A stretch of 64,000 nucleotides of DNA from Natrinema caseinilyticum. GTDB taxonomy: Archaea; Halobacteriota; Halobacteria; Halobacteriales; Natrialbaceae. Shown here in pieces: positions 1 to 64,000 of this stretch (the first letter of the stretch is position 1; every line of letters begins with the position of its first letter). The stretch spans positions 186,001 through 250,000 of the forward strand of contig NZ_CP100445.1 in assembly GCF_024227435.1 (NCBI RefSeq), written 5' to 3'. The position numbers and the translations under genes were made by a program. The notes beneath the pieces are model-generated. The model was not told where the DNA came from. It searched no databases and saw nothing but the letters and a program-made list of their open reading frames with translations.

Positions 1-1
1 G

Positions 2-301
2 GCCGACACCGAGGAGAGCAGCGACGAGAGCGCCCCGGGCGATCCAGAGCAATCTGATGCGGGGGTGGAGCGATTCCATATTTCAAATGTGTCAGCACCG
101 ATGGATAAAGCTACGGTTCCGCCGATTCGAATCGGCGGGAGGGACGAACGGTCCACGACCGATGCACCGTCGTCCGAACGACTGGCCGGCATCCTCCGAC
201 CTCGAATAGCATCCCTCGGTGTCGGGAGCGACCCTCCGCAGCGAGGGCCGTCGGGAGGGCTGCAGGATGTGTGCGCTCGTGGCGAGCAGTCAACCGAGTG
301 A
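2..301 (+). CDS. possible 3' end of a gene cut by the window edge
   Basis: A reading frame is open from the window edge to a TGA at 299-301. Its first 20 or so codons give an acidic Glu/Asp/Ser-rich stretch of haloarchaeal character. After an internal ATG at position 65 the composition becomes more basic and less convincing. No domain is recognised. It may be the tail of an upstream gene, or a chance frame in an intergenic region. Confidence 0.2.
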   Translation, partial: ADTEESSDESAPGDPEQSDAGVERFHISNVSAPMDKATVPPIRIGGRDERSTTDAPSSERLAGILRPRIASLGVGSDPPQRGPSGGLQDVCARGEQSTE

Positions 302-342
302 CGAAGGAATTTATCACGGTCTCTGATCAACAGTTCTCACAC

Positions 343-1155
343 ATGGCTTCAGATGCGTCAGAGACGGATCAGTGGGAGAACGTCGAAATCAGTCACGACG
401 GTCACGTCGGCCGGATCACGCTGTCTCGTCCCGAGGCGATGAACACGTTCAGTACCGGGCTCGCACGGGATCTCGATGCGGCCCTTCACAAACTCGACGC
501 GGACTCCGACACGCGGGCGATCGTGGTCGACGGGGCGGGCGAGACGTTCTCAGCCGGGATCGATCTCTCGGAACACGGCGACCACGAGGACAAATCGGAG
601 TACGAGGGGTGGGTGACCCGGATGGAAGAACCGTTCCACACGCTGACCGAGATGCGGACGCCCGTGGTGGCCGCGGCCCACGGCCACGCGGCCGCCAACG
701 GGATCGGTCTGGTCGCGGCCTGCGATCTCGCAGTGGCCGCCGAGGGAACGCAGTTCGGGGCCACGGCTCCCAAAGTCGGCCTCTTCTGCATGGGGCCTGC
801 GGTGCCGCTGATGAACGCGCTCAACAGAAAGCGCTGTCTCGAACTCATTCTGACCGGCGAACTGATCGACGCGGAGACGGCTCTCGAGTGGGGCTTGATC
901 AATCGCGTGGTCCCCGAGGGCGACCACCTGGAAGCGGCGATGGAGCTTGCGGAAACGATGGCGTCGAAGAGCCCCACGGCGGTACAGATGGGAAAGCGAG
1001 CGTTCTACGAGATGGTCGAACTGGACTACGACGACGCGCTCGAGTACTCGAACGAGCGATTCGCCGCCCTCTGTACGACCGACGATGCACACGCCGGGAT
1101 CGACGCCTTCCTCGACGGGGAACCGCTCTCGGCCGATGAATGGCCCGAAACGTAA
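343..1155 (+). CDS. enoyl-CoA hydratase/isomerase family protein (crotonase fold)
   Basis: 270 residues, the usual length of the crotonase family, whose members bind acyl-CoA thioesters and stabilise an enolate in an oxyanion hole. The motifs are clear: GETFSAGIDL near residue 65 and the glycine-rich AAANGIGLVAACD near residue 115, together with the downstream LTGELIDAETALEWGLINRV block. The segment that reads P-E-(I/V) in canonical hydratases reads A-P-K-V here, so the first catalytic glutamate appears absent and true hydratase activity is uncertain. An isomerase or another acyl-CoA reaction fits as well. ATG at 343 is preferred over the upstream in-frame start at 271, whose translation is atypical. 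The gene stands alone, convergent with the BolA gene. Confidence 0.9.
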   Translation: MASDASETDQWENVEISHDGHVGRITLSRPEAMNTFSTGLARDLDAALHKLDADSDTRAIVVDGAGETFSAGIDLSEHGDHEDKSEYEGWVTRMEEPFHTLTEMRTPVVAAAHGHAAANGIGLVAACDLAVAAEGTQFGATAPKVGLFCMGPAVPLMNALNRKRCLELILTGELIDAETALEWGLINRVVPEGDHLEAAMELAETMASKSPTAVQMGKRAFYEMVELDYDDALEYSNERFAALCTTDDAHAGIDAFLDGEPLSADEWPET

Positions 1156-1200
1156 CGGTCGCTCTCATCGCGGGGGTCGGAACCGTCCCTTCGGTCCAGG

Positions 1201-1461
1201 TTACCCCTCTGCCTCGAGGTCGTCGTACTCCGCGGGCGTGTACGTCGAGAGTTCCAGGGCGTGGATGTCGGTCGTCATGTGTTCGCCGAGGCTGTCGTAG
1301 ACTTTCTGATGTTGTTGCACCAGCGGCAGGCCCTCGAATGCGGGCGAGACGACCGTCGCGGCGAGGTGGTCTTCGTCGTGTTCGTCGCGTGCGTGCGTGA
1401 CGGTCGCCTGGGCGTCCTCGAGATTCGATTCGATGAGTTCCTCGACGGCGGTCGGCTTCAT
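1201..1461 (-). CDS. BolA family protein
   Basis: 86 residues matching the small alpha/beta BolA fold. It starts MKPTAVEELIESNLEDAQAT and has the central LAATVVSPAFEGLPLVQQHQKVY segment typical of BolA/IbaG proteins. Family members act with monothiol glutaredoxins in Fe-S cluster delivery or bind DNA. The next gene on the same strand is a NifU-like scaffold only 80 bp upstream, so an Fe-S role and co-transcription are reasonable inferences. The C-terminus is acidic, as expected for a haloarchaeal cytosolic protein. Confidence 0.85.
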   Translation of the reverse strand: MKPTAVEELIESNLEDAQATVTHARDEHDEDHLAATVVSPAFEGLPLVQQHQKVYDSLGEHMTTDIHALELSTYTPAEYDDLEAEG

Positions 1462-1541
1462 ACTGGAGGGTTCGTCGCTCGATGCAAAAGCGCCGCGGTC
1501 GCGGCAGCGGTTTCACGGCCGACGCCGACCCGATCGCTCGC

Positions 1542-1868
1542 TCAGAACGGAGTATCCGGCGGCACGTCGCGGCCCGAAGACCCCTGATCGGCCAGTCCGT
1601 CGAGTCCGGTGCTGACCGACACGTGGTCGATCGCGTCGATCTCGGTCGGCAACCGCCGTTGAATCGCGTGGGTCGTCATCGGGCTGATCCCACAGCCGCT
1701 GCACGCCCCGCTGAGGTTGATCGAAACGCGGCGCTCCTCGAGATCGATCTCGGTGATCGAGGAGTCACCGCCGTGCATCTCGATCTGGGGGAAGTTCCGG
1801 CGGAGGAACAACGACACGTCTTCGCGGACGGCATCTTCGGTGGATCGCTCCTGGTCGGACTCGCTCAT
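1542..1868 (-). CDS. NifU-like C-terminal domain Fe-S scaffold protein
   Basis: About 108 residues from the ATG whose complement lies at 1866-1868. This start is preferred because the longer frame gives a basic, unlikely N-terminus. A single NifU C-terminal (Nfu) domain carries the cluster-binding C-x-x-C motif in LSGACSGCGISPMTTHAIQ, followed by the helix expected in Nfu proteins. Such proteins hold a transient Fe-S cluster and pass it to apo-targets. It lies directly upstream of the bolA-like gene on the same strand, suggesting a two-gene Fe-S unit. Confidence 0.85.
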   Translation of the reverse strand: MSESDQERSTEDAVREDVSLFLRRNFPQIEMHGGDSSITEIDLEERRVSINLSGACSGCGISPMTTHAIQRRLPTEIDAIDHVSVSTGLDGLADQGSSGRDVPPDTPF

Positions 1869-2044
1869 GGACGGACGGAGGGTCTCCGGGAGTTTATAGT
1901 ATCGGTCGAACCGGTTCACGTAGCGCTCCGAACCCGGGGTATCCCGTCGAGTCGATTCGTGAGGCCGGGGTAGCGTGATTCTGCGGGCCACGAGGCGAAT
2001 TCGATGACGGCGAATTTATGTCGACTGGAGACGCCGTCCAGGAC

Positions 2045-2569
2045 ATGTCACTGGCAGCCGAGACGCGCCTGGCGGTCGACCGACGTCCGTTCCTCCTGAC
2101 CGCCCTGCGGGCCGGCGTCGTCAACTATACCGCCGCTGCCCGCTATCTCGACGTCGACGGCGAAACCGATGCGATCGCCACGGCGCTCCGTCGGTACGCG
2201 GACGAATTGCCCGCGTACGAAACCGAGTCGCGGGACGTTCGCGTCCGGATGGAAAGCGGGATCGGGCCGCTCGAGGGAGCGGAGAACGGACCCGGGACGG
2301 AACGTTCGAGCGAGGACACGCTCGTCGCCGTCGGCGACAACACCTTCGGTCCCGTCGACGGCGACCGAACCGCAATTCTGGCCTCTGGCGACGTCGATCC
2401 CGCTGGGCTCGCGGCTGCGCTCGAACGCCTGTCGCAGGAGGGGATCTCGCCGGACGCGGCCGCCGTGTCACACGAGACGCTGATCGTCGTGGTCGGACGA
2501 CGGGAGGGTGCGAACGCGCTGCGGGCAGTCGAGGGCGCGCTCGAGCGTGTCGGGACACGTCTCGAGTAG
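2045..2569 (+). CDS. conserved haloarchaeal protein of unknown function upstream of cysS
   Basis: 174 residues from the ATG at 2045. An in-frame ATG at 2018 would add nine residues; I prefer 2045 because the MSLAAETR start matches what I recall of relatives (it resembles DUF7523-type proteins, from memory). The N-terminal 60 residues are helical and HTH-like (FLLTALRAGVVNYTAAARYLDVDG). The C-terminal half looks like an ACT-type regulatory fold: ILASGDVDPAGLAAALERL, then SHETLIVVVGRREGANALRAVE. That suggests a small ligand-sensing regulator. cysS follows 100 bp downstream on the same strand, but with its own TATA-like sequence. Confidence 0.75.
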   Translation: MSLAAETRLAVDRRPFLLTALRAGVVNYTAAARYLDVDGETDAIATALRRYADELPAYETESRDVRVRMESGIGPLEGAENGPGTERSSEDTLVAVGDNTFGPVDGDRTAILASGDVDPAGLAAALERLSQEGISPDAAAVSHETLIVVVGRREGANALRAVEGALERVGTRLE

Positions 2570-2668
2570 CGATTACGAAATTCGAACGGGCCACCGCTTC
2601 GATCGAGTCAAACACCGCGTTCGGGCGTCATCACACGCTTTAACTGTCGTCCGAGGGAAGTAAGCGGT

Positions 2669-4180
2669 ATGACCCTGCACGTGACGAACACGTTGACGGG
2701 CGAGAAAGAGCCGTTCGAGCCACGGGACCCCGAGAACGTTCTCCTCTACTACTGTGGCCTGACGGTCTCCGACCCGCCTCACCTGGGCCACGCCCGGTCG
2801 TGGGTCCACGTCGACGTCATGCACCGGTGGCTCGAGCATCTCGGCTACGACGTTCGTCACGTCGAGAACTTCACGGACGTCAACGAGAAGATCGTCGCTC
2901 GGACCGGCGAGGACGATCTGGGCGAGAACGAATCCGAGGTCGCGGAGACCTACATCCAGCGGACGATCGACGACATGCGCTCGCTGAACCTCCTCAGGGC
3001 GGAGGTCTATCCTCGGGTTTCGGAGCACATTCCCGAGATCATCGATCTGGTCGAAACCCTGGTCGAGAAGGGCTACGCGTACGAATCGAACGGGTCAGTC
3101 TACTTCGACGTCACCTGCTTCGACGACTACGGCGCCCTCTCGAACCAGGAACTCGACGAGATCGAATCCCAGGGCGATCCCGACGAACGCTCGGAAAAGC
3201 GCAATCCGGCGGACTTCGCGCTCTGGAAGGCCGACGGCGTCGATCCCGAAGCCGTCGCGGAACACCGCCACGAGGGCGTCGACCACGGAGGTGAGCCGCC
3301 GACGGGGCTGACCTGGGATTCGCCGTGGGGCGAGGGTCGACCTGGCTGGCACATCGAGTGCTCGGCGATGAGCATGACCCACCTCGGGGAGACGCTCGAC
3401 GTTCACGTCGGCGGTCGTGATCTGGTCTTTCCCCACCACGAAAACGAGATCGCTCAGTCGGAAGCGGCCACGGGCCAGGAGTTCGCGAAATACTGGCTCC
3501 ACTGCGAACTCTTCCAGATGGACGACGAGAAGATGTCCTCGAGTCTGGGCAACTTCGTCACCGTCGACGAGGCGGTCGACCGCTGGGGGACGAACGTGAT
3601 GCGAACGTTCCTGACCGCCGGTTCGTACAATAGCAAACAGCTCTACTCCGACGAGACGATCGCCGAGGCCGTAGAGCGCTGGGACCGCCTCGAGCGCGGG
3701 TACGAGGCGGCCGTCGACGCGCTCGACTCGCCCGATGCGAAATCGAAGATCGAGGACGGGACCCTCCGCGACGAGATTTCGAGCGCGCGTGAGGCGTTCG
3801 CCGACGCCATGAACGACGACTTCAATACACGAGAGGCCCAGTCCGCACTGCTGTCGGTCGTCACCGCTGTCAATCGCCACCTCGAGCGGACCGCGGATGC
3901 GAACGGAGCGGAGGGCTACGACTACCGCGGCCTCCGGCGGGCCGTCGAGACGCTCGACGAACTGGGCGGCGTTCTCGGCCTCTCCTTTACCGGCGATACG
4001 ACCGGTGCTGCAGGACTCGCCGGCGATGTGGTCGACCTGGTCCTCGAGGTACGCACTCGAGAGCGAGACGCCGGCAACTACGAACGCGCCGACGAATTGC
4101 GCGACGAACTCGAGGCGCTCGGGATCGAAGTCCAGGATACGGACGACGGGCCGACCTACCGGCTCCCGTCTGGCGAATAG
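2669..4180 (+). CDS. cysS: cysteinyl-tRNA synthetase
   Basis: 503 residues, a class I aminoacyl-tRNA synthetase that charges tRNA-Cys with cysteine. The HIGH-type motif is [10 protein letters not shown] near residue 40 and the KMSKS-type motif is EKMSSSLGN near residue 290. The zinc ligands expected for CysRS are present: the Cys in YYCGLTV, the Cys in [10 protein letters not shown], and the His/Glu in [13 protein letters not shown]. The C-terminal helical anticodon-recognition region carries acidic insertions. A TATA-like TTTAAC lies about 35 bp upstream. Single-copy housekeeping gene. Confidence 0.97.
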
Positions 4181-4254
4181 GGCGTATCCGGTCACCGATC
4201 GTGACGATCTCGTTGGCCGACCCGCTCAAGTAGGTGGCGACCCTCGAGCCACCA

Positions 4255-5486
4255 ATGAACACTGCCGGATCGTTCGTCACTGCCGGGTTCGACGCGCTGC
4301 CCGCACACGTGGCGATCCTCGACGGGACCGGGACGATCGTTTACACGAATCGCTCGTGGGATTCGTTCGGAATCGCACAGGGCCTCCCGAAAACGCGGCC
4401 GGCGTCGGAAGCAACTACCTCGCGGTCTGCGATGCGAGCGACGACGACGATGCGGCGGCGACGGCACGAGGTATCCGTGCCGTTGCGACCGGTGACCGCG
4501 ACGAGTTCTCGCTCGAGTACCCCTGCCACACGCCGGAGCGAGACCGCTGGTTCGTGATGCAGGCGACACCGTACGAACACGACGGCGAGCGGTTCGTCCT
4601 CGTTATGCACGTGGATATCACCGATCGTCGACTGCTCGAGCAACGAACGCGCGAACAGGCCGCCCAGATGGAGCGCTTCGCGAAGCTACTGTCCCACGAC
4701 CTCCGAAACCCGCTGTCGGTGGCGCTGGCACGAGCAGAAACGCTCGAGTCGAACGACGATGTCGACCTCGATCGCTCGAGCGAGGATCGCAGTTCGCTTC
4801 GCCCTTCGCTCGAGCGAATGGAGTCGATCATCGAGGATGCGCTGGTGCTCGTCACGGCCGACGCGGTCGAGGAGACCGAATTGATTCCGCTGTCGACGGC
4901 CGTCGAAACCGCGTGGGGTCACGTCCACACGAAATCGGCAACGGTCTCCGTGGCGGACGAGGTCGCGATCCGTGCCGACTCGAGGCTCCTGAGTCACCTC
5001 TTCGAGAACCTGTTTCGGAACGCGGTCGAACACGCGGGCGACGACGTGCGCATCGAGGTCGGAGCGCTCGAGCGCCAGTCCGCGAGCGACGTGAAATCCG
5101 CCCGCTCGGGTGACCCGGGATCGATCGGGCGTTTACTGACGGCGGGCGGGGAGCGACGACCGAATTCGACGGGTTCTACGTCGAGGACGACGGGCCGGGG
5201 ATTCCCGTAAGCGAAACGCGACCGCGTATTCGAATCGGGCTACTCGTCGGAGGTCGGTTCGGGGAACACCGTGAACCGCACCGCGACGGCAGCGAGTTCC
5301 GAGGGCAGTGAGTCGGCCGACGAGAACCGTTCTTCGCCGGACGGCCGCGCAGACGGTGGGTCCGGTCTGGGCCTCGCGATCGTTCAGCACGTCGTCGACG
5401 CTCACGGCTGGTCGGTCGCGGCGACGGCGGGAAGCGACGGCGGCGCGCGGTTCGAGGTTCGGGACGTACCGCTGACTCAGTTGTAG
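4255..5486 (+). pseudogene. PAS-domain sensor histidine kinase, broken by three frameshifts
   Basis: The parts of a typical haloarchaeal PAS-histidine kinase occur in order but in changing frames. ATG at 4255 opens a PAS domain (FDALPAHVAILDGTGTIVY). A missing base near 4388, at a CCC/GAAAA run, moves translation to the next frame (GVGSNYLAVCDASDDDD), which carries the H-box LLSHDLRNPLS and the N-box LFENLFRNAVEHAG. A second one-base loss between about 5100 and 5160 leads to the frame encoding [14 protein letters not shown]. One extra A in the AAA at 5214-5216 then restores the frame carrying [18 protein letters not shown]. Either this is a decayed gene or the sequence has clustered indel errors; neighbouring genes show none. 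Confidence 0.8.
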
Positions 5487-5574
5487 CGACGAACGGGACA
5501 GCGGTCGAAACGGTCATCAGGGAGTGAAGACCACCGCGGCGCTTATTTCCTCGAGTCTGGTCGGAGTGACTGAC

Positions 5575-6270
5575 ATGAATCGACGGCTGTTCGTCGGTGC
5601 GCTCGCGACCGGCGCTGTCGGTACGATGGTCGGCTGTCTCAGCAGCGTCGCCGACGATAGCCCGGCCTTTATTGCGACGCCGGCGCGCGTCTCCGAGGAG
5701 GCGGCGGGGGAGACCGGCTACGAGTATCGGGGAACCAGAGAGCTGATCGACGAAGCCCGGGTCGGCGACCAGGCGGTCGAGGTGACGAGCTATACCAGCG
5801 TCTACGATCGGGGTATCGAACTGCCCGCCGAGCGGTTCGGAGCGGGGGCCCTGAAGGCGGGCGTGTTCTGCGTGACCTCGCACCCGCAGGCCACCGTGGA
5901 CGGAGCGGAGTACGACCCCGTCGGCGACCGCTCGACGAGGGACCTCGCCGAGCGGGCCCAGAACCACTACGCGGGGATCGAAGTAGACAGGGCACTCGGC
6001 GGCCGAGCGCTCCAGGCGCTCGGTCAACGGTTTTCGTTCCAGGCGTACGAGGGAACCGCGACGCTCCGGGGCGAGTACGACGTTCGCGTTCGGATCGACC
6101 TCACCCGACGCGACCACGAGGACGACCACGTCGTCGTCGCGGCCGTGTATCCGGTCGCCGACCTCTTGTCGGGAGAGTCGGAACAGGGCAGGATCGATAC
6201 CCTCACCCGGGGTCTCGAACAGTACGACGGTATCTCCGTCGATATCGTCGATCGGGACGGACACCGGTGA
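5575..6270 (+). CDS. DUF6517-type secreted lipoprotein
   Basis: 231 residues from ATG at 5575. The N-terminus has MNRR, a hydrophobic stretch and a lipobox ending in GCL at about residues 20-22, so the mature protein is probably lipid-anchored outside the membrane. The remainder has the pattern of the haloarchaeal DUF6517 family: a GYEYRGTRELIDEARV opening, a TSHPQATVDGAEYDPVG segment and an FQAYEGTATLRGEYDVRVRI strand set. No enzymatic motif is visible and the function is unknown. The upstream neighbour is the broken histidine kinase; the downstream gene is convergent. Confidence 0.8.
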   Translation: MNRRLFVGALATGAVGTMVGCLSSVADDSPAFIATPARVSEEAAGETGYEYRGTRELIDEARVGDQAVEVTSYTSVYDRGIELPAERFGAGALKAGVFCVTSHPQATVDGAEYDPVGDRSTRDLAERAQNHYAGIEVDRALGGRALQALGQRFSFQAYEGTATLRGEYDVRVRIDLTRRDHEDDHVVVAAVYPVADLLSGESEQGRIDTLTRGLEQYDGISVDIVDRDGHR

Positions 6271-6369
6271 GACGTGAGGAGACGGGAGACGGGAAACCGT
6301 ACTCGGACCGGGACGGCGGCGATCACTGGTGTCCTCGAGCAAACCGTCTCGGCGGAGCGCGTCGACCAC

Positions 6370-7479
6370 TTACAGTCCGAGCGCAGTGGCTATCGAAAGC
6401 CCGCTCGCGAGCGCGCCGAGCAGATAGCCACCGATGGCACCGCCGTTGAGCAGCGGTAATCCAGCGTGTGGGCGCCCTTTGAGGACCATGTGCATGAGAA
6501 CGAGCAATCCGCAGATAGTTCCGATCATCGCACCGAACGCCGGCACGTTCGCCGTGATGCCGGGGACTGCGGCCGTGGGGAGGTCGAGAAACGAAGCCGC
6601 GCTGGCGACGAGAACCGTCGGAATAACCGCGTCGCCGAGGCCGATGAACAGGGCGTCACGCTCGAGCGCGTCCGGGGCGTCTTCGACGGTCGCGTCGGTG
6701 TCCGCGTCGGAGCCGTCGCCGGCGGTCTCGCCCGGGTCGTCGTCGAGCGCGTCCGGGGCGTCGGCGTCGCCGGCGCTGCCGACAGCGTCCGCGTCTGTCG
6801 CGACTCGGTCGTCCGTGACGGCGTCGCCGCCGTCGCTCTCGAGGACGTCGTCGGCGCTGCCGGCTGCGAGGTAGGAGTACGAGAGCGTCGTCGGGACGAC
6901 GAGGACGACGGGAATTTTGAGGTCCATCACGCCCTCGGCGAGATCCAGCATGTGTTCGGTTCCGTAGACGCTGATGGCGTCGTAGACGGCCAGTACCGTG
7001 AGCAACAGCAGCGTTGGAAGAATCCCGAAGCTAATTCCGAACAGGGCCGCAGCGCCCGCCCCCATCACGACCCCCGCGCTGTCGATGACGTACCACTCGG
7101 GATACCACAGGAGCGCCCCACCAACGCCGAGCGCAGCGGCGATGGCGAGGCCGTCCGCGATACCGTCCGAAACGAACGGTGAAACCGCCGGCGGGACGAG
7201 TTCCGCGAAGACGTACCACGAGATCATCACGCTCACCCCGACGAGCAACAGCTTGATGAGCCACTCGAGGTCGAACTTGAACGCCGCGAGCATGAGACCG
7301 GTCGCTGCGAGCATGACCCCGAAGTAGAGGATGCTGTTCGTCGGATTTTCGGGGTTCTCGACGGCTTGCCGACCCGATTCGTCGAACGGCTCGATCAGTG
7401 CCAGCGCACCGACTTGAACGCCGAGGAACAACAGTGCGGTAAGCCCCACGGCGGCGACAACCCGCGTCCGGTCGTTCAT
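6370..7479 (-). CDS. presenilin-family intramembrane aspartyl protease (PSH)
   Basis: About 369 residues from the ATG complementing 7477-7479, with roughly nine membrane segments. The two catalytic aspartates of presenilin/signal-peptide-peptidase homologues are visible: YD in VLAVYDAISVYGTEH, and GLGD in LFIGLGDAVIP. The third signature (PAL) appears as PLLNGG near the C-terminus. Between the two catalytic halves lies a soluble, extremely acidic loop of about 65 residues rich in Asp, Ala and Gly. Family members cleave substrates within the membrane; no substrate is suggested by context. In-frame codons upstream of the chosen start encode an unlikely basic peptide. Confidence 0.88.
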   Translation of the reverse strand: MNDRTRVVAAVGLTALLFLGVQVGALALIEPFDESGRQAVENPENPTNSILYFGVMLAATGLMLAAFKFDLEWLIKLLLVGVSVMISWYVFAELVPPAVSPFVSDGIADGLAIAAALGVGGALLWYPEWYVIDSAGVVMGAGAAALFGISFGILPTLLLLTVLAVYDAISVYGTEHMLDLAEGVMDLKIPVVLVVPTTLSYSYLAAGSADDVLESDGGDAVTDDRVATDADAVGSAGDADAPDALDDDPGETAGDGSDADTDATVEDAPDALERDALFIGLGDAVIPTVLVASAASFLDLPTAAVPGITANVPAFGAMIGTICGLLVLMHMVLKGRPHAGLPLLNGGAIGGYLLGALASGLSIATALGL

Positions 7480-7586
7480 GATGCGGCGTTGGCACTCCGC
7501 TCGTATTGACTTTTCCACTCCGCGCTCGCGCGACGTGTCCGCTGACAACACCCGTTCGTCCGGACTCGTCCGAAAACGGGGTCGTG

Positions 7587-7847
7587 CTATCGCGCGTACA
7601 GCGTCGACCCGACGAGCGACGGTAGGTGCACGTCGTCGTCCGGCGTCACGGCCAGGTAGGGTCTCGAGACGGGGCCGAACACGTCGACGACGCGTCCGAC
7701 CTCCTCGAGGGAGTCGTCGAGGACTATCGTCCCGATCTCGTCGCGGTGTTCGTCGCCGTCGTGGCTCGCTCCGCCTCCGTCGGGGGCGTCCGCTCGCAGG
7801 ACGGCGAGCCCCTGTGCAGTGCGGACGACCGCGCCGACTCTGCGCAT
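7587..7847 (-). CDS. gar1: H/ACA ribonucleoprotein protein Gar1
   Basis: 86 residues with the small beta-barrel pattern of archaeal Gar1: MRRVGAVVRTAQGLAVLRAD, then EIGTIVLDDSLEEVGRVVDV and FGPVSRPYLAVTP. Gar1 joins Cbf5, Nop10 and L7Ae in RNA-guided pseudouridylation. It lies one base beyond the stop of the SRP19 gene on the same strand; the srp19-gar1 pair is a recurrent haloarchaeal arrangement and implies one transcript. A short acidic Gly/Asp/His insert occupies the loop after the first strand. Confidence 0.88.
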   Translation of the reverse strand: MRRVGAVVRTAQGLAVLRADAPDGGGASHDGDEHRDEIGTIVLDDSLEEVGRVVDVFGPVSRPYLAVTPDDDVHLPSLVGSTLYAR

Positions 7848-7848
7848 C

Positions 7849-8130
7849 TCACTCGCGCATCGCGACGACGTACGCCGCGACGGCCTGGACGAGGTCGTTT
7901 TTCGACGAGTCGTCTGCGCCGCGAACGACTACTCGGCCGCGACGGGCCCACGGTTCCCGAGAGTAGGCCTTGTCGCGCTCGATCGTGGCATCGTACCCGA
8001 TCTGCTGAACCGCTTTCGCGATCTCGTCGACCGTCGGTTCCTCGACTGCAAGATCCAGGGACACCCGTCGTCCCTCGGCCCGCGAGATAGCGGCATCGAG
8101 ATAGGCGGGCCAGATGACGTTCTCGACCAT
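7849..8130 (-). CDS. srp19: signal recognition particle subunit SRP19
   Basis: 93 residues from the ATG complementing 8128-8130 ([20 protein letters not shown]). Longer in-frame starts exist at 8136 and 8169, but this start gives the family's usual N-terminus. SRP19 binds helices 6 and 8 of 7S RNA and helps assemble SRP54 for co-translational targeting. The conserved [27 protein letters not shown] core is intact, followed by the basic Arg-rich RNA-binding segment [11 protein letters not shown]. Immediately upstream of gar1. Confidence 0.92.
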
Positions 8131-8224
8131 GCGCATTTCTGAGTGGTCAGGCGAGTAAACGCTTTTCAAAGCGAGACGGCGCTTCGAACGACGAAAACGG
8201 AACCGTAATTCGCTCGGGAGCGAG

Positions 8225-9385
8225 TTATCGTCGCGCGGCGACGAAACTCACGGCCGCCAGCAGCGCCGCGAGAGCGGCTGAAGCCCCGAATCCGGGCATC
8301 GCGCCGCCATCGTTCTCCTCGATATCGTCCTCGTTCGGTCCCGAATCCGTCGCGTTTCCGTGGTCGCTGTACGACTCGTCGACCGACTCGAGGTCGCCTT
8401 CGATCTCGGCGTACACCTCGGGGTGGACCTGCTCGATCAGCGTTTCGATCGCGTAGACGACGTTCGGCCCGGGCTGGCTCATCGCGTTGTCGTCGACGGC
8501 GACGACGTTGTCCTCCTGAACGGCGGTCGTCTCCTCGAGCCCACCCGGTATCGGTGGCGAATCAGTCCGGTCGGGGTAGACGATCCACGTCGGATCCTCG
8601 TCGACGACCACTTCGGAGTTGAGTTGCACCCATCCCGTCTCGCCGACTTCGGCGGCCAGGTTCGTGAACCCGGCCGCGGTCAGTACGTCGTGTTGAAACG
8701 TCTCCGACCCGGAGGTCGCGCCGTCCTCGCCGCTGGCGTAGTACGCGAGTGGCTCGTTCGCCCCCTCCAGTGCGGTCTCGTAGATTTCGAGTCGTTCGTC
8801 CATCCACGAGATCGTCTCCTCGGCGCCCGCACAGTGGCCCGTCACGGCACCAGTCACGCGGACGTTCTCGCGGACGCCGTCGATCGAATTCGCCGTTTCG
8901 AGGACGACGACGGGTATGCCCCTGTCCTCGAGCGTCTCGAGGAGGTCCTGGTTGTAGGTGGCGATGTTTGCCGCGAGGACGACGTCCGGATCGTCCCCGA
9001 CGATCTTTTCTGCGACCGGGGTGACGCCGTCGTCGGCGGTGATGTCCGTCCGATCACCGGCATCGAGCGACTCCGTGTACTGACTGACGGGCATTCCCAC
9101 GACCTTGTCTTCGGCACCGATCGAGTAGGCGAGTTGTGCGTCGCCCGGATACAGCGTCACCACCGACTCGGGTTCGCTCTCGAGTGTGATCTCCTCGCCC
9201 CGCGCGTCGGTCACCGTCTGTGGATACTCACACTGCGCGTTCGATTCCCCCTGCACGTTCGCCTCCCCCTGCGCGTTCGCCTCCTGTACAGCCGGCACCG
9301 GTGCGGCGCCTGCGGCGACCGCGACGGGGGCGATAGCGGAGACTGTCAGTAAGGCGGCGATCAAAACCGTCAATTGCTGTCGCAT
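8225..9385 (-). CDS. btuF: cobalamin/corrinoid ABC transporter substrate-binding protein, PGF-CTERM anchored
   Basis: 386 residues. An N-terminal signal peptide is followed by a short Gln/Gly/Asn-rich linker with repeated EANAQGE-like units, then a BtuF/FepB-type periplasmic-binding fold ([15 protein letters not shown] at its start). The C-terminus has an acidic linker and the PGF-CTERM tripartite tail: [17 protein letters not shown] followed by Arg-Arg. This is a signal for archaeosortase-mediated lipid anchoring. It is divergent from the btuC- and btuD-like genes across a 60-bp shared promoter region. That context supports corrinoid uptake; an iron-chelate ligand is possible. Confidence 0.88.
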
Positions 9386-9445
9386 CGTCTGCGCAGTGAA
9401 CCTACTTCAACAAATATTTGACTACTGCAACCGAGGTTGGGGAGT
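9386..9445. promoter_or_regulatory. divergent promoter between btuF and btuC genes
   Basis: Only 60 bp separate the two divergent starts. The centre holds an AT-rich block with the near-palindrome CAAATATTTG (about 9409-9418), which can serve as a TATA element in either direction. No obvious operator repeat beyond this palindrome is visible, and I see no riboswitch-sized leader. Confidence 0.5.
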
Positions 9446-10549
9446 ATGGAGCGACCGGTACGGACAGCGGTGTGGTCGGCGGGGCTCACAGCCCTGCTCG
9501 TCGCCGTCGTCCTGGGAAGCGCCGCGCTCGGACCGGTCCGTATCGCGCCACTCACGGTCGCCATGGCAATCCTGAACGCAGTCGCCGTCCCGTCGGGCCT
9601 CGAGATCGGAACCGGTACCCTTCCCGTTCTCGGCTGGTCCGTTCCGCTGCCCGGTCTCGAGTACGCGTCCGTTTTCTCGTTCGAGGTACCGGGAACATAT
9701 CAGTTCATCGTCACGCAAATGCGATTACCGCGGATCGCGCTCGCGGCGACGGTCGGGTTCGCGCTCGCCGCCGCCGGGACGGTAATGCAGGGATTCTTTC
9801 GGAATCCGCTCGCCGATCCGTCGATAATCGGGGTTTCGACCGGTGGCGCGACCGGTGCGGTAGCGGCGATCGCGTTCCCCGGGCTGGTGCCGTTCGGCAG
9901 CGTCCACCTCGCCGCGTTCGGCGGTGCGCTTACCGCTGCAGTAGTCGTCTACGCGATCGCGACGGAGGGCGGACGGACACCGGTTGCCACGTTGTTACTC
10001 GCCGGGGTCGCAGTGCAGGCGTTTCTCGGTTCGGTGATCTCGTTTATGCTCATTCACAGCGGTGATGGCATCAACGAGGCCATCGTCTGGCTGATGGGGA
10101 GCTTACGAGACCGCGGCTGGAGCGACGTCGCGTTCGCCCTCCCGGTAACGCTTCTCGGGGTCCTCGTTCTGGGTGCCTACGCTCGCGAACTCAACGTGCT
10201 CTTGCTCGGCGAGGAGGACGCACACCACCTCGGCGTCGACGTCGAACGGACGAAGCTGTTCTTGCTCGCGCTGGCGAGTGTGGTCACCGCCGCCGGAGTC
10301 GCCGTCACCGGCGTTATCGGGTTCGTCGGACTCGTCGTCCCGCACATCATGCGACTGATCGTCGGCCCGGACCACCGCATCCTGTTCCCGACCAGCGCCC
10401 TCGCGGGCGCGTCGTTTCTGGTCGTGACCGACACGCTCGCGCGGTGGCCGGTCGGGCCGACCGAAGTCCCCGTCGGTATCGTCACCGCGGCGCTGGGAGC
10501 GCCGTTTTTCCTGTTCTTGCTCACCCGCCAGGAGGTGCACTCGGTATGA
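9446..10549 (+). CDS. btuC: cobalamin-type ABC transporter permease
   Basis: 367 residues from ATG at 9446 (three codons shorter than the longest frame). It is a FecCD/BtuC-type permease with about nine or ten hydrophobic segments. Family hallmarks include LPRIALAATVGFALAAAGTVMQGFFRNPLADPSIIGVSTG and, near the C-terminus, the cytoplasmic coupling and TM region GVIGFVGLVVPHIMRLIVGPDHR. It forms the membrane channel for corrinoid (or iron-chelate) import. The stop codon overlaps the next gene's ATG (ATGA), so it is translationally coupled to the ATPase. Confidence 0.92.
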   Translation: MERPVRTAVWSAGLTALLVAVVLGSAALGPVRIAPLTVAMAILNAVAVPSGLEIGTGTLPVLGWSVPLPGLEYASVFSFEVPGTYQFIVTQMRLPRIALAATVGFALAAAGTVMQGFFRNPLADPSIIGVSTGGATGAVAAIAFPGLVPFGSVHLAAFGGALTAAVVVYAIATEGGRTPVATLLLAGVAVQAFLGSVISFMLIHSGDGINEAIVWLMGSLRDRGWSDVAFALPVTLLGVLVLGAYARELNVLLLGEEDAHHLGVDVERTKLFLLALASVVTAAGVAVTGVIGFVGLVVPHIMRLIVGPDHRILFPTSALAGASFLVVTDTLARWPVGPTEVPVGIVTAALGAPFFLFLLTRQEVHSV

Positions 10550-11889
10550 GACTGAGACTGCGTCGTCGAGTGAACGAGCCGGTCACCTCCCGCGGGGACC
10601 CCGAGCCGGCGACGATTTCGATCGACGACTGCACGCGGTCGTTCGGCGACCTCCCCGTCCTCGAGAACGTCTCACTGACGGTCGAACCGGGAACGTTCGT
10701 CGGTCTCGTCGGCCCCAACGGCGCGGGGAAGACGACCCTGCTGCGGGCGATCAGCGGGGCGATCGAGCCCGATTCGGGACGGGTGACGATCGATGGTGTT
10801 GACGTCCACGAGGTATCGTCGCAAGCCTCGAGCCGGCTCGTCTCCGTCGTCCCGCAGGACACGTCGCTGTCGTTTTCGTTCCCCGTGCGCGACGTCGTCG
10901 AAATGGGACGACATCCCCACCGCTCGCGATTCTCGCCGCCGACGGACGTGGATCGAGCGGCGGTCGAACGCGCGCTGGAGCGAACCCGGACGGCCGCGTT
11001 CGCCGACCGACCGATCGACGAGATCAGCGGTGGACAGCGCCAGCGGGTGGTCCTCGCGCGCGCGATGGCACAGGAGACCCCCGCGCTGTTGCTCGACGAG
11101 CCGACGGCCAGTCTCGATATCAGCCATCAGGTGGAAACGCTCGAGTTGGTCCGGGAACTGGTCGACGACGGACGAACGGTCGTGGCGGCGATTCACGACC
11201 TGGATCTGGCCGCGCGCTACTGCGATCGGCTCGTGCTGCTCGCGGACGGGTCGATCTGCCGGGACGGTGCGCCGTCGACCGTTTTGACCAGCGAAACGCT
11301 CGCCGACTCCTTCGATGCCAACGCGGTGGTCACGCCGAATCCGGTGACCGGTGGCGAAACGGTGACCGCGCTGGCGGACCCACGGGAGACCGAGGCGCTG
11401 CCGAATCGCGTCCACGTACTGGGGTCGGGTTCCGCTGCGGCCGGCGTCGTTGCCCGCCTCGAGGCGGCGGGTCCCGAGGTGACTCTCGGTCCGGTCTCGA
11501 GCGGCGACGCCGCGGCCGAAACCGCGCGCTCGCTCGAGATCGAGGCGATCGAAACGGAACCGTTCACCCGACTCTCCTCGGAGGACCGGACGGCCGCGGC
11601 GCGTTCCGTTCGCAAAGCGGATGTCACGGTGCTTGCGGACCTCGTCCTCGGTGCCGGCAATCAGACGATTCTCGACGCGCTCGAGGAGACCGACGCGCTG
11701 GTAGTGGTCGAGACGCGGCCGCTTTCCGAACGGAATTTCGCGGGGACGGCGGCCCGGACTCGCTACGGCGCGTGCCGAGAGCGGGCGATCGAATCGTCGC
11801 CCGAGACCGTTCTCACGGCTGTCACGGACGCGTTCGCGGACCGCGACCGGACACAGCCGTCTGCGTCGACCGATCCGTCGTCCGACTGA
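10546..11889 (+). CDS. btuD: cobalamin-type ABC transporter ATP-binding protein with extra C-terminal domain
   Basis: 447 residues. The first 260 or so form a FecE/BtuD ATPase: Walker A GPNGAGKT at 56-63, the Q-loop in VVPQDTSLSF, signature SGGQRQR at about 161, Walker B LLLDEP at about 181 and the switch histidine in AAIHDLDLAARYCD. From about residue 287 to the end is an extra alpha/beta domain (RVHVLGSGSAAAGVVARLEAAG, then KADVTVLADLVLGAGNQ) not present in ordinary transport ATPases; I do not know its function. Overlaps the permease gene by 4 bp. Confidence 0.9.
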   Translation: MRLRLRRRVNEPVTSRGDPEPATISIDDCTRSFGDLPVLENVSLTVEPGTFVGLVGPNGAGKTTLLRAISGAIEPDSGRVTIDGVDVHEVSSQASSRLVSVVPQDTSLSFSFPVRDVVEMGRHPHRSRFSPPTDVDRAAVERALERTRTAAFADRPIDEISGGQRQRVVLARAMAQETPALLLDEPTASLDISHQVETLELVRELVDDGRTVVAAIHDLDLAARYCDRLVLLADGSICRDGAPSTVLTSETLADSFDANAVVTPNPVTGGETVTALADPRETEALPNRVHVLGSGSAAAGVVARLEAAGPEVTLGPVSSGDAAAETARSLEIEAIETEPFTRLSSEDRTAAARSVRKADVTVLADLVLGAGNQTILDALEETDALVVVETRPLSERNFAGTAARTRYGACRERAIESSPETVLTAVTDAFADRDRTQPSASTDPSSD

Positions 11890-11904
11890 CGGGCGACGGT
11901 GGCC

Positions 11905-11960
11905 CAACCAGTGAACTACCCCACCCTACCGCTCGCCTGACGGCTCGCGCTTGAGGGGAG
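11905..11960. repeat. probable right end of an IS1341/IS605-type element
   Basis: Downstream of the TnpB stop, read on the minus strand, lies a GC-rich hairpin-like segment (GCGAGCCGTCAGGCGAGC) followed by GGGTGGGGTAGTTCAC. As I recall, this resembles right ends of haloarchaeal tnpB-only elements; the omega-RNA would be transcribed across this end. The outer boundary is placed near 11912 but cannot be fixed without a related empty site. Confidence 0.45.
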
Positions 11961-12756
11961 GGCTTCCTGTTTCAACGACGTGCTTTGCATCCACAACCGA
12001 GGACACAGGGAGCGCAGTCTCCACAGGCGCTGATTCGGAGCGTCCCGTTCCTAACCGCTTCCTGATACCGCGAGAAAGAATGTTCCACGCCGCGTTCGCG
12101 TCCCTGTCCGCCTCGAACCCACACGACGGGCACGAGTGTTCGCGGACCCACAGCGGCTTGTCCGTCGAAACACCACAGGACGCACACTCTTTTGTCGTCC
12201 CTCTCGGGTTCACCGCGACGAAATGCGTTCCTTCGCGCTCGCACTTGTATTCGAGCATCCGCAGGAACGTCCCCCACGCCGCGCCTGCTCGATTCCGAGA
12301 GTTGCCCGGCAGTTCGACTACCCCCTTCGTGTCGAGGTCTTCGACCGCCACAAAGCCGTACTCTCTCGCGTAGTAGTTCGAGAATTTGTGAAGGAAGTCA
12401 CGACGCTTTCGCTTGAGGTCGGCGTGACGCTCAGCCACGACCTTCCGCTGTTCCTCCCAATTCGCGGACCCGTGCTGTTTCCGCGAGAGGTCACGCTGTG
12501 CGCGTTCCAACCGCTCGCGTTCGTCGGACAGGTCGAGGGATTCGACGGCAATCCCGTCCGTATCGTGGGCGTACGAGAGAATCCCCACGTCGATACCAAC
12601 GCACCGCTCGGGATTCTCGGGCTTCGCAGGCGGGTCGTCAGGGGTTTCGACGCCGAGGATAGCGTACCACTTGCCGGTGAGTTCCTGTTTGACCGTGACG
12701 GTTTTGATTTCGGCGTCGTCGGGGAGGTCACGGCCACGGGTCTGACGTCGACGGCG
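11926..12756 (-). pseudogene. IS605/IS1341-family TnpB, N-terminally truncated
   Basis: The open frame covers about the last 275 residues of TnpB, an RNA-guided nuclease of IS200/IS605 elements (full length usually 400 or more). All three RuvC acidic positions are visible: Asp in RCVGIDVGILSYAHD, Glu in FVAVEDLDTKG and Asp in ADRDANAAWNILSRG. The zinc ribbon CASCG/CPSCG lies between the last two. The N-terminal wedge and recognition part is missing: an in-frame stop at 12757-12759 and unrelated sequence precede it. The relic is wedged between btuD and the promoter of gatE. Its first usable start is 12588. Not expected to be active. Confidence 0.8.
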
Positions 12757-12910
12757 TCAGCCCGGGGGAACGAAACCGACGGCGATGCGGACGAATCTAA
12801 CGGGCGCGATGACGGCGGGACGGATCGGCGGCCGATCATCCTCGCCGGTCGAACCGACGGCGTCCGGCGGTGCGATCGCCCGGCCTGCGTCCCGTGGGCC
12901 GGACTGGACG

Positions 12911-12920
12911 GTTTTTTACC
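12911..12920 (+). promoter_or_regulatory. TATA-like element of gatE
   Basis: A T-rich GTTTTTTACC lies about 25-30 bp before the ATG at 12944, the spacing expected for a leaderless haloarchaeal transcript. It supports the chosen start over the longer in-frame upstream frame, whose translation is not protein-like. Confidence 0.4.
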
Positions 12921-12943
12921 CCTCCGCCACCGAGTCACCGGCA

Positions 12944-14812
12944 ATGACGGAACACGATTACGAGGACCTCGGACTCGTCGCCGGGCTGGAGATCCACCAG
13001 CAACTCGATACGGCGACGAAACTGTTCTGCCAGTGTCCGACGACCCTCCGCGAACCCGAGGAGTCGACGCGTTCGTTTTCGCGATACCTCCATCCCACCC
13101 GAAGCGAACTCGGCGAACTCGACGACGCCGCCGTCGAGGAGAGCATGGTCGAGCGCGAGTTCGAGTACCTCGCCTACGACACGACCTGTCTCGTCGAGGA
13201 GGACGACGAGCCGCCCCACGAACTCGACGCCGAAGCCCTCGAGACCACGCTCGAGGTCGCTCAACTCATGGACATGCGCCCGGTCGATCAGGCCCACGTC
13301 ATGCGCAAGATCGTCGTCGACGGGTCGAACACGTCGGGGTTCCAGCGATCGACTCTGATCGCGACGGATGGCGAGATCGAGACCAGCGACGGCCCGATCG
13401 GAATCGAGGATCTGCTGCTCGAGGAAGAAAGCGCCCAGCGCGTCGAAGAAACCGATGCCGGCGTCCGCTACAGTCTCGACCGGCTGGGAATCCCGCTGGT
13501 CGAGATCGGCACGGGCCCCGACATCTCGACGCCGGAACAAGCCCTCGAAGCGGCCGAACGAATCGGCATGTTGCTTCGGTCCACGGGCAAAGTCAAGCGC
13601 GGTCTCGGGACGATCCGCCAGGACGTCAACGTCTCCATCGCGGAGGGTGCCCGCGTCGAGATCAAGGGCGTCCAGAGCCTCGACGACATCGACGACATCG
13701 TCCGAAACGAGGTCGCTCGGCAGGTCGAACTCGTCGATATCCGGGACGAACTCGAAGACCGCGATGCGTCGGTCGACGAGATCGTGGACGTGTCCGACGT
13801 CTTCTCCGACACTGAGAGCGGGGTCATCGGTGGCGCACTCGGGTCGGGCGGCTCCGTGATGGCGGTTCGCCTCGCCGGCTTCGACGGACTCGTCGGCCGC
13901 GAGATCGCACCCGACCGACGGCTCGGGACCGAGTTCTCGGACCACGCGAAACGCCACGGCGCGGGCGGAATCTTCCACACCGACGAACTGCCGGCGTACG
14001 GAGTGACCGACGACGAGGTGGCCGCGTTGCGAGACGCCGTGGGGGCCACCGAGAACGACGCCGTCGCCATCGTTGCCGCCGAGACCGACGTCGCGAAAAC
14101 GGCGATCGACGCCGTCGCAGCCCGCGCAGGGACCGCGCTCCAGGGCGTTCCGGAGGAAACCCGGGGCGCGAACGACGACGGCACGACTCGCTACCTGCGG
14201 CCGCTTCCAGGTGCGGCGCGAATGTACCCGGAGACGGACGTCCAGCCCGTCGAGCCGGATCCGAGCGAGGTTCGCGAACCGGAGTTGCTGACCGAGAAGG
14301 TCGAGCGCTATCAGGACGAGTACGACCTCGGTGCGGGACTCGCCGAGCAGGTCGCGTACGGCGAGTACATGCCCCTGTTCGAAGACGTCGTCGCCGACGG
14401 TATCGATCCGACGCTGGCTGCGACGACTCTCGAGTCGACGCTCACCGAACTTCGACGGGACGACGTCCCCGTCGAAAGGCTCTCCCGCGACCACCTCGAG
14501 GAGGTCTTCGGGATGGCCGACAGCGGCGACCTCGCGCGAGAGGGTGTGCCGGACCTGCTTCGAGCACTGGCGAACGATCCGACCCGTTCGGCCGAAGCGG
14601 CCGCCGAGGCCGCCGGCCTCGGTTCGGCGGGCGAGGACGAAGTCCGAGACGCCGTCGTCGAGGTCGTCGAACGAAACGAAGCGCAGGTCGAATCGGAGGG
14701 GATGCAGGCCTTTTCCGGGTTGATGGGCGAGTGTATGGGTGCCCTCCGCGGGAAGGCAGACGGCGACCTCGTGAGCGAACTCCTTCGCGAGGAGATTCAG
14801 AAGCGAAGCTGA
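12944..14812 (+). CDS. gatE: glutamyl-tRNA(Gln) amidotransferase subunit E
   Basis: 622 residues. GatE works with GatD (an asparaginase-like glutaminase) to convert mischarged Glu-tRNA(Gln) to Gln-tRNA(Gln) in archaea. The GatB-like catalytic core is seen in LVAGLEIHQQLDTATKLFC at the N-terminus and in STGKVKRGLGTIRQDVNVSI. Unlike GatB, there is an inserted AspRS-like GAD domain (about residues 300-420, containing RLAGFDGLVGREI and HGAGGIFHTDELPAYG), which is diagnostic for GatE. The C-terminal helical YqeY-like tail ends near residue 620. GatD is not in this window. Confidence 0.96.
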   Translation: MTEHDYEDLGLVAGLEIHQQLDTATKLFCQCPTTLREPEESTRSFSRYLHPTRSELGELDDAAVEESMVEREFEYLAYDTTCLVEEDDEPPHELDAEALETTLEVAQLMDMRPVDQAHVMRKIVVDGSNTSGFQRSTLIATDGEIETSDGPIGIEDLLLEEESAQRVEETDAGVRYSLDRLGIPLVEIGTGPDISTPEQALEAAERIGMLLRSTGKVKRGLGTIRQDVNVSIAEGARVEIKGVQSLDDIDDIVRNEVARQVELVDIRDELEDRDASVDEIVDVSDVFSDTESGVIGGALGSGGSVMAVRLAGFDGLVGREIAPDRRLGTEFSDHAKRHGAGGIFHTDELPAYGVTDDEVAALRDAVGATENDAVAIVAAETDVAKTAIDAVAARAGTALQGVPEETRGANDDGTTRYLRPLPGAARMYPETDVQPVEPDPSEVREPELLTEKVERYQDEYDLGAGLAEQVAYGEYMPLFEDVVADGIDPTLAATTLESTLTELRRDDVPVERLSRDHLEEVFGMADSGDLAREGVPDLLRALANDPTRSAEAAAEAAGLGSAGEDEVRDAVVEVVERNEAQVESEGMQAFSGLMGECMGALRGKADGDLVSELLREEIQKRS

Positions 14813-14969
14813 CCGCGTCCGGGTAGCGGATCAGTGCTCCCGACACGGCTCGAGTCAGCGCCGGAGCGTGCCGGCAGCGGCTTCGGACGCTCTGCTGGGG
14901 TGAGAGGGTCCCAATATCTGCGCCGTTGAAAACATTTATTCGTACACGCATTGCCCGATCACGTGACCA

Positions 14970-15632
14970 ATGACTGAGACGCCAACTACCGAAACAGCGG
15001 CGCTTACAGCGGTCTGTCACGTGCGGGCACCGCTGCTGCTCGAGCCGGTCGACGAGCAAATCGAGACGCTCCAGGCCTGTGAGTCCGAAGGCGCGATCGA
15101 CGAGCTACTCATTCGAAGCTGGCCGAAGGAAGTGACGCTCTCTGACGAAAGTCCCTACCAGGAGGTTCTCGACAACTACGAGCGGTTCCGGCAGTGGGCC
15201 GACGAGCGCGGCGTGACGGTTCGCCCGCCGTTTCGCGAGCGGACGACGACGTCACAGGTGACCGACACCACGAGGGAGCGCCTCGTCACGCCGCTGCTGT
15301 GTCTCGAGTTGTACGCCGACGAGGAACTGATCGGCGTGTTCCCTCACTCCACCGAGGCGACTGACGAGACGTACACGACGGACGATGCCATCGCGACGCT
15401 TCGAACCGGCGAGATACCGACGCCGCTCGCCACGGTCGAAGCCGACGGTTCACGGGGGTCGACCACGCCGAATACCTGCCCGGACTGTGGCGGATTGCTG
15501 ATCGACGGTCAGGGGCTGCTCGCCTGCAGCGACTGCGGTTGGGTCGGCACCGTCAGCGCGCCCGGCCGGTACGAGTCCCAGCCGGACGGAGCCGACAGCG
15601 AACGGGAGGCTTCGCGGCCGAAATCCCGATAG
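14970..15632 (+). CDS. haloarchaeal HTH-type protein with C-terminal zinc ribbon
   Basis: 220 residues. The N-terminal 120 residues match a haloarchaeal family often annotated only as HTH-domain protein: VDEQIETLQACESEGAIDEL, then ELLIRSWPKEVTL and YERFRQWADERGV. The C-terminus has a four-cysteine zinc ribbon, CPDCGGLL and CSDCGW, followed by a charged tail. No enzymatic motif is seen; DNA or protein binding is an inference. A TATA-like ACATTTATTCG sits about 35 bp upstream. Single gene, convergent with the TrmJ-like gene. Confidence 0.75.
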   Translation: MTETPTTETAALTAVCHVRAPLLLEPVDEQIETLQACESEGAIDELLIRSWPKEVTLSDESPYQEVLDNYERFRQWADERGVTVRPPFRERTTTSQVTDTTRERLVTPLLCLELYADEELIGVFPHSTEATDETYTTDDAIATLRTGEIPTPLATVEADGSRGSTTPNTCPDCGGLLIDGQGLLACSDCGWVGTVSAPGRYESQPDGADSEREASRPKSR

Positions 15633-15822
15633 ACGGACCCCATCACCGCCTCACCCGTAATCGGAGGAGCGGTTGCCGGGTATCCCCGGCGGTCGCATCG
15701 TCGCGTCCCAGTTGTCGAGTGTGCTTGTTATTCACACTCTTCAATAACCGGTGTCGGTTCACCTCGGTGTCCATCGTCGCTGATTCACCAGTCTTCGCTC
15801 GAGGGACGCGATTCGACGGCAC

Positions 15823-16584
15823 TCACTTCTCTTCGGGACGTTCGGTTGCTCGTCGGAGGAGACCCAGCAAGGTATTCGCCTCGCGTTCGGTCGGATCGGC
15901 CCTGCCGAATACCCGACGCACCATTCGCATCGTCTTCGCCCGTTTTTCGTCGGGATGGTTGATCTCCTCGAGCAGCGCGGCCCACTGGTCGTAGAGCCGG
16001 TCGAGAGTTTGCTCCGGTGCGCGGACACGCTCGAGGTCCGGTAACTGAGTGTCGTCGCCGAGAGCGAGTCTGCGGAGTTCGTAGAGCGTAATGGTGGCTG
16101 CCTGGCCGAGGTTCAGGACGGGGTACTCGGCGTTCGCTGGAATCGAACAGATTTCGTCGATCTGAGCGAGTTCGTCGTTCGTTAGCCCGACGCGTTCGCG
16201 ACCGAAGACCAGCGCGGTGGGCCCCGCAACGGTCGGGAGCCGACCGGCCAGATCCGCCGGCGTCGTGTACGGAAATCGAACGTGACTGTTGTCGTCCTCG
16301 TTCGTCACCGCCGTACACCCGATCGTGTGATAGGAGTCGACCAGGTCGTCGAAGCTAAGCTCCGTCGCGTCGGGAAGGACATCTTCTCGGGCGTGGCCTG
16401 CAAACCCGTAGGCTTCGCCGTCCGGATCGATTTTCGGAGGATCGACGAGCAGGAGGTCCTCGAATCCGAAATTCTTCATCGCGCGGGCGATGGTCCCGAC
16501 GTTACCAGGAGACTGCGCGTCCACGACTGCGACGGCGGGTGGCGTTCGAGCCGTTTCGTCGGACGGGGACGACTCGTCAGTCAT
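15823..16584 (-). CDS. TrmJ-like tRNA/rRNA 2'-O-methyltransferase (SPOUT class)
   Basis: 253 residues. SPOUT/TrmH-family motifs are clear: motif 1 VVDAQSPGNVGTIARAMKNFGF, motif 2 GPTALVFGRERVGLTNDEL and motif 3 PVLNLGQAATITLYEL, which form the trefoil-knot SAM site. The arrangement with a C-terminal helical extension fits the TrmJ group, which methylates position 32 of tRNAs in bacteria and archaea. The exact target is inferred. It is divergent from the long non-coding region carrying the predicted origin. Confidence 0.88.
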   Translation of the reverse strand: MTDESSPSDETARTPPAVAVVDAQSPGNVGTIARAMKNFGFEDLLLVDPPKIDPDGEAYGFAGHAREDVLPDATELSFDDLVDSYHTIGCTAVTNEDDNSHVRFPYTTPADLAGRLPTVAGPTALVFGRERVGLTNDELAQIDEICSIPANAEYPVLNLGQAATITLYELRRLALGDDTQLPDLERVRAPEQTLDRLYDQWAALLEEINHPDEKRAKTMRMVRRVFGRADPTEREANTLLGLLRRATERPEEK

Positions 16585-16956
16585 CGCGGTCGTGGACTCG
16601 ATCCGACGGGCCCGAACGGTGAATGCCCGACTGCGGTTCGGTTTCGGTTACGAGAGCCGTGCTGACCGTTCGATGAGACCCCGTGGTGACAGACGCGCTC
16701 ATGTACTACTCGAAGATATAGACGGAAACGCAAAAAAGAGCGCGTTCGTCCGACGACCACCGCTCGAGCGTTTCGCTCTTCGTTCGTCCGTCTCTCGATC
16801 GTACTCGCACTGCGAGTACCTGCCGCAACTGTGTTCTCACGTCGGTCTCTCACCAGTTGGTATCTTTTCACGAGTTTGTGCTAGACTGGGAATCATACAC
16901 AATATCTCGTTGATGGTTTTCATATACGATACCGGTTCATCATTCACAGGTTGTTG

Positions 16957-16991
16957 TACAGTTCTAGTAACTTTATACAGTTCTAGTAACT
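16957..16991 (+). repeat. 16-bp direct repeat (two copies)
   Basis: TACAGTTCTAGTAACT occurs at 16957-16972 and again at 16976-16991, a 19-bp period. It borders the C-free tract inside the origin region. Confidence 0.85.
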
Positions 16992-17088
16992 AGTGTAAGT
17001 GTAGTTTGGGTGTAGTATGAATATAGTGTGTGTATAGTGTAAGTGTGGTTTGAGTGTAGTGTGTGTATAGTGTGAGTGTAATGTGATA
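16991..17088 (+). repeat. cytosine-free GT/AT-rich tract with a 26-bp imperfect direct repeat
   Basis: No C occurs on the plus strand for 98 bases in a GC-rich genome. The tract is built of TAGTGT and AGTGTAG units. The 26-mer at 16991-17016 recurs at 17035-17060 with two mismatches (44-bp spacing). It is a plausible duplex-unwinding element for the adjacent origin. Confidence 0.8.
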
Positions 17089-17360
17089 CGTAGTGACGTG
17101 AATACGTTGTGACTAGAAATATGACCTGCTGTGGAACTCCGTGTACGGGGTTACCGTGTTCGTTTCCTATCCGTCCAACTGGATCCCGTGAGTCCAGTTA
17201 CTGATTCTACACGAGAAGCGGCGCGTGACGACGAGGGATCACCAGGACACGGCTGTGGTCGTGAGCGTTACTGTCGATTCAGATCGGACGAGTCAGCCCT
17301 CGAACCAGGAATTGATCGACGTCTCGGCACCGATCGACTGGGTCGGAATCAGTGAGACAC

Positions 17361-17386
17361 GGACACACCCCCGTCGCGTTTGTAAC
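17361..17386 (-). repeat. origin recognition box-like repeat, copy 1
   Basis: On the minus strand this reads GTTACAAACGCGACGGGGGT followed by GTGTCC. Its first 24 bases are the exact inverted counterpart of copy 2 at 17509. The G-run next to a conserved arm is typical of haloarchaeal ORBs bound by Orc1/Cdc6. Confidence 0.75.
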
Positions 17387-17508
17387 CGCTCTCACATGCG
17401 GGGGTTCTGTTACGCAACACACCAGTATCGCGGATGAAAAAGACCATCTTCTGTGCCGGAAATCGTCAAAAACCGGTGAATTCGTTCTACCGCTGCCCCG
17501 CTTTCACC

Positions 17509-17536
17509 GTTACAAACGCGACGGGGGTGTGTGTCC
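17509..17536 (+). repeat. origin recognition box-like repeat, copy 2
   Basis: Reads GTTACAAACGCGACGGGGGT followed by GTGTGTCC on the plus strand. It faces away from copy 1, with about 120 bp between them, which is the inverted ORB pair layout known from archaeal origins. Confidence 0.75.
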
Positions 17537-17682
17537 CGTCCACTGAGTACTCCCCAGCACGTCCGATCGGTTCGCGAAACCGATTTCGACGATTGCCGAG
17601 CAAACTGTCCCCGAATCGGAAACGAGCGTCGGCCTCCGGAACCGGGTGCAGGGTCCCTGTTTCTGGACCGGTTCGGTCGGGC

Positions 17683-17710
17683 GTTACATCCGCGATGGGG
17701 GTGTCCGTCC
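17683..17710 (+). repeat. origin recognition box-like repeat, copy 3 (diverged)
   Basis: GTTACATCCGCGATGGGGGT followed by GTCCGTCC, same orientation as copy 2 and conserving the GTTACA start and the G-run. A further fragment, TTACATCCGCGAT, without the G-run lies at 17814-17826 just before the orc1 promoter. Confidence 0.65.
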
Positions 17711-17876
17711 CTGTACGCGCCTTTCTCTGGCCTTAGAAGCGCGAGGGTGCCGGAAAGCGATTCGTACTGCAACGTGGCCGTCGTCGACAACTCGAGTCGC
17801 TCTGACGGCGTATTTACATCCGCGATCGATCTCCACAGCTTTATTTCAATCCGGTTGGAAGGACCTGGATACCGCA

Positions 17877-19103
17877 ATGTCCGCCAACGACGAACGAGAT
17901 CCTCTCTTTCGGTACGACGATCCGGTCTTCGCCGACGAGCGTCTGCTCGAGATCACGCACCTTCCGGGTCCGGATCGAATCGTCGGTCGTGACGAGCAGA
18001 TGCAACGGGTTGCGGACGCCCTGAACCCGGCGATATTCGGGAGCGAGCCCAACCATCTGTTCATATTTGGCAAGACCGGCACCGGTAAATCGCTCATCTC
18101 GCGGTCGGTCACCCAGCGGGTGATCACCGAAGCCCAACACGACGACGTCACCGTGAAGTACGCCTTCATCGACTGTGGCGAACAGAACACGGAGGCGTCG
18201 ATCGTCAAGACGATCGCCCAGATCGTCAACGAGTCCGAGACGAGCGGCGTCACCGTTCCCGACCGCGGCCTGGGCACGGGCGACTACTACAAGCGCCTCT
18301 GGCAGGCCGTCGATCACTGCACCGACGTCACTATCGTGATTCTCGACGAGATCGACATGCTCGAGGACGACGAGGTTCTGCGAAAGCTCTCTCGGGCCGG
18401 CGAAAATCGCCGTATCTCCGACTCGAGCATCGGTATCATCGGCATCTCGAACAAGATCGATTTCCCGGATCATCTCTCCGAGCGCGTCAAGTCGAGTCTG
18501 TCGCGGGACGAACTGGTCTTCTCTCCGTACGATGCGAACCAGCTCGTCGAAATTCTCGAAAAACGTCGCGACGCGTTCCACGACGGGGTGTTGTCCGCCG
18601 ACGTCATCCCGCTGACCGCGGCGCTCGCGGCCCAGGAGCACGGCGACGCGCGGAAGGCGATCGACATCCTCCGAAACGCAGGTCGGATCGCCAAGAAGCG
18701 AAACGATACTCGAGTGACTGCGGATCACGTCCGAGATGCAAAGGAAAAGACGGAGGCCGACCGGTTCAACGAGTTGATCGAAGGGTCGCCCCAGCAGGCG
18801 AAGGCGATCCTCTACTCGCTGACGCTACTCACCGAAAATAGCACGGAGAAGGAATTTCCGACGAAAATCATCTACAATCAGTACAAGGAGGTCGCTCGCC
18901 AACTCGACTTCGACGTCCTCTCGGAGCGACGAGTACAGGAGATCCTCCAGGAACAGAACTTCCTCAACGTGATCCAGTCCGAGCGAGAGGGACGCGGCCG
19001 GGGCCGCGGCGCACACGCGAAACACCGCTTGCTGGAGAACCCGTCGATCGTCAAGAAAGTTCTCCTCCGTGACTCGCGGTTAGCGGTCCTGGAAAACGAG
19101 TAA
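17877..19103 (+). CDS. orc1: Orc1/Cdc6 family replication initiator
   Basis: 408 residues, AAA+ ATPase plus winged helix. Walker A is GKTGTGKS at about residue 63, Walker B is VILDEIDMLED and sensor 1 is GIIGISNKIDF; the C-terminal winged-helix portion (TEKEFPTKIIYNQYKEVARQ) has the Arg/Gly-rich GRGRGRGAHAKHRLLENPSI end. Such proteins bind ORBs and recruit the MCM helicase. ATG at 17877 is preferred; the longer upstream frame runs through the origin repeats and is not protein-like. TTTATTTCAA at about 17840 is a suitable TATA element. Location next to inverted ORBs suggests it serves this origin. Confidence 0.95.
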   Translation: MSANDERDPLFRYDDPVFADERLLEITHLPGPDRIVGRDEQMQRVADALNPAIFGSEPNHLFIFGKTGTGKSLISRSVTQRVITEAQHDDVTVKYAFIDCGEQNTEASIVKTIAQIVNESETSGVTVPDRGLGTGDYYKRLWQAVDHCTDVTIVILDEIDMLEDDEVLRKLSRAGENRRISDSSIGIIGISNKIDFPDHLSERVKSSLSRDELVFSPYDANQLVEILEKRRDAFHDGVLSADVIPLTAALAAQEHGDARKAIDILRNAGRIAKKRNDTRVTADHVRDAKEKTEADRFNELIEGSPQQAKAILYSLTLLTENSTEKEFPTKIIYNQYKEVARQLDFDVLSERRVQEILQEQNFLNVIQSEREGRGRGRGAHAKHRLLENPSIVKKVLLRDSRLAVLENE

Positions 19104-19156
19104 GAGCGCTTCGCCGGAACCGCGGCGCCTTTTTGCCTCGCCTCCGCAGACGGGGT

Positions 19157-20350
19157 ATGGACAGCGTCGACGCCGCCGGTCTGGGGATCGGAGACGACCA
19201 CCCGCCCCGGATCATGGGCGTGTTGAACGTCAGCGAGGAGTCGCCCTACGATCCGAGCGTCTTCGACGACCCGGGTGAGGCGGCTCGCTACGTCGACGAG
19301 GAACTGATCGACGAAGGGGCCGACATCGTCGATATCGGCCTCGAATCGGCGAACAAGCGTTTCGACGTGCTCTCGGCATCGGACGAACTCAAGCGCTTGC
19401 ACGTCGCGCTCGAAACGATCGAAAGCGTCTCCGGGGACGCGATCTTCTCGATCGAGACGCGCTATGCCGACGTGGCCGACGAAGCGCTCTCGCACGGGTT
19501 CGAGATGGTAAACGACATCTGCGGGTTCGCCGATCCCGAGATGCCGGCCGTCTGTGCGGACCACGACGTGGCGGTCGCGAAGATGGCGAGCCCGCCGGAC
19601 CTGGAGCGGCCCGGGGCCGTCGAGGAAACGGACTGGTCGACACGGAAGTCACCGGAGTGGGCCAGGCGGTCGGATTTCGTCGATCAGGTCTACGAGGCGC
19701 TGAAGCAAAACGGAATGACCGACAAGACGATCCTCGATCCGGCCTTCGGAGGCTGGAGCGACGCTCAGACGCTCGAGGACGACCGCGAAACGTTCCGGCG
19801 CCTTCGTGAGTTTCGCGCCCTCGGACGGCCGCTGCTGGTCTCGATCAACCGGAAGAACTTCCTCGGCGAAATCGCAGACCGCGAGACGGACGAACGGTTG
19901 CCGGTCAGCCTCGCAGCGACGTCGATGGCCGTCGAGCGTGGCGCGCACGTGATCCGAACGCACGACGTGGCCGAAACGCGAGATGCCGCACTGATCGGAT
20001 CGACGTTTACAGACCGCACGAGCGCGACCGCGGACGGCCTCACGCTCTCGCAGTTGGACGTCCATTCGACGCGTGAACTCCGGTCCCAGCTCCGGGAACG
20101 CGGTATCGATCCCGCGTTTGCGGACGATTTGTGGACGCAATTGTTCGAAATCGAGGGCCTCGATCCCGACTCGAGCGGGCGTTTGCTGTCGATCGCGGCC
20201 GACCACGGAGCGGTCGGCGAGCGCGTGACGGACGGCCGATTCCTTCTCGCCGGTTCGACGACCTCTATTTTAGATATTTCAGACCGTCTGACGGACGAAT
20301 CGGGGCGTCTCGATCGTCTCGGTCGTGAGCTGTCAGGGGTGCTGCGTTAA
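19157..20350 (+). CDS. dihydropteroate synthase-like protein with C-terminal extension
   Basis: 397 residues. The first 280 or so have the DHPS TIM-barrel layout: PRIMGVLNVSEESPYDPS near the N-terminus, GADIVDIGLESANKRFDV, FEMVNDICGFADPEMPAV, ILDPAFGGWSDAQ and, at the end, GAHVIRTHDVAETRDAALIG. Several signature positions differ from classical FolP: N-V-S-E-E-S-P replaces N-x-T-P-D-S-F, and the GGESTRP loop reads GLESANK. Pterin binding is likely, but the second substrate may not be p-aminobenzoate. The last 110 residues are an extra domain with no motif I recognise. It lies 53 bp after orc1 and upstream of mptE, another pterin gene. Confidence 0.82.
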   Translation: MDSVDAAGLGIGDDHPPRIMGVLNVSEESPYDPSVFDDPGEAARYVDEELIDEGADIVDIGLESANKRFDVLSASDELKRLHVALETIESVSGDAIFSIETRYADVADEALSHGFEMVNDICGFADPEMPAVCADHDVAVAKMASPPDLERPGAVEETDWSTRKSPEWARRSDFVDQVYEALKQNGMTDKTILDPAFGGWSDAQTLEDDRETFRRLREFRALGRPLLVSINRKNFLGEIADRETDERLPVSLAATSMAVERGAHVIRTHDVAETRDAALIGSTFTDRTSATADGLTLSQLDVHSTRELRSQLRERGIDPAFADDLWTQLFEIEGLDPDSSGRLLSIAADHGAVGERVTDGRFLLAGSTTSILDISDRLTDESGRLDRLGRELSGVLR

Positions 20351-20470
20351 GAGAAAGCTTATGCCGGATGCTTAGAAATGAGGGAGTGGACGCCGGGCGG
20401 CCTCCCGGGTAGGGGTACTTCGGAGGCGACCCCCGGCCCACAACACGGAATTATTGTGGTCCAACACGAA
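20351..20470 (+). ncRNA. probable structured RNA or leader between the folP-like gene and mptE
   Basis: A TATA-like AAAGCTTATG (20355-20363) is followed by a GC-rich foldable segment. GTGG plus GCCGGG (20386-20397, two-base bulge) pairs with CCCGGC plus CCAC (20432-20441), enclosing GCCTCC (20400-20405) paired with GGAGGC (20422-20427). CCACAA (20438-20443) can alternatively pair with TTGTGG (20454-20459), which would break the outer stem. The next start codon is 300 bp away, so it could be a separate small RNA or a long regulatory leader of mptE. I recognise no known family. Confidence 0.45.
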
Positions 20471-20758
20471 CAGCGACGACTGAAGTCTGCGTCCCGAGAA
20501 TCGATGTCTGCGGGCCGTTCTTCGAGAGTTCCCGACAGGTGACCGCCCGTCGTGGAACCCGTCGCCGGACGACTGAGTACGGAATCCGGAGACCCGTCGA
20601 CGGACGACCGATTACGAAATCTGGAGACCTGCGTTCACAAAACGGGTGGTGGATCGGTAACCGGTGATTTCGATATCGATGTCCACGTCTTCGAGTCGAC
20701 ACGCTCGCGTCGACACAGAACACACAAACGGGTCGCGCGACGAGTACCGACACCGAGC

Positions 20759-21466
20759 ATGGAATTCGACGAGTGGGAACCCGTTTACAACGCGATTCTC
20801 GAGGACTTCGGGTACGACCGAACCGGCGACGAACGGGGCCGGGACCGCCTCGATTCGATTCTGAACGCGTCGTTCGATCCGGCGGGGCTATCGCCCCTTC
20901 GCGACGCGACCGTCGCCGTTGCAGGTGCCGGGCCGTCGCTCGAGACCGATGCGGACCTCGAACGAGCGCGCGATGCCGACGTTGTCGTCGGGGCCTCGAG
21001 CGCCGTCGATACCCTCACAGCCCACGGAATCGACGTCGAGTGTATGGTGACGGACCTCGATAAAAATCCGGAAACGGTCGAACGGCTCACCCTCGACGGC
21101 GTTCCGGTCGCGATTCACGGACACGGTGACAATCTCGAGGCGATCCGTGACGTCGTCCCGAACTGCGCTCACGAGTACGTCCTGCCGACGACGCAGGCCG
21201 AACCGCGCGGCCGAGTCCGGAACTTCGGCGGCTTCACGGACGGCGATCGTGCGGCGTTTCTCGCGGACGACGTCGGCGCCGCCGAACTCGTCTTCGTGGG
21301 CTGGGACTTCGACGATTCGACGGTCGACTCCGCGAAGGCCCGGAAGCTCGAGTGGGCGGAACGGTTACTCTACTGGCTCGAAACCCGCCGCGAGCAGCGT
21401 TTCGACGTACTGGATGGACGACGGTCGGAGATCGAGACCGGCGACCTGCCAGCCCAATTCTCGTAA
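20759..21466 (+). CDS. mptE: 6-hydroxymethyl-7,8-dihydropterin pyrophosphokinase, MptE type
   Basis: 235 residues, the archaeal DUF115/MptE family that activates 6-hydroxymethyl-dihydropterin with ATP, replacing bacterial FolK. Family blocks are ATVAVAGAGPSLETDADLE, DVVVGASSAVDTLTAHGIDV, CMVTDLDKNPETV and VAIHGHGDNLEAI, with FGGFTDGDRAAFLADDVGA and LVFVGWDFDD later. ATG at 20759 is chosen; the frame upstream is basic and unlikely. Its position after a DHPS-like gene points to a pterin/folate step. The 408 bp before it contain the predicted structured RNA. Confidence 0.9.
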   Translation: MEFDEWEPVYNAILEDFGYDRTGDERGRDRLDSILNASFDPAGLSPLRDATVAVAGAGPSLETDADLERARDADVVVGASSAVDTLTAHGIDVECMVTDLDKNPETVERLTLDGVPVAIHGHGDNLEAIRDVVPNCAHEYVLPTTQAEPRGRVRNFGGFTDGDRAAFLADDVGAAELVFVGWDFDDSTVDSAKARKLEWAERLLYWLETRREQRFDVLDGRRSEIETGDLPAQFS

Positions 21467-21535
21467 GCGTGTCTCCGGGTCTCGAAAGCGCATCCCGGTG
21501 ACCGTCGCCAGAGCGCCGATCGCAGGTGTTCCCGG

Positions 21536-21724
21536 TCAGATTCGGTATTCGACGACATCGCTCGCACCACAGGCTGGACACGCAACGGGCCTCGACTCGA
21601 GAGTCGTCCCACATCGGCGGCACTCTTCGATGACCGTGCCGTCGTCACGCCCCCCGACGATCGCCTCGAGCGCTTTCCGTAGCGTCGAACGCGCTGTGCC
21701 GGTCGTTCTCTCCTGACCCCTCAT
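21536..21724 (-). CDS. small zinc-ribbon protein
   Basis: 62 residues with two C-x-x-C(G) knuckles, ECRRCGTTLES and ACPACGASDVVEY, the pattern of short haloarchaeal zinc-ribbon proteins that are conserved but uncharacterised. The N-terminal half is a probable helix (STLRKALEAIVGG). No partner domain is present. It is convergent with mptE and separated by 129 bp from the metallo-hydrolase gene upstream on the same strand. Confidence 0.72.
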   Translation of the reverse strand: MRGQERTTGTARSTLRKALEAIVGGRDDGTVIEECRRCGTTLESRPVACPACGASDVVEYRI

Positions 21725-21853
21725 GACCGTTCAGTTGCGAATATCACAATTCGTTATTCTCACGTTATCGTGAACGACGCGACGGCAGCGTGAGAGCCGA
21801 TACTCGATTTCCGTGGTAAGACCCCCCCTAGACACTCGATTCCTTCGTGCGAT

Positions 21854-22840
21854 TTATCGGACCGGGCGTTGCGATTCGTATCGAACGGGCTCCGCTGTCG
21901 TTCGTTCGATACGCCCCTCTCTCTCGAGCGCCCGAAGGTGTGCCGCCGCCTCACCGGCACCGAACTTGACGTGGATCCCCTCGAGTTCACCGAACAGGGA
22001 ACGCGCGACCTCCCAGGGTGTCGACGGTTCGCGGGCCTGGAGGGCGGCGAGCACTCGTCGGGAACGGTGACGATGGTGATCGAGAATTTCGCGTATTCGA
22101 CCCGCCTCCACGGCGGTTCCGTGCCCGGGACGGAGTCGTTCCGACCGGTTCGCGAGTCGCTCGAGCGTCGCGCGAAACGCCGTGAGCGGATCGCGGGCGG
22201 CCCGCGTGTCGTCGTGGGCGAGCGTCGCCGGCGAGGCGCACCGCTCGAACTGGAGGGTTCGGGTATCACTGCCCCCCACGTTCGGGGTCGTCGTAGGTAA
22301 CACGGCGTCGCCGACGAGCAGGAATCCCTCGCCGGCGAAGGCGGTGTGGCCGAGCGTGTGGCCCGGTGTGGCGATCACCTCGAGCCCCGAGACTCGATCA
22401 CCGTCAGTGAGCCGTTCGACGGGCGTTTCGTCGGCCATCGCGGACATCGAGTCGTCGTCGATGACCCGCCCGACTGCGGATTTCGGAACGCCCAGTCCTC
22501 GCATCACCGCACGGTCTCGCTCGAGACGTCGCTCGCGTGCGACGGCGTACTCGCCGACCAGTGGCGCGTCCCCGGCGCCCATCGCGAGTCGCGCGTCCGC
22601 TTCCTCGGCGAGCCGGGGGGCGAGGCCGGCGTGATCGACGTGCCAGTGGGTGACGAGGACGTACTCGAGATCGCGACGGTCGACGCCGGCGCGGTCGAGC
22701 CCCTCGTGTAACTGTCGCCAGGCGCGGTCGGTCGGTGGGCCGGGATCGACGACGGCGCGAGAGCCGACGAGGTACGCGCTGTTGGACCCCTCCGGCCCGT
22801 CTCCTCCGATATCGATTCGCGTCACGGACTCGGCGGTCAT
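21854..22840 (-). CDS. metallo-beta-lactamase-fold hydrolase (LACTB2/glyoxalase II-like)
   Basis: 328 residues. The dinuclear metal motif THWHVDHAG is intact, with the later ligands in ATPGHTLGHTAF, FLLVGDAVLP and LRPGHGTAVE. After the hydrolase domain comes a C-terminal winged-helix-like segment (RRVLAALQAREPSTPWEVARSLF onward), the arrangement seen in LACTB2-type proteins. These act on thioesters or RNA, so the substrate cannot be told from sequence. Divergent from the following membrane-protein gene. Confidence 0.85.
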   Translation of the reverse strand: MTAESVTRIDIGGDGPEGSNSAYLVGSRAVVDPGPPTDRAWRQLHEGLDRAGVDRRDLEYVLVTHWHVDHAGLAPRLAEEADARLAMGAGDAPLVGEYAVARERRLERDRAVMRGLGVPKSAVGRVIDDDSMSAMADETPVERLTDGDRVSGLEVIATPGHTLGHTAFAGEGFLLVGDAVLPTTTPNVGGSDTRTLQFERCASPATLAHDDTRAARDPLTAFRATLERLANRSERLRPGHGTAVEAGRIREILDHHRHRSRRVLAALQAREPSTPWEVARSLFGELEGIHVKFGAGEAAAHLRALEREGRIERTTAEPVRYESQRPVR

Positions 22841-22951
22841 CGGACACGACTCGTACTCGACTTCCCTTATGCTCCACGTTCGGTTCCGATCTCGGGTGGC
22901 CCCTCACGAAGCGGGTCCGGTCGTCCCGTCGGATTGGTAATAACAGTTGAG

Positions 22952-23416
22952 ATGAACAGGTCACCACGATACGATGTGGATCAACGAATCATCGTTACAA
23001 CGCCGTTTCTCGTCTATCTGGCGCTCTGTGGGTTGTTCGGGCTCGCCCTCTCGACGGTCGACGCCCCGCTCGACCAGGGTCAGCCGGCGTTTATCGCCAT
23101 CGTCGGACTCGTCGGCCCGACGATCGCGATCGGTCTGATCTGGGCGCGAAATTACGCGTACGGACCGCCGGTGTTGGTCTCGACGATGCTCTCGAACGCC
23201 TGGTTCGTCACGTATTTCTTTTTCGTTCACGACAACCCGGCGAACGTGTTCGCGGTATCGGGCGACGGCGCGACCGCGTATCTGACGGCGACGCTCGGTG
23301 TGGTCGTCGGGTCGCTGTTCACCGCCGGCATCGGGTGCTGGCTGTGGTACTGCGAAAGCAGCGGGTTCCGCTCGGCCGTCGACCGACTCGCCGGATCGTC
23401 CGACGCGCAACACTGA
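22952..23416 (+). CDS. four-helix integral membrane protein of unknown function
   Basis: 154 residues from ATG at 22952 (MNRSPRYDVDQR). About four hydrophobic segments: VTTPFLVYLALCGLFGLALS, FIAIVGLVGPTIAIGLIWA, VLVSTMLSNAWFVTYFFFV and LTATLGVVVGSLFTAGIGCW. No catalytic or binding motif is seen. The photolyase gene follows 59 bp downstream on the same strand, so co-transcription is possible. I do not recognise the family. Confidence 0.7.
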   Translation: MNRSPRYDVDQRIIVTTPFLVYLALCGLFGLALSTVDAPLDQGQPAFIAIVGLVGPTIAIGLIWARNYAYGPPVLVSTMLSNAWFVTYFFFVHDNPANVFAVSGDGATAYLTATLGVVVGSLFTAGIGCWLWYCESSGFRSAVDRLAGSSDAQH

Positions 23417-23475
23417 CGCACAGACGGTGGCTTCGGGACCTACAGTCTTTCGGTACTCGAGCACGCACGTAGACT

Positions 23476-24885
23476 GTGATCGTTCACTGGCACCGTCGGG
23501 ATCTCCGCACGCTCGACAACCGCGGACTCGAACGCGCCGGAGCGACCGACGAGCCGATCGTCCCGTTGTACGTCCTCGATCCGACCGTTCTCGAATACGC
23601 GTCGCCGGTCCGAGTCGCGTGTTTGCTCGAGTCCCTCGCGGCGCTTCGGAAGCGCTACCGAGAACTCGGGACCGATCTCGTGGTCGTCGAGGGGGAGGCG
23701 AGCGGAGCGGTTCCGCGGGTCGCGGCCGAGTACGACGCCTCGACCGTCGTCTGGAACGAAGACTACAGCGGGCTCGCACGGGACCGGGACCGGGCGGTGC
23801 GCGCCGCGCTCGCGGACGACGCCGTCGCGTGCGAGTCGGTTCACGACGCGATCCTCCACGAACCGGGGTCGATTACGCCGAATCAGGGCGCCCACTACTC
23901 GGTGTTCTCGTACTTCTGGAAGAAGTGGCGCGACCGGGACAAACGAGAGCCGGTCGAGCAACCCGACGCGAAGGAGTTCGCCAGTCTAACAGGTGAGCCG
24001 CTTCCATCGCTCTCGGATCTCGGATTCGACGACCCCGAGGCGGCCCCCCCGCCGGTGACGATGTCGGCAGCGCGTGAGCGGGTCGCAGATTTCTGCTCGG
24101 GGCCGATCTACCGGTACGCTGAGACGCGCGACTATCCGGCCGAACGCGGGACCTCGCGGCTTTCACCGCACCTCAAATGGGGAACGATCGGCCCGCGGGA
24201 GCTGTACGCGGCGACCGAGCGTGCCGCCGACGAAGCGGATACCGACGGGGAGCGTGAGAGCGTCCGCGAGTTCCAGCGCCAACTCGCCTGGCGGGAGTTC
24301 TACGCGCACGTCCTCGCGTTCAACCCGGAGACCGTCTCCGAAAACTTCAGCGGATACACGAACCCCATCGAATGGGAGGACGATCCGGACGCGCTCGAGG
24401 CGTGGAGGAACGGCGAAACGGGGTATCCGATCGTCGACGCGGGGATGCGACAGCTCAGGGCCGAGGGGTGGATGCACAATCGCGTGCGGATGCTCGTCGC
24501 ATCGTTTCTGACCAAAGACCTCCTGCTCGACTGGCGGGAGGGATACCAGTGGTTCAGGCGCATGCTCGCGGATCACGATACCGCTAACGACGTCGGTGGC
24601 TGGCAGTGGGCCGCATCGACCGGCACCGATGCACAGCCCTACTTCCGCGTATTCAATCCGCTGACACAGGGACGCGAGTACGACCCCGATGCCGAATACG
24701 TCCGCGACTACGTTCCCGAACTCGCCGACGCTTCGACCGAAGAAATCCACGGCTGGCACGACCTCGAGCCCGGGGAGCGAGAGCGGATCGCCCCCGCGTA
24801 CCCGGCTCCCATCGTCGAGCACGCCGTTCGCCGGGAGCGAGCCATCGAACTGTTCGAGCACGCGCGCGGAGAGTCGTCGGAGTAG
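23476..24885 (+). CDS. phr: deoxyribodipyrimidine photolyase (class I CPD type)
   Basis: 469 residues starting at a GTG (VIVHWHRRDLRTLDN). The N-terminal Rossmann domain binds an antenna chromophore; the C-terminal helical domain binds FAD and repairs cyclobutane pyrimidine dimers with light. Diagnostic blocks: RLSPHLKWGTIGPREL, QLAWREFYAHVLAFNP, GYPIVDAGMRQLRAEGWMHN and GGWQWAASTGTDAQPYFRVF. The tryptophans of the electron-transfer path are in place around these blocks. Single-gene light repair fits a sun-exposed halophile. Confidence 0.95.
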   Translation: MIVHWHRRDLRTLDNRGLERAGATDEPIVPLYVLDPTVLEYASPVRVACLLESLAALRKRYRELGTDLVVVEGEASGAVPRVAAEYDASTVVWNEDYSGLARDRDRAVRAALADDAVACESVHDAILHEPGSITPNQGAHYSVFSYFWKKWRDRDKREPVEQPDAKEFASLTGEPLPSLSDLGFDDPEAAPPPVTMSAARERVADFCSGPIYRYAETRDYPAERGTSRLSPHLKWGTIGPRELYAATERAADEADTDGERESVREFQRQLAWREFYAHVLAFNPETVSENFSGYTNPIEWEDDPDALEAWRNGETGYPIVDAGMRQLRAEGWMHNRVRMLVASFLTKDLLLDWREGYQWFRRMLADHDTANDVGGWQWAASTGTDAQPYFRVFNPLTQGREYDPDAEYVRDYVPELADASTEEIHGWHDLEPGERERIAPAYPAPIVEHAVRRERAIELFEHARGESSE

Positions 24886-25017
24886 CGGTGCTCCGAACGG
24901 GGACCTGGTGTACACATCCGACGTATCGCCCGTGTGCACGACTCCGGACCCGAAACCGACAGCGCGCGAATACTGGAGTATCGGGCCGAGAGGACGGTGA
25001 TTTCTCCCGTTACTCAG

Positions 25018-25032
25018 AATAATATATTTGCC
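25018..25032 (+). promoter_or_regulatory. TATA-like element upstream of the HalOD1 gene
   Basis: AATAATATATTTGCC stands out in GC-rich surroundings about 40-50 bp before the ATG at 25069. Its position suggests a short 5' leader rather than a leaderless transcript. Confidence 0.4.
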
Positions 25033-25068
25033 ACCACCCTTATCCGCTGGACTGTCCTAGGCGCTAGT

Positions 25069-25377
25069 ATGTCCCCTCCGGACAACCTGTCGTCGCCCAG
25101 TAGTGCGGTTCCTCCGTCTCAGGCAATCGTCGAAGCGATCGCCGCACACGAGGGCGTCGACGTGACCGAAATCGAGCCCCCTGCGTACGACCCGCTGTAC
25201 ACGGTCGTCAATCCGGAGGCGCTCGATGAACTGTTCGCCCCCACCGCCGATTCGGCCAGCGACGTGGTGGTAACACTCGAGTACGAGGGATACACGGTCG
25301 TCGTTCGCGCCGGAAGCGAAGTCGAAGTCAGGGAGCAATCCTCGGACGACTCGGTCAATCACCCGATCGAAGAGTAG
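25069..25377 (+). CDS. HalOD1 output-domain protein
   Basis: 102 residues from ATG at 25069. The whole protein is one HalOD1-type domain, a haloarchaeal module often attached to sensor proteins: PSQAIVEAIAAHEGVDVTEI, then PPAYDPLYTVVNPEALDELF and VVVTLEYEGYTVVVRAGSEV. Here it stands alone with a short acidic tail. Biochemical role unknown. The long upstream extension in the same frame crosses the promoter and is not used. Confidence 0.78.
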   Translation: MSPPDNLSSPSSAVPPSQAIVEAIAAHEGVDVTEIEPPAYDPLYTVVNPEALDELFAPTADSASDVVVTLEYEGYTVVVRAGSEVEVREQSSDDSVNHPIEE

Positions 25378-25444
25378 TCGTCAGCCGCCCCGCACGACCC
25401 GCCCTCGGATGCTGGCTCGCTCCGCCGAGAGAGATTCGTTCGAC

Positions 25445-26413
25445 TCACTCCGCCCAGTAGGCTTCGCCGGGTTGGGTTTCGAATATCGCCCGCTCGAGGA
25501 CGTCGATCGCTTTCTCGAGGCCTTCCCGCGAACTGGTCAGTGAATCTTCGTGCTCGATGCTCAAAGCGCCGTCGTAGTCCACCATTCTGAGCGTCGAGAC
25601 GATGTCCTTCCAGTGGGATTCGCCGTGGCCGTAGCCGACGGACCGGAAGAGCCACGACCGATTCGGCTCGTCGTGATAGGACGTCGTATCCAGAACCCCT
25701 TTCTCGCGGGCCTGCGCGTCGTAAATCATGGTATCTTTGGCGTGGACGTGATGGATCGCGTCCCGTTCGCCGAGGTATCGGATCGCGTCGGTGATGGTGA
25801 TCCCCTGCCAGTAGAGGTGGGACGGGTCGAAGTTCGCCCCGATCCGATCCCCGGTCTCCTCGCGCAATCGCGCCATCCCGTGGGGCTCGTAGACCAGCAT
25901 ATTCGGGTGCATTTCGATCGCGACGTCGACCTCGTGATCGTCCGCGTAGTCGGCGAGTTCGTCCCAGTAGTCGATCGCTCGCTCCCATTGATACTCGAGG
26001 GCGTCGCTGTGTTCGGGCGGCCAGGGTGCCGTGATCCAGTTTGGAACCTCGTCGTCCGGACCCCCGGCCGGGAGGCCGGAGAAACAGGTGACGGTACCGA
26101 CCTCGAGCTGGGCGGCGAGCCGGATCGCCTCGCGGAGTTCGGTGTCGGATCGCGTCGCACGCTCCTCGTCGGGGTGAATCGGGTTGTTGTGGGTCGCGAG
26201 CGCGCTAATTCGCATGTCGTACTCGTCGAGTAGATCCGAGAGTTCGGCCTGTTGGCTCTCGTCGTCGAGATACGCGGACCGCGTCAGATGGTCCTGTCCC
26301 GGATGGCCGCCGACCCCCGGTTCTATCGTATCGACACCCTGCTCGTGGAGATACGGCAGCGCGCCCTCGAGCGGTTCGTCAGCGAGCGGTGGGGTGTGAA
26401 CGCCGAGTTCCAT
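25445..26413 (-). CDS. sugar phosphate isomerase/epimerase (AP endonuclease family 2 TIM barrel)
   Basis: 322 residues with the xylose-isomerase-like TIM barrel: MELGVHTPPLADEPLEGAL and GVDTIEPGVGGHPGQD at the start, VDVAIEMHPNMLVYEPH, IGANFDPSHLYWQGI, HHVHAKDTMIYDA and the C-terminal GALSIEHEDSLTS. The Glu, Asp, His and Glu metal ligands of the family are visible in these blocks. Members isomerise or epimerise sugars, inosose or ketoses. Its neighbours, a Gfo/Idh/MocA dehydrogenase and a sugar ABC importer, support a role in catabolism of a sugar or polyol; the substrate is not known. Confidence 0.87.
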   Translation of the reverse strand: MELGVHTPPLADEPLEGALPYLHEQGVDTIEPGVGGHPGQDHLTRSAYLDDESQQAELSDLLDEYDMRISALATHNNPIHPDEERATRSDTELREAIRLAAQLEVGTVTCFSGLPAGGPDDEVPNWITAPWPPEHSDALEYQWERAIDYWDELADYADDHEVDVAIEMHPNMLVYEPHGMARLREETGDRIGANFDPSHLYWQGITITDAIRYLGERDAIHHVHAKDTMIYDAQAREKGVLDTTSYHDEPNRSWLFRSVGYGHGESHWKDIVSTLRMVDYDGALSIEHEDSLTSSREGLEKAIDVLERAIFETQPGEAYWAE

Positions 26414-26464
26414 AGCGGAGTCGACGACAGCCGGAAAAATAAAACGGGGGCTGGCGAGGGTCGA

Positions 26465-26710
26465 TCAGCCGCTGATCGTCAGCACGCCGTCGTTGACGGT
26501 GACGTCACTCGCGTCCGCGGGGACGTCGAACTCCAAATGCGTTTCGTCGGCGGTGACGATCGCCGTTCCGCCGACGATGTCGACCGACGGCTTCCCGCTG
26601 ATCGGGCCGAAATCGACGACGATGACGGTTTCGTCTTCGTACTCTCGAGTGCTGATAGTGATGTCGTCTTGTTCTCCCGCGACCGCTTCCAGTTCGGGTG
26701 GCGTTTCCAT
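26465..26710 (-). CDS. DUF7127-type small beta-sandwich protein
   Basis: 81 residues from the ATG complementing 26708-26710 (METPPELEAVAGEQDD). The pattern YEDETVIVVDFGP, then SVDIVGGTAIVTADETHLEF and ASDVTVNDGVLTI resembles the haloarchaeal DUF7127 family, which has a small heat-shock-like or alpha-crystallin-like strand order. Function unknown. It sits between the epimerase and the dehydrogenase on the same strand, but nothing ties it to sugar metabolism. Confidence 0.75.
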   Translation of the reverse strand: METPPELEAVAGEQDDITISTREYEDETVIVVDFGPISGKPSVDIVGGTAIVTADETHLEFDVPADASDVTVNDGVLTISG

Positions 26711-26857
26711 AATCACTAGTACGCGGTCCTGGTTCGTAACAGTCGTGCACGAACCTGCGCGTCCGGACGTCACCAGTCCACACGATCGGCCGGGCGACCG
26801 GTTGCTGTGGTGACCGCCCCCGAGCACCGTCCCAGACCGTCCCCACGGCACTCTTTG

Positions 26858-27940
26858 TCAGTCGATCGGCGTTCGATCGTCGATCGTGATCGTGTGCCCT
26901 TGTTCGCTCGATTCGTAGATGGCTTCGATAACCGATTGAACGGTGAGTGCTTCGTCGACGGTGCCGCCGCCGTCTCGGGTACCCAATATCTGATCGAAAA
27001 ACGACCGCTGTTCGTCCGAATGGGTGTCGTTGTGGCGCGTTTCGATGGTCGTGTCTTCGAGGTGGTCGGCACCGGCTTTGCTCGCGGAGTAGACGGAGAG
27101 ATCTCCCTCGAGGAGGTCGAACCGGGCCGCTGCGTCGGTCCCCCGGGCGACGAACTCGTGGGTAGCCGGCCGGTTCGTCGCCCACGCGACCTCGAGGGAA
27201 ATCGTTCGGTTTCCCGAACAGCGGATGAACGCGGTAGCGGAGTCGTCGACGTCGAATCCCTCCGGTCCCGCGTCGTCGGCCCACATGTCGAGGTACGCGT
27301 ACTCCTCGCGCTCGCCGAATTCGCTGCGAGCGACGCCGTTTACCTCCTCTACGGTGGGATAGTCGAGCAGATACAGCGCGAGATCGATAGCGTGGACCCC
27401 GAGATCGATGAGCGCGCCGCCGCCGGCGATGCTTCTGCGGGTGAACCACGACCCCCGTCCCGGGATCCCTCGCCGACGGACGTAGTTCGCCTCGATGTGG
27501 GAGACGTCACCGAGGGCGCCTCGATCGATCCGATCTTTGACGATTCGCACCGTATTCGCGAATCGATTGTTGAACCCCACCATCGCGATCCCGTCCGACT
27601 CCGCTGCCGCGTCGGCGATCCGCTGTGCGCTCTCGATCGAATGTCCCAGCGGCTTCTCGAGCAAGACGTGGAGGTCGCTCTCGAACGCGTCGATGGCATA
27701 CGCCTCGTGATATTTGTTCGGCGTCGTGATGATGACGGCGTCGATGGTATCGTATAGCTCGTCGTGGTCGTCGTAGACGTCGACGTCGTATCGTCGGGCA
27801 AATCGCGTTCTCGCCTCGGCGGCGACGTCCATTCCACCGGCGAGCGTCACGCCGAGTTCGACGAGTCGCTCGGCGTGATACTGTCCGATGTTGCCGAGGC
27901 CGACGATGCCGGTTTTAATATCGGATCGGGAATCTATCAT
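26858..27940 (-). CDS. Gfo/Idh/MocA family NAD(P)-dependent oxidoreductase
   Basis: 360 residues from the ATG complementing 27938-27940. An N-terminal Rossmann fold with TGIVGLGNIGQYHAERLVEL is followed by the family signature VLLEKPLGHSIESAQRI (the E-K-P lysine is the usual active-site residue) and GGALIDLGVHAIDLALYLL (GG..D.G.H.ID), then the beta-sheet substrate domain. Typical substrates are sugars, inositols and their derivatives. It lies between the ABC importer and the TIM-barrel epimerase on the same strand, forming a probable uptake-plus-oxidation module. Confidence 0.9.
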   Translation of the reverse strand: MIDSRSDIKTGIVGLGNIGQYHAERLVELGVTLAGGMDVAAEARTRFARRYDVDVYDDHDELYDTIDAVIITTPNKYHEAYAIDAFESDLHVLLEKPLGHSIESAQRIADAAAESDGIAMVGFNNRFANTVRIVKDRIDRGALGDVSHIEANYVRRRGIPGRGSWFTRRSIAGGGALIDLGVHAIDLALYLLDYPTVEEVNGVARSEFGEREEYAYLDMWADDAGPEGFDVDDSATAFIRCSGNRTISLEVAWATNRPATHEFVARGTDAAARFDLLEGDLSVYSASKAGADHLEDTTIETRHNDTHSDEQRSFFDQILGTRDGGGTVDEALTVQSVIEAIYESSEQGHTITIDDRTPID

Positions 27941-28124
27941 CTGTGTGTTAGTATGGGGGGACCCAGCGTTCGGCTCGTTTCGGCCCAATACACCCACAAC
28001 CGCTATATTGAATAGTTCGACTCGAGCACCTTTGGTCCGTCGCCAAACCGAGGAACTCGTCGAAACGAGGAAAAGATGGCCGGCGAGACTCGAGATCGGT
28101 GGGTTCGTGGACCGACATCGCGAT

Positions 28125-29312
28125 TTAGCTGTCCGCCTCGGTCGGGGTCGTCCCCGACTCTCGTTCCGACAGATCGGTGATACCGTGAGCGAGCGCGTCG
28201 CCAGTGGCCGTCTCGAAGAGGTGAATCTTCGACCGATCGAGGACCACCTCGATGTCCTGATTCGCCTCGATATCCGTATCGGGGCTGACGCTCATCAATA
28301 GCTGGTTGGGACTCGAAGTGGAATCACGCCCCATCGATCCGCCCGCGGCCTCGGAGAGCAGCAGGTAGACGAATACCTCGTCGCCCATGGGCTCGAGAAC
28401 GTCGGTTCTGGCGTCGATCGGGTCGGTGGTCGATGCGAGCGATTCGGCGTCTCTGGCCATGTGGACGTCTTCCGGCCTGATCCCGAGCGTGGCTGCGTCG
28501 CCGACGGTCACGCCGGGAACGACGTTCGGATCGAAATCGACGGCGAAGTTGTCCGTCTCGAGGCCGCCGTCCGAGAGTTCACCGTCGACGAAGTTCATCG
28601 AGGGAGAGCCGATGAATCCGGCGACGAACAGGTTCGAAGGCTCGTTGTAACAGACCAGTGGCGGCGCGAGCTGCTGGAGCCGTCCCTCGTTCAGGACCGC
28701 GATGCGATTGGACATCGTCATCGCTTCGGCCTGATCGTGCGTGACGTAGATGATCGTCGTGTCCAGTTCCCGATGGAGCCGCTGGAGTTCCGTTCGCATG
28801 TGAACGCGCAACTTCGCGTCCAGGTTCGCCAGCGGTTCGTCCATCAGGAAGACGTCCGGGTTGCGAACGATCGCCCGCGCGATCGCCACCCGTTGTTGTT
28901 GGCCGCCGGACAACTCGTCCGGCATTCGCTCGAGCATCCCCTCGAGCTGGACGACCTCGGCGGCTTGCTCGACGCGTCTGCGGACCTCCTCGTCGTCGTA
29001 TTTCCGGAGACGAAGCCCGAAGGAAATGTTCTCGTAGACGTCCATGTGCGGGAACAACGCGATGTTCTGGAACACCATCGCGACGCCCCGATCTTTCGGT
29101 GCCAGGTTCGTCACGTCGTCCTCGCCGATGTACACCCGCCCCTCGGTCGGCTGTGTGAGCCCGGCGACGGTCTCCATCGTCGTCGACTTCCCACAGCCGG
29201 ACGGGCCGACGAAGGTGACGAATTCGCCGTCTTCTATCTCCATGCTCACGTCGTCGACCGCGGTAACCGATTCGTAGCGTTTCGTGATGTTCTCGAGTCG
29301 TACTCGTGCCAT
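28125..29312 (-). CDS. carbohydrate ABC transporter ATP-binding protein (MalK/UgpC type)
   Basis: 395 residues. Walker A GPSGCGKST near residue 37, the Q-loop AMVFQNIALFPHMDV, the signature LSGGQQQRVAIARA, Walker B DVFLMDEPLANLD and the switch His in IYVTHDQAEAMT are all intact. The C-terminal TOBE/regulatory domain (LGIRPEDVHM) marks the carbohydrate-importer class. It starts 4 bp after the stop of the upstream permease, so it is the last member of a four-gene importer operon. Confidence 0.94.
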   Translation of the reverse strand: MARVRLENITKRYESVTAVDDVSMEIEDGEFVTFVGPSGCGKSTTMETVAGLTQPTEGRVYIGEDDVTNLAPKDRGVAMVFQNIALFPHMDVYENISFGLRLRKYDDEEVRRRVEQAAEVVQLEGMLERMPDELSGGQQQRVAIARAIVRNPDVFLMDEPLANLDAKLRVHMRTELQRLHRELDTTIIYVTHDQAEAMTMSNRIAVLNEGRLQQLAPPLVCYNEPSNLFVAGFIGSPSMNFVDGELSDGGLETDNFAVDFDPNVVPGVTVGDAATLGIRPEDVHMARDAESLASTTDPIDARTDVLEPMGDEVFVYLLLSEAAGGSMGRDSTSSPNQLLMSVSPDTDIEANQDIEVVLDRSKIHLFETATGDALAHGITDLSERESGTTPTEADS

Positions 29313-29316
29313 TGTG

Positions 29317-30354
29317 TTACTCTTTGAGTGCGCCCGCGGTGAGCCCGCTGACGATCTTTTCTTGTGCGATGACCACGAGAATCGCGACGGGGATCACCCC
29401 GAGGATGCTCGCTGCTGCCATGAGGTTGTACAACACCTGGTACTGTCCCTGATAGGCGAGGATGCCGTCGAGTATCGGCGCCCAGTTTTCGGGCTGACCG
29501 TCCGTCATCAGGAACGAAAAGAAGAACTCGTTGTAGACGGCGATGAAGGTCAACACGCCCGCAGTCGCGACCCCAGGCGCCGACAGCGGAATGATGACTC
29601 GGAACAGCGCGCCCAGTCGAGTCGTTCCCTCGACGCGAGCCGCGTCCTCGAGACCGTCGGGAATCTGGGCGTAGAACGTCGTCAGGATGAAGATCGCGAG
29701 CGGCATGAAAATTGCCGACAGCGGCGTCACGAGGGCGAAGGGCGTGTTGTAGAGGGTTCCGTCACCGGTAATCGGTCTGAGGATCGCAAAGTGGGTGTTG
29801 AACAGATCGTTCAAGGGAATGAAAAAGGCGGCCGGCGGGAAAAAGGAGATGACGAGCACGAGCAGCATCAGCGGCGTTCGGCCGGGGAACTCGAGGCGGC
29901 CGAAGGCGTAGCCGGCCAGGCTGGCGATGACCAGGACGACGATGGTCGATCCGAGCGCGATCACGAAACTGTTGAACATGTAGATGTGGAAGGGAATGAC
30001 CTGAAACACCTCGACGAACGCGCCGGGGTTGAAGCCGTTCGGCGTGAAGACGATGTCCTGAAGCTGGCCTTCCGGCGTGAGCGCGACCATGAGAAGCCAG
30101 TAAAACGGGAACAGCGTGGTAAACAGGAAGAAGATCGCGGCGACGTAAAACAGCGCTCGGTAGACTCGACCGGGGTCGGAGATGGAGTCGGAAACCCACT
30201 GTTGAAACGGGCCGCGATCGAGTTCGGCTTCGCGTTCGTTCGTGAGGACGGCACCCCCGTCGGACTGGATTTCGCTTGGCTGTCCCAGCGCGCCCGCCGT
30301 TTCGTCTGTCGGTTCGGTGTGGTCGTCGGTTGTCTCTCGTCGGTTTGCCATCAT
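29317..30354 (-). CDS. carbohydrate ABC transporter permease, MalG type
   Basis: 345 residues starting at an ATG whose first bases overlap the upstream stop (ATGA). A hydrophilic, acidic N-terminal tail of about 60 residues precedes six transmembrane segments. The cytoplasmic EAA loop is visible as IPDGLEDAARVEGTTRLGAL followed by IIPLSAPGVATAGVL. This is the second membrane subunit (CUT1 class) of the sugar importer. The longer upstream frame overlaps the other permease gene and is not used. Confidence 0.92.
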   Translation of the reverse strand: MMANRRETTDDHTEPTDETAGALGQPSEIQSDGGAVLTNEREAELDRGPFQQWVSDSISDPGRVYRALFYVAAIFFLFTTLFPFYWLLMVALTPEGQLQDIVFTPNGFNPGAFVEVFQVIPFHIYMFNSFVIALGSTIVVLVIASLAGYAFGRLEFPGRTPLMLLVLVISFFPPAAFFIPLNDLFNTHFAILRPITGDGTLYNTPFALVTPLSAIFMPLAIFILTTFYAQIPDGLEDAARVEGTTRLGALFRVIIPLSAPGVATAGVLTFIAVYNEFFFSFLMTDGQPENWAPILDGILAYQGQYQVLYNLMAAASILGVIPVAILVVIAQEKIVSGLTAGALKE

Positions 30355-31409
30355 GTAACACCTCCTTCGGTATCGCGGAAGAGAACGAGGTAGACCGCGA
30401 TGATCAGGCCGATTACGAGCGCCGTCGAAAATGCGACCGCGGCGGCCGTGGCGTAAATGCGCGTCCCCCCGAACATCGCTTCGACGACGAGACACGTCAG
30501 CGAGGGGACCGTCGTACAGCCGGCGGTCGACTCGATCAGTCCGAAGACGCGCATCGCGTCCATCGTCCGGAACAGCATCGCGACCAGCAGCGCCGGCATC
30601 ACCAGCGGGAGCGTGATCAGTTTGAATCGCTGCCACGGTGTGGCCCCCGCGACGCGCGCGACGTCGTACAGGCTCCGATCGACGCTCTGGAGTCCCGCGA
30701 GGATCAGGAGGGCCATGAACGCCGACGACTTCCAGATATCGGCCACGAGGATGATGATGAACGCGTCCTGGCTGTTGGCGAGCGGCGTCGAACTAAAGAG
30801 GCCCAGACTCTGCATGAGGTCCGATCCGAACCCGACCGTCGGCTGGAACAGCAGGAAGAAGATCATCCCCTGGATGACGATCGGCACCGCCCACGGGAGG
30901 ATGATCGCGACGCGAACCCACCGACGGCCGGTAAATTCCTGATCGAGGACGTACGCCTGTCCGAATCCGATAACGGTCTCCAGGGTCACGCTGATGACCG
31001 CGAACGCGAGCGTGACGAATAACGCCTGCTGGAAGAACGGGGTGCCCAGTTCGACGAAGGGAAACGACGACGAGAGCGAGACGTCGAGAAACTGCCTGGC
31101 CAGTCGCGCGTTCCCGGTCACGATATCGATGTAATTCTCGAGGCCGACGAACACGCCCAGCGGGTCCATTCCGCGTGTCTGATTGGCGCGAAGCGACATG
31201 AGGAACGTCCGGATCATCGGGTAGAACGCTATCAGCGTCAGCAACGCGAACGCGGGCAACAACAGCAGATACGCGTACGCCGCTTCGCTCAGGTTTTCCA
31301 TCCAGTTGACGACGGCGTTCCCGGTCCGCTCGTGCTCCCGGCCGCGACCTGTTTCGCCGCCGATCACCGTCCCGCCGTCGGTCGTCGCCTCGTCAGATTC
31401 AGTTGCCAT
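30351..31409 (-). CDS. carbohydrate ABC transporter permease, MalF type
   Basis: 352 residues. An acidic Gly/Glu-rich cytoplasmic N-terminus leads into six to seven transmembrane segments (AYLLLLPAFALLTLIAFYP first). The EAA loop is VDRSLYDVARVAGATPWQRF followed by LITLPLVMPALLVAM. First membrane subunit of the CUT1-type importer. It overlaps the substrate-binding protein gene by 11 bp and the next permease by 4 bp, so translation is tightly coupled. Confidence 0.92.
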   Translation of the reverse strand: MATESDEATTDGGTVIGGETGRGREHERTGNAVVNWMENLSEAAYAYLLLLPAFALLTLIAFYPMIRTFLMSLRANQTRGMDPLGVFVGLENYIDIVTGNARLARQFLDVSLSSSFPFVELGTPFFQQALFVTLAFAVISVTLETVIGFGQAYVLDQEFTGRRWVRVAIILPWAVPIVIQGMIFFLLFQPTVGFGSDLMQSLGLFSSTPLANSQDAFIIILVADIWKSSAFMALLILAGLQSVDRSLYDVARVAGATPWQRFKLITLPLVMPALLVAMLFRTMDAMRVFGLIESTAGCTTVPSLTCLVVEAMFGGTRIYATAAAVAFSTALVIGLIIAVYLVLFRDTEGGVT

Positions 31410-32868
31410 TCGTTTGCACCTCCGATTCGCTCTGTTCGAGTTCCTGCTCGAGGTCGTTCATCGCGGCTTCGGGAGCCTGTGCGCCCCGATAGGCCGCGTT
31501 GACCGCCTGGAAGATCAGTGCGGACTGTTCGGGCCAGAGATCCGTCGCCGGACGCGGGATCGCGTTCTCGCTCGCCGATTGGACGACGTCGGCGTACCGA
31601 GCGACGGGACCGACGTCGCTCGGATCGGCCTCCGCGACCAGATCGAGGTTCGGCGGGAGGAAGCCACCGAGTTCGAACACCGTGAGCATCACGTCCTCGT
31701 TAGCGAACGCCTCGAGGACCTGCAGCGCTTCCTCCTGGCGATTCGAAAACGGACTGACGGCGAGGTTCCAGCCGCCGAGTGCCGCAGCGGTGCCACCGGC
31801 GTCCGCGTACTCGGCTTCTTGCCGAGTGACTGCGTACGGCCTCGTCATCACGCCGAGGTTCTCACCGAACGCCGCTTCCGTTCCGGTCGCTGCGATCGCG
31901 TACGACCAGTTTCGGTTCGAGACCGCGTTCCCGCCGGCAAAGGGGTTGAGCGACTGCTGTTCCGTCCACTGGACGATGGCCGACGGGCAGATCTGCGCGT
32001 AGCCCTCGAGGGTGTTTTGCTCTTCTCCCTCGATGAACGAGCGCATCATCCGAATCGCGTCGATAATTCGGTCACCGTCGACGGTGATCGGTCGATCACC
32101 GGCGGTAAAGAGGTTGTTCGCGCCGCCGAAGTACGCGCCACCCCACGACGTCATCACCTCGTTGAACGTACAGCACGACAGCCCCTCGTAGGCGGCCGCT
32201 TGCGTGGTGAACCCGTAATCGAGGCCGGCCTGGTCTCTCGCGTCGCTGACCGCTTCCGCGAACTCCTTCCACCGAGGCGGGTCCGTTCCCCAGCCGCTCG
32301 TGTCGTAGCCAGCGTCCTCGATCAGGTCCTTTCGATAGAGGGTGAATCCGAGGTCCGGAAACAGCGGCAGCGCGTGGAGATTCCCGGTCTGTGGATGTCG
32401 AGCCGTCTCGAGGATTGCCTCGAGATAATTGCCGTTGACGTACTCGAGGACGTCGTCCGGAAAGCGATCGGTCAGATTGACGGTCTGTTCGCGCAGAATG
32501 AACGGGACCGTCCACCCGCTATCCATCATGTGGATGTCTGGTGGGGCGCGACCGGCCTGCAGCGCCGACTGAGCCGTCTGCATCCGCTGTGCGGAATTGC
32601 TGACGACGGTCTGGACCTCGACGCGAATGTCCTCGTCGAGGCCGGCATCCCACAGCGCCTGCTGAATCGAGGGGCTGTCGCCGTCACTGTGCATGATCCC
32701 GGCGATGTCTGAGGCGGCGGTCATCACCACCGTTCCCGGTTTGCGGCCCCGGCTCAAGCAACCGGCGACCGCAACGGCCCCGCCCGCGGCGGAGACTGAT
32801 GCGGTCTTCAGGAACGACCGGCGCCCGAGGCGCGGACGATCGTTTCGACCGGCTGTATCGCGACCCAT
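31399..32868 (-). CDS. sugar ABC transporter substrate-binding lipoprotein
   Basis: 489 residues from the ATG complementing 32866-32868. The N-terminus has a twin-arginine motif (GRRSFLKTASVSAAGGAVAV) and a lipobox ending AGC, so it is exported folded by Tat and lipid-anchored. The mature part is an extracellular solute-binding family 1 protein (PPDIHMMDSGWTVPFILREQ, then NLHALPLFPDLGFTLYRKD). First gene of the importer operon. A TATA-like TATTTATTACC on the minus strand lies about 40 bp upstream, next to AT-rich sequence where a TrmB operator might sit. I see no clear palindrome there. Confidence 0.92.
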   Translation of the reverse strand: MGRDTAGRNDRPRLGRRSFLKTASVSAAGGAVAVAGCLSRGRKPGTVVMTAASDIAGIMHSDGDSPSIQQALWDAGLDEDIRVEVQTVVSNSAQRMQTAQSALQAGRAPPDIHMMDSGWTVPFILREQTVNLTDRFPDDVLEYVNGNYLEAILETARHPQTGNLHALPLFPDLGFTLYRKDLIEDAGYDTSGWGTDPPRWKEFAEAVSDARDQAGLDYGFTTQAAAYEGLSCCTFNEVMTSWGGAYFGGANNLFTAGDRPITVDGDRIIDAIRMMRSFIEGEEQNTLEGYAQICPSAIVQWTEQQSLNPFAGGNAVSNRNWSYAIAATGTEAAFGENLGVMTRPYAVTRQEAEYADAGGTAAALGGWNLAVSPFSNRQEEALQVLEAFANEDVMLTVFELGGFLPPNLDLVAEADPSDVGPVARYADVVQSASENAIPRPATDLWPEQSALIFQAVNAAYRGAQAPEAAMNDLEQELEQSESEVQTNGN

Positions 32869-33113
32869 GACCAATGATCGGTCCACGTTATGGAACTTAA
32901 TTGTTGGTAATAAATAGCATAATAAAGGCTGAAAGTCGTGATTTCGAACGAGTTACGACGTGCCTGTCGATCGGCCCCCGAAACGACTCACCCCCCGCTC
33001 GAACGCGAGTACATCGTCGCCGACGAGCAATCGGCTATTGACAGACGAGGGGTGGCAGCTGCCGGCAAACGACCGATGAGACGGGGGAAAGAACTAGACC
33101 GGCGCATCGCGCC

Positions 33114-33195
33114 GTTCGGAACCGCACTGGCCGACCGGTATCGACCGCAATGACGTTCGGAACCGCACTGGCCGACCGGTATCGACCGCAATGAC
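33114..33195. repeat. 41-bp perfect tandem duplication
   Basis: Two identical 41-bp units, 33114-33154 and 33155-33195, each starting GTTCGGAACCGCACTGGCCG and ending CGACCGCAATGAC, followed by the first bases of a third. It lies in the intergenic space between the TrmB gene's 3' end and the binding-protein promoter, just 9 bp from the TrmB stop codon. Confidence 0.95.
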
Positions 33196-33204
33196 GTCCG
33201 GAGA

Positions 33205-34269
33205 TCAGTCGTCCTCGAGCGTAGGCGGCCTGTTCCGTCCGATGTGGATCTCGTGAGCCTCGACGTCCTCGAGGGCCGCGACCCGACCGCCAACGGAAAC
33301 TTCGTCGTCGTCCGTTTCGATCGTGAGGCTTGCGACCTCTTCGCTGATTTCGAAGGAGATGTCCCGGATTCGTCCCCGGACGACGCGCTGGCCTCCGATT
33401 TCGACGTCTCTCCCCTCGATCGTCGCATAGAACTCGCCGCCTTCGTCGATGAGATCCTTTACGCACCGGCGGATGGAGGCGTATTTCCGGGGATAGGAGC
33501 GAGCGGTATCGTCTTCGCCGAGCGTTCGTTCGGCGGTCGTCCAGAGAACGGTACCGAAAAAGCCGGAGATGAGAAAGCCCAACGCTGACCGGTTGAAGAT
33601 GACGCCGTACCGGTCCTGATCGTCACGCAACGCATCCTGGGTCGCGTACACCGAGTAGTTGCCGTCGGCGACGGCGAGAACGGGCGTCGTGATCCCACGT
33701 CGGGCACGTGCGGTGGATGCAACCTCGCCGTAGTCGAACTCCGACGGGTCCGGCGCTTCGGTGCCGGGCGTCACGATCAGGTCGATGCTCACGCCGGATT
33801 CGACGGCCGCGCGCAACTCCGCCTCGAATCGAGTCAGTAGGTCGGGCGTAAGCGACAGCGCGAGCTCGAACTCCGCACCGTCGATGACCTCCTCGAGGTA
33901 GCGAAGGATCGTCGATCGAGACTTGACCAGGGAGACGGCTTCCGTATCGCGTGCAGGGGCGGTGTAGCGTGCCTCGAGTTCCTGGATCATCTGTTCGAAG
34001 GAGGTCTGGACGTCGTCGAAGGACTCGGCGGGATCGATCGCCACGACCTTCATCGGGCGAGATTCCCGGAGTTCGACCAGACCCCGATCGCTCAGGCTCC
34101 GAACGGTGTCGTACACGCGGGGCTGGGGAATTTCCGTCCGGTCAGCGATCTCACTGGCCGTGAGTTGGCCCTGTTCTAATACGGTGAGATAGGCGTCGAT
34201 CTCGTATTCGCCGAGATTGAACCGATCCCCGACGCGCTCGACGGTCGAGCGAAGTTCGTCTGGTGCCAT
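33205..34269 (-). CDS. TrmB family sugar-responsive transcriptional regulator
   Basis: 354 residues. The N-terminal TrmB winged helix is clear ([20 protein letters not shown], then [20 protein letters not shown] and [19 protein letters not shown]), followed by a coiled linker and a long C-terminal sugar-binding domain. TrmB proteins bind sugars and repress or activate transporter and sugar-metabolism genes. It lies immediately upstream of the ABC operon on the same strand and is its likely regulator. Divergent from the MscS gene across an AT-rich promoter zone (34300-34330). Confidence 0.9.
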
Positions 34270-34409
34270 GCCCGACGCTACGGTCCCACAGGCTAAATGA
34301 TTTATTATATACCGAGTAGCATCTATTTACGAAATCAGGTTGTACCCGGGACGGGCGTTCGAAACTGAGGGTCAGAACTCTTAACCACTCCGGGCCAGAG
34401 AGTGATGCC
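34270..34409. promoter_or_regulatory. divergent promoter region, trmB-like and mscS-like genes
   Basis: An AT-rich block around 34299-34330 (ATGATTTATTATATACCGAG, then ATCTATTTACG) provides TATA-like elements for the minus-strand regulator and possibly for the plus-strand channel gene. TrmB proteins often autoregulate; no confident operator palindrome is seen. Confidence 0.4.
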
Positions 34410-35402
34410 ATGCCCAGGGCCCTCCAGGCCAACGAGAGTTCGATGGTCGACACTATCCAGGCCCGGGTCCCTGACTCGATACCGCCGGAAGTAGTCGAAA
34501 TCGTCCTCGCGCTTCTGGTTCTCACCACCGGTTGGTATCTCTCGAAACTGGTCGTTCGAATCGCCGGTCGCACGGTTGCGCGACGGATCGAGCGGCCGAG
34601 CGTCACGCGGTCCGTCCTGCGTGGTCTCCGGCTTGCCGTCCTCCTGTGGGCAGGTATCGTCGCGGCTGGCATCGTCGGGGTCGGAAACACGCAGATCCTC
34701 CTGTCGGTAACTGTTATCTCGGCCGTGATAGCGATCGTCCTCGCGCCAATAGTCGGCAGCCTGATCAACGGTCTCTACGTGCTGGCCGATCGGCCCTACG
34801 AGATCGGTGACATGATCGAAGTCACCGACGCCGGACACCGCGGTTTCGTCGAGGACATCACGATCCGGTATACCAAGATCTTCACCCTTCAGAATTCCTT
34901 TATCGTCATCCCCAACTCCGAGATACACGCACGCGACGTCATCAATTACTCCGCCGAAGACGAACGGACCCGGATATCGATCAGTTTCGATATAACTTAC
35001 GAAAGCGACCTCGAGGCCGCGCGGCGCGCCGCAGAGCGGGCCGCCCGTGGCGTCGACGAGGTCATCTCCGGCGGCCCGGACATCCGAATCGGCAGCGCCC
35101 GGTACGCCGCCGCACCGACCTGCGTTATCCGGGAGTACGGTGATCACGGCATCGGCCTCGACGTGTACTTCTGGATGAGACATCCGTACAAAGAGGTCGT
35201 CGTCCGATCCGCGGTCCAGGAAGCGATCGTCGAGCGGTTCGCCGATCTCGACGTCGAATTCGCGTACCCGCACCGCCATCACGTCTTCGACGAGACCAGC
35301 GGGGTCGCGCAACTCGCCGTCGACGATTCCGGCTTCGACCGGTCGGTCGCGGACGCGCCAGCCGAGTCCGCCGAGACGGGCGAGGACCCGGGCGACCGAT
35401 AA
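34410..35402 (+). CDS. small-conductance mechanosensitive channel (MscS family)
   Basis: 330 residues. Three to four N-terminal transmembrane segments (VVEIVLALLVLTTGWYLSKL first) are followed by the pore-lining helix and the MscS beta domain with NGLYVLADRPYEIGDMIEV, then YTKIFTLQNSFIVIPNSEI, which is the family's most conserved block. The C-terminal alpha/beta domain and an acidic tail follow. It releases solutes during hypo-osmotic shock, which matters to a halophile. The in-frame ATG at 34443 is an alternative start. Confidence 0.9.
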   Translation: MPRALQANESSMVDTIQARVPDSIPPEVVEIVLALLVLTTGWYLSKLVVRIAGRTVARRIERPSVTRSVLRGLRLAVLLWAGIVAAGIVGVGNTQILLSVTVISAVIAIVLAPIVGSLINGLYVLADRPYEIGDMIEVTDAGHRGFVEDITIRYTKIFTLQNSFIVIPNSEIHARDVINYSAEDERTRISISFDITYESDLEAARRAAERAARGVDEVISGGPDIRIGSARYAAAPTCVIREYGDHGIGLDVYFWMRHPYKEVVVRSAVQEAIVERFADLDVEFAYPHRHHVFDETSGVAQLAVDDSGFDRSVADAPAESAETGEDPGDR

Positions 35403-35522
35403 CCGCGTCACTGGTGGCGGTCTCTCGTGGCGAGGTGGGAGACGTCGCCGTTGCGTTCCCGTGAGCCGACACTGTGGGGGTGATTTATACCGACCCCGGA
35501 CCAAGTCGAAGCCAGCCGAGAG

Positions 35523-35966
35523 ATGTACGACGACATTCTCATTCCCACCGACGGAAGCGACACGATTTCCGAGACGCTCGCTCACGGGTTGCCGATCGCC
35601 GCGAACAACGACGCGACGGTCCACGCGCTCTACGTAGTCGATAGTCGCATCACCGCCGCCGTCGACGAAGAGACCAGCACCGACCTCGAGCGCACGCTCG
35701 AGGAGGAAGGGCGACAGGCCGTTTCCGACGTCGAGGAGCGAGCGGTTGCCGACGGTCTCGAGACCGTCGGCGAGGTCCGTACGGGAACGCCAGCGAAGAC
35801 GATCCTCGAGTACGCAGACGAGCAGGGGATCGATCTGATCGTAATCGGAACGCGGGGCAAAAGTCCTCGCGAGAAGGTAACCTCGCTGGGAAGCGTCTCG
35901 GAGCGGGTCGTCGACAACGCGTCGGTTCCGGTGTTCGTCGTCCGGAACGCGGGCGAAACCGAGTAG
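35523..35966 (+). CDS. universal stress protein, ATP-binding type
   Basis: 147 residues, one UspA domain: MYDDILIPTDGSDTISETLA at the start and the nucleotide-binding G-2x-G-9x-G(S/T) motif near the C-terminus (IGTRGKSPREKVTSLGSVSE). Ends VDNASVPVFVVR. Usp proteins bind ATP and help survival under stress; the specific trigger is unknown. A second, different Usp gene lies convergently 60 bp away. Confidence 0.92.
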   Translation: MYDDILIPTDGSDTISETLAHGLPIAANNDATVHALYVVDSRITAAVDEETSTDLERTLEEEGRQAVSDVEERAVADGLETVGEVRTGTPAKTILEYADEQGIDLIVIGTRGKSPREKVTSLGSVSERVVDNASVPVFVVRNAGETE

Positions 35967-36029
35967 CGACCGTTCTGCTCCGTCACGAACCGGTCGTCGT
36001 CTTGGGACCCGGTCACGGCGGAGAGGATG

Positions 36030-36440
36030 TCAAACGTGTGCGCTTTCGACCGTGATGACCTCACAGTCGAGGTGGTTTCGCAAATAGCGGTCGATATCGG
36101 GGTTGTCCGTCAGGCGCTGGAAGATCCGTCGCAGGCGACTCGCCTGCTTGCTTCCGATGACGACGGCGTCGGCACCCTCCGCGGCGACTTCGTCGAGGAT
36201 GCTCTCCTCGACGAGAAAGCCGGTCCGGACGACGTAGCGTGCGTTTTCGATCCGTCCGAACGTTCCCTCGACGGCGTTTTTCAGGTCGATACGCGTCACT
36301 TTTTTCCCGCTCTGGTAGAGGTCGACGTGCAGTATCGTTAGGTCCGCATCTCGCTCGCGGGCAACCTCGATTGCCTCCTCGAGCGTTCGACGAGAGTGTT
36401 TCGTTAACGGATACCGAACGGGAACCACGACCAGCGACAT
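36030..36440 (-). CDS. universal stress protein-like, lacking the ATP-binding motif
   Basis: 136 residues with the UspA fold order: MSLVVVPVRYPLTKHSRRTL, DADLTILHVDLYQSGKKV, then EGADAVVIGSKQASRLRRIF and the final strand DCEVITVESAHV. The G-2x-G-9x-G(S/T) nucleotide motif of the neighbouring Usp is not present; the corresponding stretch is basic (RLRRIFQRLTDN). It may be a non-nucleotide-binding Usp. Convergent with the ATP-type Usp gene. Confidence 0.82.
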   Translation of the reverse strand: MSLVVVPVRYPLTKHSRRTLEEAIEVARERDADLTILHVDLYQSGKKVTRIDLKNAVEGTFGRIENARYVVRTGFLVEESILDEVAAEGADAVVIGSKQASRLRRIFQRLTDNPDIDRYLRNHLDCEVITVESAHV

Positions 36441-36628
36441 TGGCCATTCGAACGAGTTCTGGCCGGGTAAACCTTTCAGTACGGACAGTCAACACTGTGA
36501 ATTTGTCTCACGCGGGGGCGTCTCACCCGTCGTCGGACGGAGGGCCCTGCCGGTCTGGTTGACCGCTCGCAGGGGCGAAACCGACCCGGAAAGACACGCA
36601 TTTACCGCGAGCACTGATACGGTAGGGC

Positions 36629-36868
36629 ATGCAAACCTGGTCGACCGAGGACGGTGAGACCGTCTATATCTCGGAAATGAACGGTGACAAAGGCTCGAAA
36701 GGGCCGTTTCTCGTCGCCTACGAAACCCCGGATTTCGACCGTCGCTACGGGTGGTTCTGTACGAACTGCGAGAGTCTCGATAACGCGATGGACGCGATGG
36801 GCCGGATCAAGTGCAACCGGTGTGGGAACTTTCGGAAACCGACCGAGTGGGACGCTGCCCACGAATAG
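36629..36868 (+). CDS. DUF5816-type small zinc-binding protein
   Basis: 79 residues. Two cysteine pairs, GWFCTNCESLDNAMD and IKCNRCGNFRKPTEWDAAHE, form a probable zinc ribbon; the N-terminus reads MQTWSTEDGETVYISEMNG. It closely matches my memory of the haloarchaeal DUF5816 family, which is strongly conserved but uncharacterised. Starts about 55 bp after a region with no other gene; not part of an operon. Confidence 0.82.
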   Translation: MQTWSTEDGETVYISEMNGDKGSKGPFLVAYETPDFDRRYGWFCTNCESLDNAMDAMGRIKCNRCGNFRKPTEWDAAHE

Positions 36869-37067
36869 TCGCAGCCGCAATCTGCGGATCGGAAAGCGGA
36901 TCGCGAACGACCGCCACACCAATAATAGACAATTACTGACTGTGAACTCATACCACTAGGTCACTGACCAATCAAATCCGCGACACAGTTCCGGATCCGT
37001 GGGACGTAAGCGGTCGTTCTTGTTACGTACCAACATTTATAGTGGTAGCGATCATAGATAGTACCGA

Positions 37068-37391
37068 ATGGGTCCTGTTAACATGCGACTCGTCGAACAG
37101 GCCAGGTCGATTTTCGCAGACCTGGGCTACACCGTCGAAGGCAACGGCCCCGAGTTTCGCGCTGAACGAGCATGGAAAGTCGTCCACGTCAATACTGTCC
37201 TCGAGTCGGGGAACGTCCCGTCGTCGTCATCGGGGCAGTTCCATTGTTTCGTCGCCGAACCCGACGATGCAGACGATCTCGAGGCTCGACTCGAGCGATC
37301 CGAACCGAGCTACGAGTGGGCGATCATCGTCGTCGATGGGGAAGACTATCAGGTCGAACGAGCCCCACCAGGACCGCGAATCTCGGCCTGA
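37068..37391 (+). CDS. conserved haloarchaeal protein (DUF7116-like)
   Basis: 107 residues. The pattern LVEQARSIFADLGYTVEGNG, then AERAWKVVHVNTV, a short disordered Ser-rich loop, FHCFVAEPDDADDLEARL and SYEWAIIVVDGEDYQVERA is a small alpha/beta protein widespread in haloarchaea, which I associate with DUF7116 (from memory). No catalytic residues are apparent. A second in-frame ATG at 37083 could be the true start. An AT-rich TATA-like CATTTATAG lies about 35 bp upstream. Confidence 0.72.
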   Translation: MGPVNMRLVEQARSIFADLGYTVEGNGPEFRAERAWKVVHVNTVLESGNVPSSSSGQFHCFVAEPDDADDLEARLERSEPSYEWAIIVVDGEDYQVERAPPGPRISA

Positions 37392-37428
37392 AAGTCAGTT
37401 CCGCCCGCCCGATAGCAGCCCGATCCCG

Positions 37429-38640
37429 TTATTTTTCCAGCGCGCGTCGCGTCGCAGTCACGCCGGCACCCGGATCGACGTCCGCTCCCATCGACTCGAG
37501 GACGTCTCCGAGGGCCGTCACGACGTAGATGACGTTTTCCGGCCGCGCGGAGTGTCCCATACAGCCGATTCTGAAAATTTCGCCGGCGAGGTCGCCGAGG
37601 CCGCCCGCGACCTCGAGATCGTACTGCTCGAGTAGCTGGTTGCAGACGTCCCCGTCGTCTATGCCGTCGGGGACGCGGACGGCGTTCAAACTCGGCAGCC
37701 AGTACTCCTCGGGGGCGTTCATCTCGAGTCCCATGGCTTCGACGCCGGCTTTCAACGCGCCGGCGAGCCGTTCGTGGCGATTCCAGCGGTTTTCGATTCC
37801 CTCTTCGGCGACGAGCCGCAACGCCTCCCGGATCGCGTAGACGTTGGTGATCGGCGCCGTGTGATGGTACGCTCGTTCGTCACCCCAGTAGCCCTCGAGC
37901 AGCGAGAGATCGAGGTACCACGACCGCGGGTCCTCATCGCGTGAGAGCACTTTCTCCATCGCCTCGTCCGAGAGGGTGAGCGGACTCGCACCGGGCGGAC
38001 AGGAGAGACACTTCTGTGGACCCGAGTAGGCGACGTCGATGTTCCAGTCGTCGACCCGGAGCTCGACGCCGCCCAGCGACGTGACGCTATCGGCGATTAC
38101 GAGCGCGTCCTGGTCGTGGGCCGCGGCGGTGAGTTCGGGGACGTCGGGTTGAAGGACGCCCGTACTCGTCTCGGCGTGGACGAATCCGAACACGTCGGGG
38201 TCGTGTTCGGCCAGCGCGTCCGCCACGTCGTCGGGATCCAGCGGTTCGCCCCAGGGTGCGTCGACTTCGACCACCGTCCCACCGGCCCGGCGAGCCATCG
38301 ATGCCATTCGACCGCCGAAGTAGCCGTTCGTCGGGACGAGCATCGTATCTCCCGGTTCGACGACGTTTCCGATCGCGGCTTCCATGGCGGCCGAGCCGGT
38401 CCCGGAGACCGGAATCGTCCACTGGTTGTCCGTTCGGAACGTGTATCGCAACAGGTCCTGGACCTCGTTCATGATCTCGATAAACGAGGGATCGAGGTGT
38501 CCGACGAGCGGCGTGCTCATCGCCCGGAGGACGCGCGGGTTGACGTCACTCGGACCTGGACCCATAAGGGTTCGATCAGGCGGTGTAAGTTCACCAACAG
38601 CTGGCGCTCGAGCCGTCTCGGCCTGCGGTTCCTGAGCCAT
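37429..38640 (-). CDS. alanine-glyoxylate/serine-pyruvate-type aminotransferase
   Basis: 403 residues from the ATG complementing 38638-38640. Class V PLP-dependent aminotransferase: RTLMGPGPSDVNPRVLRAMS at the start, VSGTGSAAMEAAIGNVVEPG, the PLP-contacting VIADSVTSLGGVELRVDDW and the Schiff-base lysine in AYSGPQKCLSCPPGASPL, ending with FRIGCMGHSARPENV. Enzymes of this group transfer amino groups between alanine, serine or glycine and glyoxylate or pyruvate; the exact donor is not resolved. Monocistronic. Confidence 0.92.
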   Translation of the reverse strand: MAQEPQAETARAPAVGELTPPDRTLMGPGPSDVNPRVLRAMSTPLVGHLDPSFIEIMNEVQDLLRYTFRTDNQWTIPVSGTGSAAMEAAIGNVVEPGDTMLVPTNGYFGGRMASMARRAGGTVVEVDAPWGEPLDPDDVADALAEHDPDVFGFVHAETSTGVLQPDVPELTAAAHDQDALVIADSVTSLGGVELRVDDWNIDVAYSGPQKCLSCPPGASPLTLSDEAMEKVLSRDEDPRSWYLDLSLLEGYWGDERAYHHTAPITNVYAIREALRLVAEEGIENRWNRHERLAGALKAGVEAMGLEMNAPEEYWLPSLNAVRVPDGIDDGDVCNQLLEQYDLEVAGGLGDLAGEIFRIGCMGHSARPENVIYVVTALGDVLESMGADVDPGAGVTATRRALEK

Positions 38641-38817
38641 AGACGGGTGCTCGCGTGCCACTCGCAAAGATGTACCGGCATCGGCGAACTGTCGCCAGCG
38701 TCGCCGTCACGCTCGCCGCCTGGTTCGATCTCGCGGCGCTGAACGCGCTCTCGTCCGTCCGAATGGCCTCCTGTGCTGTGGTACCGTTCGACGCTGCGTG
38801 TCGCTTAAGAGCGCTCG

Positions 38818-39825
38818 TTGCGTACTCGAACTGCCGTGTTTATCGGTCACGCCCTCTTCGCGTTCGCCGTCGCCGCACTCGTCGCCCAGTCGCGCGGCTG
38901 GGATCGCCGTCCGGCGCTACTCGTCGGCGTCGTCGCGGGCGCGTTCGCCGCAGTCCCGGACATCGACGTCGCGTACGCGCTCGTCGGCCTCGCGGATGCC
39001 GTCACCGGTTCGGTCGGCGTTCCGACGGCGTTCTGGGCCGCGAGCCGAGAGGTTCACCGCTCGGTCACCCACTCGCTGGTCGTCGGCGCCGTCGCAGCGC
39101 CGGCGTTCGGCCTCCTCGCAGCCCGCGACTCGAGTCGCACCTGGCTCGTCCGTGGCGCCGGCAGTGTCCTCCTCGGCGTACTGGTCGCGGTCGCGTTCGT
39201 CGACAGCGGCCCGCTCGCCGCGTTCGTCATGGGACTGTTCGCTGCCACCGGCGGTCTCGTCGCCGTCGGGGTCGCCCGCCAGACCCCTCTCTCCGCGTCG
39301 GCCATCGGCGTCGCGGCGCTCTGGGGACTCTGGTCGCACCCCTGGGGAGATCTCGTCACCGGCATGCCGCCGGACTGGTTTTTTCCGTTCGGTTCGTCGG
39401 TCCTCGAGTCGCGGGTCGTCCTCCATAGCGACCCGACGCTGCATCTACTGGGCGCATTCGCCATCGAACTCGCCACGATCTGGCTCGCGCTGATCGCAGT
39501 CTGTCGACTGACGGATCGATCGATCGTGTCCACCGTCAACCGCCGAGCGGCCGTGGGTGCGGCCTACGGCGTCGCCGCGCTCGCAGTGACGCCGCCGACG
39601 CTCGAGGTCTCGTATCACTTCGTCTACTCAATCCTCGGTGTCGGCGTTCTCTGTGGAACCGTGCGAGGACCGCCGACGCCGAGGATCGACCGACTGCGTG
39701 ACCGCTACGTTAGGCGACCCTCGTTCGATGGAACGCTCGAGGTCCTGCTCACCACGATGACGGCCGTAACGCTCGCGCTCGCCGCCTACGCTACCGTATA
39801 CGTTTTCGTCGTCGCACCATCGTAG
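38818..39825 (+). CDS. membrane-bound metal-dependent hydrolase (YdjM/DUF457 type)
   Basis: 335 residues from a TTG at 38818; a GTG at 38836 is an equally possible start. The metal-site pattern of the family is visible: IGHALFAFAVAALV, then GAFAAVPDIDVAYAL and VHRSVTHSLVVGA (H, P-D-x-D, H-R-x-x-T-H-S). About eight transmembrane segments follow. Bacterial relatives are induced by DNA damage or act in membrane metabolism; substrate unknown. Confidence 0.8.
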   Translation: MRTRTAVFIGHALFAFAVAALVAQSRGWDRRPALLVGVVAGAFAAVPDIDVAYALVGLADAVTGSVGVPTAFWAASREVHRSVTHSLVVGAVAAPAFGLLAARDSSRTWLVRGAGSVLLGVLVAVAFVDSGPLAAFVMGLFAATGGLVAVGVARQTPLSASAIGVAALWGLWSHPWGDLVTGMPPDWFFPFGSSVLESRVVLHSDPTLHLLGAFAIELATIWLALIAVCRLTDRSIVSTVNRRAAVGAAYGVAALAVTPPTLEVSYHFVYSILGVGVLCGTVRGPPTPRIDRLRDRYVRRPSFDGTLEVLLTTMTAVTLALAAYATVYVFVVAPS

Positions 39826-39916
39826 GACCCGCCGCGTCGCCGTCCACGCGGATCTCGGACGACCGTTCAGCGACCGGTCACATACGTTTTTGTGAGAACG
39901 CTCGGTACGATTCACC

Positions 39917-40534
39917 GTGTCCCAGACTGCGCTCGAGGGGCTGATCGCCGACGGTCGAACCAACGCGATGGTCGCGTGGGGGCTGATCGTTGTTATCGGC
40001 GGAATCGGCCTCGCGGAACTGCTGACGGGCGGAATCCTGTGGGTGACGTTCGCGGCGACTCTCGTGGCCCTGGCGGTTCTCCCACCGGTCGCCTTTCGGT
40101 CGGCGCTCGCGATGCTCCCCTGGGAGGTCCTCCTGTTGGCGGCCCTCCCCGTGCTCGGTATGGCGATCAACGCCGACCAACTGACCGGTCACTTCGCCGC
40201 GTATCTCTCGGTCGCGGCTATCGCGCTCGTTCTCGCCGTCGAACTCCACTCGTTTACGACCGTTCGAATGACCCCCAGCTTCGCCGTGGTCCTCGTCGTC
40301 GTCGGAACCATGGCCGCGGCGGGGCTGTGGGCGCTGCTGCGGTGGAGCGCCGAAAAGACGCTCGGTATTCCGTTTACGGCCGACCACGACGCGGTAATGT
40401 GGGAATTCGTCTACTCCGCCGTCGCTGGACTCGGTGCCGGCGTCGTCTTCGAACTCTATTTCAGACGACTCGCCCGCCCCGAACAGCGGCTTCCGGAAGA
40501 CGCCCAGCCGGCCTCGGAGGTGCGCGATGCGTAG
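39917..40534 (+). CDS. integral membrane protein, first of an overlapping pair
   Basis: 205 residues from a GTG start. About six hydrophobic segments (AMVAWGLIVVIGGIGLAELL, then WVTFAATLVALAVLPPVAF and others) and a polar C-terminal tail. No recognised motif. Its stop overlaps the start of the next membrane-protein gene by 8 bp, so the two products are probably made together. A TATA-like CATACGTTTTTG lies about 30 bp upstream. Confidence 0.75.
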   Translation: MSQTALEGLIADGRTNAMVAWGLIVVIGGIGLAELLTGGILWVTFAATLVALAVLPPVAFRSALAMLPWEVLLLAALPVLGMAINADQLTGHFAAYLSVAAIALVLAVELHSFTTVRMTPSFAVVLVVVGTMAAAGLWALLRWSAEKTLGIPFTADHDAVMWEFVYSAVAGLGAGVVFELYFRRLARPEQRLPEDAQPASEVRDA

Positions 40535-41186
40535 TCTTGCGAGCCGACTCCCCTCCAAGCGCCGTCAGCGCCAGCTCACTTATCTCATGGAAGTCGGATT
40601 GATCGGCATGCTGTTCGTCGGGATCGACCGCGGCAACGCCGGGATCGTGATCAACACCGCCGTGGCCCTGGCCGTCACTCAGCTCCCGCCGGTCCTGGAG
40701 CGTGACTACGAGATTCCGATGGACCCTCGCCTCACGCTGTGGATCACGACCGCCGTCTTCCTCCACGCGTTCGGTACCGTCGGTCTGCCCGGTGGTACCA
40801 CGACGCTGTACACCGATGTCTGGTGGTGGGATCACCTGACGCACGCGCTGTCGGCGTCGCTCGTCGCCGCCGCGGGATACGCCACCGTGCGCGCGTTCGA
40901 CGAACACGCCGACGGCGTGCACCTCCCTCAGCGGTTCATAGCGGTGTTCATTCTGCTTTTCGTCCTCGCCTTCGGCGTCCTCTGGGAAATCCTCGAGTTC
41001 GCCATCGCGCTGTCGGCCGATACGTTCGGGATCGACGCCGTCCTCACGCAGTACGGACTCGGCGACACGATGCTCGATTTCGTCTTCAACTCGATCGGCG
41101 CGCTCCTCGTCGCGCTCTGGGGCGGCGCCTACCTCACCGACGTTTCGGGCGCGATCCGCGAGCGGTTCGACTCGCGAGCCGATTGA
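40527..41186 (+). CDS. DUF2238/YjdF-like membrane protein, second of pair
   Basis: 219 residues from ATG at 40527. Six or so transmembrane segments with a conserved polar core in DVWWWDHLTHALSASLVAA (D-H-x-x-H) and VLWEILEFAIALSADTFGI (W-E-x-x-E), and a later DTMLDFVFNSIGALLVALWG. This D/H/E/N arrangement resembles the DUF2238 (YjdF) family, and could bind a metal. Function unknown. Overlaps the preceding membrane-protein gene. Confidence 0.8.
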   Translation: MRSLASRLPSKRRQRQLTYLMEVGLIGMLFVGIDRGNAGIVINTAVALAVTQLPPVLERDYEIPMDPRLTLWITTAVFLHAFGTVGLPGGTTTLYTDVWWWDHLTHALSASLVAAAGYATVRAFDEHADGVHLPQRFIAVFILLFVLAFGVLWEILEFAIALSADTFGIDAVLTQYGLGDTMLDFVFNSIGALLVALWGGAYLTDVSGAIRERFDSRAD

Positions 41187-41216
41187 CGTTTCCGTTCCCA
41201 TTCCCGTTCCCGTTCG
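41187..41216 (+). repeat. TTCCCG-type hexamer run
   Basis: Just after the DUF2238-like stop codon the plus strand reads about four to five imperfect hexamers (GTTTCC, GTTCCC, ATTCCC, GTTCCC, GTTCGC). Probably slipped-strand expansion. Confidence 0.6.
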
Positions 41217-41220
41217 CCGT

Positions 41221-41484
41221 GGCCGCACTTCCGCGGCCTTCGGGACGGCACACGATCGTCACGGGTGGTACCTCGTCGGAGTAGGGGCCGTCGGAGACGG
41301 CCTCCTCACGCTCGTCGTCGAGTTCGCCCCAGAGATGGCGTTCGGTAGCGCTGCTGTGGCGCTGTTTTCGATCGGCGTCCGCGAGCACAGACGCCGCGAG
41401 GCGAGCGAGCGCCTCGCGGAGCCCATCCCGTGGACCGAGAGACGGTCTACCGGAAGTGTACCGAACGACGACGCGAGTCGTTGA
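41221..41484 (+). pseudogene. open frame without a start codon, membrane-protein-like
   Basis: A frame open from upstream of 41161 to TGA at 41482-41484 translates to protein-like sequence (WYLVGVGAVGDGLLTLVVEF, then [20 protein letters not shown]) with two hydrophobic stretches and an acidic tail, unlike shadow frames. No ATG, GTG or TTG precedes the hydrophobic part; the first ATG, at 41335, would give 49 residues. It may be the remnant of a gene that lost its 5' end near the hexamer run. Confidence 0.3.
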
Positions 41485-41642
41485 CCGAACTCGACGGGAA
41501 CGCGAGCGGTAGCGGCCAGGAGGAGTCGGATGCAGTTTCACGAGAGTGTCAGCGGTCAGTTCACGTTCGACCGATAGCCGCCCCCTACCGCGCTGAATCG
41601 ACGGGGAGCTTTACGTCGTTACGCGGTGTAGCACGTCGAGCC

Positions 41643-41843
41643 ATGGTATTCAAGAAGATCAGACTCATTGGCACCAGTCCCGATAGTTTCGACGCAGCGG
41701 CCGACAACGCGATCGACCGCGCGGAAGAGACACTCGAGCACGTCCACTGGATCGAGGTCGACGAACTCGGGGTCGAAGTCGCGAGCGTCGACGACCGAGA
41801 GTACCAGGCCGAAGTCACCGTCGCGTTCCAACTCGAGGAGTAA
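41643..41843 (+). CDS. dodecin (flavin-storage protein)
   Basis: 66 residues, exactly dodecin length. [20 protein letters not shown], then [20 protein letters not shown] with the conserved tryptophan that stacks on flavins, and [13 protein letters not shown]. Dodecins assemble as hollow dodecamers and sequester riboflavin, lumichrome or FMN; halobacterial dodecin is the founding example. Single gene with no linked flavin genes. Confidence 0.95.
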
Positions 41844-42024
41844 CCCGCGCGGCGTTCCGATCACCGTCACGCACCGTCCCTTTCTTTCGCGTCCGGCCCC
41901 TCGAGACCGTGGCTCTTCGACGGCGTGTCAGAACGGTCGAAAACGAGTGGACGAAGGGAGCGTGTGGAGACTGGTTCGAACGGGATCGAGTCGGGTCGAG
42001 CGAGTCGAACCGCTGGTCCGATCG

Positions 42025-42399
42025 CTACGTCCGGAACGACTCACCGCAGCCGCACTCGCTGACGACGTTCGGGTTTTCGACGTGGAACCCTTCGGCTTGC
42101 AAGCCGTCCTCGTAGTCGAGGACGCTGCCTTCGATGTACTTCAGACTCGCCGGATCGACGAACACGCGCAGTTCGTGGTGTTCGTAGATCGTGTCGTCTT
42201 CGTCCGGCGCGTCGTCGAATCGCATCCCGTAGGAGAGGCCGGCACAGCCGCCTTGCTGAACGAACAGTCGAAGCCCGGCTTCCGTCGCGTCGAGGCCCTC
42301 GCTCTCGAGCAGCGAGAGGGCCTCATCTGCCGCGTCTTCGGTTACTTCGATCTCCGGGCGCGTCTCCGCCGTCCCGCCGTCCATACTGTCCGTACTCAT
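42025..42399 (-). CDS. IscA/ErpA-type (HesB) iron-sulfur assembly protein
   Basis: 124 residues. An acidic N-terminal extension precedes the A-type carrier core: EVTEDAADEALSLLESEG, LFVQQGGCAGLSYGMRFDD with the first cysteine, and the C-terminal ECGCGESF with the other two. The C-(x)n-C-G-C triad is the cluster site. Helps insert [4Fe-4S] or [2Fe-2S] clusters. Not clustered with the bolA/nifU pair at the left end of the window. Confidence 0.92.
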   Translation of the reverse strand: MSTDSMDGGTAETRPEIEVTEDAADEALSLLESEGLDATEAGLRLFVQQGGCAGLSYGMRFDDAPDEDDTIYEHHELRVFVDPASLKYIEGSVLDYEDGLQAEGFHVENPNVVSECGCGESFRT

Positions 42400-42581
42400 A
42401 TCACCACCTTTCGTCGCAACGATGTTAACTGTGACGCCCTTCGAACGCGTCCGGGCTAGCTCCTTTCGGTTACGAACGGCCTCGCGTCCGATTACGTACC
42501 GCCGGCGCGTCCGGTCGCGAACCGCCGCGTCTCACTCTCGCCGCACTCCACTCGGGACCCAGTCGCACTGCTCTCGAGACG

Positions 42582-42794
42582 TTAGAGACCCGAGCGACGT
42601 TGAAACGACCGATAACACGTTCCGAATTGCCGTCTGTCGTTCCGCGAGAGCTCGATATCGTGTTTTGCGAGCAATTCGAGCATCCGCTTTAGGTCGCAAT
42701 CGTACCACACCGAGAGGAGCCGCACGTTCTTCTGTGCGTAGTCGTAGTTGCGCTCCAGGACGCGCTCGTCCATCGGGTCGACATGCGGTTCCAT
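42582..42794 (-). CDS. small conserved-looking hypothetical protein
   Basis: 70 residues from the ATG complementing 42792-42794 (MEPHVDPMDERVLERNYDYA). The sequence is helical and balanced, unlike the Arg-rich shadow frame of hisD that continues upstream of it: KNVRLLSVWYDCDLKRMLEL, then HDIELSRNDRRQFGTCYRSF. I do not recognise a family. It lies about 110 bp downstream of hisD on the same strand and may share its transcript. Confidence 0.5.
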   Translation of the reverse strand: MEPHVDPMDERVLERNYDYAQKNVRLLSVWYDCDLKRMLELLAKHDIELSRNDRRQFGTCYRSFQRRSGL

Positions 42795-42904
42795 CTCGTT
42801 TCCTCTTCCGTCCTCCAGCCACGTAAAACCAGTTTGCAACTCGTCGACCTGAATCCGAACCGAGCGACAGCAGATGACCGTTCGCTCCGTCACGTTACCG
42901 CTCG

Positions 42905-44197
42905 CTACGTGTTCGTTTCGTCCTCGAGTCGGATTCGCACGCTCTCGGCGTGCGCTTCGAGCCCCTCCGCATCGGCCAGGGTGGTGATCGTCTCTCCGAG
43001 GTCTGCGAGACCGTCGCCCGAGAGTCGCTGGACCGTCGTCGAGCGGAGGAACGTTTCGACCGAGAGGCCGCCGGTCACCCGCGCCCCGCCGTTGGTCGGA
43101 AGGACGTGATTGGTACCGCTCGCGTAGTCGCCGGCAGCGACGGGAGTATTCGACCCGAGGAAGACGCTGCCCGCGCTGTCGATCCGCTCGAGGATCGACT
43201 CGTCGTCCGCCGCGATGATCGAGAGGTGTTCGGGTGCGTACGCCTCCGTAAAGAGGATCGCCTCGCTCATCGACCGGGCGTGGAGGACGCCGCTCGCGTC
43301 GTTCGCGAGGGCCTCTCGAATGACGTCCGCGCGTTCCCGTTCGCTCGCCTGGTCGTCGACGGCTGCGGCCACGGCGTTGGCGGTCGTCTCGTCGTCGGTG
43401 ACGGCCACAACGGACGCGTTCGGATCGTGTTCGGCCTGCGCGACCAGTTCCGCCGCGACCAGATCTGGCGGCGCCGTCTCGTCGGCGATCACGACGACTT
43501 CGCTCGGTCCCGCGAGGAAGTCGATCTCCACGTCGCCGCGCACCACTCCTTTCGCCGCCGCCACCCACTTGTTCCCCGGACCGACGATCTTCCGGACGCG
43601 GTCGATCGTCTCCGTCCCGTAGGCGAGCCCCGCGACGGCCTGTGCACCGCCGACGCTGTAGACGACGTCCGCACCCGCGGCGTGGATCGCAGCTAACGTG
43701 ACGGGATTCAGATCTTCCGCCGGCGGCGTGACGACCGCGACGTGGTCGACGCCCGCGACGACCGCCGGGACGATGCCCATGATCGCGCTCGAGGGATACG
43801 CCGCCGAGCCGCCGGGGACGTACACGCCAACGCGCTCTATGGGCCGAAACCGCCGACCGAGCGTCCGACCCGGCCCGAATTCTCGCTGCCAGTCTTCCGG
43901 AAGCTGGGCCTCGTGAAACTCGCGGACGTTCGCCGCAGCCGTCTCGATCGCCGTTCGCGTCTCCTCGTTGATCCCGTCGACGGCTCGCTCGCAGTGGTCG
44001 GTGATCTCGAGATTGCCGAGTTCGACGCCGTCGAACTCGCCCGTGAATTCGCGGACGGCGACGTCGCCTTCCTCGCGAACGCGATCGACGATCTCTCGAA
44101 CGTCGTCCGTGACCGCTTCGATACCGGCGTCGCGCTCGAAGAAGGCCGCGCGGTCTCCCGGCCCGAGGTCCCCGATCGCCTGGACGTCGATTGTCAT
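42905..44197 (-). CDS. hisD: histidinol dehydrogenase
   Basis: 430 residues, full length for the family. Catalyses the last two NAD-dependent oxidations of L-histidinol to histidine. Conserved blocks: ERVGVYVPGGSAAYPSSAIM, IVGPGNKWVAAAKGVV, DFLAGPSEVVVIADETAPPD and YAPEHLSIIAADD (zinc and catalytic His/Glu), ending SNTPVAAGDYASGTNHVLPT. Stand-alone; no other his gene is seen in the window, as is common in haloarchaea. Confidence 0.96.
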   Translation of the reverse strand: MTIDVQAIGDLGPGDRAAFFERDAGIEAVTDDVREIVDRVREEGDVAVREFTGEFDGVELGNLEITDHCERAVDGINEETRTAIETAAANVREFHEAQLPEDWQREFGPGRTLGRRFRPIERVGVYVPGGSAAYPSSAIMGIVPAVVAGVDHVAVVTPPAEDLNPVTLAAIHAAGADVVYSVGGAQAVAGLAYGTETIDRVRKIVGPGNKWVAAAKGVVRGDVEIDFLAGPSEVVVIADETAPPDLVAAELVAQAEHDPNASVVAVTDDETTANAVAAAVDDQASERERADVIREALANDASGVLHARSMSEAILFTEAYAPEHLSIIAADDESILERIDSAGSVFLGSNTPVAAGDYASGTNHVLPTNGGARVTGGLSVETFLRSTTVQRLSGDGLADLGETITTLADAEGLEAHAESVRIRLEDETNT

Positions 44198-44240
44198 AGC
44201 GTCAGGTTCGGACGGCGGCGAAAAAACGGTTTCCTTCCGC

Positions 44241-44462
44241 TCACGCGTCGGGGTTCTCGACCTTCCAGATGCCGACGGCGTCGAGACACGCCCGGACGAA
44301 CAGATAGACGAGCAGCCCGAACCCGACGACGGCGAGCGGTGCCTGCACCAGATTCGCGAGTTCGACCTCGAAGAAGATCCGAGTGAGCCCGCGGACGACG
44401 AAGCTCACGGTCACGAGCCCGAACGCGACGAGCGAGAGTTTGACGAATCCCGATCGGTCCAT
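44241..44462 (-). CDS. small two-helix membrane protein
   Basis: 73 residues: MDRSGFVKLSLVAFGLVTVS begins the first helix and LVQAPLAVVGFGLLVYLFVR forms the second, with a polar tail (DAVGIWKVENPDA). No family recognised. It lies 43 bp upstream of hisD on the same strand; co-transcription is possible though the roles are unrelated. Confidence 0.68.
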   Translation of the reverse strand: MDRSGFVKLSLVAFGLVTVSFVVRGLTRIFFEVELANLVQAPLAVVGFGLLVYLFVRACLDAVGIWKVENPDA

Positions 44463-44550
44463 GTCTCACCGTACGACCACGGTCGCTAAATGGTGTCGGT
44501 TGATCTCACGCCGGCGGAGACGGGCTCGCTCGGTCGATCGACACGACCCG

Positions 44551-45393
44551 TCACTGAACGTCGGCGCTGGCGGCGCGGCCGATCGCGTAGACGGCAACGG
44601 ACCCTAATACCAGCGCGAGACCCACGAGGACGGCCAGGGCCGGGACGAGCGTGTTCCACAGTCCCTCGAAGCGCGTGACCTCGATGACCGTCATCGTATC
44701 CTCGCCTAGCATCACGGCGCGGGTGGCGTCGACCCCGTAAGTGATCGGATTGAACGTCGCGACCGTCTGAATCCAGTCCGGAAGCGCCGGCAGCGGCAGG
44801 AACGCACTCGAGACGAACAGCAGAGGTAACTGCAACAGGTTCGCCCCGATGATCGTCGACTCCTCGTCGCGAGTCACGACGGCCAGCACGTTCGAGAACG
44901 CGGTAAACCAGATCGAGAACACGACGCAAATGGCCGCAATCGCGACGGCGCCGATCACCCCGGTCTCGATTTCGGCGCCGAGCGCGACACCGAGTCCCAG
45001 CACGATCGTGACCTGGGCGACGATCCGAACGATCTCCGCCAGCGTCTTCCCCAGAAAGACGGCGGTTCGATTCATCGGACTGACCAGAATTTTCTCGAAC
45101 ATACCGGTCTCGATGTCGTTGACCAGCCCGATCCCCGACGTCGCGGCCGCGACCAGCGCCACCTGGATGACGATCGCGGGCACGAGGTACGTCTCGTACG
45201 TGATTCCCTCGAGGGCGCCCGTCGCGACGCCGCCGAACACCTGGGTGAACAACACGAGGAATATGATCGGCTGAACGAGCGAGACCACGAGAACGAACGG
45301 GTTTCGAACCGACTTGATCGTCCACCGAACGAACGTGACCCAAACGTCGCTCGCGAAGGACCCGCCGTGGCCGTCCACGTTCGGTGTGCTCAT
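44551..45393 (-). CDS. ABC-2 type transporter permease
   Basis: 280 residues with six transmembrane segments in the ABC-2/DrrB pattern: VVSLVQPIIFLVLFTQVFGG, ETYLVPAIVIQVALVAAATS, ETGMFEKILVSPMNRTAVFL and VSSAFLPLPALPDWIQTVAT (the P-L-x-x-L-P-x-W block typical of exporters). It partners the ATPase whose stop codon overlaps its start (ATGA). Likely drug, lipid or polymer export; substrate unknown. Confidence 0.92.
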   Translation of the reverse strand: MSTPNVDGHGGSFASDVWVTFVRWTIKSVRNPFVLVVSLVQPIIFLVLFTQVFGGVATGALEGITYETYLVPAIVIQVALVAAATSGIGLVNDIETGMFEKILVSPMNRTAVFLGKTLAEIVRIVAQVTIVLGLGVALGAEIETGVIGAVAIAAICVVFSIWFTAFSNVLAVVTRDEESTIIGANLLQLPLLFVSSAFLPLPALPDWIQTVATFNPITYGVDATRAVMLGEDTMTVIEVTRFEGLWNTLVPALAVLVGLALVLGSVAVYAIGRAASADVQ

Positions 45394-46490
45394 CGGTTCG
45401 CCCCCTCGCCGTCGGCATCGCCGGCTCCGCCGGCACCGACGGCGCCGTCTCGCTCGCCGCTCGAGTCGCGACCGCCGTCGCCGATGCTCTCGGATCGCGG
45501 GCCCCCGTTCGGCGTCGGCTCACCGTCGACGGCAGTCGGTTCCGGACGCTCGTCCGTCACCGCGAGGAACACGTCGTCGAGCGTCGGTGCTCGGATATCG
45601 AATCCGACCACGTCGATCCCGGCGTCCCGTAACGCGACCAGCAAGTCAGTCCCGCGCGTCCGCGCGTCGCGTGCGGTGACCTCCAGGCCGGTCTTCGTCG
45701 GTTCGATCGTCGCTCCCTCCACGAACAGCTTCTCGTCGCGGGCCACCGTCACCGCGCGATCGCTCGATTCGGGATCCGCCAGTTCGACCGCGAGAATCTC
45801 CCCGCCGACCCGACGTTTCAGTTCTGCCGGCGTCCCCTCCGCGACCACCGACCCGCTCTGAATAACTGACAACCGGTCGCACAGCTGATCCGCTTCCTCG
45901 AGATACTGGGTCGTCAAGAAAACGGTCGTCCCTGCGTCGTTGATCCGTCGAAAGTACTCCCAGAGGCGATTCCGCGCCGCCGGATCGAGCCCGGTCGTCG
46001 GCTCGTCGAGGAAGACGAGCCGTGGCTGGTGAACCAGCGCTGTCGCCGCGTCGAGGCGCTTTTTCATCCCGCCCGAGAAGTCGTCGGCGACCTTGTCCCC
46101 GACGTCGGTTAGCTCCACGAGTTCGAGCAGTTCTTCGATTCGGTCGCTCCGATCGGCCCGCGCGACGCCGTAGGCATCGCACGCGAACCGGAGGTTCTCG
46201 CGCGCCGTCAGCTCGGGATCGATACTCGTCTCCTGTGCCATATATCCGACCGTCGCGCGCACGTGATGCGGGTCCGCGATGGCGTCGAACCCGTTCACCG
46301 CTATCGAACCCTCGGTCGGTCGCAGCAACGTCACCAGCGTCTTGATTACCGTCGTTTTTCCAGCGCCGTTCGGCCCGAGAAACCCGAAGAACTCCCCCTC
46401 ATCCACGAGCAGGTCGACACCCCGGACCGCTTCGGTCCCGTCTGCGTACGTTACTGCCACGTCACGGGCCTCGATAGCGTAGTCGGTCAC
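45390..46490 (-). CDS. ABC-2 type transporter ATP-binding protein (DrrA-like)
   Basis: 366 residues from a GTG whose complement lies at 46488-46490 (VTDYAIEARDVAV). The longer frame adds an improbable N-terminus. Walker A GPNGAGKT, Q-loop VGYMAQETSIDPELTA, signature FSGGMKKRLDAA, Walker B LVFLDEPTTGLDP and switch TTQYLEEADQ are all present. The C-terminal DrrA-type region is followed by an acidic Gly/Asp-rich tail of about 50 residues. First gene of a two-gene exporter operon. Confidence 0.93.
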   Translation of the reverse strand: MTDYAIEARDVAVTYADGTEAVRGVDLLVDEGEFFGFLGPNGAGKTTVIKTLVTLLRPTEGSIAVNGFDAIADPHHVRATVGYMAQETSIDPELTARENLRFACDAYGVARADRSDRIEELLELVELTDVGDKVADDFSGGMKKRLDAATALVHQPRLVFLDEPTTGLDPAARNRLWEYFRRINDAGTTVFLTTQYLEEADQLCDRLSVIQSGSVVAEGTPAELKRRVGGEILAVELADPESSDRAVTVARDEKLFVEGATIEPTKTGLEVTARDARTRGTDLLVALRDAGIDVVGFDIRAPTLDDVFLAVTDERPEPTAVDGEPTPNGGPRSESIGDGGRDSSGERDGAVGAGGAGDADGEGANR

Positions 46491-46867
46491 AGTCGTGTTT
46501 GGTCGGGCATCGAAATATACCTGCGAGTTCGAAATCGCTACGTAACTTCGAATTTCGAACTCCCGAGATCCGGTCACTCGTCGGTCGGCTCGAGGCCGTA
46601 CCGTCCGTCGGTCATCGGGAGTTACGAGTTCACCGCTCGAACCGCCGTCCCGCGTGGTCGCCGACCTCTCGTTCGGCCGACGTCACACCCTTATGATTCG
46701 ACCCGTGGAAGCATCGCGTATGCAACCGGCGGTATTCTATTCGACCGGCCGAACCGCTCGCCTGCCCCCTCGACCGGCGCCCGAAGGCGCACTCGACGGC
46801 GTCCGCACACCCCGACTCGCCTCGAGGAGCGGCCTCGCCTTCGCGAATGGCAGACGGTGAGATCGGT
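46491..46867. other. intergenic region without a recognised gene
   Basis: About 375 bp between the divergent exporter ATPase and the DUF6069-type gene. I see no coding frame of haloarchaeal character and no strong repeat. A TATA-like CCCTTATGATT at about 46689 may belong to a short unrecognised transcript or to the downstream gene. Confidence 0.4.
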
Positions 46868-47251
46868 ATGACCGAACGCCGTTCGATCGCCCGCCGCGGT
46901 ACGCTCGCCGTCGTCGGTGCCGTCGTGGCGAACTTGCTCGTTCTCGGCGCCGCCCTCCTCCTCCTCGGATCTGGGAGTTTCGAGCCGTTCAGCGTCGGTT
47001 CGGTCGCCTTCGTGTCCGCTATCGGCGCCCTCGGTGCGACGGTCGTCTACGCCGTCCTGGCTCGACTGCGCGAGCGTCCGACTCGTCCCTTCGTCGCGCT
47101 CGCCTCGATCGTCCTGCTCCTCTCGTTCGCGACGCTTCCCGAGGCGGCGTCACTCGAGGGCGCGACCTCGAGCCGACTCCTCGTTCTGGCGCTCATGCAC
47201 GTCGTCGCCGCAATCGTCGCCGTAGCAGCCCTCGTCGGTGGCCACCGATGA
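46868..47251 (+). CDS. DUF6069-type membrane protein
   Basis: 127 residues from ATG at 46868 (MTERRSIARRG); an in-frame ATG at 46847 would add seven. Four transmembrane segments in the DUF6069 pattern: TLAVVGAVVANLLVLGAALL, VAFVSAIGALGATVVYAVLA, ASIVLLLSFATLPEA and RLLVLALMHVVAAIVAVAAL, with the conserved M-H-x-x-A-A in the last. Function unknown. Its stop overlaps the start of the NmrA-like gene. Confidence 0.82.
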   Translation: MTERRSIARRGTLAVVGAVVANLLVLGAALLLLGSGSFEPFSVGSVAFVSAIGALGATVVYAVLARLRERPTRPFVALASIVLLLSFATLPEAASLEGATSSRLLVLALMHVVAAIVAVAALVGGHR

Positions 47252-48090
47252 GAGGCGTCCTCGTAACCGGGGCCACCGGCACCGTCGGCCGTCACGTCGT
47301 CGACGGGCTCCGCGACGCGGCGGACGTTTCCGTCACGGCGGCGAGCCGGGACCCCGATCGGGCTCGCGATCGGGTTCGCTGTCCGACCGTCGCGTTCGAC
47401 TTCACCGATCCGACGACCTACCGCGATGCGTTCGCCGACGTCGATTCCATGTTCCTCGTTCGACCGCCCGCACTGTCCCGCGTTCGTCGGGACGTGCGTC
47501 CCTCCTTGGACGCGGCCCTCGATTCCGGCGTCGAACACGTCGTCTTCCTCTCAGTCGTCGGCGCCGACCGGATCCCGCTCGTTCCCCACGCGCGCATCGA
47601 GTCCTGGCTCGAAGCCGCCGACGCCGAGACGACGTTCCTTCGGGCGTCGTTTTTCATGCAGACCCTCTCTACGACTCACCGCGAGGACGTTCGCGACGGC
47701 CGCCTCGCCGTCCCCGCTGGCGACGGGAAAACGAGTCTCGTGGACGCTCGGGACGTCGCCGCCGTCGCCGTCCGGACGCTTCGACGGGACCACACGGGAA
47801 CGTACGATCTCACCGGGCCGGACGCGCTGTCGTACGCCGAGGTCTGCTGGCAGCTTTCGATGGTACTCGACCGCGACGTCGAGTACGTCGATCCGTCACT
47901 CCCTCGATTCGTCGTCTCGCAGTATCGACGGGACGTCCCCGTGGCGAAGGTCGCTGCGATGGCCGCGATTTACACCACCGCCCGGCTCGGCCTCGCCGAT
48001 CGGGTGACCGACGACGTTCGATCGATACTCGGCCGTCCGCCGACCGATTTCCTGACGTTCGCCCGCGATACTCGAACGGCCTGGACGTAG
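47248..48090 (+). CDS. NmrA-like NAD(P)-binding reductase/sensor
   Basis: 280 residues. Atypical short-chain dehydrogenase: the Rossmann motif VLVTGATGTVGRHVVDGLRD at the N-terminus, then DSMFLVRPPALSRV and HVVFLSVVGADRIPLVPHAR, followed by TTFLRASFFMQTL. The Tyr-x-x-x-Lys catalytic pair of ordinary SDRs is not evident, as in the NmrA/HSCARG and NAD(P)H-quinone-reductase-like group. Overlaps the DUF6069-type gene by 4 bp. Confidence 0.85.
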   Translation: MRGVLVTGATGTVGRHVVDGLRDAADVSVTAASRDPDRARDRVRCPTVAFDFTDPTTYRDAFADVDSMFLVRPPALSRVRRDVRPSLDAALDSGVEHVVFLSVVGADRIPLVPHARIESWLEAADAETTFLRASFFMQTLSTTHREDVRDGRLAVPAGDGKTSLVDARDVAAVAVRTLRRDHTGTYDLTGPDALSYAEVCWQLSMVLDRDVEYVDPSLPRFVVSQYRRDVPVAKVAAMAAIYTTARLGLADRVTDDVRSILGRPPTDFLTFARDTRTAWT

Positions 48091-48258
48091 CCATTCCTCT
48101 CCGATGGCGAGAGGGATCCTGTAATCGTTGCTTTCTCGTTTTTCGTCTGCTCCCGACGTCGTCTCCGCTCCGGTTCGTGTCTGCGGAACGGGCCGATCGA
48201 ACGCGCACGGGACTGCAAGCGCTGCATAACTATTCTGCGTCGACCGGACCACCGTTCT

Positions 48259-48861
48259 ATGTGGCCGTGGGAACACGCAATCGTCGGTTATCTCGCGTAC
48301 TCGGTGTGTTGTCACCTTCTCTTCCGCGATTCGCCCGGTGGGCTCGAGGCGTTCGTCGTCGTTCTGGCCTCGACCCTCCCGGATCTGATCGACAAGCCCC
48401 TCGCGTGGGAGTACGGCGTCTTCGAGGCGGGGTACGCTCTCGGCCACTCCGTGTTCTTCATCCTTCCGCTGTCGATCGCCGCCGGAACGATCGCATACGC
48501 GGCCGGCCGGCCGCGAACCGGCCTCGCCTTCGGGATCGGCATCTTCTTGCATCCCCCGGGTGACGTCCTCTACTCCTACGTCAGTCAGGGAATCGTCCAG
48601 ATCGAACTCATGCTCTGGCCCGTCGTGACCGTTTCCGGCCCGCCTCCCAGCCGCGGATTGTTCGAGTCGTTCGAACTGCTGTTCGGTCGCTACCTGGCCG
48701 ACCTGCTCGCGGGAGACGTCTCGACGTACGTCTGGCTCCAGTTCGGACTCGCCGGCTTCGCGTTCCTGCTGTGGCTCTACGACGGCGTCCCCGTTCTCCG
48801 CGAGTGCCTGCTGGGGGGCAAACGGGCCCTTCCGGGATTCAGTAACTCGAGTTCGAAGTGA
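48259..48861 (+). CDS. membrane-bound metal-dependent hydrolase-like protein (YdjM type)
   Basis: 200 residues. The N-terminal MWPWEHAIVGYLAYSVCCHL and ASTLPDLIDKPLAW (H, P-D-x-x-D), followed by ALGHSVFFI and FLHPPGDVLYS, match the same superfamily as the larger protein encoded near 39 kb, with about five membrane segments. Substrate unknown. A TATA-like CATAACTATTC lies about 30 bp upstream of the ATG. Confidence 0.78.
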   Translation: MWPWEHAIVGYLAYSVCCHLLFRDSPGGLEAFVVVLASTLPDLIDKPLAWEYGVFEAGYALGHSVFFILPLSIAAGTIAYAAGRPRTGLAFGIGIFLHPPGDVLYSYVSQGIVQIELMLWPVVTVSGPPPSRGLFESFELLFGRYLADLLAGDVSTYVWLQFGLAGFAFLLWLYDGVPVLRECLLGGKRALPGFSNSSSK

Positions 48862-49134
48862 CCGGGCGCCTCGAGACTATTTCTCCCGTCATTCCCGTGT
48901 CTTACCCGGCACCGAATACCGAGTGGCGGATACCGAGTGTTCGCTTGACGGCTGCCGTCCGCTCCCCGGCCCCGTCTTGTCTCTGACTTCCGAACGGGCC
49001 GCTCGTCGGGTCCATTCTCCCTGGCGACAGCCGCGTCTGTGCCTGTCTCGCTCTGAGTATCCGACTCCGCCGAGTCTGCGCGACGGTGTCGCCTCGTGAA
49101 TGCCCAACGTAGAACACTGTCAATCCGAGACGAC

Positions 49135-49151
49135 GGCCTTATGTAGGGGCC
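49135..49151 (+). promoter_or_regulatory. rRNA promoter P1
   Basis: TATA-type TTATGTA between GGCC arms (GGCC-TTATGTAGG-GGCC). Most distal of the four promoter elements, about 600 bp from the 16S gene. Confidence 0.6.
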
Positions 49152-49334
49152 AGGTCTTCCACACTAATGCGAACGACGCGGCGCACGCCGCCGCGTTCCC
49201 TCCGGCCGTTTTCCGGCACGGAGGCAGGAAACTATCCATCTCCTCGGAGCGGCCATCGGCTCGTCCGATGGTCGACTCTGGGATGCTCGGATCGGTCGTG
49301 CTCAACGCTGGATTACCAGCGATACAGTGCGCTG

Positions 49335-49347
49335 GCCTTATATAGGC
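49335..49347 (+). promoter_or_regulatory. rRNA promoter P2
   Basis: GCCTTATATAGGC, a TATA box inside a short inverted repeat, followed by GC-rich sequence. Confidence 0.6.
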
Positions 49348-49415
49348 TGGGCGCGTACTGTAACTTGCACAAAAGGTCCTGCCGGATGCGGTTTTCGGCG
49401 GGAACTCGATCCGAT

Positions 49416-49435
49416 GCCCTTATATGTACGAGGGC
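49416..49435 (+). promoter_or_regulatory. rRNA promoter P3
   Basis: CTTATATGTA flanked by GCCCT and AGGGC. A GAACTCGATCC block precedes it where a BRE/upstream element would sit. Confidence 0.6.
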
Positions 49436-49510
49436 AGTTGGATATGAACGCAACAAACGCGTGATCGACGGCCCGTTCAACTCGGGCCGTCATCTCGGGC
49501 GACGTGAGTT

Positions 49511-49529
49511 CGAAGGGGTTATGTACCCC
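49511..49529 (+). promoter_or_regulatory. rRNA promoter P4
   Basis: CGAAGGGGTTATGTACCCC: a BRE-like CGAA followed by a TATA element framed by perfect GGGGT/ACCCC arms. Nearest to the 16S gene. Confidence 0.6.
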
Positions 49530-49601
49530 AGACAGCTTACGAATACGTCCGAAGGAAATGAGGATCCTACCCCTGCGGTCCGCCGTATAGATGGGATCTG
49601 A

Positions 49602-49619
49602 TGTTAGCCCTGGTAGTTC
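49602..49619 (+). other. 16S precursor processing stem, 5' arm
   Basis: TGTTAGCCCTGGTAGTTC is exactly complementary to GAACTACCAGGGCTAACA at 51329-51346, forming the 18-bp base of the helix that encloses the 16S rRNA and is cut at a bulge-helix-bulge by the splicing endonuclease. Confidence 0.75.
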
Positions 49620-49743
49620 GGTGACGCCCGACCGGTCGTCGCGACCGGCTGTCGTCGTCGAACGTGGACCATTTACCAAATGTGTGAGTGTGTGCAACAT
49701 TCACCGCCAGACCCCGAGCACATCTCGGGGAGACATAGCATTC

Positions 49744-51217
<1,474 letters not shown>

Positions 51218-51328
51218 ACAGACCGAGACCAGGCCGACGCGCCTGGCTCACTGCGGATCGCGATCGCGGTTTTCGAACCGCACACGTTCGATCGATACAG
51301 TCACTCGACTGGCCGATCGGGCACCTCA

Positions 51329-51346
51329 GAACTACCAGGGCTAACA
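51329..51346 (+). other. 16S precursor processing stem, 3' arm
   Basis: Complement of the arm at 49602-49619; lies between the 16S gene and tRNA-Ala. Confidence 0.75.
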
Positions 51347-51381
51347 CCCAACTCCCTGCCCGCCTCTCACGAGGCGGGCGT

Positions 51382-51453
51382 GGGCCCATAGCTCAGTGGT
51401 AGAGTGCCTCCTTTGCAAGGAGGATGCCCAGGGTTCGAATCCCTGTGGGTCCA
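51382..51453 (+). tRNA. tRNA-Ala (anticodon TGC)
   Basis: 72 nt in the 16S-23S spacer, the usual place of tRNA-Ala in haloarchaeal rRNA operons. Acceptor arm GGGCCCA/TGGGTCC, D arm with AGCTCAGTGGTAGAG, anticodon stem CCTCC/GGAGG around the loop with TGC at 51414-51416, and T arm CAGGGTTCGAATCCCTG. No intron; CCA is not encoded. Confidence 0.98.
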
Positions 51454-51600
51454 TGTCTCGGAGGAAATCTCGGATCGTGTCCCTTAAGTGGGAGACGGCC
51501 CGAGGATTGAATCCGAACGAACCGATGCACCACCCCGTGCAAACGTGGGTGGGAAGGGTTAATGCGGGCCGGCCGTCTACCGGCGCGCAGATGAGACCGT

Positions 51601-51640
51601 GTGTACGTGTAGTCCAGGCGTCCACTGGACCCGTTCCCGG
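51601..51640 (+). other. 23S precursor processing stem, 5' arm
   Basis: GTGTACGTGTAGTCCAG plus GCGTCC and GGACCCGTTC pair with GAACGGGTCC, GGACGC and CTGGACTACACATACAC around 54638-54672 beyond the 23S 3' end. One mismatch in the outer 17 bp. Confidence 0.65.
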
Positions 51641-51682
51641 GTCACGATGTTGCGACTCTGTCGCAACGCCGATCCGATGAAC

Positions 51683-54595
<2,913 letters not shown>

Positions 54596-54637
54596 ACTCA
54601 TAACTACAACATCATCGCATTGGATCCGTGACGCGCG

Positions 54638-54672
54638 AACGGGTCCGGACGCAAACTGGACTACACATACAC
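54638..54672 (+). other. 23S precursor processing stem, 3' arm
   Basis: Counterpart of the arm at 51601-51640. It lies in the 23S-5S spacer, which contains no tRNA. Confidence 0.65.
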
Positions 54673-54749
54673 AACGGTCACAGACACGAGCACGCAGACA
54701 CCGTATCACCGATATTGGCATGACGGCGGTTCGATTCCGTCGATCGGCG

Positions 54750-54871
54750 TTACGGCGGCCACAGCGGCGAGGTACCTCCCGTACCCATCCCGAACACGGA
54801 AGATAAGCTCGCCTGCGTTACGGCCAGTACTGGAGTGCGCGAGCCTCTGGGAACCCCGTTTCGCCGCCGAC
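54750..54871 (+). rRNA. rrf: 5S ribosomal RNA
   Basis: About 122 nt. Starts TTACGGCGGCCACAGCGG and contains CCCGTACCCATCCCGAACAC and GGAGTGCGCGAGCCTCTGGG, all typical of archaeal 5S; ends with GCCGCC complementary to the 5' GGCGGC. Last gene of the operon. No tRNA-Cys follows, although that is frequent in haloarchaea. Confidence 0.97.
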
Positions 54872-54893
54872 CACTCATACTCGTACTCTCTTT

Positions 54894-54940
54894 CGCCCCC
54901 GCGAGCGACCGCACCGGCGGTCACCCGCGGGGGCGTTTTG
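54894..54940 (+). terminator. GC hairpin plus T-run after 5S
   Basis: CGCCCCCGCG (54894-54903) pairs perfectly with CGCGGGGGCG (54926-54935), with an inner GACCG/CGGTC stem, followed by TTTT. Archaeal terminators mainly need T-runs, so the hairpin may also protect the RNA end. Confidence 0.65.
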
Positions 54941-55082
54941 CGTATCCAAAACCGGATAGTGACGACAGTAACTCCGTACGTGGCCTCCAGGTACCGAGGC
55001 GGGAGAAATCGGTCGCGTATCGCGACCCGTATCAAATATTTTTGGAACGAAACTTATCCGATTGTTTGGAAAAGACCGGTAC

Positions 55083-55499
55083 ATGGACACAGGGGAAGCC
55101 GCTCCGGACCTCGATACGCTTTACGAACTATTGTCAAAATCACGCCGTCGATACGTCCTGTATTATCTCCTCGACAGCGACCGCGCGAGCATCGGCGGAC
55201 TGACACGGCAGGTCGCCGCATGGGAACGGGACATTTCGATCGAATCGGTGTCCGAGGAACAGCAGAAATCGGTCGTGGTGTCGCTGCTACACAACCATCT
55301 CCCGCGACTCGAGGAACACGACGTGGTCACAGTCAATCGGCGACGTGGCGATGTCGTCAGTGGACAGTGCTTCGAAGTTGTCGCGTCCACCGTGAAACGC
55401 GCACGAGAGGATGACGGAATCGGGTCGGTCGTCGGTCCATCGTCTGAAACGTTTCTGTACGGTGATGACGTGTCGGAATCGACGAACTCGGATCGGTAG
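55083..55499 (+). CDS. DUF7344-type winged-helix protein
   Basis: 138 residues from ATG at 55083 (MDTGEAAPDLDTLYELLSKS). The haloarchaeal winged-helix pattern SRRRYVLYYLLDSDRASIGG, then RQVAAWERDI, KSVVVSLLHNHLPRLEEHDV and VVTVNRRRGDVV matches proteins annotated with DUF7344, usually small DNA-binding regulators, sometimes near rRNA or mobile loci. A TATA-like CAAATATTTTTGG lies about 45 bp upstream. First gene of the variable stretch after the rRNA operon. Confidence 0.8.
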   Translation: MDTGEAAPDLDTLYELLSKSRRRYVLYYLLDSDRASIGGLTRQVAAWERDISIESVSEEQQKSVVVSLLHNHLPRLEEHDVVTVNRRRGDVVSGQCFEVVASTVKRAREDDGIGSVVGPSSETFLYGDDVSESTNSDR

Positions 55500-55955
55500 C
55501 TCGATCGGAGACGGTGGTTCTGTACGCCGCTGGTTTTCGAAGCGCACTCTGTGTACGCGGACTGGGAACCGCGACGGCGAAGCAGAGGGCCGGTGTCATC
55601 GTGGCGGTTGAGAAGGGGACGAGTGACGGTGAAACGGGGGACGAAAGCTGTCGGCGTGGGATAGTGGGAGACTGGTGGCGAGCGGCGGACGCGTTTACTG
55701 AACAGGTGCGGGGGCGGACACGGCCGTCGAATCCGCGGGTTGGCCCACCACAGCAGCGATGAAGCGCGAAGGGGAGGCGTCGGTCCTCGATCTCGGCAGT
55801 CAGTCGTCTGTCAGACCGTGAACGACCACACGCTCCGTCTCACCGCTCTCACGTCCCTCTCGCATTTTCGGACGGCGACTCCGGAGCGCAGAGGGGCACG
55901 AGGGGACGGGGAACAGTCTCGGGCTTTCGAGTACGCGGTCGGCTACCGATGGCGA
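55500..55955. other. intergenic region, no gene recognised
   Basis: About 455 bp between the convergent DUF7344-type and asparagine-synthetase-like genes. Several short open frames exist, but their translations are Arg/Thr-rich and unlike haloarchaeal proteins. No repeats noticed; it may be decayed coding sequence. Confidence 0.4.
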
Positions 55956-57749
55956 TCAGTCGCCGTTGGAAACGGGGCCGTGAGCGCTACTGCAGGACCC
56001 CTCGGAGATCGACTGGATCCATTCACGAGACCCTTCGACCGGTTCGATATCGGGATTCGAGAGGACGCGGTCGCGCCAGATCGCGTAGGTGATGAGATTC
56101 CACGTCACCGGACCGTACGATTCGATGTGGTCCGCGTGCATCGAGTCGGGGACAAAGGCTGGCGGATCGTATCGGTCGAAAACGGTGTCGAGTGGCCCCG
56201 ATTCGAAGTACCGTTCGATCGGCAACGCCCCCGACCCCTTCTGCTGCTCGACGGGATAGTCGGTACAACGGTCGGCGAGGAGGGATTTCAGCAGGTACTT
56301 CGGCTCGAGAAACGTCGGTGCGAGGGTCCCCACGTCTCGGAGGCCTTGAACGTAGCGCCGACGAGTGGGGACGGCGAGTCCGCGACGGGCCAGACGTTCA
56401 CACCGGAACGGATACACTACCGTCGTGTCGTGGGAGTACGCCAGTTGACGCCACTGTCCGCACGTGTTGTGGCGGAGGAAGCAGTACAGATGGCCGTACG
56501 CGGCGTGCCTCGAGAATGCATCGTCAGCGGCGAGGTCGACTCGCTGAGTGAGATAATCGTACTGTGCGTGGATGCGCTGGTCCACCGTCTCTGCGCCGAG
56601 TGCCGTGGCGACGACGTCGCTATCAGTATAGAAGGGGAGTTGAACGGCGAACGAGTCTGGGTCGGCGGGATGTCGACCCGCCTGGGTGGCGATACGTAAT
56701 AACGAGTCGAACTGGTCTGAGAGGGGTCCCGGGACCACCGTCGACGCACGGTCGGGGACGCGCGTGAGGAGCGAGTCGAACCAGGTCGCGATTCGCAGAC
56801 CCTTCGCTCCTGGCATCCCGAAGAGTGCGTCGGCACCCTCACCGTTGAGGTAGGCGTCGATCGAGTCGCTGTCACGAGCGAAGGCGGCGTCCGTCAGAGC
56901 GGTCTGCGCGTAGTGGGAGGGGAACCCGAGACGATCGATGCTCGTCTCGAGGTGAGAGAGGTACTCCGATTCGTCGATATCGACGCGCCGTGGCATCGCG
57001 TCGAGTAACGAAGCTGCAAGGTCGGCGTACTCCTGCTCGAACGCGACCTCTGGGCTGTCGAGTTGGATGACGAGTGACGGTTCGTCTTCGCGGTAGGTGT
57101 GCAAGAGGGTCGAGTCGACACCACCGGAGAGCATCGTCGCGACCGTGTCGCCCCCACAGACATCCTCGAGGAGTGATGCGAGCGTTCGATCGATGACGGC
57201 GGGTGCGTCGTCTGGAGCCAGTCCCTCCGGCGTCTCGCTCCCGCTGCTTCCGGAGAGGTGTGACACCTGCGTTCGCGTCTGGTCGTCGTCTCGGAGCGAC
57301 CACTGAAGCCACGTTCCCTGTCCGAGTGCGTCGACTCGCGAGACGTACGTCTCCGGTTCGATCGGTGCTCTGAACAGCAGGTGGTCGGCGATAGCCGCGG
57401 TCGTGACCGTTCTGTCCGAGACGTCCAGGTGAGCGAGGGCGTTCCTGAAGTGATCGGTCACCACTACGTCACCGTCTGACCCCCGGAGCGTGTACAGTTC
57501 CCGCGTCGCCGTTACGCTCCTGAACGCATCGATCTCGTGAGCGCCGTCTAATCGGGTCGAGATGTGTACGACGATGGCATCTTCGACGACGCCGTCGAGA
57601 TCGTCCCAGGCGTGCCGTGGGGAACTGGCGCTCGTGAGAACTCGTTCGATGGCGTCAGGTCGGTTCCCCGAGATGATCCAGTAGCCACTGTCGGACCCGA
57701 CGAGTCGACAGTTCGGGTCAGCGAATAGCACGCGTACGTCATTGGCCAT
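55956..57749 (-). CDS. asparagine-synthetase-like enzyme without a glutaminase cysteine
   Basis: 597 residues from the ATG complementing 57747-57749 (MANDVRVLFADPNC); upstream in-frame codons are basic and improbable. The C-terminal half is an ATP-pyrophosphatase synthetase domain with the PP-loop ATMLSGGVDST at about residues 205-214 and YLNGEGADALFGMPG (G-E-G-A-D) later. The N-terminal half has the class II amidotransferase outline but lacks the Cys right after Met. This is seen in amide- or lactam-forming relatives such as beta-lactam synthetases and lasso-peptide cyclases, which adenylate a carboxylate and join it to an amine. True asparagine synthesis with ammonia is the alternative. A small peptide gene lies about 700 bp upstream on the same strand. 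Confidence 0.8.
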   Translation of the reverse strand: MANDVRVLFADPNCRLVGSDSGYWIISGNRPDAIERVLTSASSPRHAWDDLDGVVEDAIVVHISTRLDGAHEIDAFRSVTATRELYTLRGSDGDVVVTDHFRNALAHLDVSDRTVTTAAIADHLLFRAPIEPETYVSRVDALGQGTWLQWSLRDDDQTRTQVSHLSGSSGSETPEGLAPDDAPAVIDRTLASLLEDVCGGDTVATMLSGGVDSTLLHTYREDEPSLVIQLDSPEVAFEQEYADLAASLLDAMPRRVDIDESEYLSHLETSIDRLGFPSHYAQTALTDAAFARDSDSIDAYLNGEGADALFGMPGAKGLRIATWFDSLLTRVPDRASTVVPGPLSDQFDSLLRIATQAGRHPADPDSFAVQLPFYTDSDVVATALGAETVDQRIHAQYDYLTQRVDLAADDAFSRHAAYGHLYCFLRHNTCGQWRQLAYSHDTTVVYPFRCERLARRGLAVPTRRRYVQGLRDVGTLAPTFLEPKYLLKSLLADRCTDYPVEQQKGSGALPIERYFESGPLDTVFDRYDPPAFVPDSMHADHIESYGPVTWNLITYAIWRDRVLSNPDIEPVEGSREWIQSISEGSCSSAHGPVSNGD

Positions 57750-58443
57750 ACTCGCGATAAATTGATCCTCATTTTCCTTATCGGGATCATAACCGCGACG
57801 CCCCGTTCGAGTCACGTCGCCGACAGGAATTGCCCCCGACGACCCGCCGTCTGCCTCGACGGGTCGTTCAGTGCGTACCCGTTTCGACGGTTGTCTGAGA
57901 CACGACGGAATGAGTGTGCTGACTCTCACCACCTGGGACGGCACGTGCGCGTCTCGACGTCGCTCTCGAGTACGGAAAGACCCGATATCTGTGGTGTCCT
58001 GACCGACTACAGGGACGGTATTGCCGGTCTCGGATCGGCGCCGATCGCCCATCGTGGTCGGTGAGAATCGCAGTCGGAAGATTCGGAACCCCGGGCACGT
58101 CCGAGAACGTCTCACGTATCTATGATATCCCTGGTTCCGGCGGACGCCTGCCGTGCGCGCTGGGTCGAGTTTCGAATTCACGTACAGTTTCGAGTGACGA
58201 GAATGTCGATCACCCCTATGGTATTTTCGCGGTCAGTGACAGTGAGCGCCACGTCGTGGTTCGGAGCGTGCAACGCGACACCAGCCACTCGATGGCCACC
58301 CCATCACCCACTCGAACGGACTCGAAGGGCGCTCAGATCTTGCCGGAGAGTCGAAACTGGTGAAATCGGCCGAGTGCGGCGCTATCGCACGTGAACGGAT
58401 GGGATGGGGCTGGACGAGACGACGGCTGACGGTGAGCGACCGA
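57750..58443. other. intergenic region between the peptide gene and the asparagine-synthetase-like gene
   Basis: About 690 bp. The synthetase frame is open through much of it, but the translation is Arg/Ser/Thr-rich and lacks domains, so I treat it as non-coding. No tRNA, strong repeat or CRISPR unit is visible. Short unannotated peptides cannot be excluded. Confidence 0.4.
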
Positions 58444-58569
58444 TCAGAAGTCTTCGCCGGTCGCTTCTTCAGCGGTCTCTTCGACCCCCTCCGATATCGC
58501 CTCTTCGACGCCGCCGGAGAGGTACCCCTCGACCGCTTCCATAAGTATCTTGAGTATGTTCATAGTCAT
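58444..58569 (-). CDS. 41-residue amphipathic acidic peptide
   Basis: Starts MTMNILKILMEAVEGYL, continues with Ser-Gly-Gly, and ends in a Glu-rich stretch finishing GEDF. The N-terminal half is a hydrophobic/amphipathic helix; the C-terminal half has near-repeats GVEEAISEG and GVEETAEEATG. A strong TATA element (ACCTTATTATACATT, minus strand) is placed for a leaderless transcript at the first ATG, which supports a real gene. No cysteine and no signal-peptide cleavage site. It could be a peptide toxin, a regulator or a precursor of a modified peptide; the last idea rests only on the nearby synthetase-like and methyltransferase genes. Confidence 0.6.
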   Translation of the reverse strand: MTMNILKILMEAVEGYLSGGVEEAISEGVEETAEEATGEDF

Positions 58570-58581
58570 CACTGACCGTGA

Positions 58582-58596
58582 ATGTATAATAAGGTA
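58582..58596 (-). promoter_or_regulatory. TATA element of the small peptide gene
   Basis: TTATTATACATT on the minus strand, 16-27 bp upstream of the ATG at 58569, in an otherwise GC-rich area. Confidence 0.6.
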
Positions 58597-58719
58597 TCGT
58601 ATGTGACGCGCTCGCTCGTGGTGGGGAAACTGTCCGCCCGGCCCACTACTGGGCACAAATCTATCTACGTGTGGGATCGGTAAAAATGACGGTCGAAAAC
58701 TAACCGATCGGGTGAAATA

Positions 58720-59688
58720 TTACGGCTTTGCTTCGAAGATTAGACTCGTCTTCGTCTCGGCGGCCCGGCGGAACCGCGTGAACCCGCCCTCTGTGACGAC
58801 CTCCCGTGTCCGTTCCTCGCCCGCTTGTGCACCCATCCCGTAGCCGACCTCCTGACTGAGTGAGTTCGGCGTACAGGCCACCGTCGAGATCGAGTACGCG
58901 AGACGGCCAAACGGGGTGAGGTTATCTTCGACCCGGTCGTCGGCATACGGTTCGACGATCATCCAGGTACCGTCGTCGGCCAGCGTCTCTCCGACGTGGG
59001 ACGCCACGCCGATGGGGTCGCCCATGTCGTGGTAACAGTTGAACATCGTCACGAGATCGTAGTCGGTGCCGTTGTACTCCCGCGCGGTCGCCACCTCGAA
59101 ATCGACGCGGTCGGCAACACCCGCCGTTTCCGCTCGCTCGCGCGCCATCTCGATCGATGACTCGTGATAGTCGACACCGACGACCGTTGCGTCGGGATAC
59201 GCTTCGGCCATACGAATCGTCGGTGCGCCGTGTCCACAGCCGATATCGGCGATTCGCCCGCCCGCTTCTAGCGTCTCGGCTACCCCGTCGAGTGCCTCGA
59301 TCCAGTCGAGGAGGAAATTCCCGTAGGCCGGACCGAAGAAGCGTTCGGTGCCGTGGAACACGTCCTCGTCGTGTTCGTGCCAGCCGACGCCCTCGCCCGT
59401 TCGAAACGCCTCACGAATGTCGGGTTCGATCTTGCCTAACGACGCGACGAGCTGGAACGCGCCCGGCATGAACACCGGGCTCTCTTCGTCGGCCAACACG
59501 TACGCCTGCTCGGGGGTAAGATCGTAGCGGTCGGCATCGGGGTCGTAGGTCACGTACTCGCCTGCTGCCTGTGAGCGAAGCCATTCGCGGACGTAGCGTT
59601 CCGTGGTGTTGGTTTTCTCGGCCAGCTCGGCGGACGTGAGCGGTCCAGCCTCGTCCAGCGCTGCATAGAGTCCGAGCTCGTCGCCGAT
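58720..59688 (-). pseudogene. class I SAM methyltransferase with N-terminal winged helix, 5' truncated
   Basis: The readable frame covers about 320 residues: winged-helix dimerisation part GDELGLYAALDEAGPLTSAE and TNTTERYVREWLRSQAAGEY, then the methyltransferase domain with SAM motif RIADIGCGHGAPTIRMAEAY, DATVVGVDYHESSIEMARER and DLVTMFNCYHDMGDPIG. Immediately before GDELG an in-frame TGA occurs and the sequence turns into a GC-rich palindromic filler, so the usual first 25-35 residues and start codon are gone. Translation could begin at the GTG complementing 59551-59553 but would omit the winged helix. Full-length relatives are about 350 residues. Confidence 0.7.
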
Positions 59689-59696
59689 TCACTCGC

Positions 59697-59780
59697 GTGA
59701 ACGGAGAGCGCGAGGCTGACGAGCGACCAGCGGGAGCGAGGAGTGCTTTTGCAAGCGAGCGTAGCGAGCGCTGTAAAAGG
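59697..59780. repeat. GC-rich palindromic filler at the broken methyltransferase end
   Basis: Contains overlapping inverted elements such as GCAAGCGAGCGTAGCGAGCG. Sequence of this kind often sits at gene borders and rearrangement points in haloarchaeal genomes. It marks the breakpoint of the methyltransferase gene. Confidence 0.45.
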
Positions 59781-59862
59781 TCGATGTGCGCCCGGAACAC
59801 TAACGTCCAGCCTCATCCCGTGGCGGCATGCCGCGTCGGCTGGCTAACCCTCGTGCCGGGCG

Positions 59863-59884
59863 GGAGAACTCGAGTGAGTTCTCC
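59863..59884. repeat. 9-bp inverted repeat hairpin
   Basis: GGAGAACTC, a four-base GAGT loop, then GAGTTCTCC. A perfect small stem between the methyltransferase relic and the oxidase genes; possible 3'-end element for the cox subunit II transcript. Confidence 0.5.
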
Positions 59885-60041
59885 GGTACTGCTGTCGCGT
59901 GCCCGGGTTCGCCGTGCTGTCATCGCACCCGAATGGGTCTGCTCGGACGGGGACTAAAGGCACGCAGTCTGTCTAGACGCGTCGTCCGCTTAACTCTTCT
60001 ACTCTTCCGCTCTGTTCCTCGCTCGACTGCGACCGTCTTTC

Positions 60042-60815
60042 TCAACCGGGATTGGGGGCTGTGGTGACGGTGTCTTCGTTCTCCGCGAGCCACCGGTCGT
60101 ACGTTTCGGGGTCCACTACGACGACGTCGGCGTCCATCCGCGAGTGGCCGGCCCCGCAGAACTCGGCACAAACTGCGCCGTAGCGGCCGGGTTCGTAGAC
60201 GATGGTTCGGGCTCGCGTGAACTGACCCGGAAACGCGTCCTGTTTGATGCTCAGGTCCGGCACGAAAAGCGAGTGGATGACGTCGTCGCTCGTGAGCCAG
60301 ATCGTCACGTTCTCGTCGGCGGGGATCACGATCTCGTCCTCCGTCGTGACGTTGGCTCCGGGGTAGGTCGCTTGCCACTCCCACTGATAGCCGGTAACGT
60401 ATACCGCCTCGTCGTCGGTCTCGGGGAGTTCTTCGAACGACTCGTACCCGTCCACGTTCTGGGTGTCGCTCTCGAGCGCCTGCGACGGGGACACGTACGG
60501 ACTGACGAGGACGCTGTACCCGGAGAGGCCGACGAACAGGAGGATGATCGCCGTCGCGGTGGTCCAGGTTATTTCGAGGGCGGGATCTTCCCGCGTCGGT
60601 TGGGGATCGTCGTTGTCGTGGAACTTGACGGCTGCGTAGACCAGAATCAGGAGGACGAACAGCGTCAACGGTAGTGCAACGTAGAGCAGTTGATACTCGA
60701 GTCCGTCGATGAGTTCGCGGTTCGCCGACTGTGCGACGACGGGGCCGGTCAGTGCGAGGAGACTCGAGAGCGCCGAGAGGAGCAGTAGCAAGATCGTGCG
60801 GCGGCGGCCACGCAT
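60042..60815 (-). CDS. coxB: cytochrome c oxidase subunit II
   Basis: 257 residues. A signal/anchor helix, then a second transmembrane segment (TATAIILLFVGLSGYSVL) and an extracellular cupredoxin domain with the CuA site: His in DVIHSLFVPDL and CAEFCGAGHSRM (two Cys, Glu carbonyl, His, Met). The aromatic electron-entry patch is GYQWEWQATYPG. It passes electrons from a donor (probably halocyanin in this setting) to subunit I. Divergent from the subunit I gene with a 218-bp shared promoter region. Confidence 0.95.
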   Translation of the reverse strand: MRGRRRTILLLLLSALSSLLALTGPVVAQSANRELIDGLEYQLLYVALPLTLFVLLILVYAAVKFHDNDDPQPTREDPALEITWTTATAIILLFVGLSGYSVLVSPYVSPSQALESDTQNVDGYESFEELPETDDEAVYVTGYQWEWQATYPGANVTTEDEIVIPADENVTIWLTSDDVIHSLFVPDLSIKQDAFPGQFTRARTIVYEPGRYGAVCAEFCGAGHSRMDADVVVVDPETYDRWLAENEDTVTTAPNPG

Positions 60816-61033
60816 TGACGGGCATTGGGCAGCGCGCGTGAAATACTGCCGCCATGGTTGTCTGAACTGTCACGAACGCGTATCAGTTATAGGCAGTAGA
60901 TACCCGGTGAAGACCGATCAAAAGTGGTGAAACTCTCGTACCTGTCAGTTCATCTTTATTGAGGCCGGTGGTGAGGCACCGCTATGCACGGCGACGAGCG
61001 GTGCGGTCGATCTGTCGGGGGTGGCGGGTAACG

Positions 61034-63322
61034 ATGGACCGTGCGCTCGTGGAGGTCGTGTTGTTCCTCGGCATCCTCGTCGGCTGTCTCGCGACGGTCG
61101 TGGCCGCGCGACGGTCGCGAGCCGATCCGTCGCCGGACGGCGGGTACGTGACGAGCCGCGACCGCCGATTCAGTTTGTCCGACGCCAGGGCGGCGGCAAT
61201 CCGGTGGACAACGACGACGAATCACCGCGAGATCGGCGTGCTCTATATCGCGTTCGGCACGGTCGCTGCGATCTGGGGCGGAATCGACGGCATGATGATT
61301 CGGACGCATCTGCTGACGCCGGAAGCGAATCTCTGGACCGAGCAGACGTACAACGAACTGTTCACCATGCACGGGCTGACGATGCTGATCTTCTTCGTCA
61401 CGCCGGTGTTCTACGGGGTTGGAAACTACTTTCTGCCGCTGTTGATCGGGGCCGACGACATGGCGTTTCCGCGACTCAACGCGATCGGCTTCTGGCTGTT
61501 ACCACCCGCGCTCTTGCTGGCCCGGCTTGGAATCGTCGCCGAGGTAACCGGAAAGGTACTCGGGCTCGTGGTTCCGGCGGACTGGCTGACGGCGCTGTTC
61601 GCGTTACGCGAGCCGGCGGTCGGGTGGTACCTGTATCCGCCGCTGTCGCTCGCGCCGAATCCACAGACGAACTTCCTCATACTCGGGCTCCACCTGAGCG
61701 GCATCGCGACCACCATCGGGGCGATCAATTTCATCACCACGGTCGTCTACGAACGAGACGAGTCGATCGGCTGGGCGAATCTCGATATCTTCTCGTGGAA
61801 CATGCTCGTCACGAGCGCCATCGTCCTCTTCGCGTTCCCCCTCCTCGGGACGGCGCTGCTCATGTTGCTGTTCGACCGCACTTTCGGAACGACCTTTTTC
61901 GCCGTCGAGGGCGGCGGCCCCATTCTCTGGCAGCATCTCTTCTGGTTTTGGGGCCATCCGGAGGTGTACATCATCTTCCTCCCCGCGACCGGTTTGATGA
62001 GCCTCATTCTCCCGAAATTCGTCGGCCGCAAGCTCTTCGGATTCAAGTTCATCGTCTACTCGACGATCGCGATCGGGGTTCTCTCCTTTAGCGTCTGGGC
62101 ACATCACATGTTCGTGACCGGCGTCGATCCTCGCGTCCGAGCGAGTTTCATGGCCACCTCGGTCGCGATCGCCGTCCCGAGCGCGATCAAAGTCTTCAAC
62201 TGGATTACCACCATGTGGAACGGCGACGTCAGGCTCGCAGCGCCGACGATACTCTGTGTCGGCTCGATCGGGATGTTCATCGTCGGCGGTGTGACCGGCA
62301 TCTTTCTCGCCGTCATCCCGGTCGACATCGTGTACCACGGCACCTACTACGTCGTCGGACACTTCCACCTCATCCTCATGGGGATCATCCCCCTCATGAT
62401 GTTCGCTGCGAGCTACTACTGGTATCCGCTCCTCACCGGTCGGATGTACGACCGACGGCTCGCGCTGTTCCAGTCGACGCTGCTCGTCGCCGGCTCCGCG
62501 CTCACGTTCATGACGCTGCTGGCGCTCGGATTTTTGGAGCTGCCTCGCCGGTATGCGACGTACCCCCCACAGTACTCGGGGTTGCAGGTCGTCGCCACAG
62601 TCGGTGCGTTCATCGTCGGTATCAGCGTCCTCATGTGGCTGTACAACATGCTCTGGTCGTACTTCCGGGGAAGCCCCCTCGAGACCAGCGATCCGTGGGA
62701 GCTGAAGGCGACCGAGCAGTTCACGCCCGAGTGGCAGTGGTTCGAGGACAGACTCGAGCGCGAGCGCGGTATTCCACCGAGCGAACCGGCGGAGATTCGG
62801 CCCTCGTACGTCCCCGCGCGTGAAGTTCGGCCGCCGTCGCTCTACGGCCGAATCGCGCCGGTGGCACGGACCGTCGCGAGCGACGCGGGTGCGGGCGCGA
62901 CCGGCGGATTCGTCGGCACGATGCTCATGTCGGGTATCCTCTTCGCCGCGGTGATCCTCGGCGCGTTCGACCTCGAGTCCTTCGCGAATCTCGCCACGCT
63001 CGTCGGACTCCCCTCGAGCGTCGCCCTCGGGTACGGGCTGTTTCTCGTCGGCGGGATGACGGTCTGGTCCCTGCTGTTTCTCTCGCTACGGGAGTACCTG
63101 CCCGGCGAACTCACCCTCGTCACGGGGCTGTGGTACGCGACGGTGATCGCCTCCGGGTTCGCGATCGCGTTCTACTCCGGCCAGAGAGGCCTCGAGCTGG
63201 TCGCGTATCTCGTCTTCGTCTTGCTCGCCCACTGGCTGTACGGACTGGGTCTCGCGGGGACGATCACGTACCTCGGCGGCCGCAGGCGCCGTCCGTCGAC
63301 CGGGGAGACCGATCGAGAATGA
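61034..63322 (+). CDS. coxA: cytochrome c oxidase subunit I fused to a DUF6789-like membrane domain
   Basis: 762 residues from ATG at 61034. The catalytic core has the low-spin heme His in ELFTMHGLTMLIFF, the CuB His-Tyr pair and gate Glu in WFWGHPEVYIIFLP, the His-His pair in VWAHHMFVTGVDP and the two heme His in HGTYYVVGHFHLIL. D- and K-channel residues are visible (ADDMAFPRLN; PSAIKVFNW), so it is an A-type proton pump. After residue 600 or so, a linker leads to four more helices (GFVGTMLMSGILFAAVILGA, then AHWLYGLGLAGTITYL) resembling DUF6789 rather than a normal subunit III. Overlaps the next gene (ATGA). Confidence 0.95.
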   Translation: MDRALVEVVLFLGILVGCLATVVAARRSRADPSPDGGYVTSRDRRFSLSDARAAAIRWTTTTNHREIGVLYIAFGTVAAIWGGIDGMMIRTHLLTPEANLWTEQTYNELFTMHGLTMLIFFVTPVFYGVGNYFLPLLIGADDMAFPRLNAIGFWLLPPALLLARLGIVAEVTGKVLGLVVPADWLTALFALREPAVGWYLYPPLSLAPNPQTNFLILGLHLSGIATTIGAINFITTVVYERDESIGWANLDIFSWNMLVTSAIVLFAFPLLGTALLMLLFDRTFGTTFFAVEGGGPILWQHLFWFWGHPEVYIIFLPATGLMSLILPKFVGRKLFGFKFIVYSTIAIGVLSFSVWAHHMFVTGVDPRVRASFMATSVAIAVPSAIKVFNWITTMWNGDVRLAAPTILCVGSIGMFIVGGVTGIFLAVIPVDIVYHGTYYVVGHFHLILMGIIPLMMFAASYYWYPLLTGRMYDRRLALFQSTLLVAGSALTFMTLLALGFLELPRRYATYPPQYSGLQVVATVGAFIVGISVLMWLYNMLWSYFRGSPLETSDPWELKATEQFTPEWQWFEDRLERERGIPPSEPAEIRPSYVPAREVRPPSLYGRIAPVARTVASDAGAGATGGFVGTMLMSGILFAAVILGAFDLESFANLATLVGLPSSVALGYGLFLVGGMTVWSLLFLSLREYLPGELTLVTGLWYATVIASGFAIAFYSGQRGLELVAYLVFVLLAHWLYGLGLAGTITYLGGRRRRPSTGETDRE

Positions 63323-63903
63323 GCGCAGATGAAGACGACCCTCGCGGTCCGACCGGTCCGGAGGCGGCCGAGGACGCGGGGCCGGTCGGGCCGACGCTCG
63401 AGTCCGAATCGTTGCTGCTGACCTACGCCGCACCGTTTCTCGGCGTTCTCTTGATCGCCGTCGGTCTTCCCCTCTCGATCGTCGGCGGCTACGTCGTGGT
63501 TCAGGACCGGGTCGGACTCTGTGGCGAGCCGTCGATCACGGCCACGCCGGTCGACCAGTACGACCGCTTTCCGGAAACCGTCGAGGAACTCCCCGCGGAG
63601 GATCTGACGGCCGCCGAGCGACGGGCCCTCGAGGAAGCGATCGAGAGCCCGCTCAGGGAGGGGACGATCGAGGGAGACGTCGCGAACCGCGATGCACTGC
63701 TCGATGGAGTAGTCATCGCCTTCGAGGGAGAGTCCTACTACGTTCAGATCACGTCCCAGAACTCCTGTCTCGAGGTCGAGCCGCTGTTGTTTCCGATCGG
63801 CGGGGTCGCGATCATCGTCGGTATCGTGGGCGTCCTGACGCCGCCGATCTACCGGAAACTGGCCGGCTTCGAGGAACGGATCCGGGGAGAGCGGCCGGAG
63901 TGA
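63319..63903 (+). CDS. two-helix membrane protein, co-transcribed with oxidase subunit I
   Basis: 194 residues. An acidic N-terminus, one membrane helix (APFLGVLLIAVGLPLSIVGG), an extracellular domain of about 95 residues containing LPAEDLTAAERRALEEAIES and two cysteines (DRVGLCGEP, SQNSCLEVE) that could pair, then a second helix (LLFPIGGVAIIVGIVGVL). It resembles haloarchaeal proteins of the DUF7979 type, from memory. The start overlaps the subunit I stop, suggesting a role linked to the oxidase. Confidence 0.75.
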   Translation: MSADEDDPRGPTGPEAAEDAGPVGPTLESESLLLTYAAPFLGVLLIAVGLPLSIVGGYVVVQDRVGLCGEPSITATPVDQYDRFPETVEELPAEDLTAAERRALEEAIESPLREGTIEGDVANRDALLDGVVIAFEGESYYVQITSQNSCLEVEPLLFPIGGVAIIVGIVGVLTPPIYRKLAGFEERIRGERPE

Positions 63904-64000
63904 CCGATCTCCCGAATCGATCGGGTGACGGGCGAGTCGACGCGGCGCTCGGTCCTCGGGAGGGCTGCGGGGGCCGATTGGAACTCGTGGTGAGAGCGGT
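63900..64000 (+). CDS. possible next gene, cut by the window end
   Basis: A GTG at 63900 overlaps the preceding stop (GTGA) and opens a frame that stays open to the window end. About 33 residues are visible, with no recognisable motif. The overlap pattern is suggestive, but composition alone does not prove it coding. Confidence 0.25.
   Translation, partial: MTDLPNRSGDGRVDAALGPREGCGGRLELVVRA

What the first reader, a model, noticed from the sequence alone, without database searches (positions are those of the whole stretch)
16957..17110. 98-base cytosine-free tract with nested direct repeats beside the origin
Seen: from 16991 to 17088 the plus strand has no C at all in a genome of high GC content, is built of TAGTGT/AGTGTAG units, has a 26-bp repeat with 44-bp spacing, and is preceded by two 16-bp direct repeats. 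Such strand asymmetry could favour unwinding, G-rich single-strand structure or stable RNA:DNA hybrids. It lies outside the ORB pair rather than between them, unlike the usual duplex-unwinding element, so its role may be distinct.
Basis: seen in the sequence. Interest (0 to 1): 0.65.

Follow-up and report, generated by a model that had tools for sequence, protein, structure and literature searches.

The report
Repeat inside an origin's methylation-site cluster
The 98-base stretch without a C is real but is a species-specific short repeat; it sits inside a conserved, easily melted block of CTAG sites (targets of a DNA-methylating enzyme) beside a replication origin in one family of salt-loving archaea, and that block, not the missing C, is the part likely to matter.

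Summary
Confirmed: 16991-17088 has no C. It is the only C-free (or G-free) run of 60 bases or more in the 4.77 Mb genome. It is an 11-bp degenerate tandem array (TAGTGTGAGTG, about 9 units), preceded by two exact 16-bp repeats. The array is absent from all relatives examined, including the closest one, where the same spot holds a 17-bp duplication containing CTAG. What is conserved is the element around it. Across 50 Natrialbaceae loci the rare tetramer CTAG is about 41-fold enriched 560-1000 bp upstream of this orc1/cdc6 gene. In 45 of 45 loci with a CTAG cluster, the thermodynamically weakest 100 bp of the upstream region coincides with the cluster and lies outside the inverted ORB pair. CTAG is the target of a widespread haloarchaeal orphan m4C methyltransferase, whose orthologue this genome carries. 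Best reading: a lineage-specific minisatellite inside an origin-flanking, CTAG-methylated, easily unwound element. CTAG density near haloarchaeal orc1/cdc6 genes was already reported (PMC4752239). Added here: the exact element, its coincidence with the weakest DNA outside the ORBs, its repeat turnover, and an independent MTase+/MTase- contrast. G-quadruplex, folded-strand, SegB-centromere and known-RNA readings were not supported.

The parts
16991..17088 (+). C-free tract: degenerate 11-bp tandem array, about 8.9 units (TAGTGTGAGTG), with 33- and 44-bp higher-order repeats
16957..16991 (+). two exact 16-bp direct repeats TACAGTTCTAGTAACT at 16957 and 16976, each holding one CTAG
16964..17116 (.). 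CTAG cluster: sites at 16964, 16983, 16990 and 17113 (a further one at 16881); CTAG is 9-fold rarer than expected in the window as a whole
16942..17041 (.). least stable 100 bp of the 64 kb window (nearest-neighbour mean -1.18 kcal/mol per step against window mean -1.57, sd 0.07): duplex-unwinding-element-like
17364..17388 (-). ORB1 (origin recognition box), score 39.4
17507..17531 (+). ORB2, inverted relative to ORB1, score 42.5
17681..17705 (+). ORB3, score 39.1
17877..19103 (+). orc1/cdc6 replication initiator gene adjacent to the origin
   Evidence: TIGR02928, 2.6e-123; homologous to orc1 of Natrinema gelatinilyticum, 100% identity in the best segment
15823..16584 (-). TrmJ/YjtD-family RNA methyltransferase gene; left border of the origin intergenic region
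   Evidence: TIGR00050

Best explanation
The C-free tract is a lineage-specific 11-bp minisatellite that grew by tandem duplication next to a CTAG site inside a family-wide, AT-rich, CTAG-dense element flanking the ORB array of an orc1/cdc6-linked origin. Shown: the anatomy, the conservation of CTAG and low stability, the absence of the array in relatives, and the presence of the cognate MTase gene. Inferred: the CTAG sites are N4-cytosine-methylated by the MthZI/HVO_0794-type orphan methyltransferase, become hemimethylated after the fork passes, and so mark or gate the easily melted DNA beside the ORBs, loosely as GATC/Dam does at E. coli oriC. The array itself most likely acts only as weak, structure-free filler DNA that lengthens the low-stability stretch and spaces the CTAG sites 16990 and 17113.
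For: CTAG is 41-fold enriched at -1000..-560 of orc1 over 50 Natrialbaceae loci (266 in 21.9 kb against 120 in 406 kb). The next palindromic tetramer is 6-fold, and composition alone predicts 83. The weakest 100 bp coincides with the CTAG cluster in 45/45 loci and lies beyond the ORBs. ORB spacing is rigid while the CTAG element floats, and no ORB lies beyond it. Only seven places in the own genome have three CTAG this close, and the two associated with orc genes are this element and the classic oriC1, where eight CTAG lie between inverted ORBs. The closest relative has the same flanks (TTCTAGTAACTAGTGTGAG and GACTAGAAA) with a 17-bp duplication instead of the array. Many other loci have 9-20-bp tandem units containing CTAG there. 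The MTase orthologue is in the genome and 49% identical to the MTase beside an MjaI-family REase on pFZ1. AT-rich elements at classic oriC1 hold 34 CTAG (8.4 expected) in 16 MTase+ genomes and 4 (4.5 expected) in 9 MTase- genomes.
Against: No methylation, replication or unwinding data exist for this organism. Halorussaceae-like genomes G105 and G052 have the MTase but no cluster at the related orc, so the MTase does not require the element. In the own classic oriC1 the weakest 100 bp lies beside the CTAG cluster, not in it. Deleting HVO_0794 with other RM genes gave no growth defect in Haloferax volcanii (PMC5867850). AT-rich DNA and CTAG could each be tolerated only because the region is non-coding. 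The MTase+/- contrast is not corrected for phylogeny; 8 of 9 MTase- genomes are of one family.
Confidence: 0.6

Rival explanations
1. Neutral only: both the C-free array and the CTAG block are unselected non-coding DNA in which short tandem duplications accumulate; the tract has no role at all.
For: The array is in no relative. Short tandem arrays are about twice as dense in the upstream regions as in the rest of the loci (49 in 65 kb against 136 in 373 kb). C-free runs of 60 or more occur elsewhere in 21 of 28 congeners, those listed being mostly AT islands.
Against: CTAG is avoided genome-wide yet enriched 41-fold exactly here across many genera of the family, 3-fold above local composition, and always at the weakest DNA. 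This is plausible for the array alone, not for the CTAG element.
Confidence: 0.25
2. The strand asymmetry is functional: the C-free strand is a structure-free single-strand landing or unwinding track (or the non-template strand of an R-loop from a transcript entering the origin).
For: Neither strand can fold. C-poor plus-strand stretches next to the CTAG cluster recur in Natronococcus, Halostagnicola and Natrialba loci, whereas G-poor ones are nearly absent. A TTTATA box at about 16974 could start rightward transcription (read by eye).
Against: In most relatives the element is not C-poor. Mean skew left of the cluster is only +0.16, against +0.10 to its right. There is no transcript evidence and no Rfam match.
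Confidence: 0.1
3. The CTAG cluster is a centromere-like binding site of a SegB-type partition protein rather than a methylation element.
For: The Sulfolobus SegB motif TCTAGASTCTAGA contains CTAG (PMC12284271), and bacterial centromeres lie near origins (general knowledge).
Against: With 3 mismatches the motif has no match in the element and is at chance level in the window. Flanks in the clusters are merely A/T, with no extended SegB core.
Confidence: 0.05

Closest known systems
CTAG motif clusters upstream of orc1/cdc6 with a conserved orphan m4C methyltransferase in Haloarchaea (Blow et al. 2016, PMC4752239)
   Same: CTAG cluster in non-coding DNA upstream of orc1/cdc6, orthologous location in many species, cognate MTase present.
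   Different: That report gives motif density over 50 kb; here the element is placed relative to ORBs, coincides with the weakest DNA outside the ORB pair, and in this species carries a CTAG-less, C-free 11-bp array.
Haloarchaeal orc/cdc6-adjacent origins with inverted ORBs (PMC3528665; Haloarcula hispanica oriC1, PMC3936714)
   Same: Orc1/Cdc6 gene, inverted ORBs with halophile G-string, intergenic AT-rich element.
   Different: In described oriC1 the AT-rich region is between the ORBs; here the weakest DNA lies distal to ORB1, away from orc1.
E. coli oriC GATC/Dam/SeqA sequestration
   Same: Dense sites of an orphan methyltransferase at the origin beside or in the unwinding region.
   Different: Different base and motif (m4C CTAG); no reader protein known; methylation not shown here.

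Membership tests
CTAG orphan-MTase origin clusters of Haloarchaea (PMC4752239) | orthologue of the CTAG m4C methyltransferase in the genome | tested here: met
   G000:C1:325661-326719; 49% identical over 96% to the MTase beside an MjaI-family REase on pFZ1; strong matches in all 14 family members sampled
CTAG orphan-MTase origin clusters of Haloarchaea (PMC4752239) | CTAG cluster in non-coding DNA upstream of orc1/cdc6, conserved at the orthologous place | tested here: met
   42 of 50 loci with 3 or more CTAG at -1000..-560; 41-fold enrichment
CTAG orphan-MTase origin clusters of Haloarchaea (PMC4752239) | cluster presence follows MTase presence | tested here: inconclusive
   holds at classic oriC1 (34 against 8.4 expected in MTase+; 4 against 4.5 in MTase-) but not phylogenetically corrected; MTase+ genomes G105 and G052 lack the cluster at this orc
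CTAG orphan-MTase origin clusters of Haloarchaea (PMC4752239) | sites methylated or hemimethylated in vivo | not testable with these tools
   no methylome data for this genome
ORB-type archaeal replication origin | orc1/cdc6 gene next to inverted ORBs | tested here: met
   ORBs at 17364(-), 17507(+), 17681(+); no other hit in 64 kb
ORB-type archaeal replication origin | AT-rich unwinding region between the inverted ORBs | tested here: not met
   best inter-ORB 100 bp is -1.41 kcal/mol per step; the weakest DNA (-1.18) lies outside, at the CTAG element
ORB-type archaeal replication origin | origin activity in vivo | not testable with these tools
   no replication profile available
G-quadruplex / folded single strand | four G-runs or a stable fold | tested here: not met
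   one GGG run; minimum free energy 0
SegB centromere sites | TCTAGASTCTAGA motif | tested here: not met
   no match in the element with up to 3 mismatches

The most novel reading that the evidence does not exclude
In Natrialbaceae the true unwinding element of this origin lies outside the ORB pair. Its opening is gated by m4C methylation of the CTAG sites within it, and the C-free array is an extreme, strand-asymmetric version of a unidirectional melting or loading track.
Probability: 0.12. Interest if true: 0.78.

Novelty: new variant of a known kind. Interest (0 to 1): 0.42.

Why it matters
The role of CTAG methylation in haloarchaea is an open question in the literature read here (PMC6471742, PMC5867850). 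This gives an exact, about 150-bp, family-wide element where CTAG sites sit in the weakest DNA beside the ORBs, with genomes that have or lack the methyltransferase as natural controls. That makes a Dam/SeqA-like role in an archaeon directly testable. For the tract itself the message is sobering: a striking sequence oddity turned out to be a species-specific repeat within a conserved element.

Tried and rejected
Conserved C-free or strand-asymmetric signature: rejected as a family feature, because most relatives have no C-free run of 30 or more there and the skew difference is weak. G-quadruplex or strand fold: rejected. Known RNA: no Rfam match. SegB-type motif: rejected. Bacterial-type promoters and terminators: at chance level (not suited to archaea). 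Testing the MTase correlation with orc hits from outside the family at the window's orc1: uninformative, since most hits there were paralogues at about 50% identity; replaced by the classic oriC1 orc. Natrinema sp. J7 ARS data (PMC5350488) could not be mapped to this origin. A paper search gave no earlier report of CTAG in the unwinding element.

Full report
OBSERVATION. The plus strand from 16991 to 17088 has no cytosine (98 nt; T40 G35 A23); the window has no other C-free run of 30 or more. A scan of the whole 4.77 Mb genome for 60 consecutive non-C bases on either strand gives only this place (39 overlapping matches, all in the tract). Under independent bases about 1.7e-12 such runs are expected in 64 kb. 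The tract is a tandem array with an 11-bp period: units TAGTGTAAGTG, TAGTTTGGGTG, TAGTATGAATA, TAGTGTGTGTA, TAGTGTAAGTG, TGGTTTGAGTG, TAGTGTGTGTA, TAGTGTGAGTG, TAATGTGATA. TRF reports periods 11, 33 and 44. The two 16-bp repeats are exact (TACAGTTCTAGTAACT at 16957 and 16976).

SETTING. The window belongs to a haloarchaeon of GTDB genus g1, whose named members in these results are mostly Natrinema. The adjacent Orc1/Cdc6 (17877-19103) is homologous to that of Natrinema gelatinilyticum, 100% identical in the best segment, and hits TIGR02928. A weight matrix built from 114 ORB instances finds three ORBs in the window and nothing else in 64 kb: 17364 (-), 17507 (+) and 17681 (+). Spacing between the first two ORBs is nearly fixed in most loci of the family. 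The tract lies 276 bp to the left of ORB1, with no ORB beyond it in any locus.

WHAT IS CONSERVED. The tract is not. In 72 orc loci fetched by homology, no upstream region has a C-free run longer than 56. In the closest relative (L032) the same place reads TTCTAGTAACTAGTGTGAGTTAGTAACTAGTGTGAGTATGTATCGACTAGAAA: the same flanks, with a 17-bp duplication instead of the array. What recurs everywhere is CTAG. This tetramer is avoided genome-wide (24 in the window against 215 expected from composition). Yet over 50 Natrialbaceae loci it occurs 266 times in the 440 bp from -1000 to -560 against 120 times in 406 kb of flanking sequence, a 41-fold enrichment. The next palindromic tetramer, TATA, is 6-fold, and local composition predicts only 83. 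In the own genome only seven places have three CTAG within short reach. The two associated with orc genes are this element and the classic oriC1 (L115, eight CTAG in 107 bp between inverted ORBs of a 609-aa Orc1/Cdc6). That this second origin is the classic oriC1 is judged from its ORB sequence and from the conservation of its Orc across all 28 genomes searched.

UNWINDING. With nearest-neighbour energies, 16942-17041 is the least stable 100 bp of the 64 kb (-1.18 against mean -1.57, sd 0.07 kcal/mol per step). The best inter-ORB stretch is only -1.41. In all 45 loci with at least three CTAG, the weakest 100 bp of the 1.3 kb upstream of orc1 contains two or more CTAG and lies outside the ORB pair. 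Caveat: at the own classic oriC1 the weakest 100 bp (L115:8916-9015) is next to the CTAG cluster, not in it, though again outside the ORB pair.

METHYLTRANSFERASE. CTAG is the target of the orphan m4C methyltransferase of Halobacteria (HVO_0794 family; PMC5867850, PMC6471742). The genome encodes an orthologue at C1:325661-326719. It is 49% identical over 96% to the methyltransferase that sits beside an MjaI-family restriction enzyme on pFZ1; that this is M.MthZI, specific for CTAG, is from general knowledge. A natural contrast exists at the classic oriC1: in 16 genomes with the enzyme the weakest AT-rich element holds 34 CTAG against 8.4 expected from composition; in 9 genomes without it, 4 against 4.5 (Mann-Whitney p about 0.002, not corrected for relatedness, 8 of the 9 from one family). 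One within-genus pair agrees (G139 with, G128 without). Against a simple rule, two MTase-bearing genomes of family f17 lack a cluster at the window-type orc.

HOW THE TRACT AROSE. The CTAG elements of many species contain short tandem duplications with 9-20-bp units, usually carrying CTAG (ACTAGTCTAGA, TACTAGTCTAG, CTAGACTAG, TAGTAACTAGTGTGAGT). The window's unit TAGTGTGAGTG is the right half of such a unit starting just after the C of the CTAG at 16990, so each further copy is preceded by G or A and the array has no C. This is inference from the sequence. Similar C-poor, G/T/A-rich degenerate arrays lie beside the CTAG sites in Natronococcus and Halostagnicola (periods 9-10), so the process is recurrent; the direction of the asymmetry is mostly plus-strand, but the average effect is weak.

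HOW IT MOST LIKELY WORKS. Shown: a CTAG-dense, low-stability element outside the ORB array, conserved in position class but not in sequence, and the cognate enzyme in the genome. Inferred: CTAG sites are methylated, become hemimethylated on replication and modulate use of the adjacent weak DNA or origin. The array contributes unstable, structure-free DNA and is probably otherwise neutral.

NOVELTY. Blow et al. (PMC4752239) already described CTAG density peaks at orc1/cdc6 correlated with the orphan methyltransferase, and PMC5867850 discussed the idea for Haloferax volcanii with mixed support. The window element is a member of that kind. New here are its placement relative to ORBs, its identity with the weakest DNA off the ORB pair across one family, the repeat turnover that explains the C-free tract, and the composition-controlled MTase contrast.

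Noticed in passing
L115:8647-8753 (own genome C1:2370646-2370752): Densest CTAG cluster of the genome, eight sites between inverted ORBs next to a 609-aa Orc1/Cdc6 with a large internal insertion; probably the classic oriC1.
   Followed up: partly
own genome C1:2467366-2467406 and C1:3911955-3911978: CTAG triplets away from any orc gene seen here, conserved in Natrinema gelatinilyticum (G023 C1:1654918 and C1:2827493); the first lies between two gene starts and may be a regulatory site.
   Followed up: no
window 49000-58000: Stretch of lower G+C (0.57-0.62) with a raised density of CTAG (six sites in 52458-54100), possibly acquired DNA.
   Followed up: no
L073 upstream region, -980 to -915 relative to orc1: Telomere-like G-rich repeats (GGGATTAGGGTTGAGGTTGGG) to the left of the CTAG element in Halobiforma nitratireducens.
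   Followed up: no
origins L032-L089: In most loci the first two ORBs are 142-146 bp apart, while the distance of the CTAG element from them varies widely (about 65 to 640 bp).
   Followed up: partly
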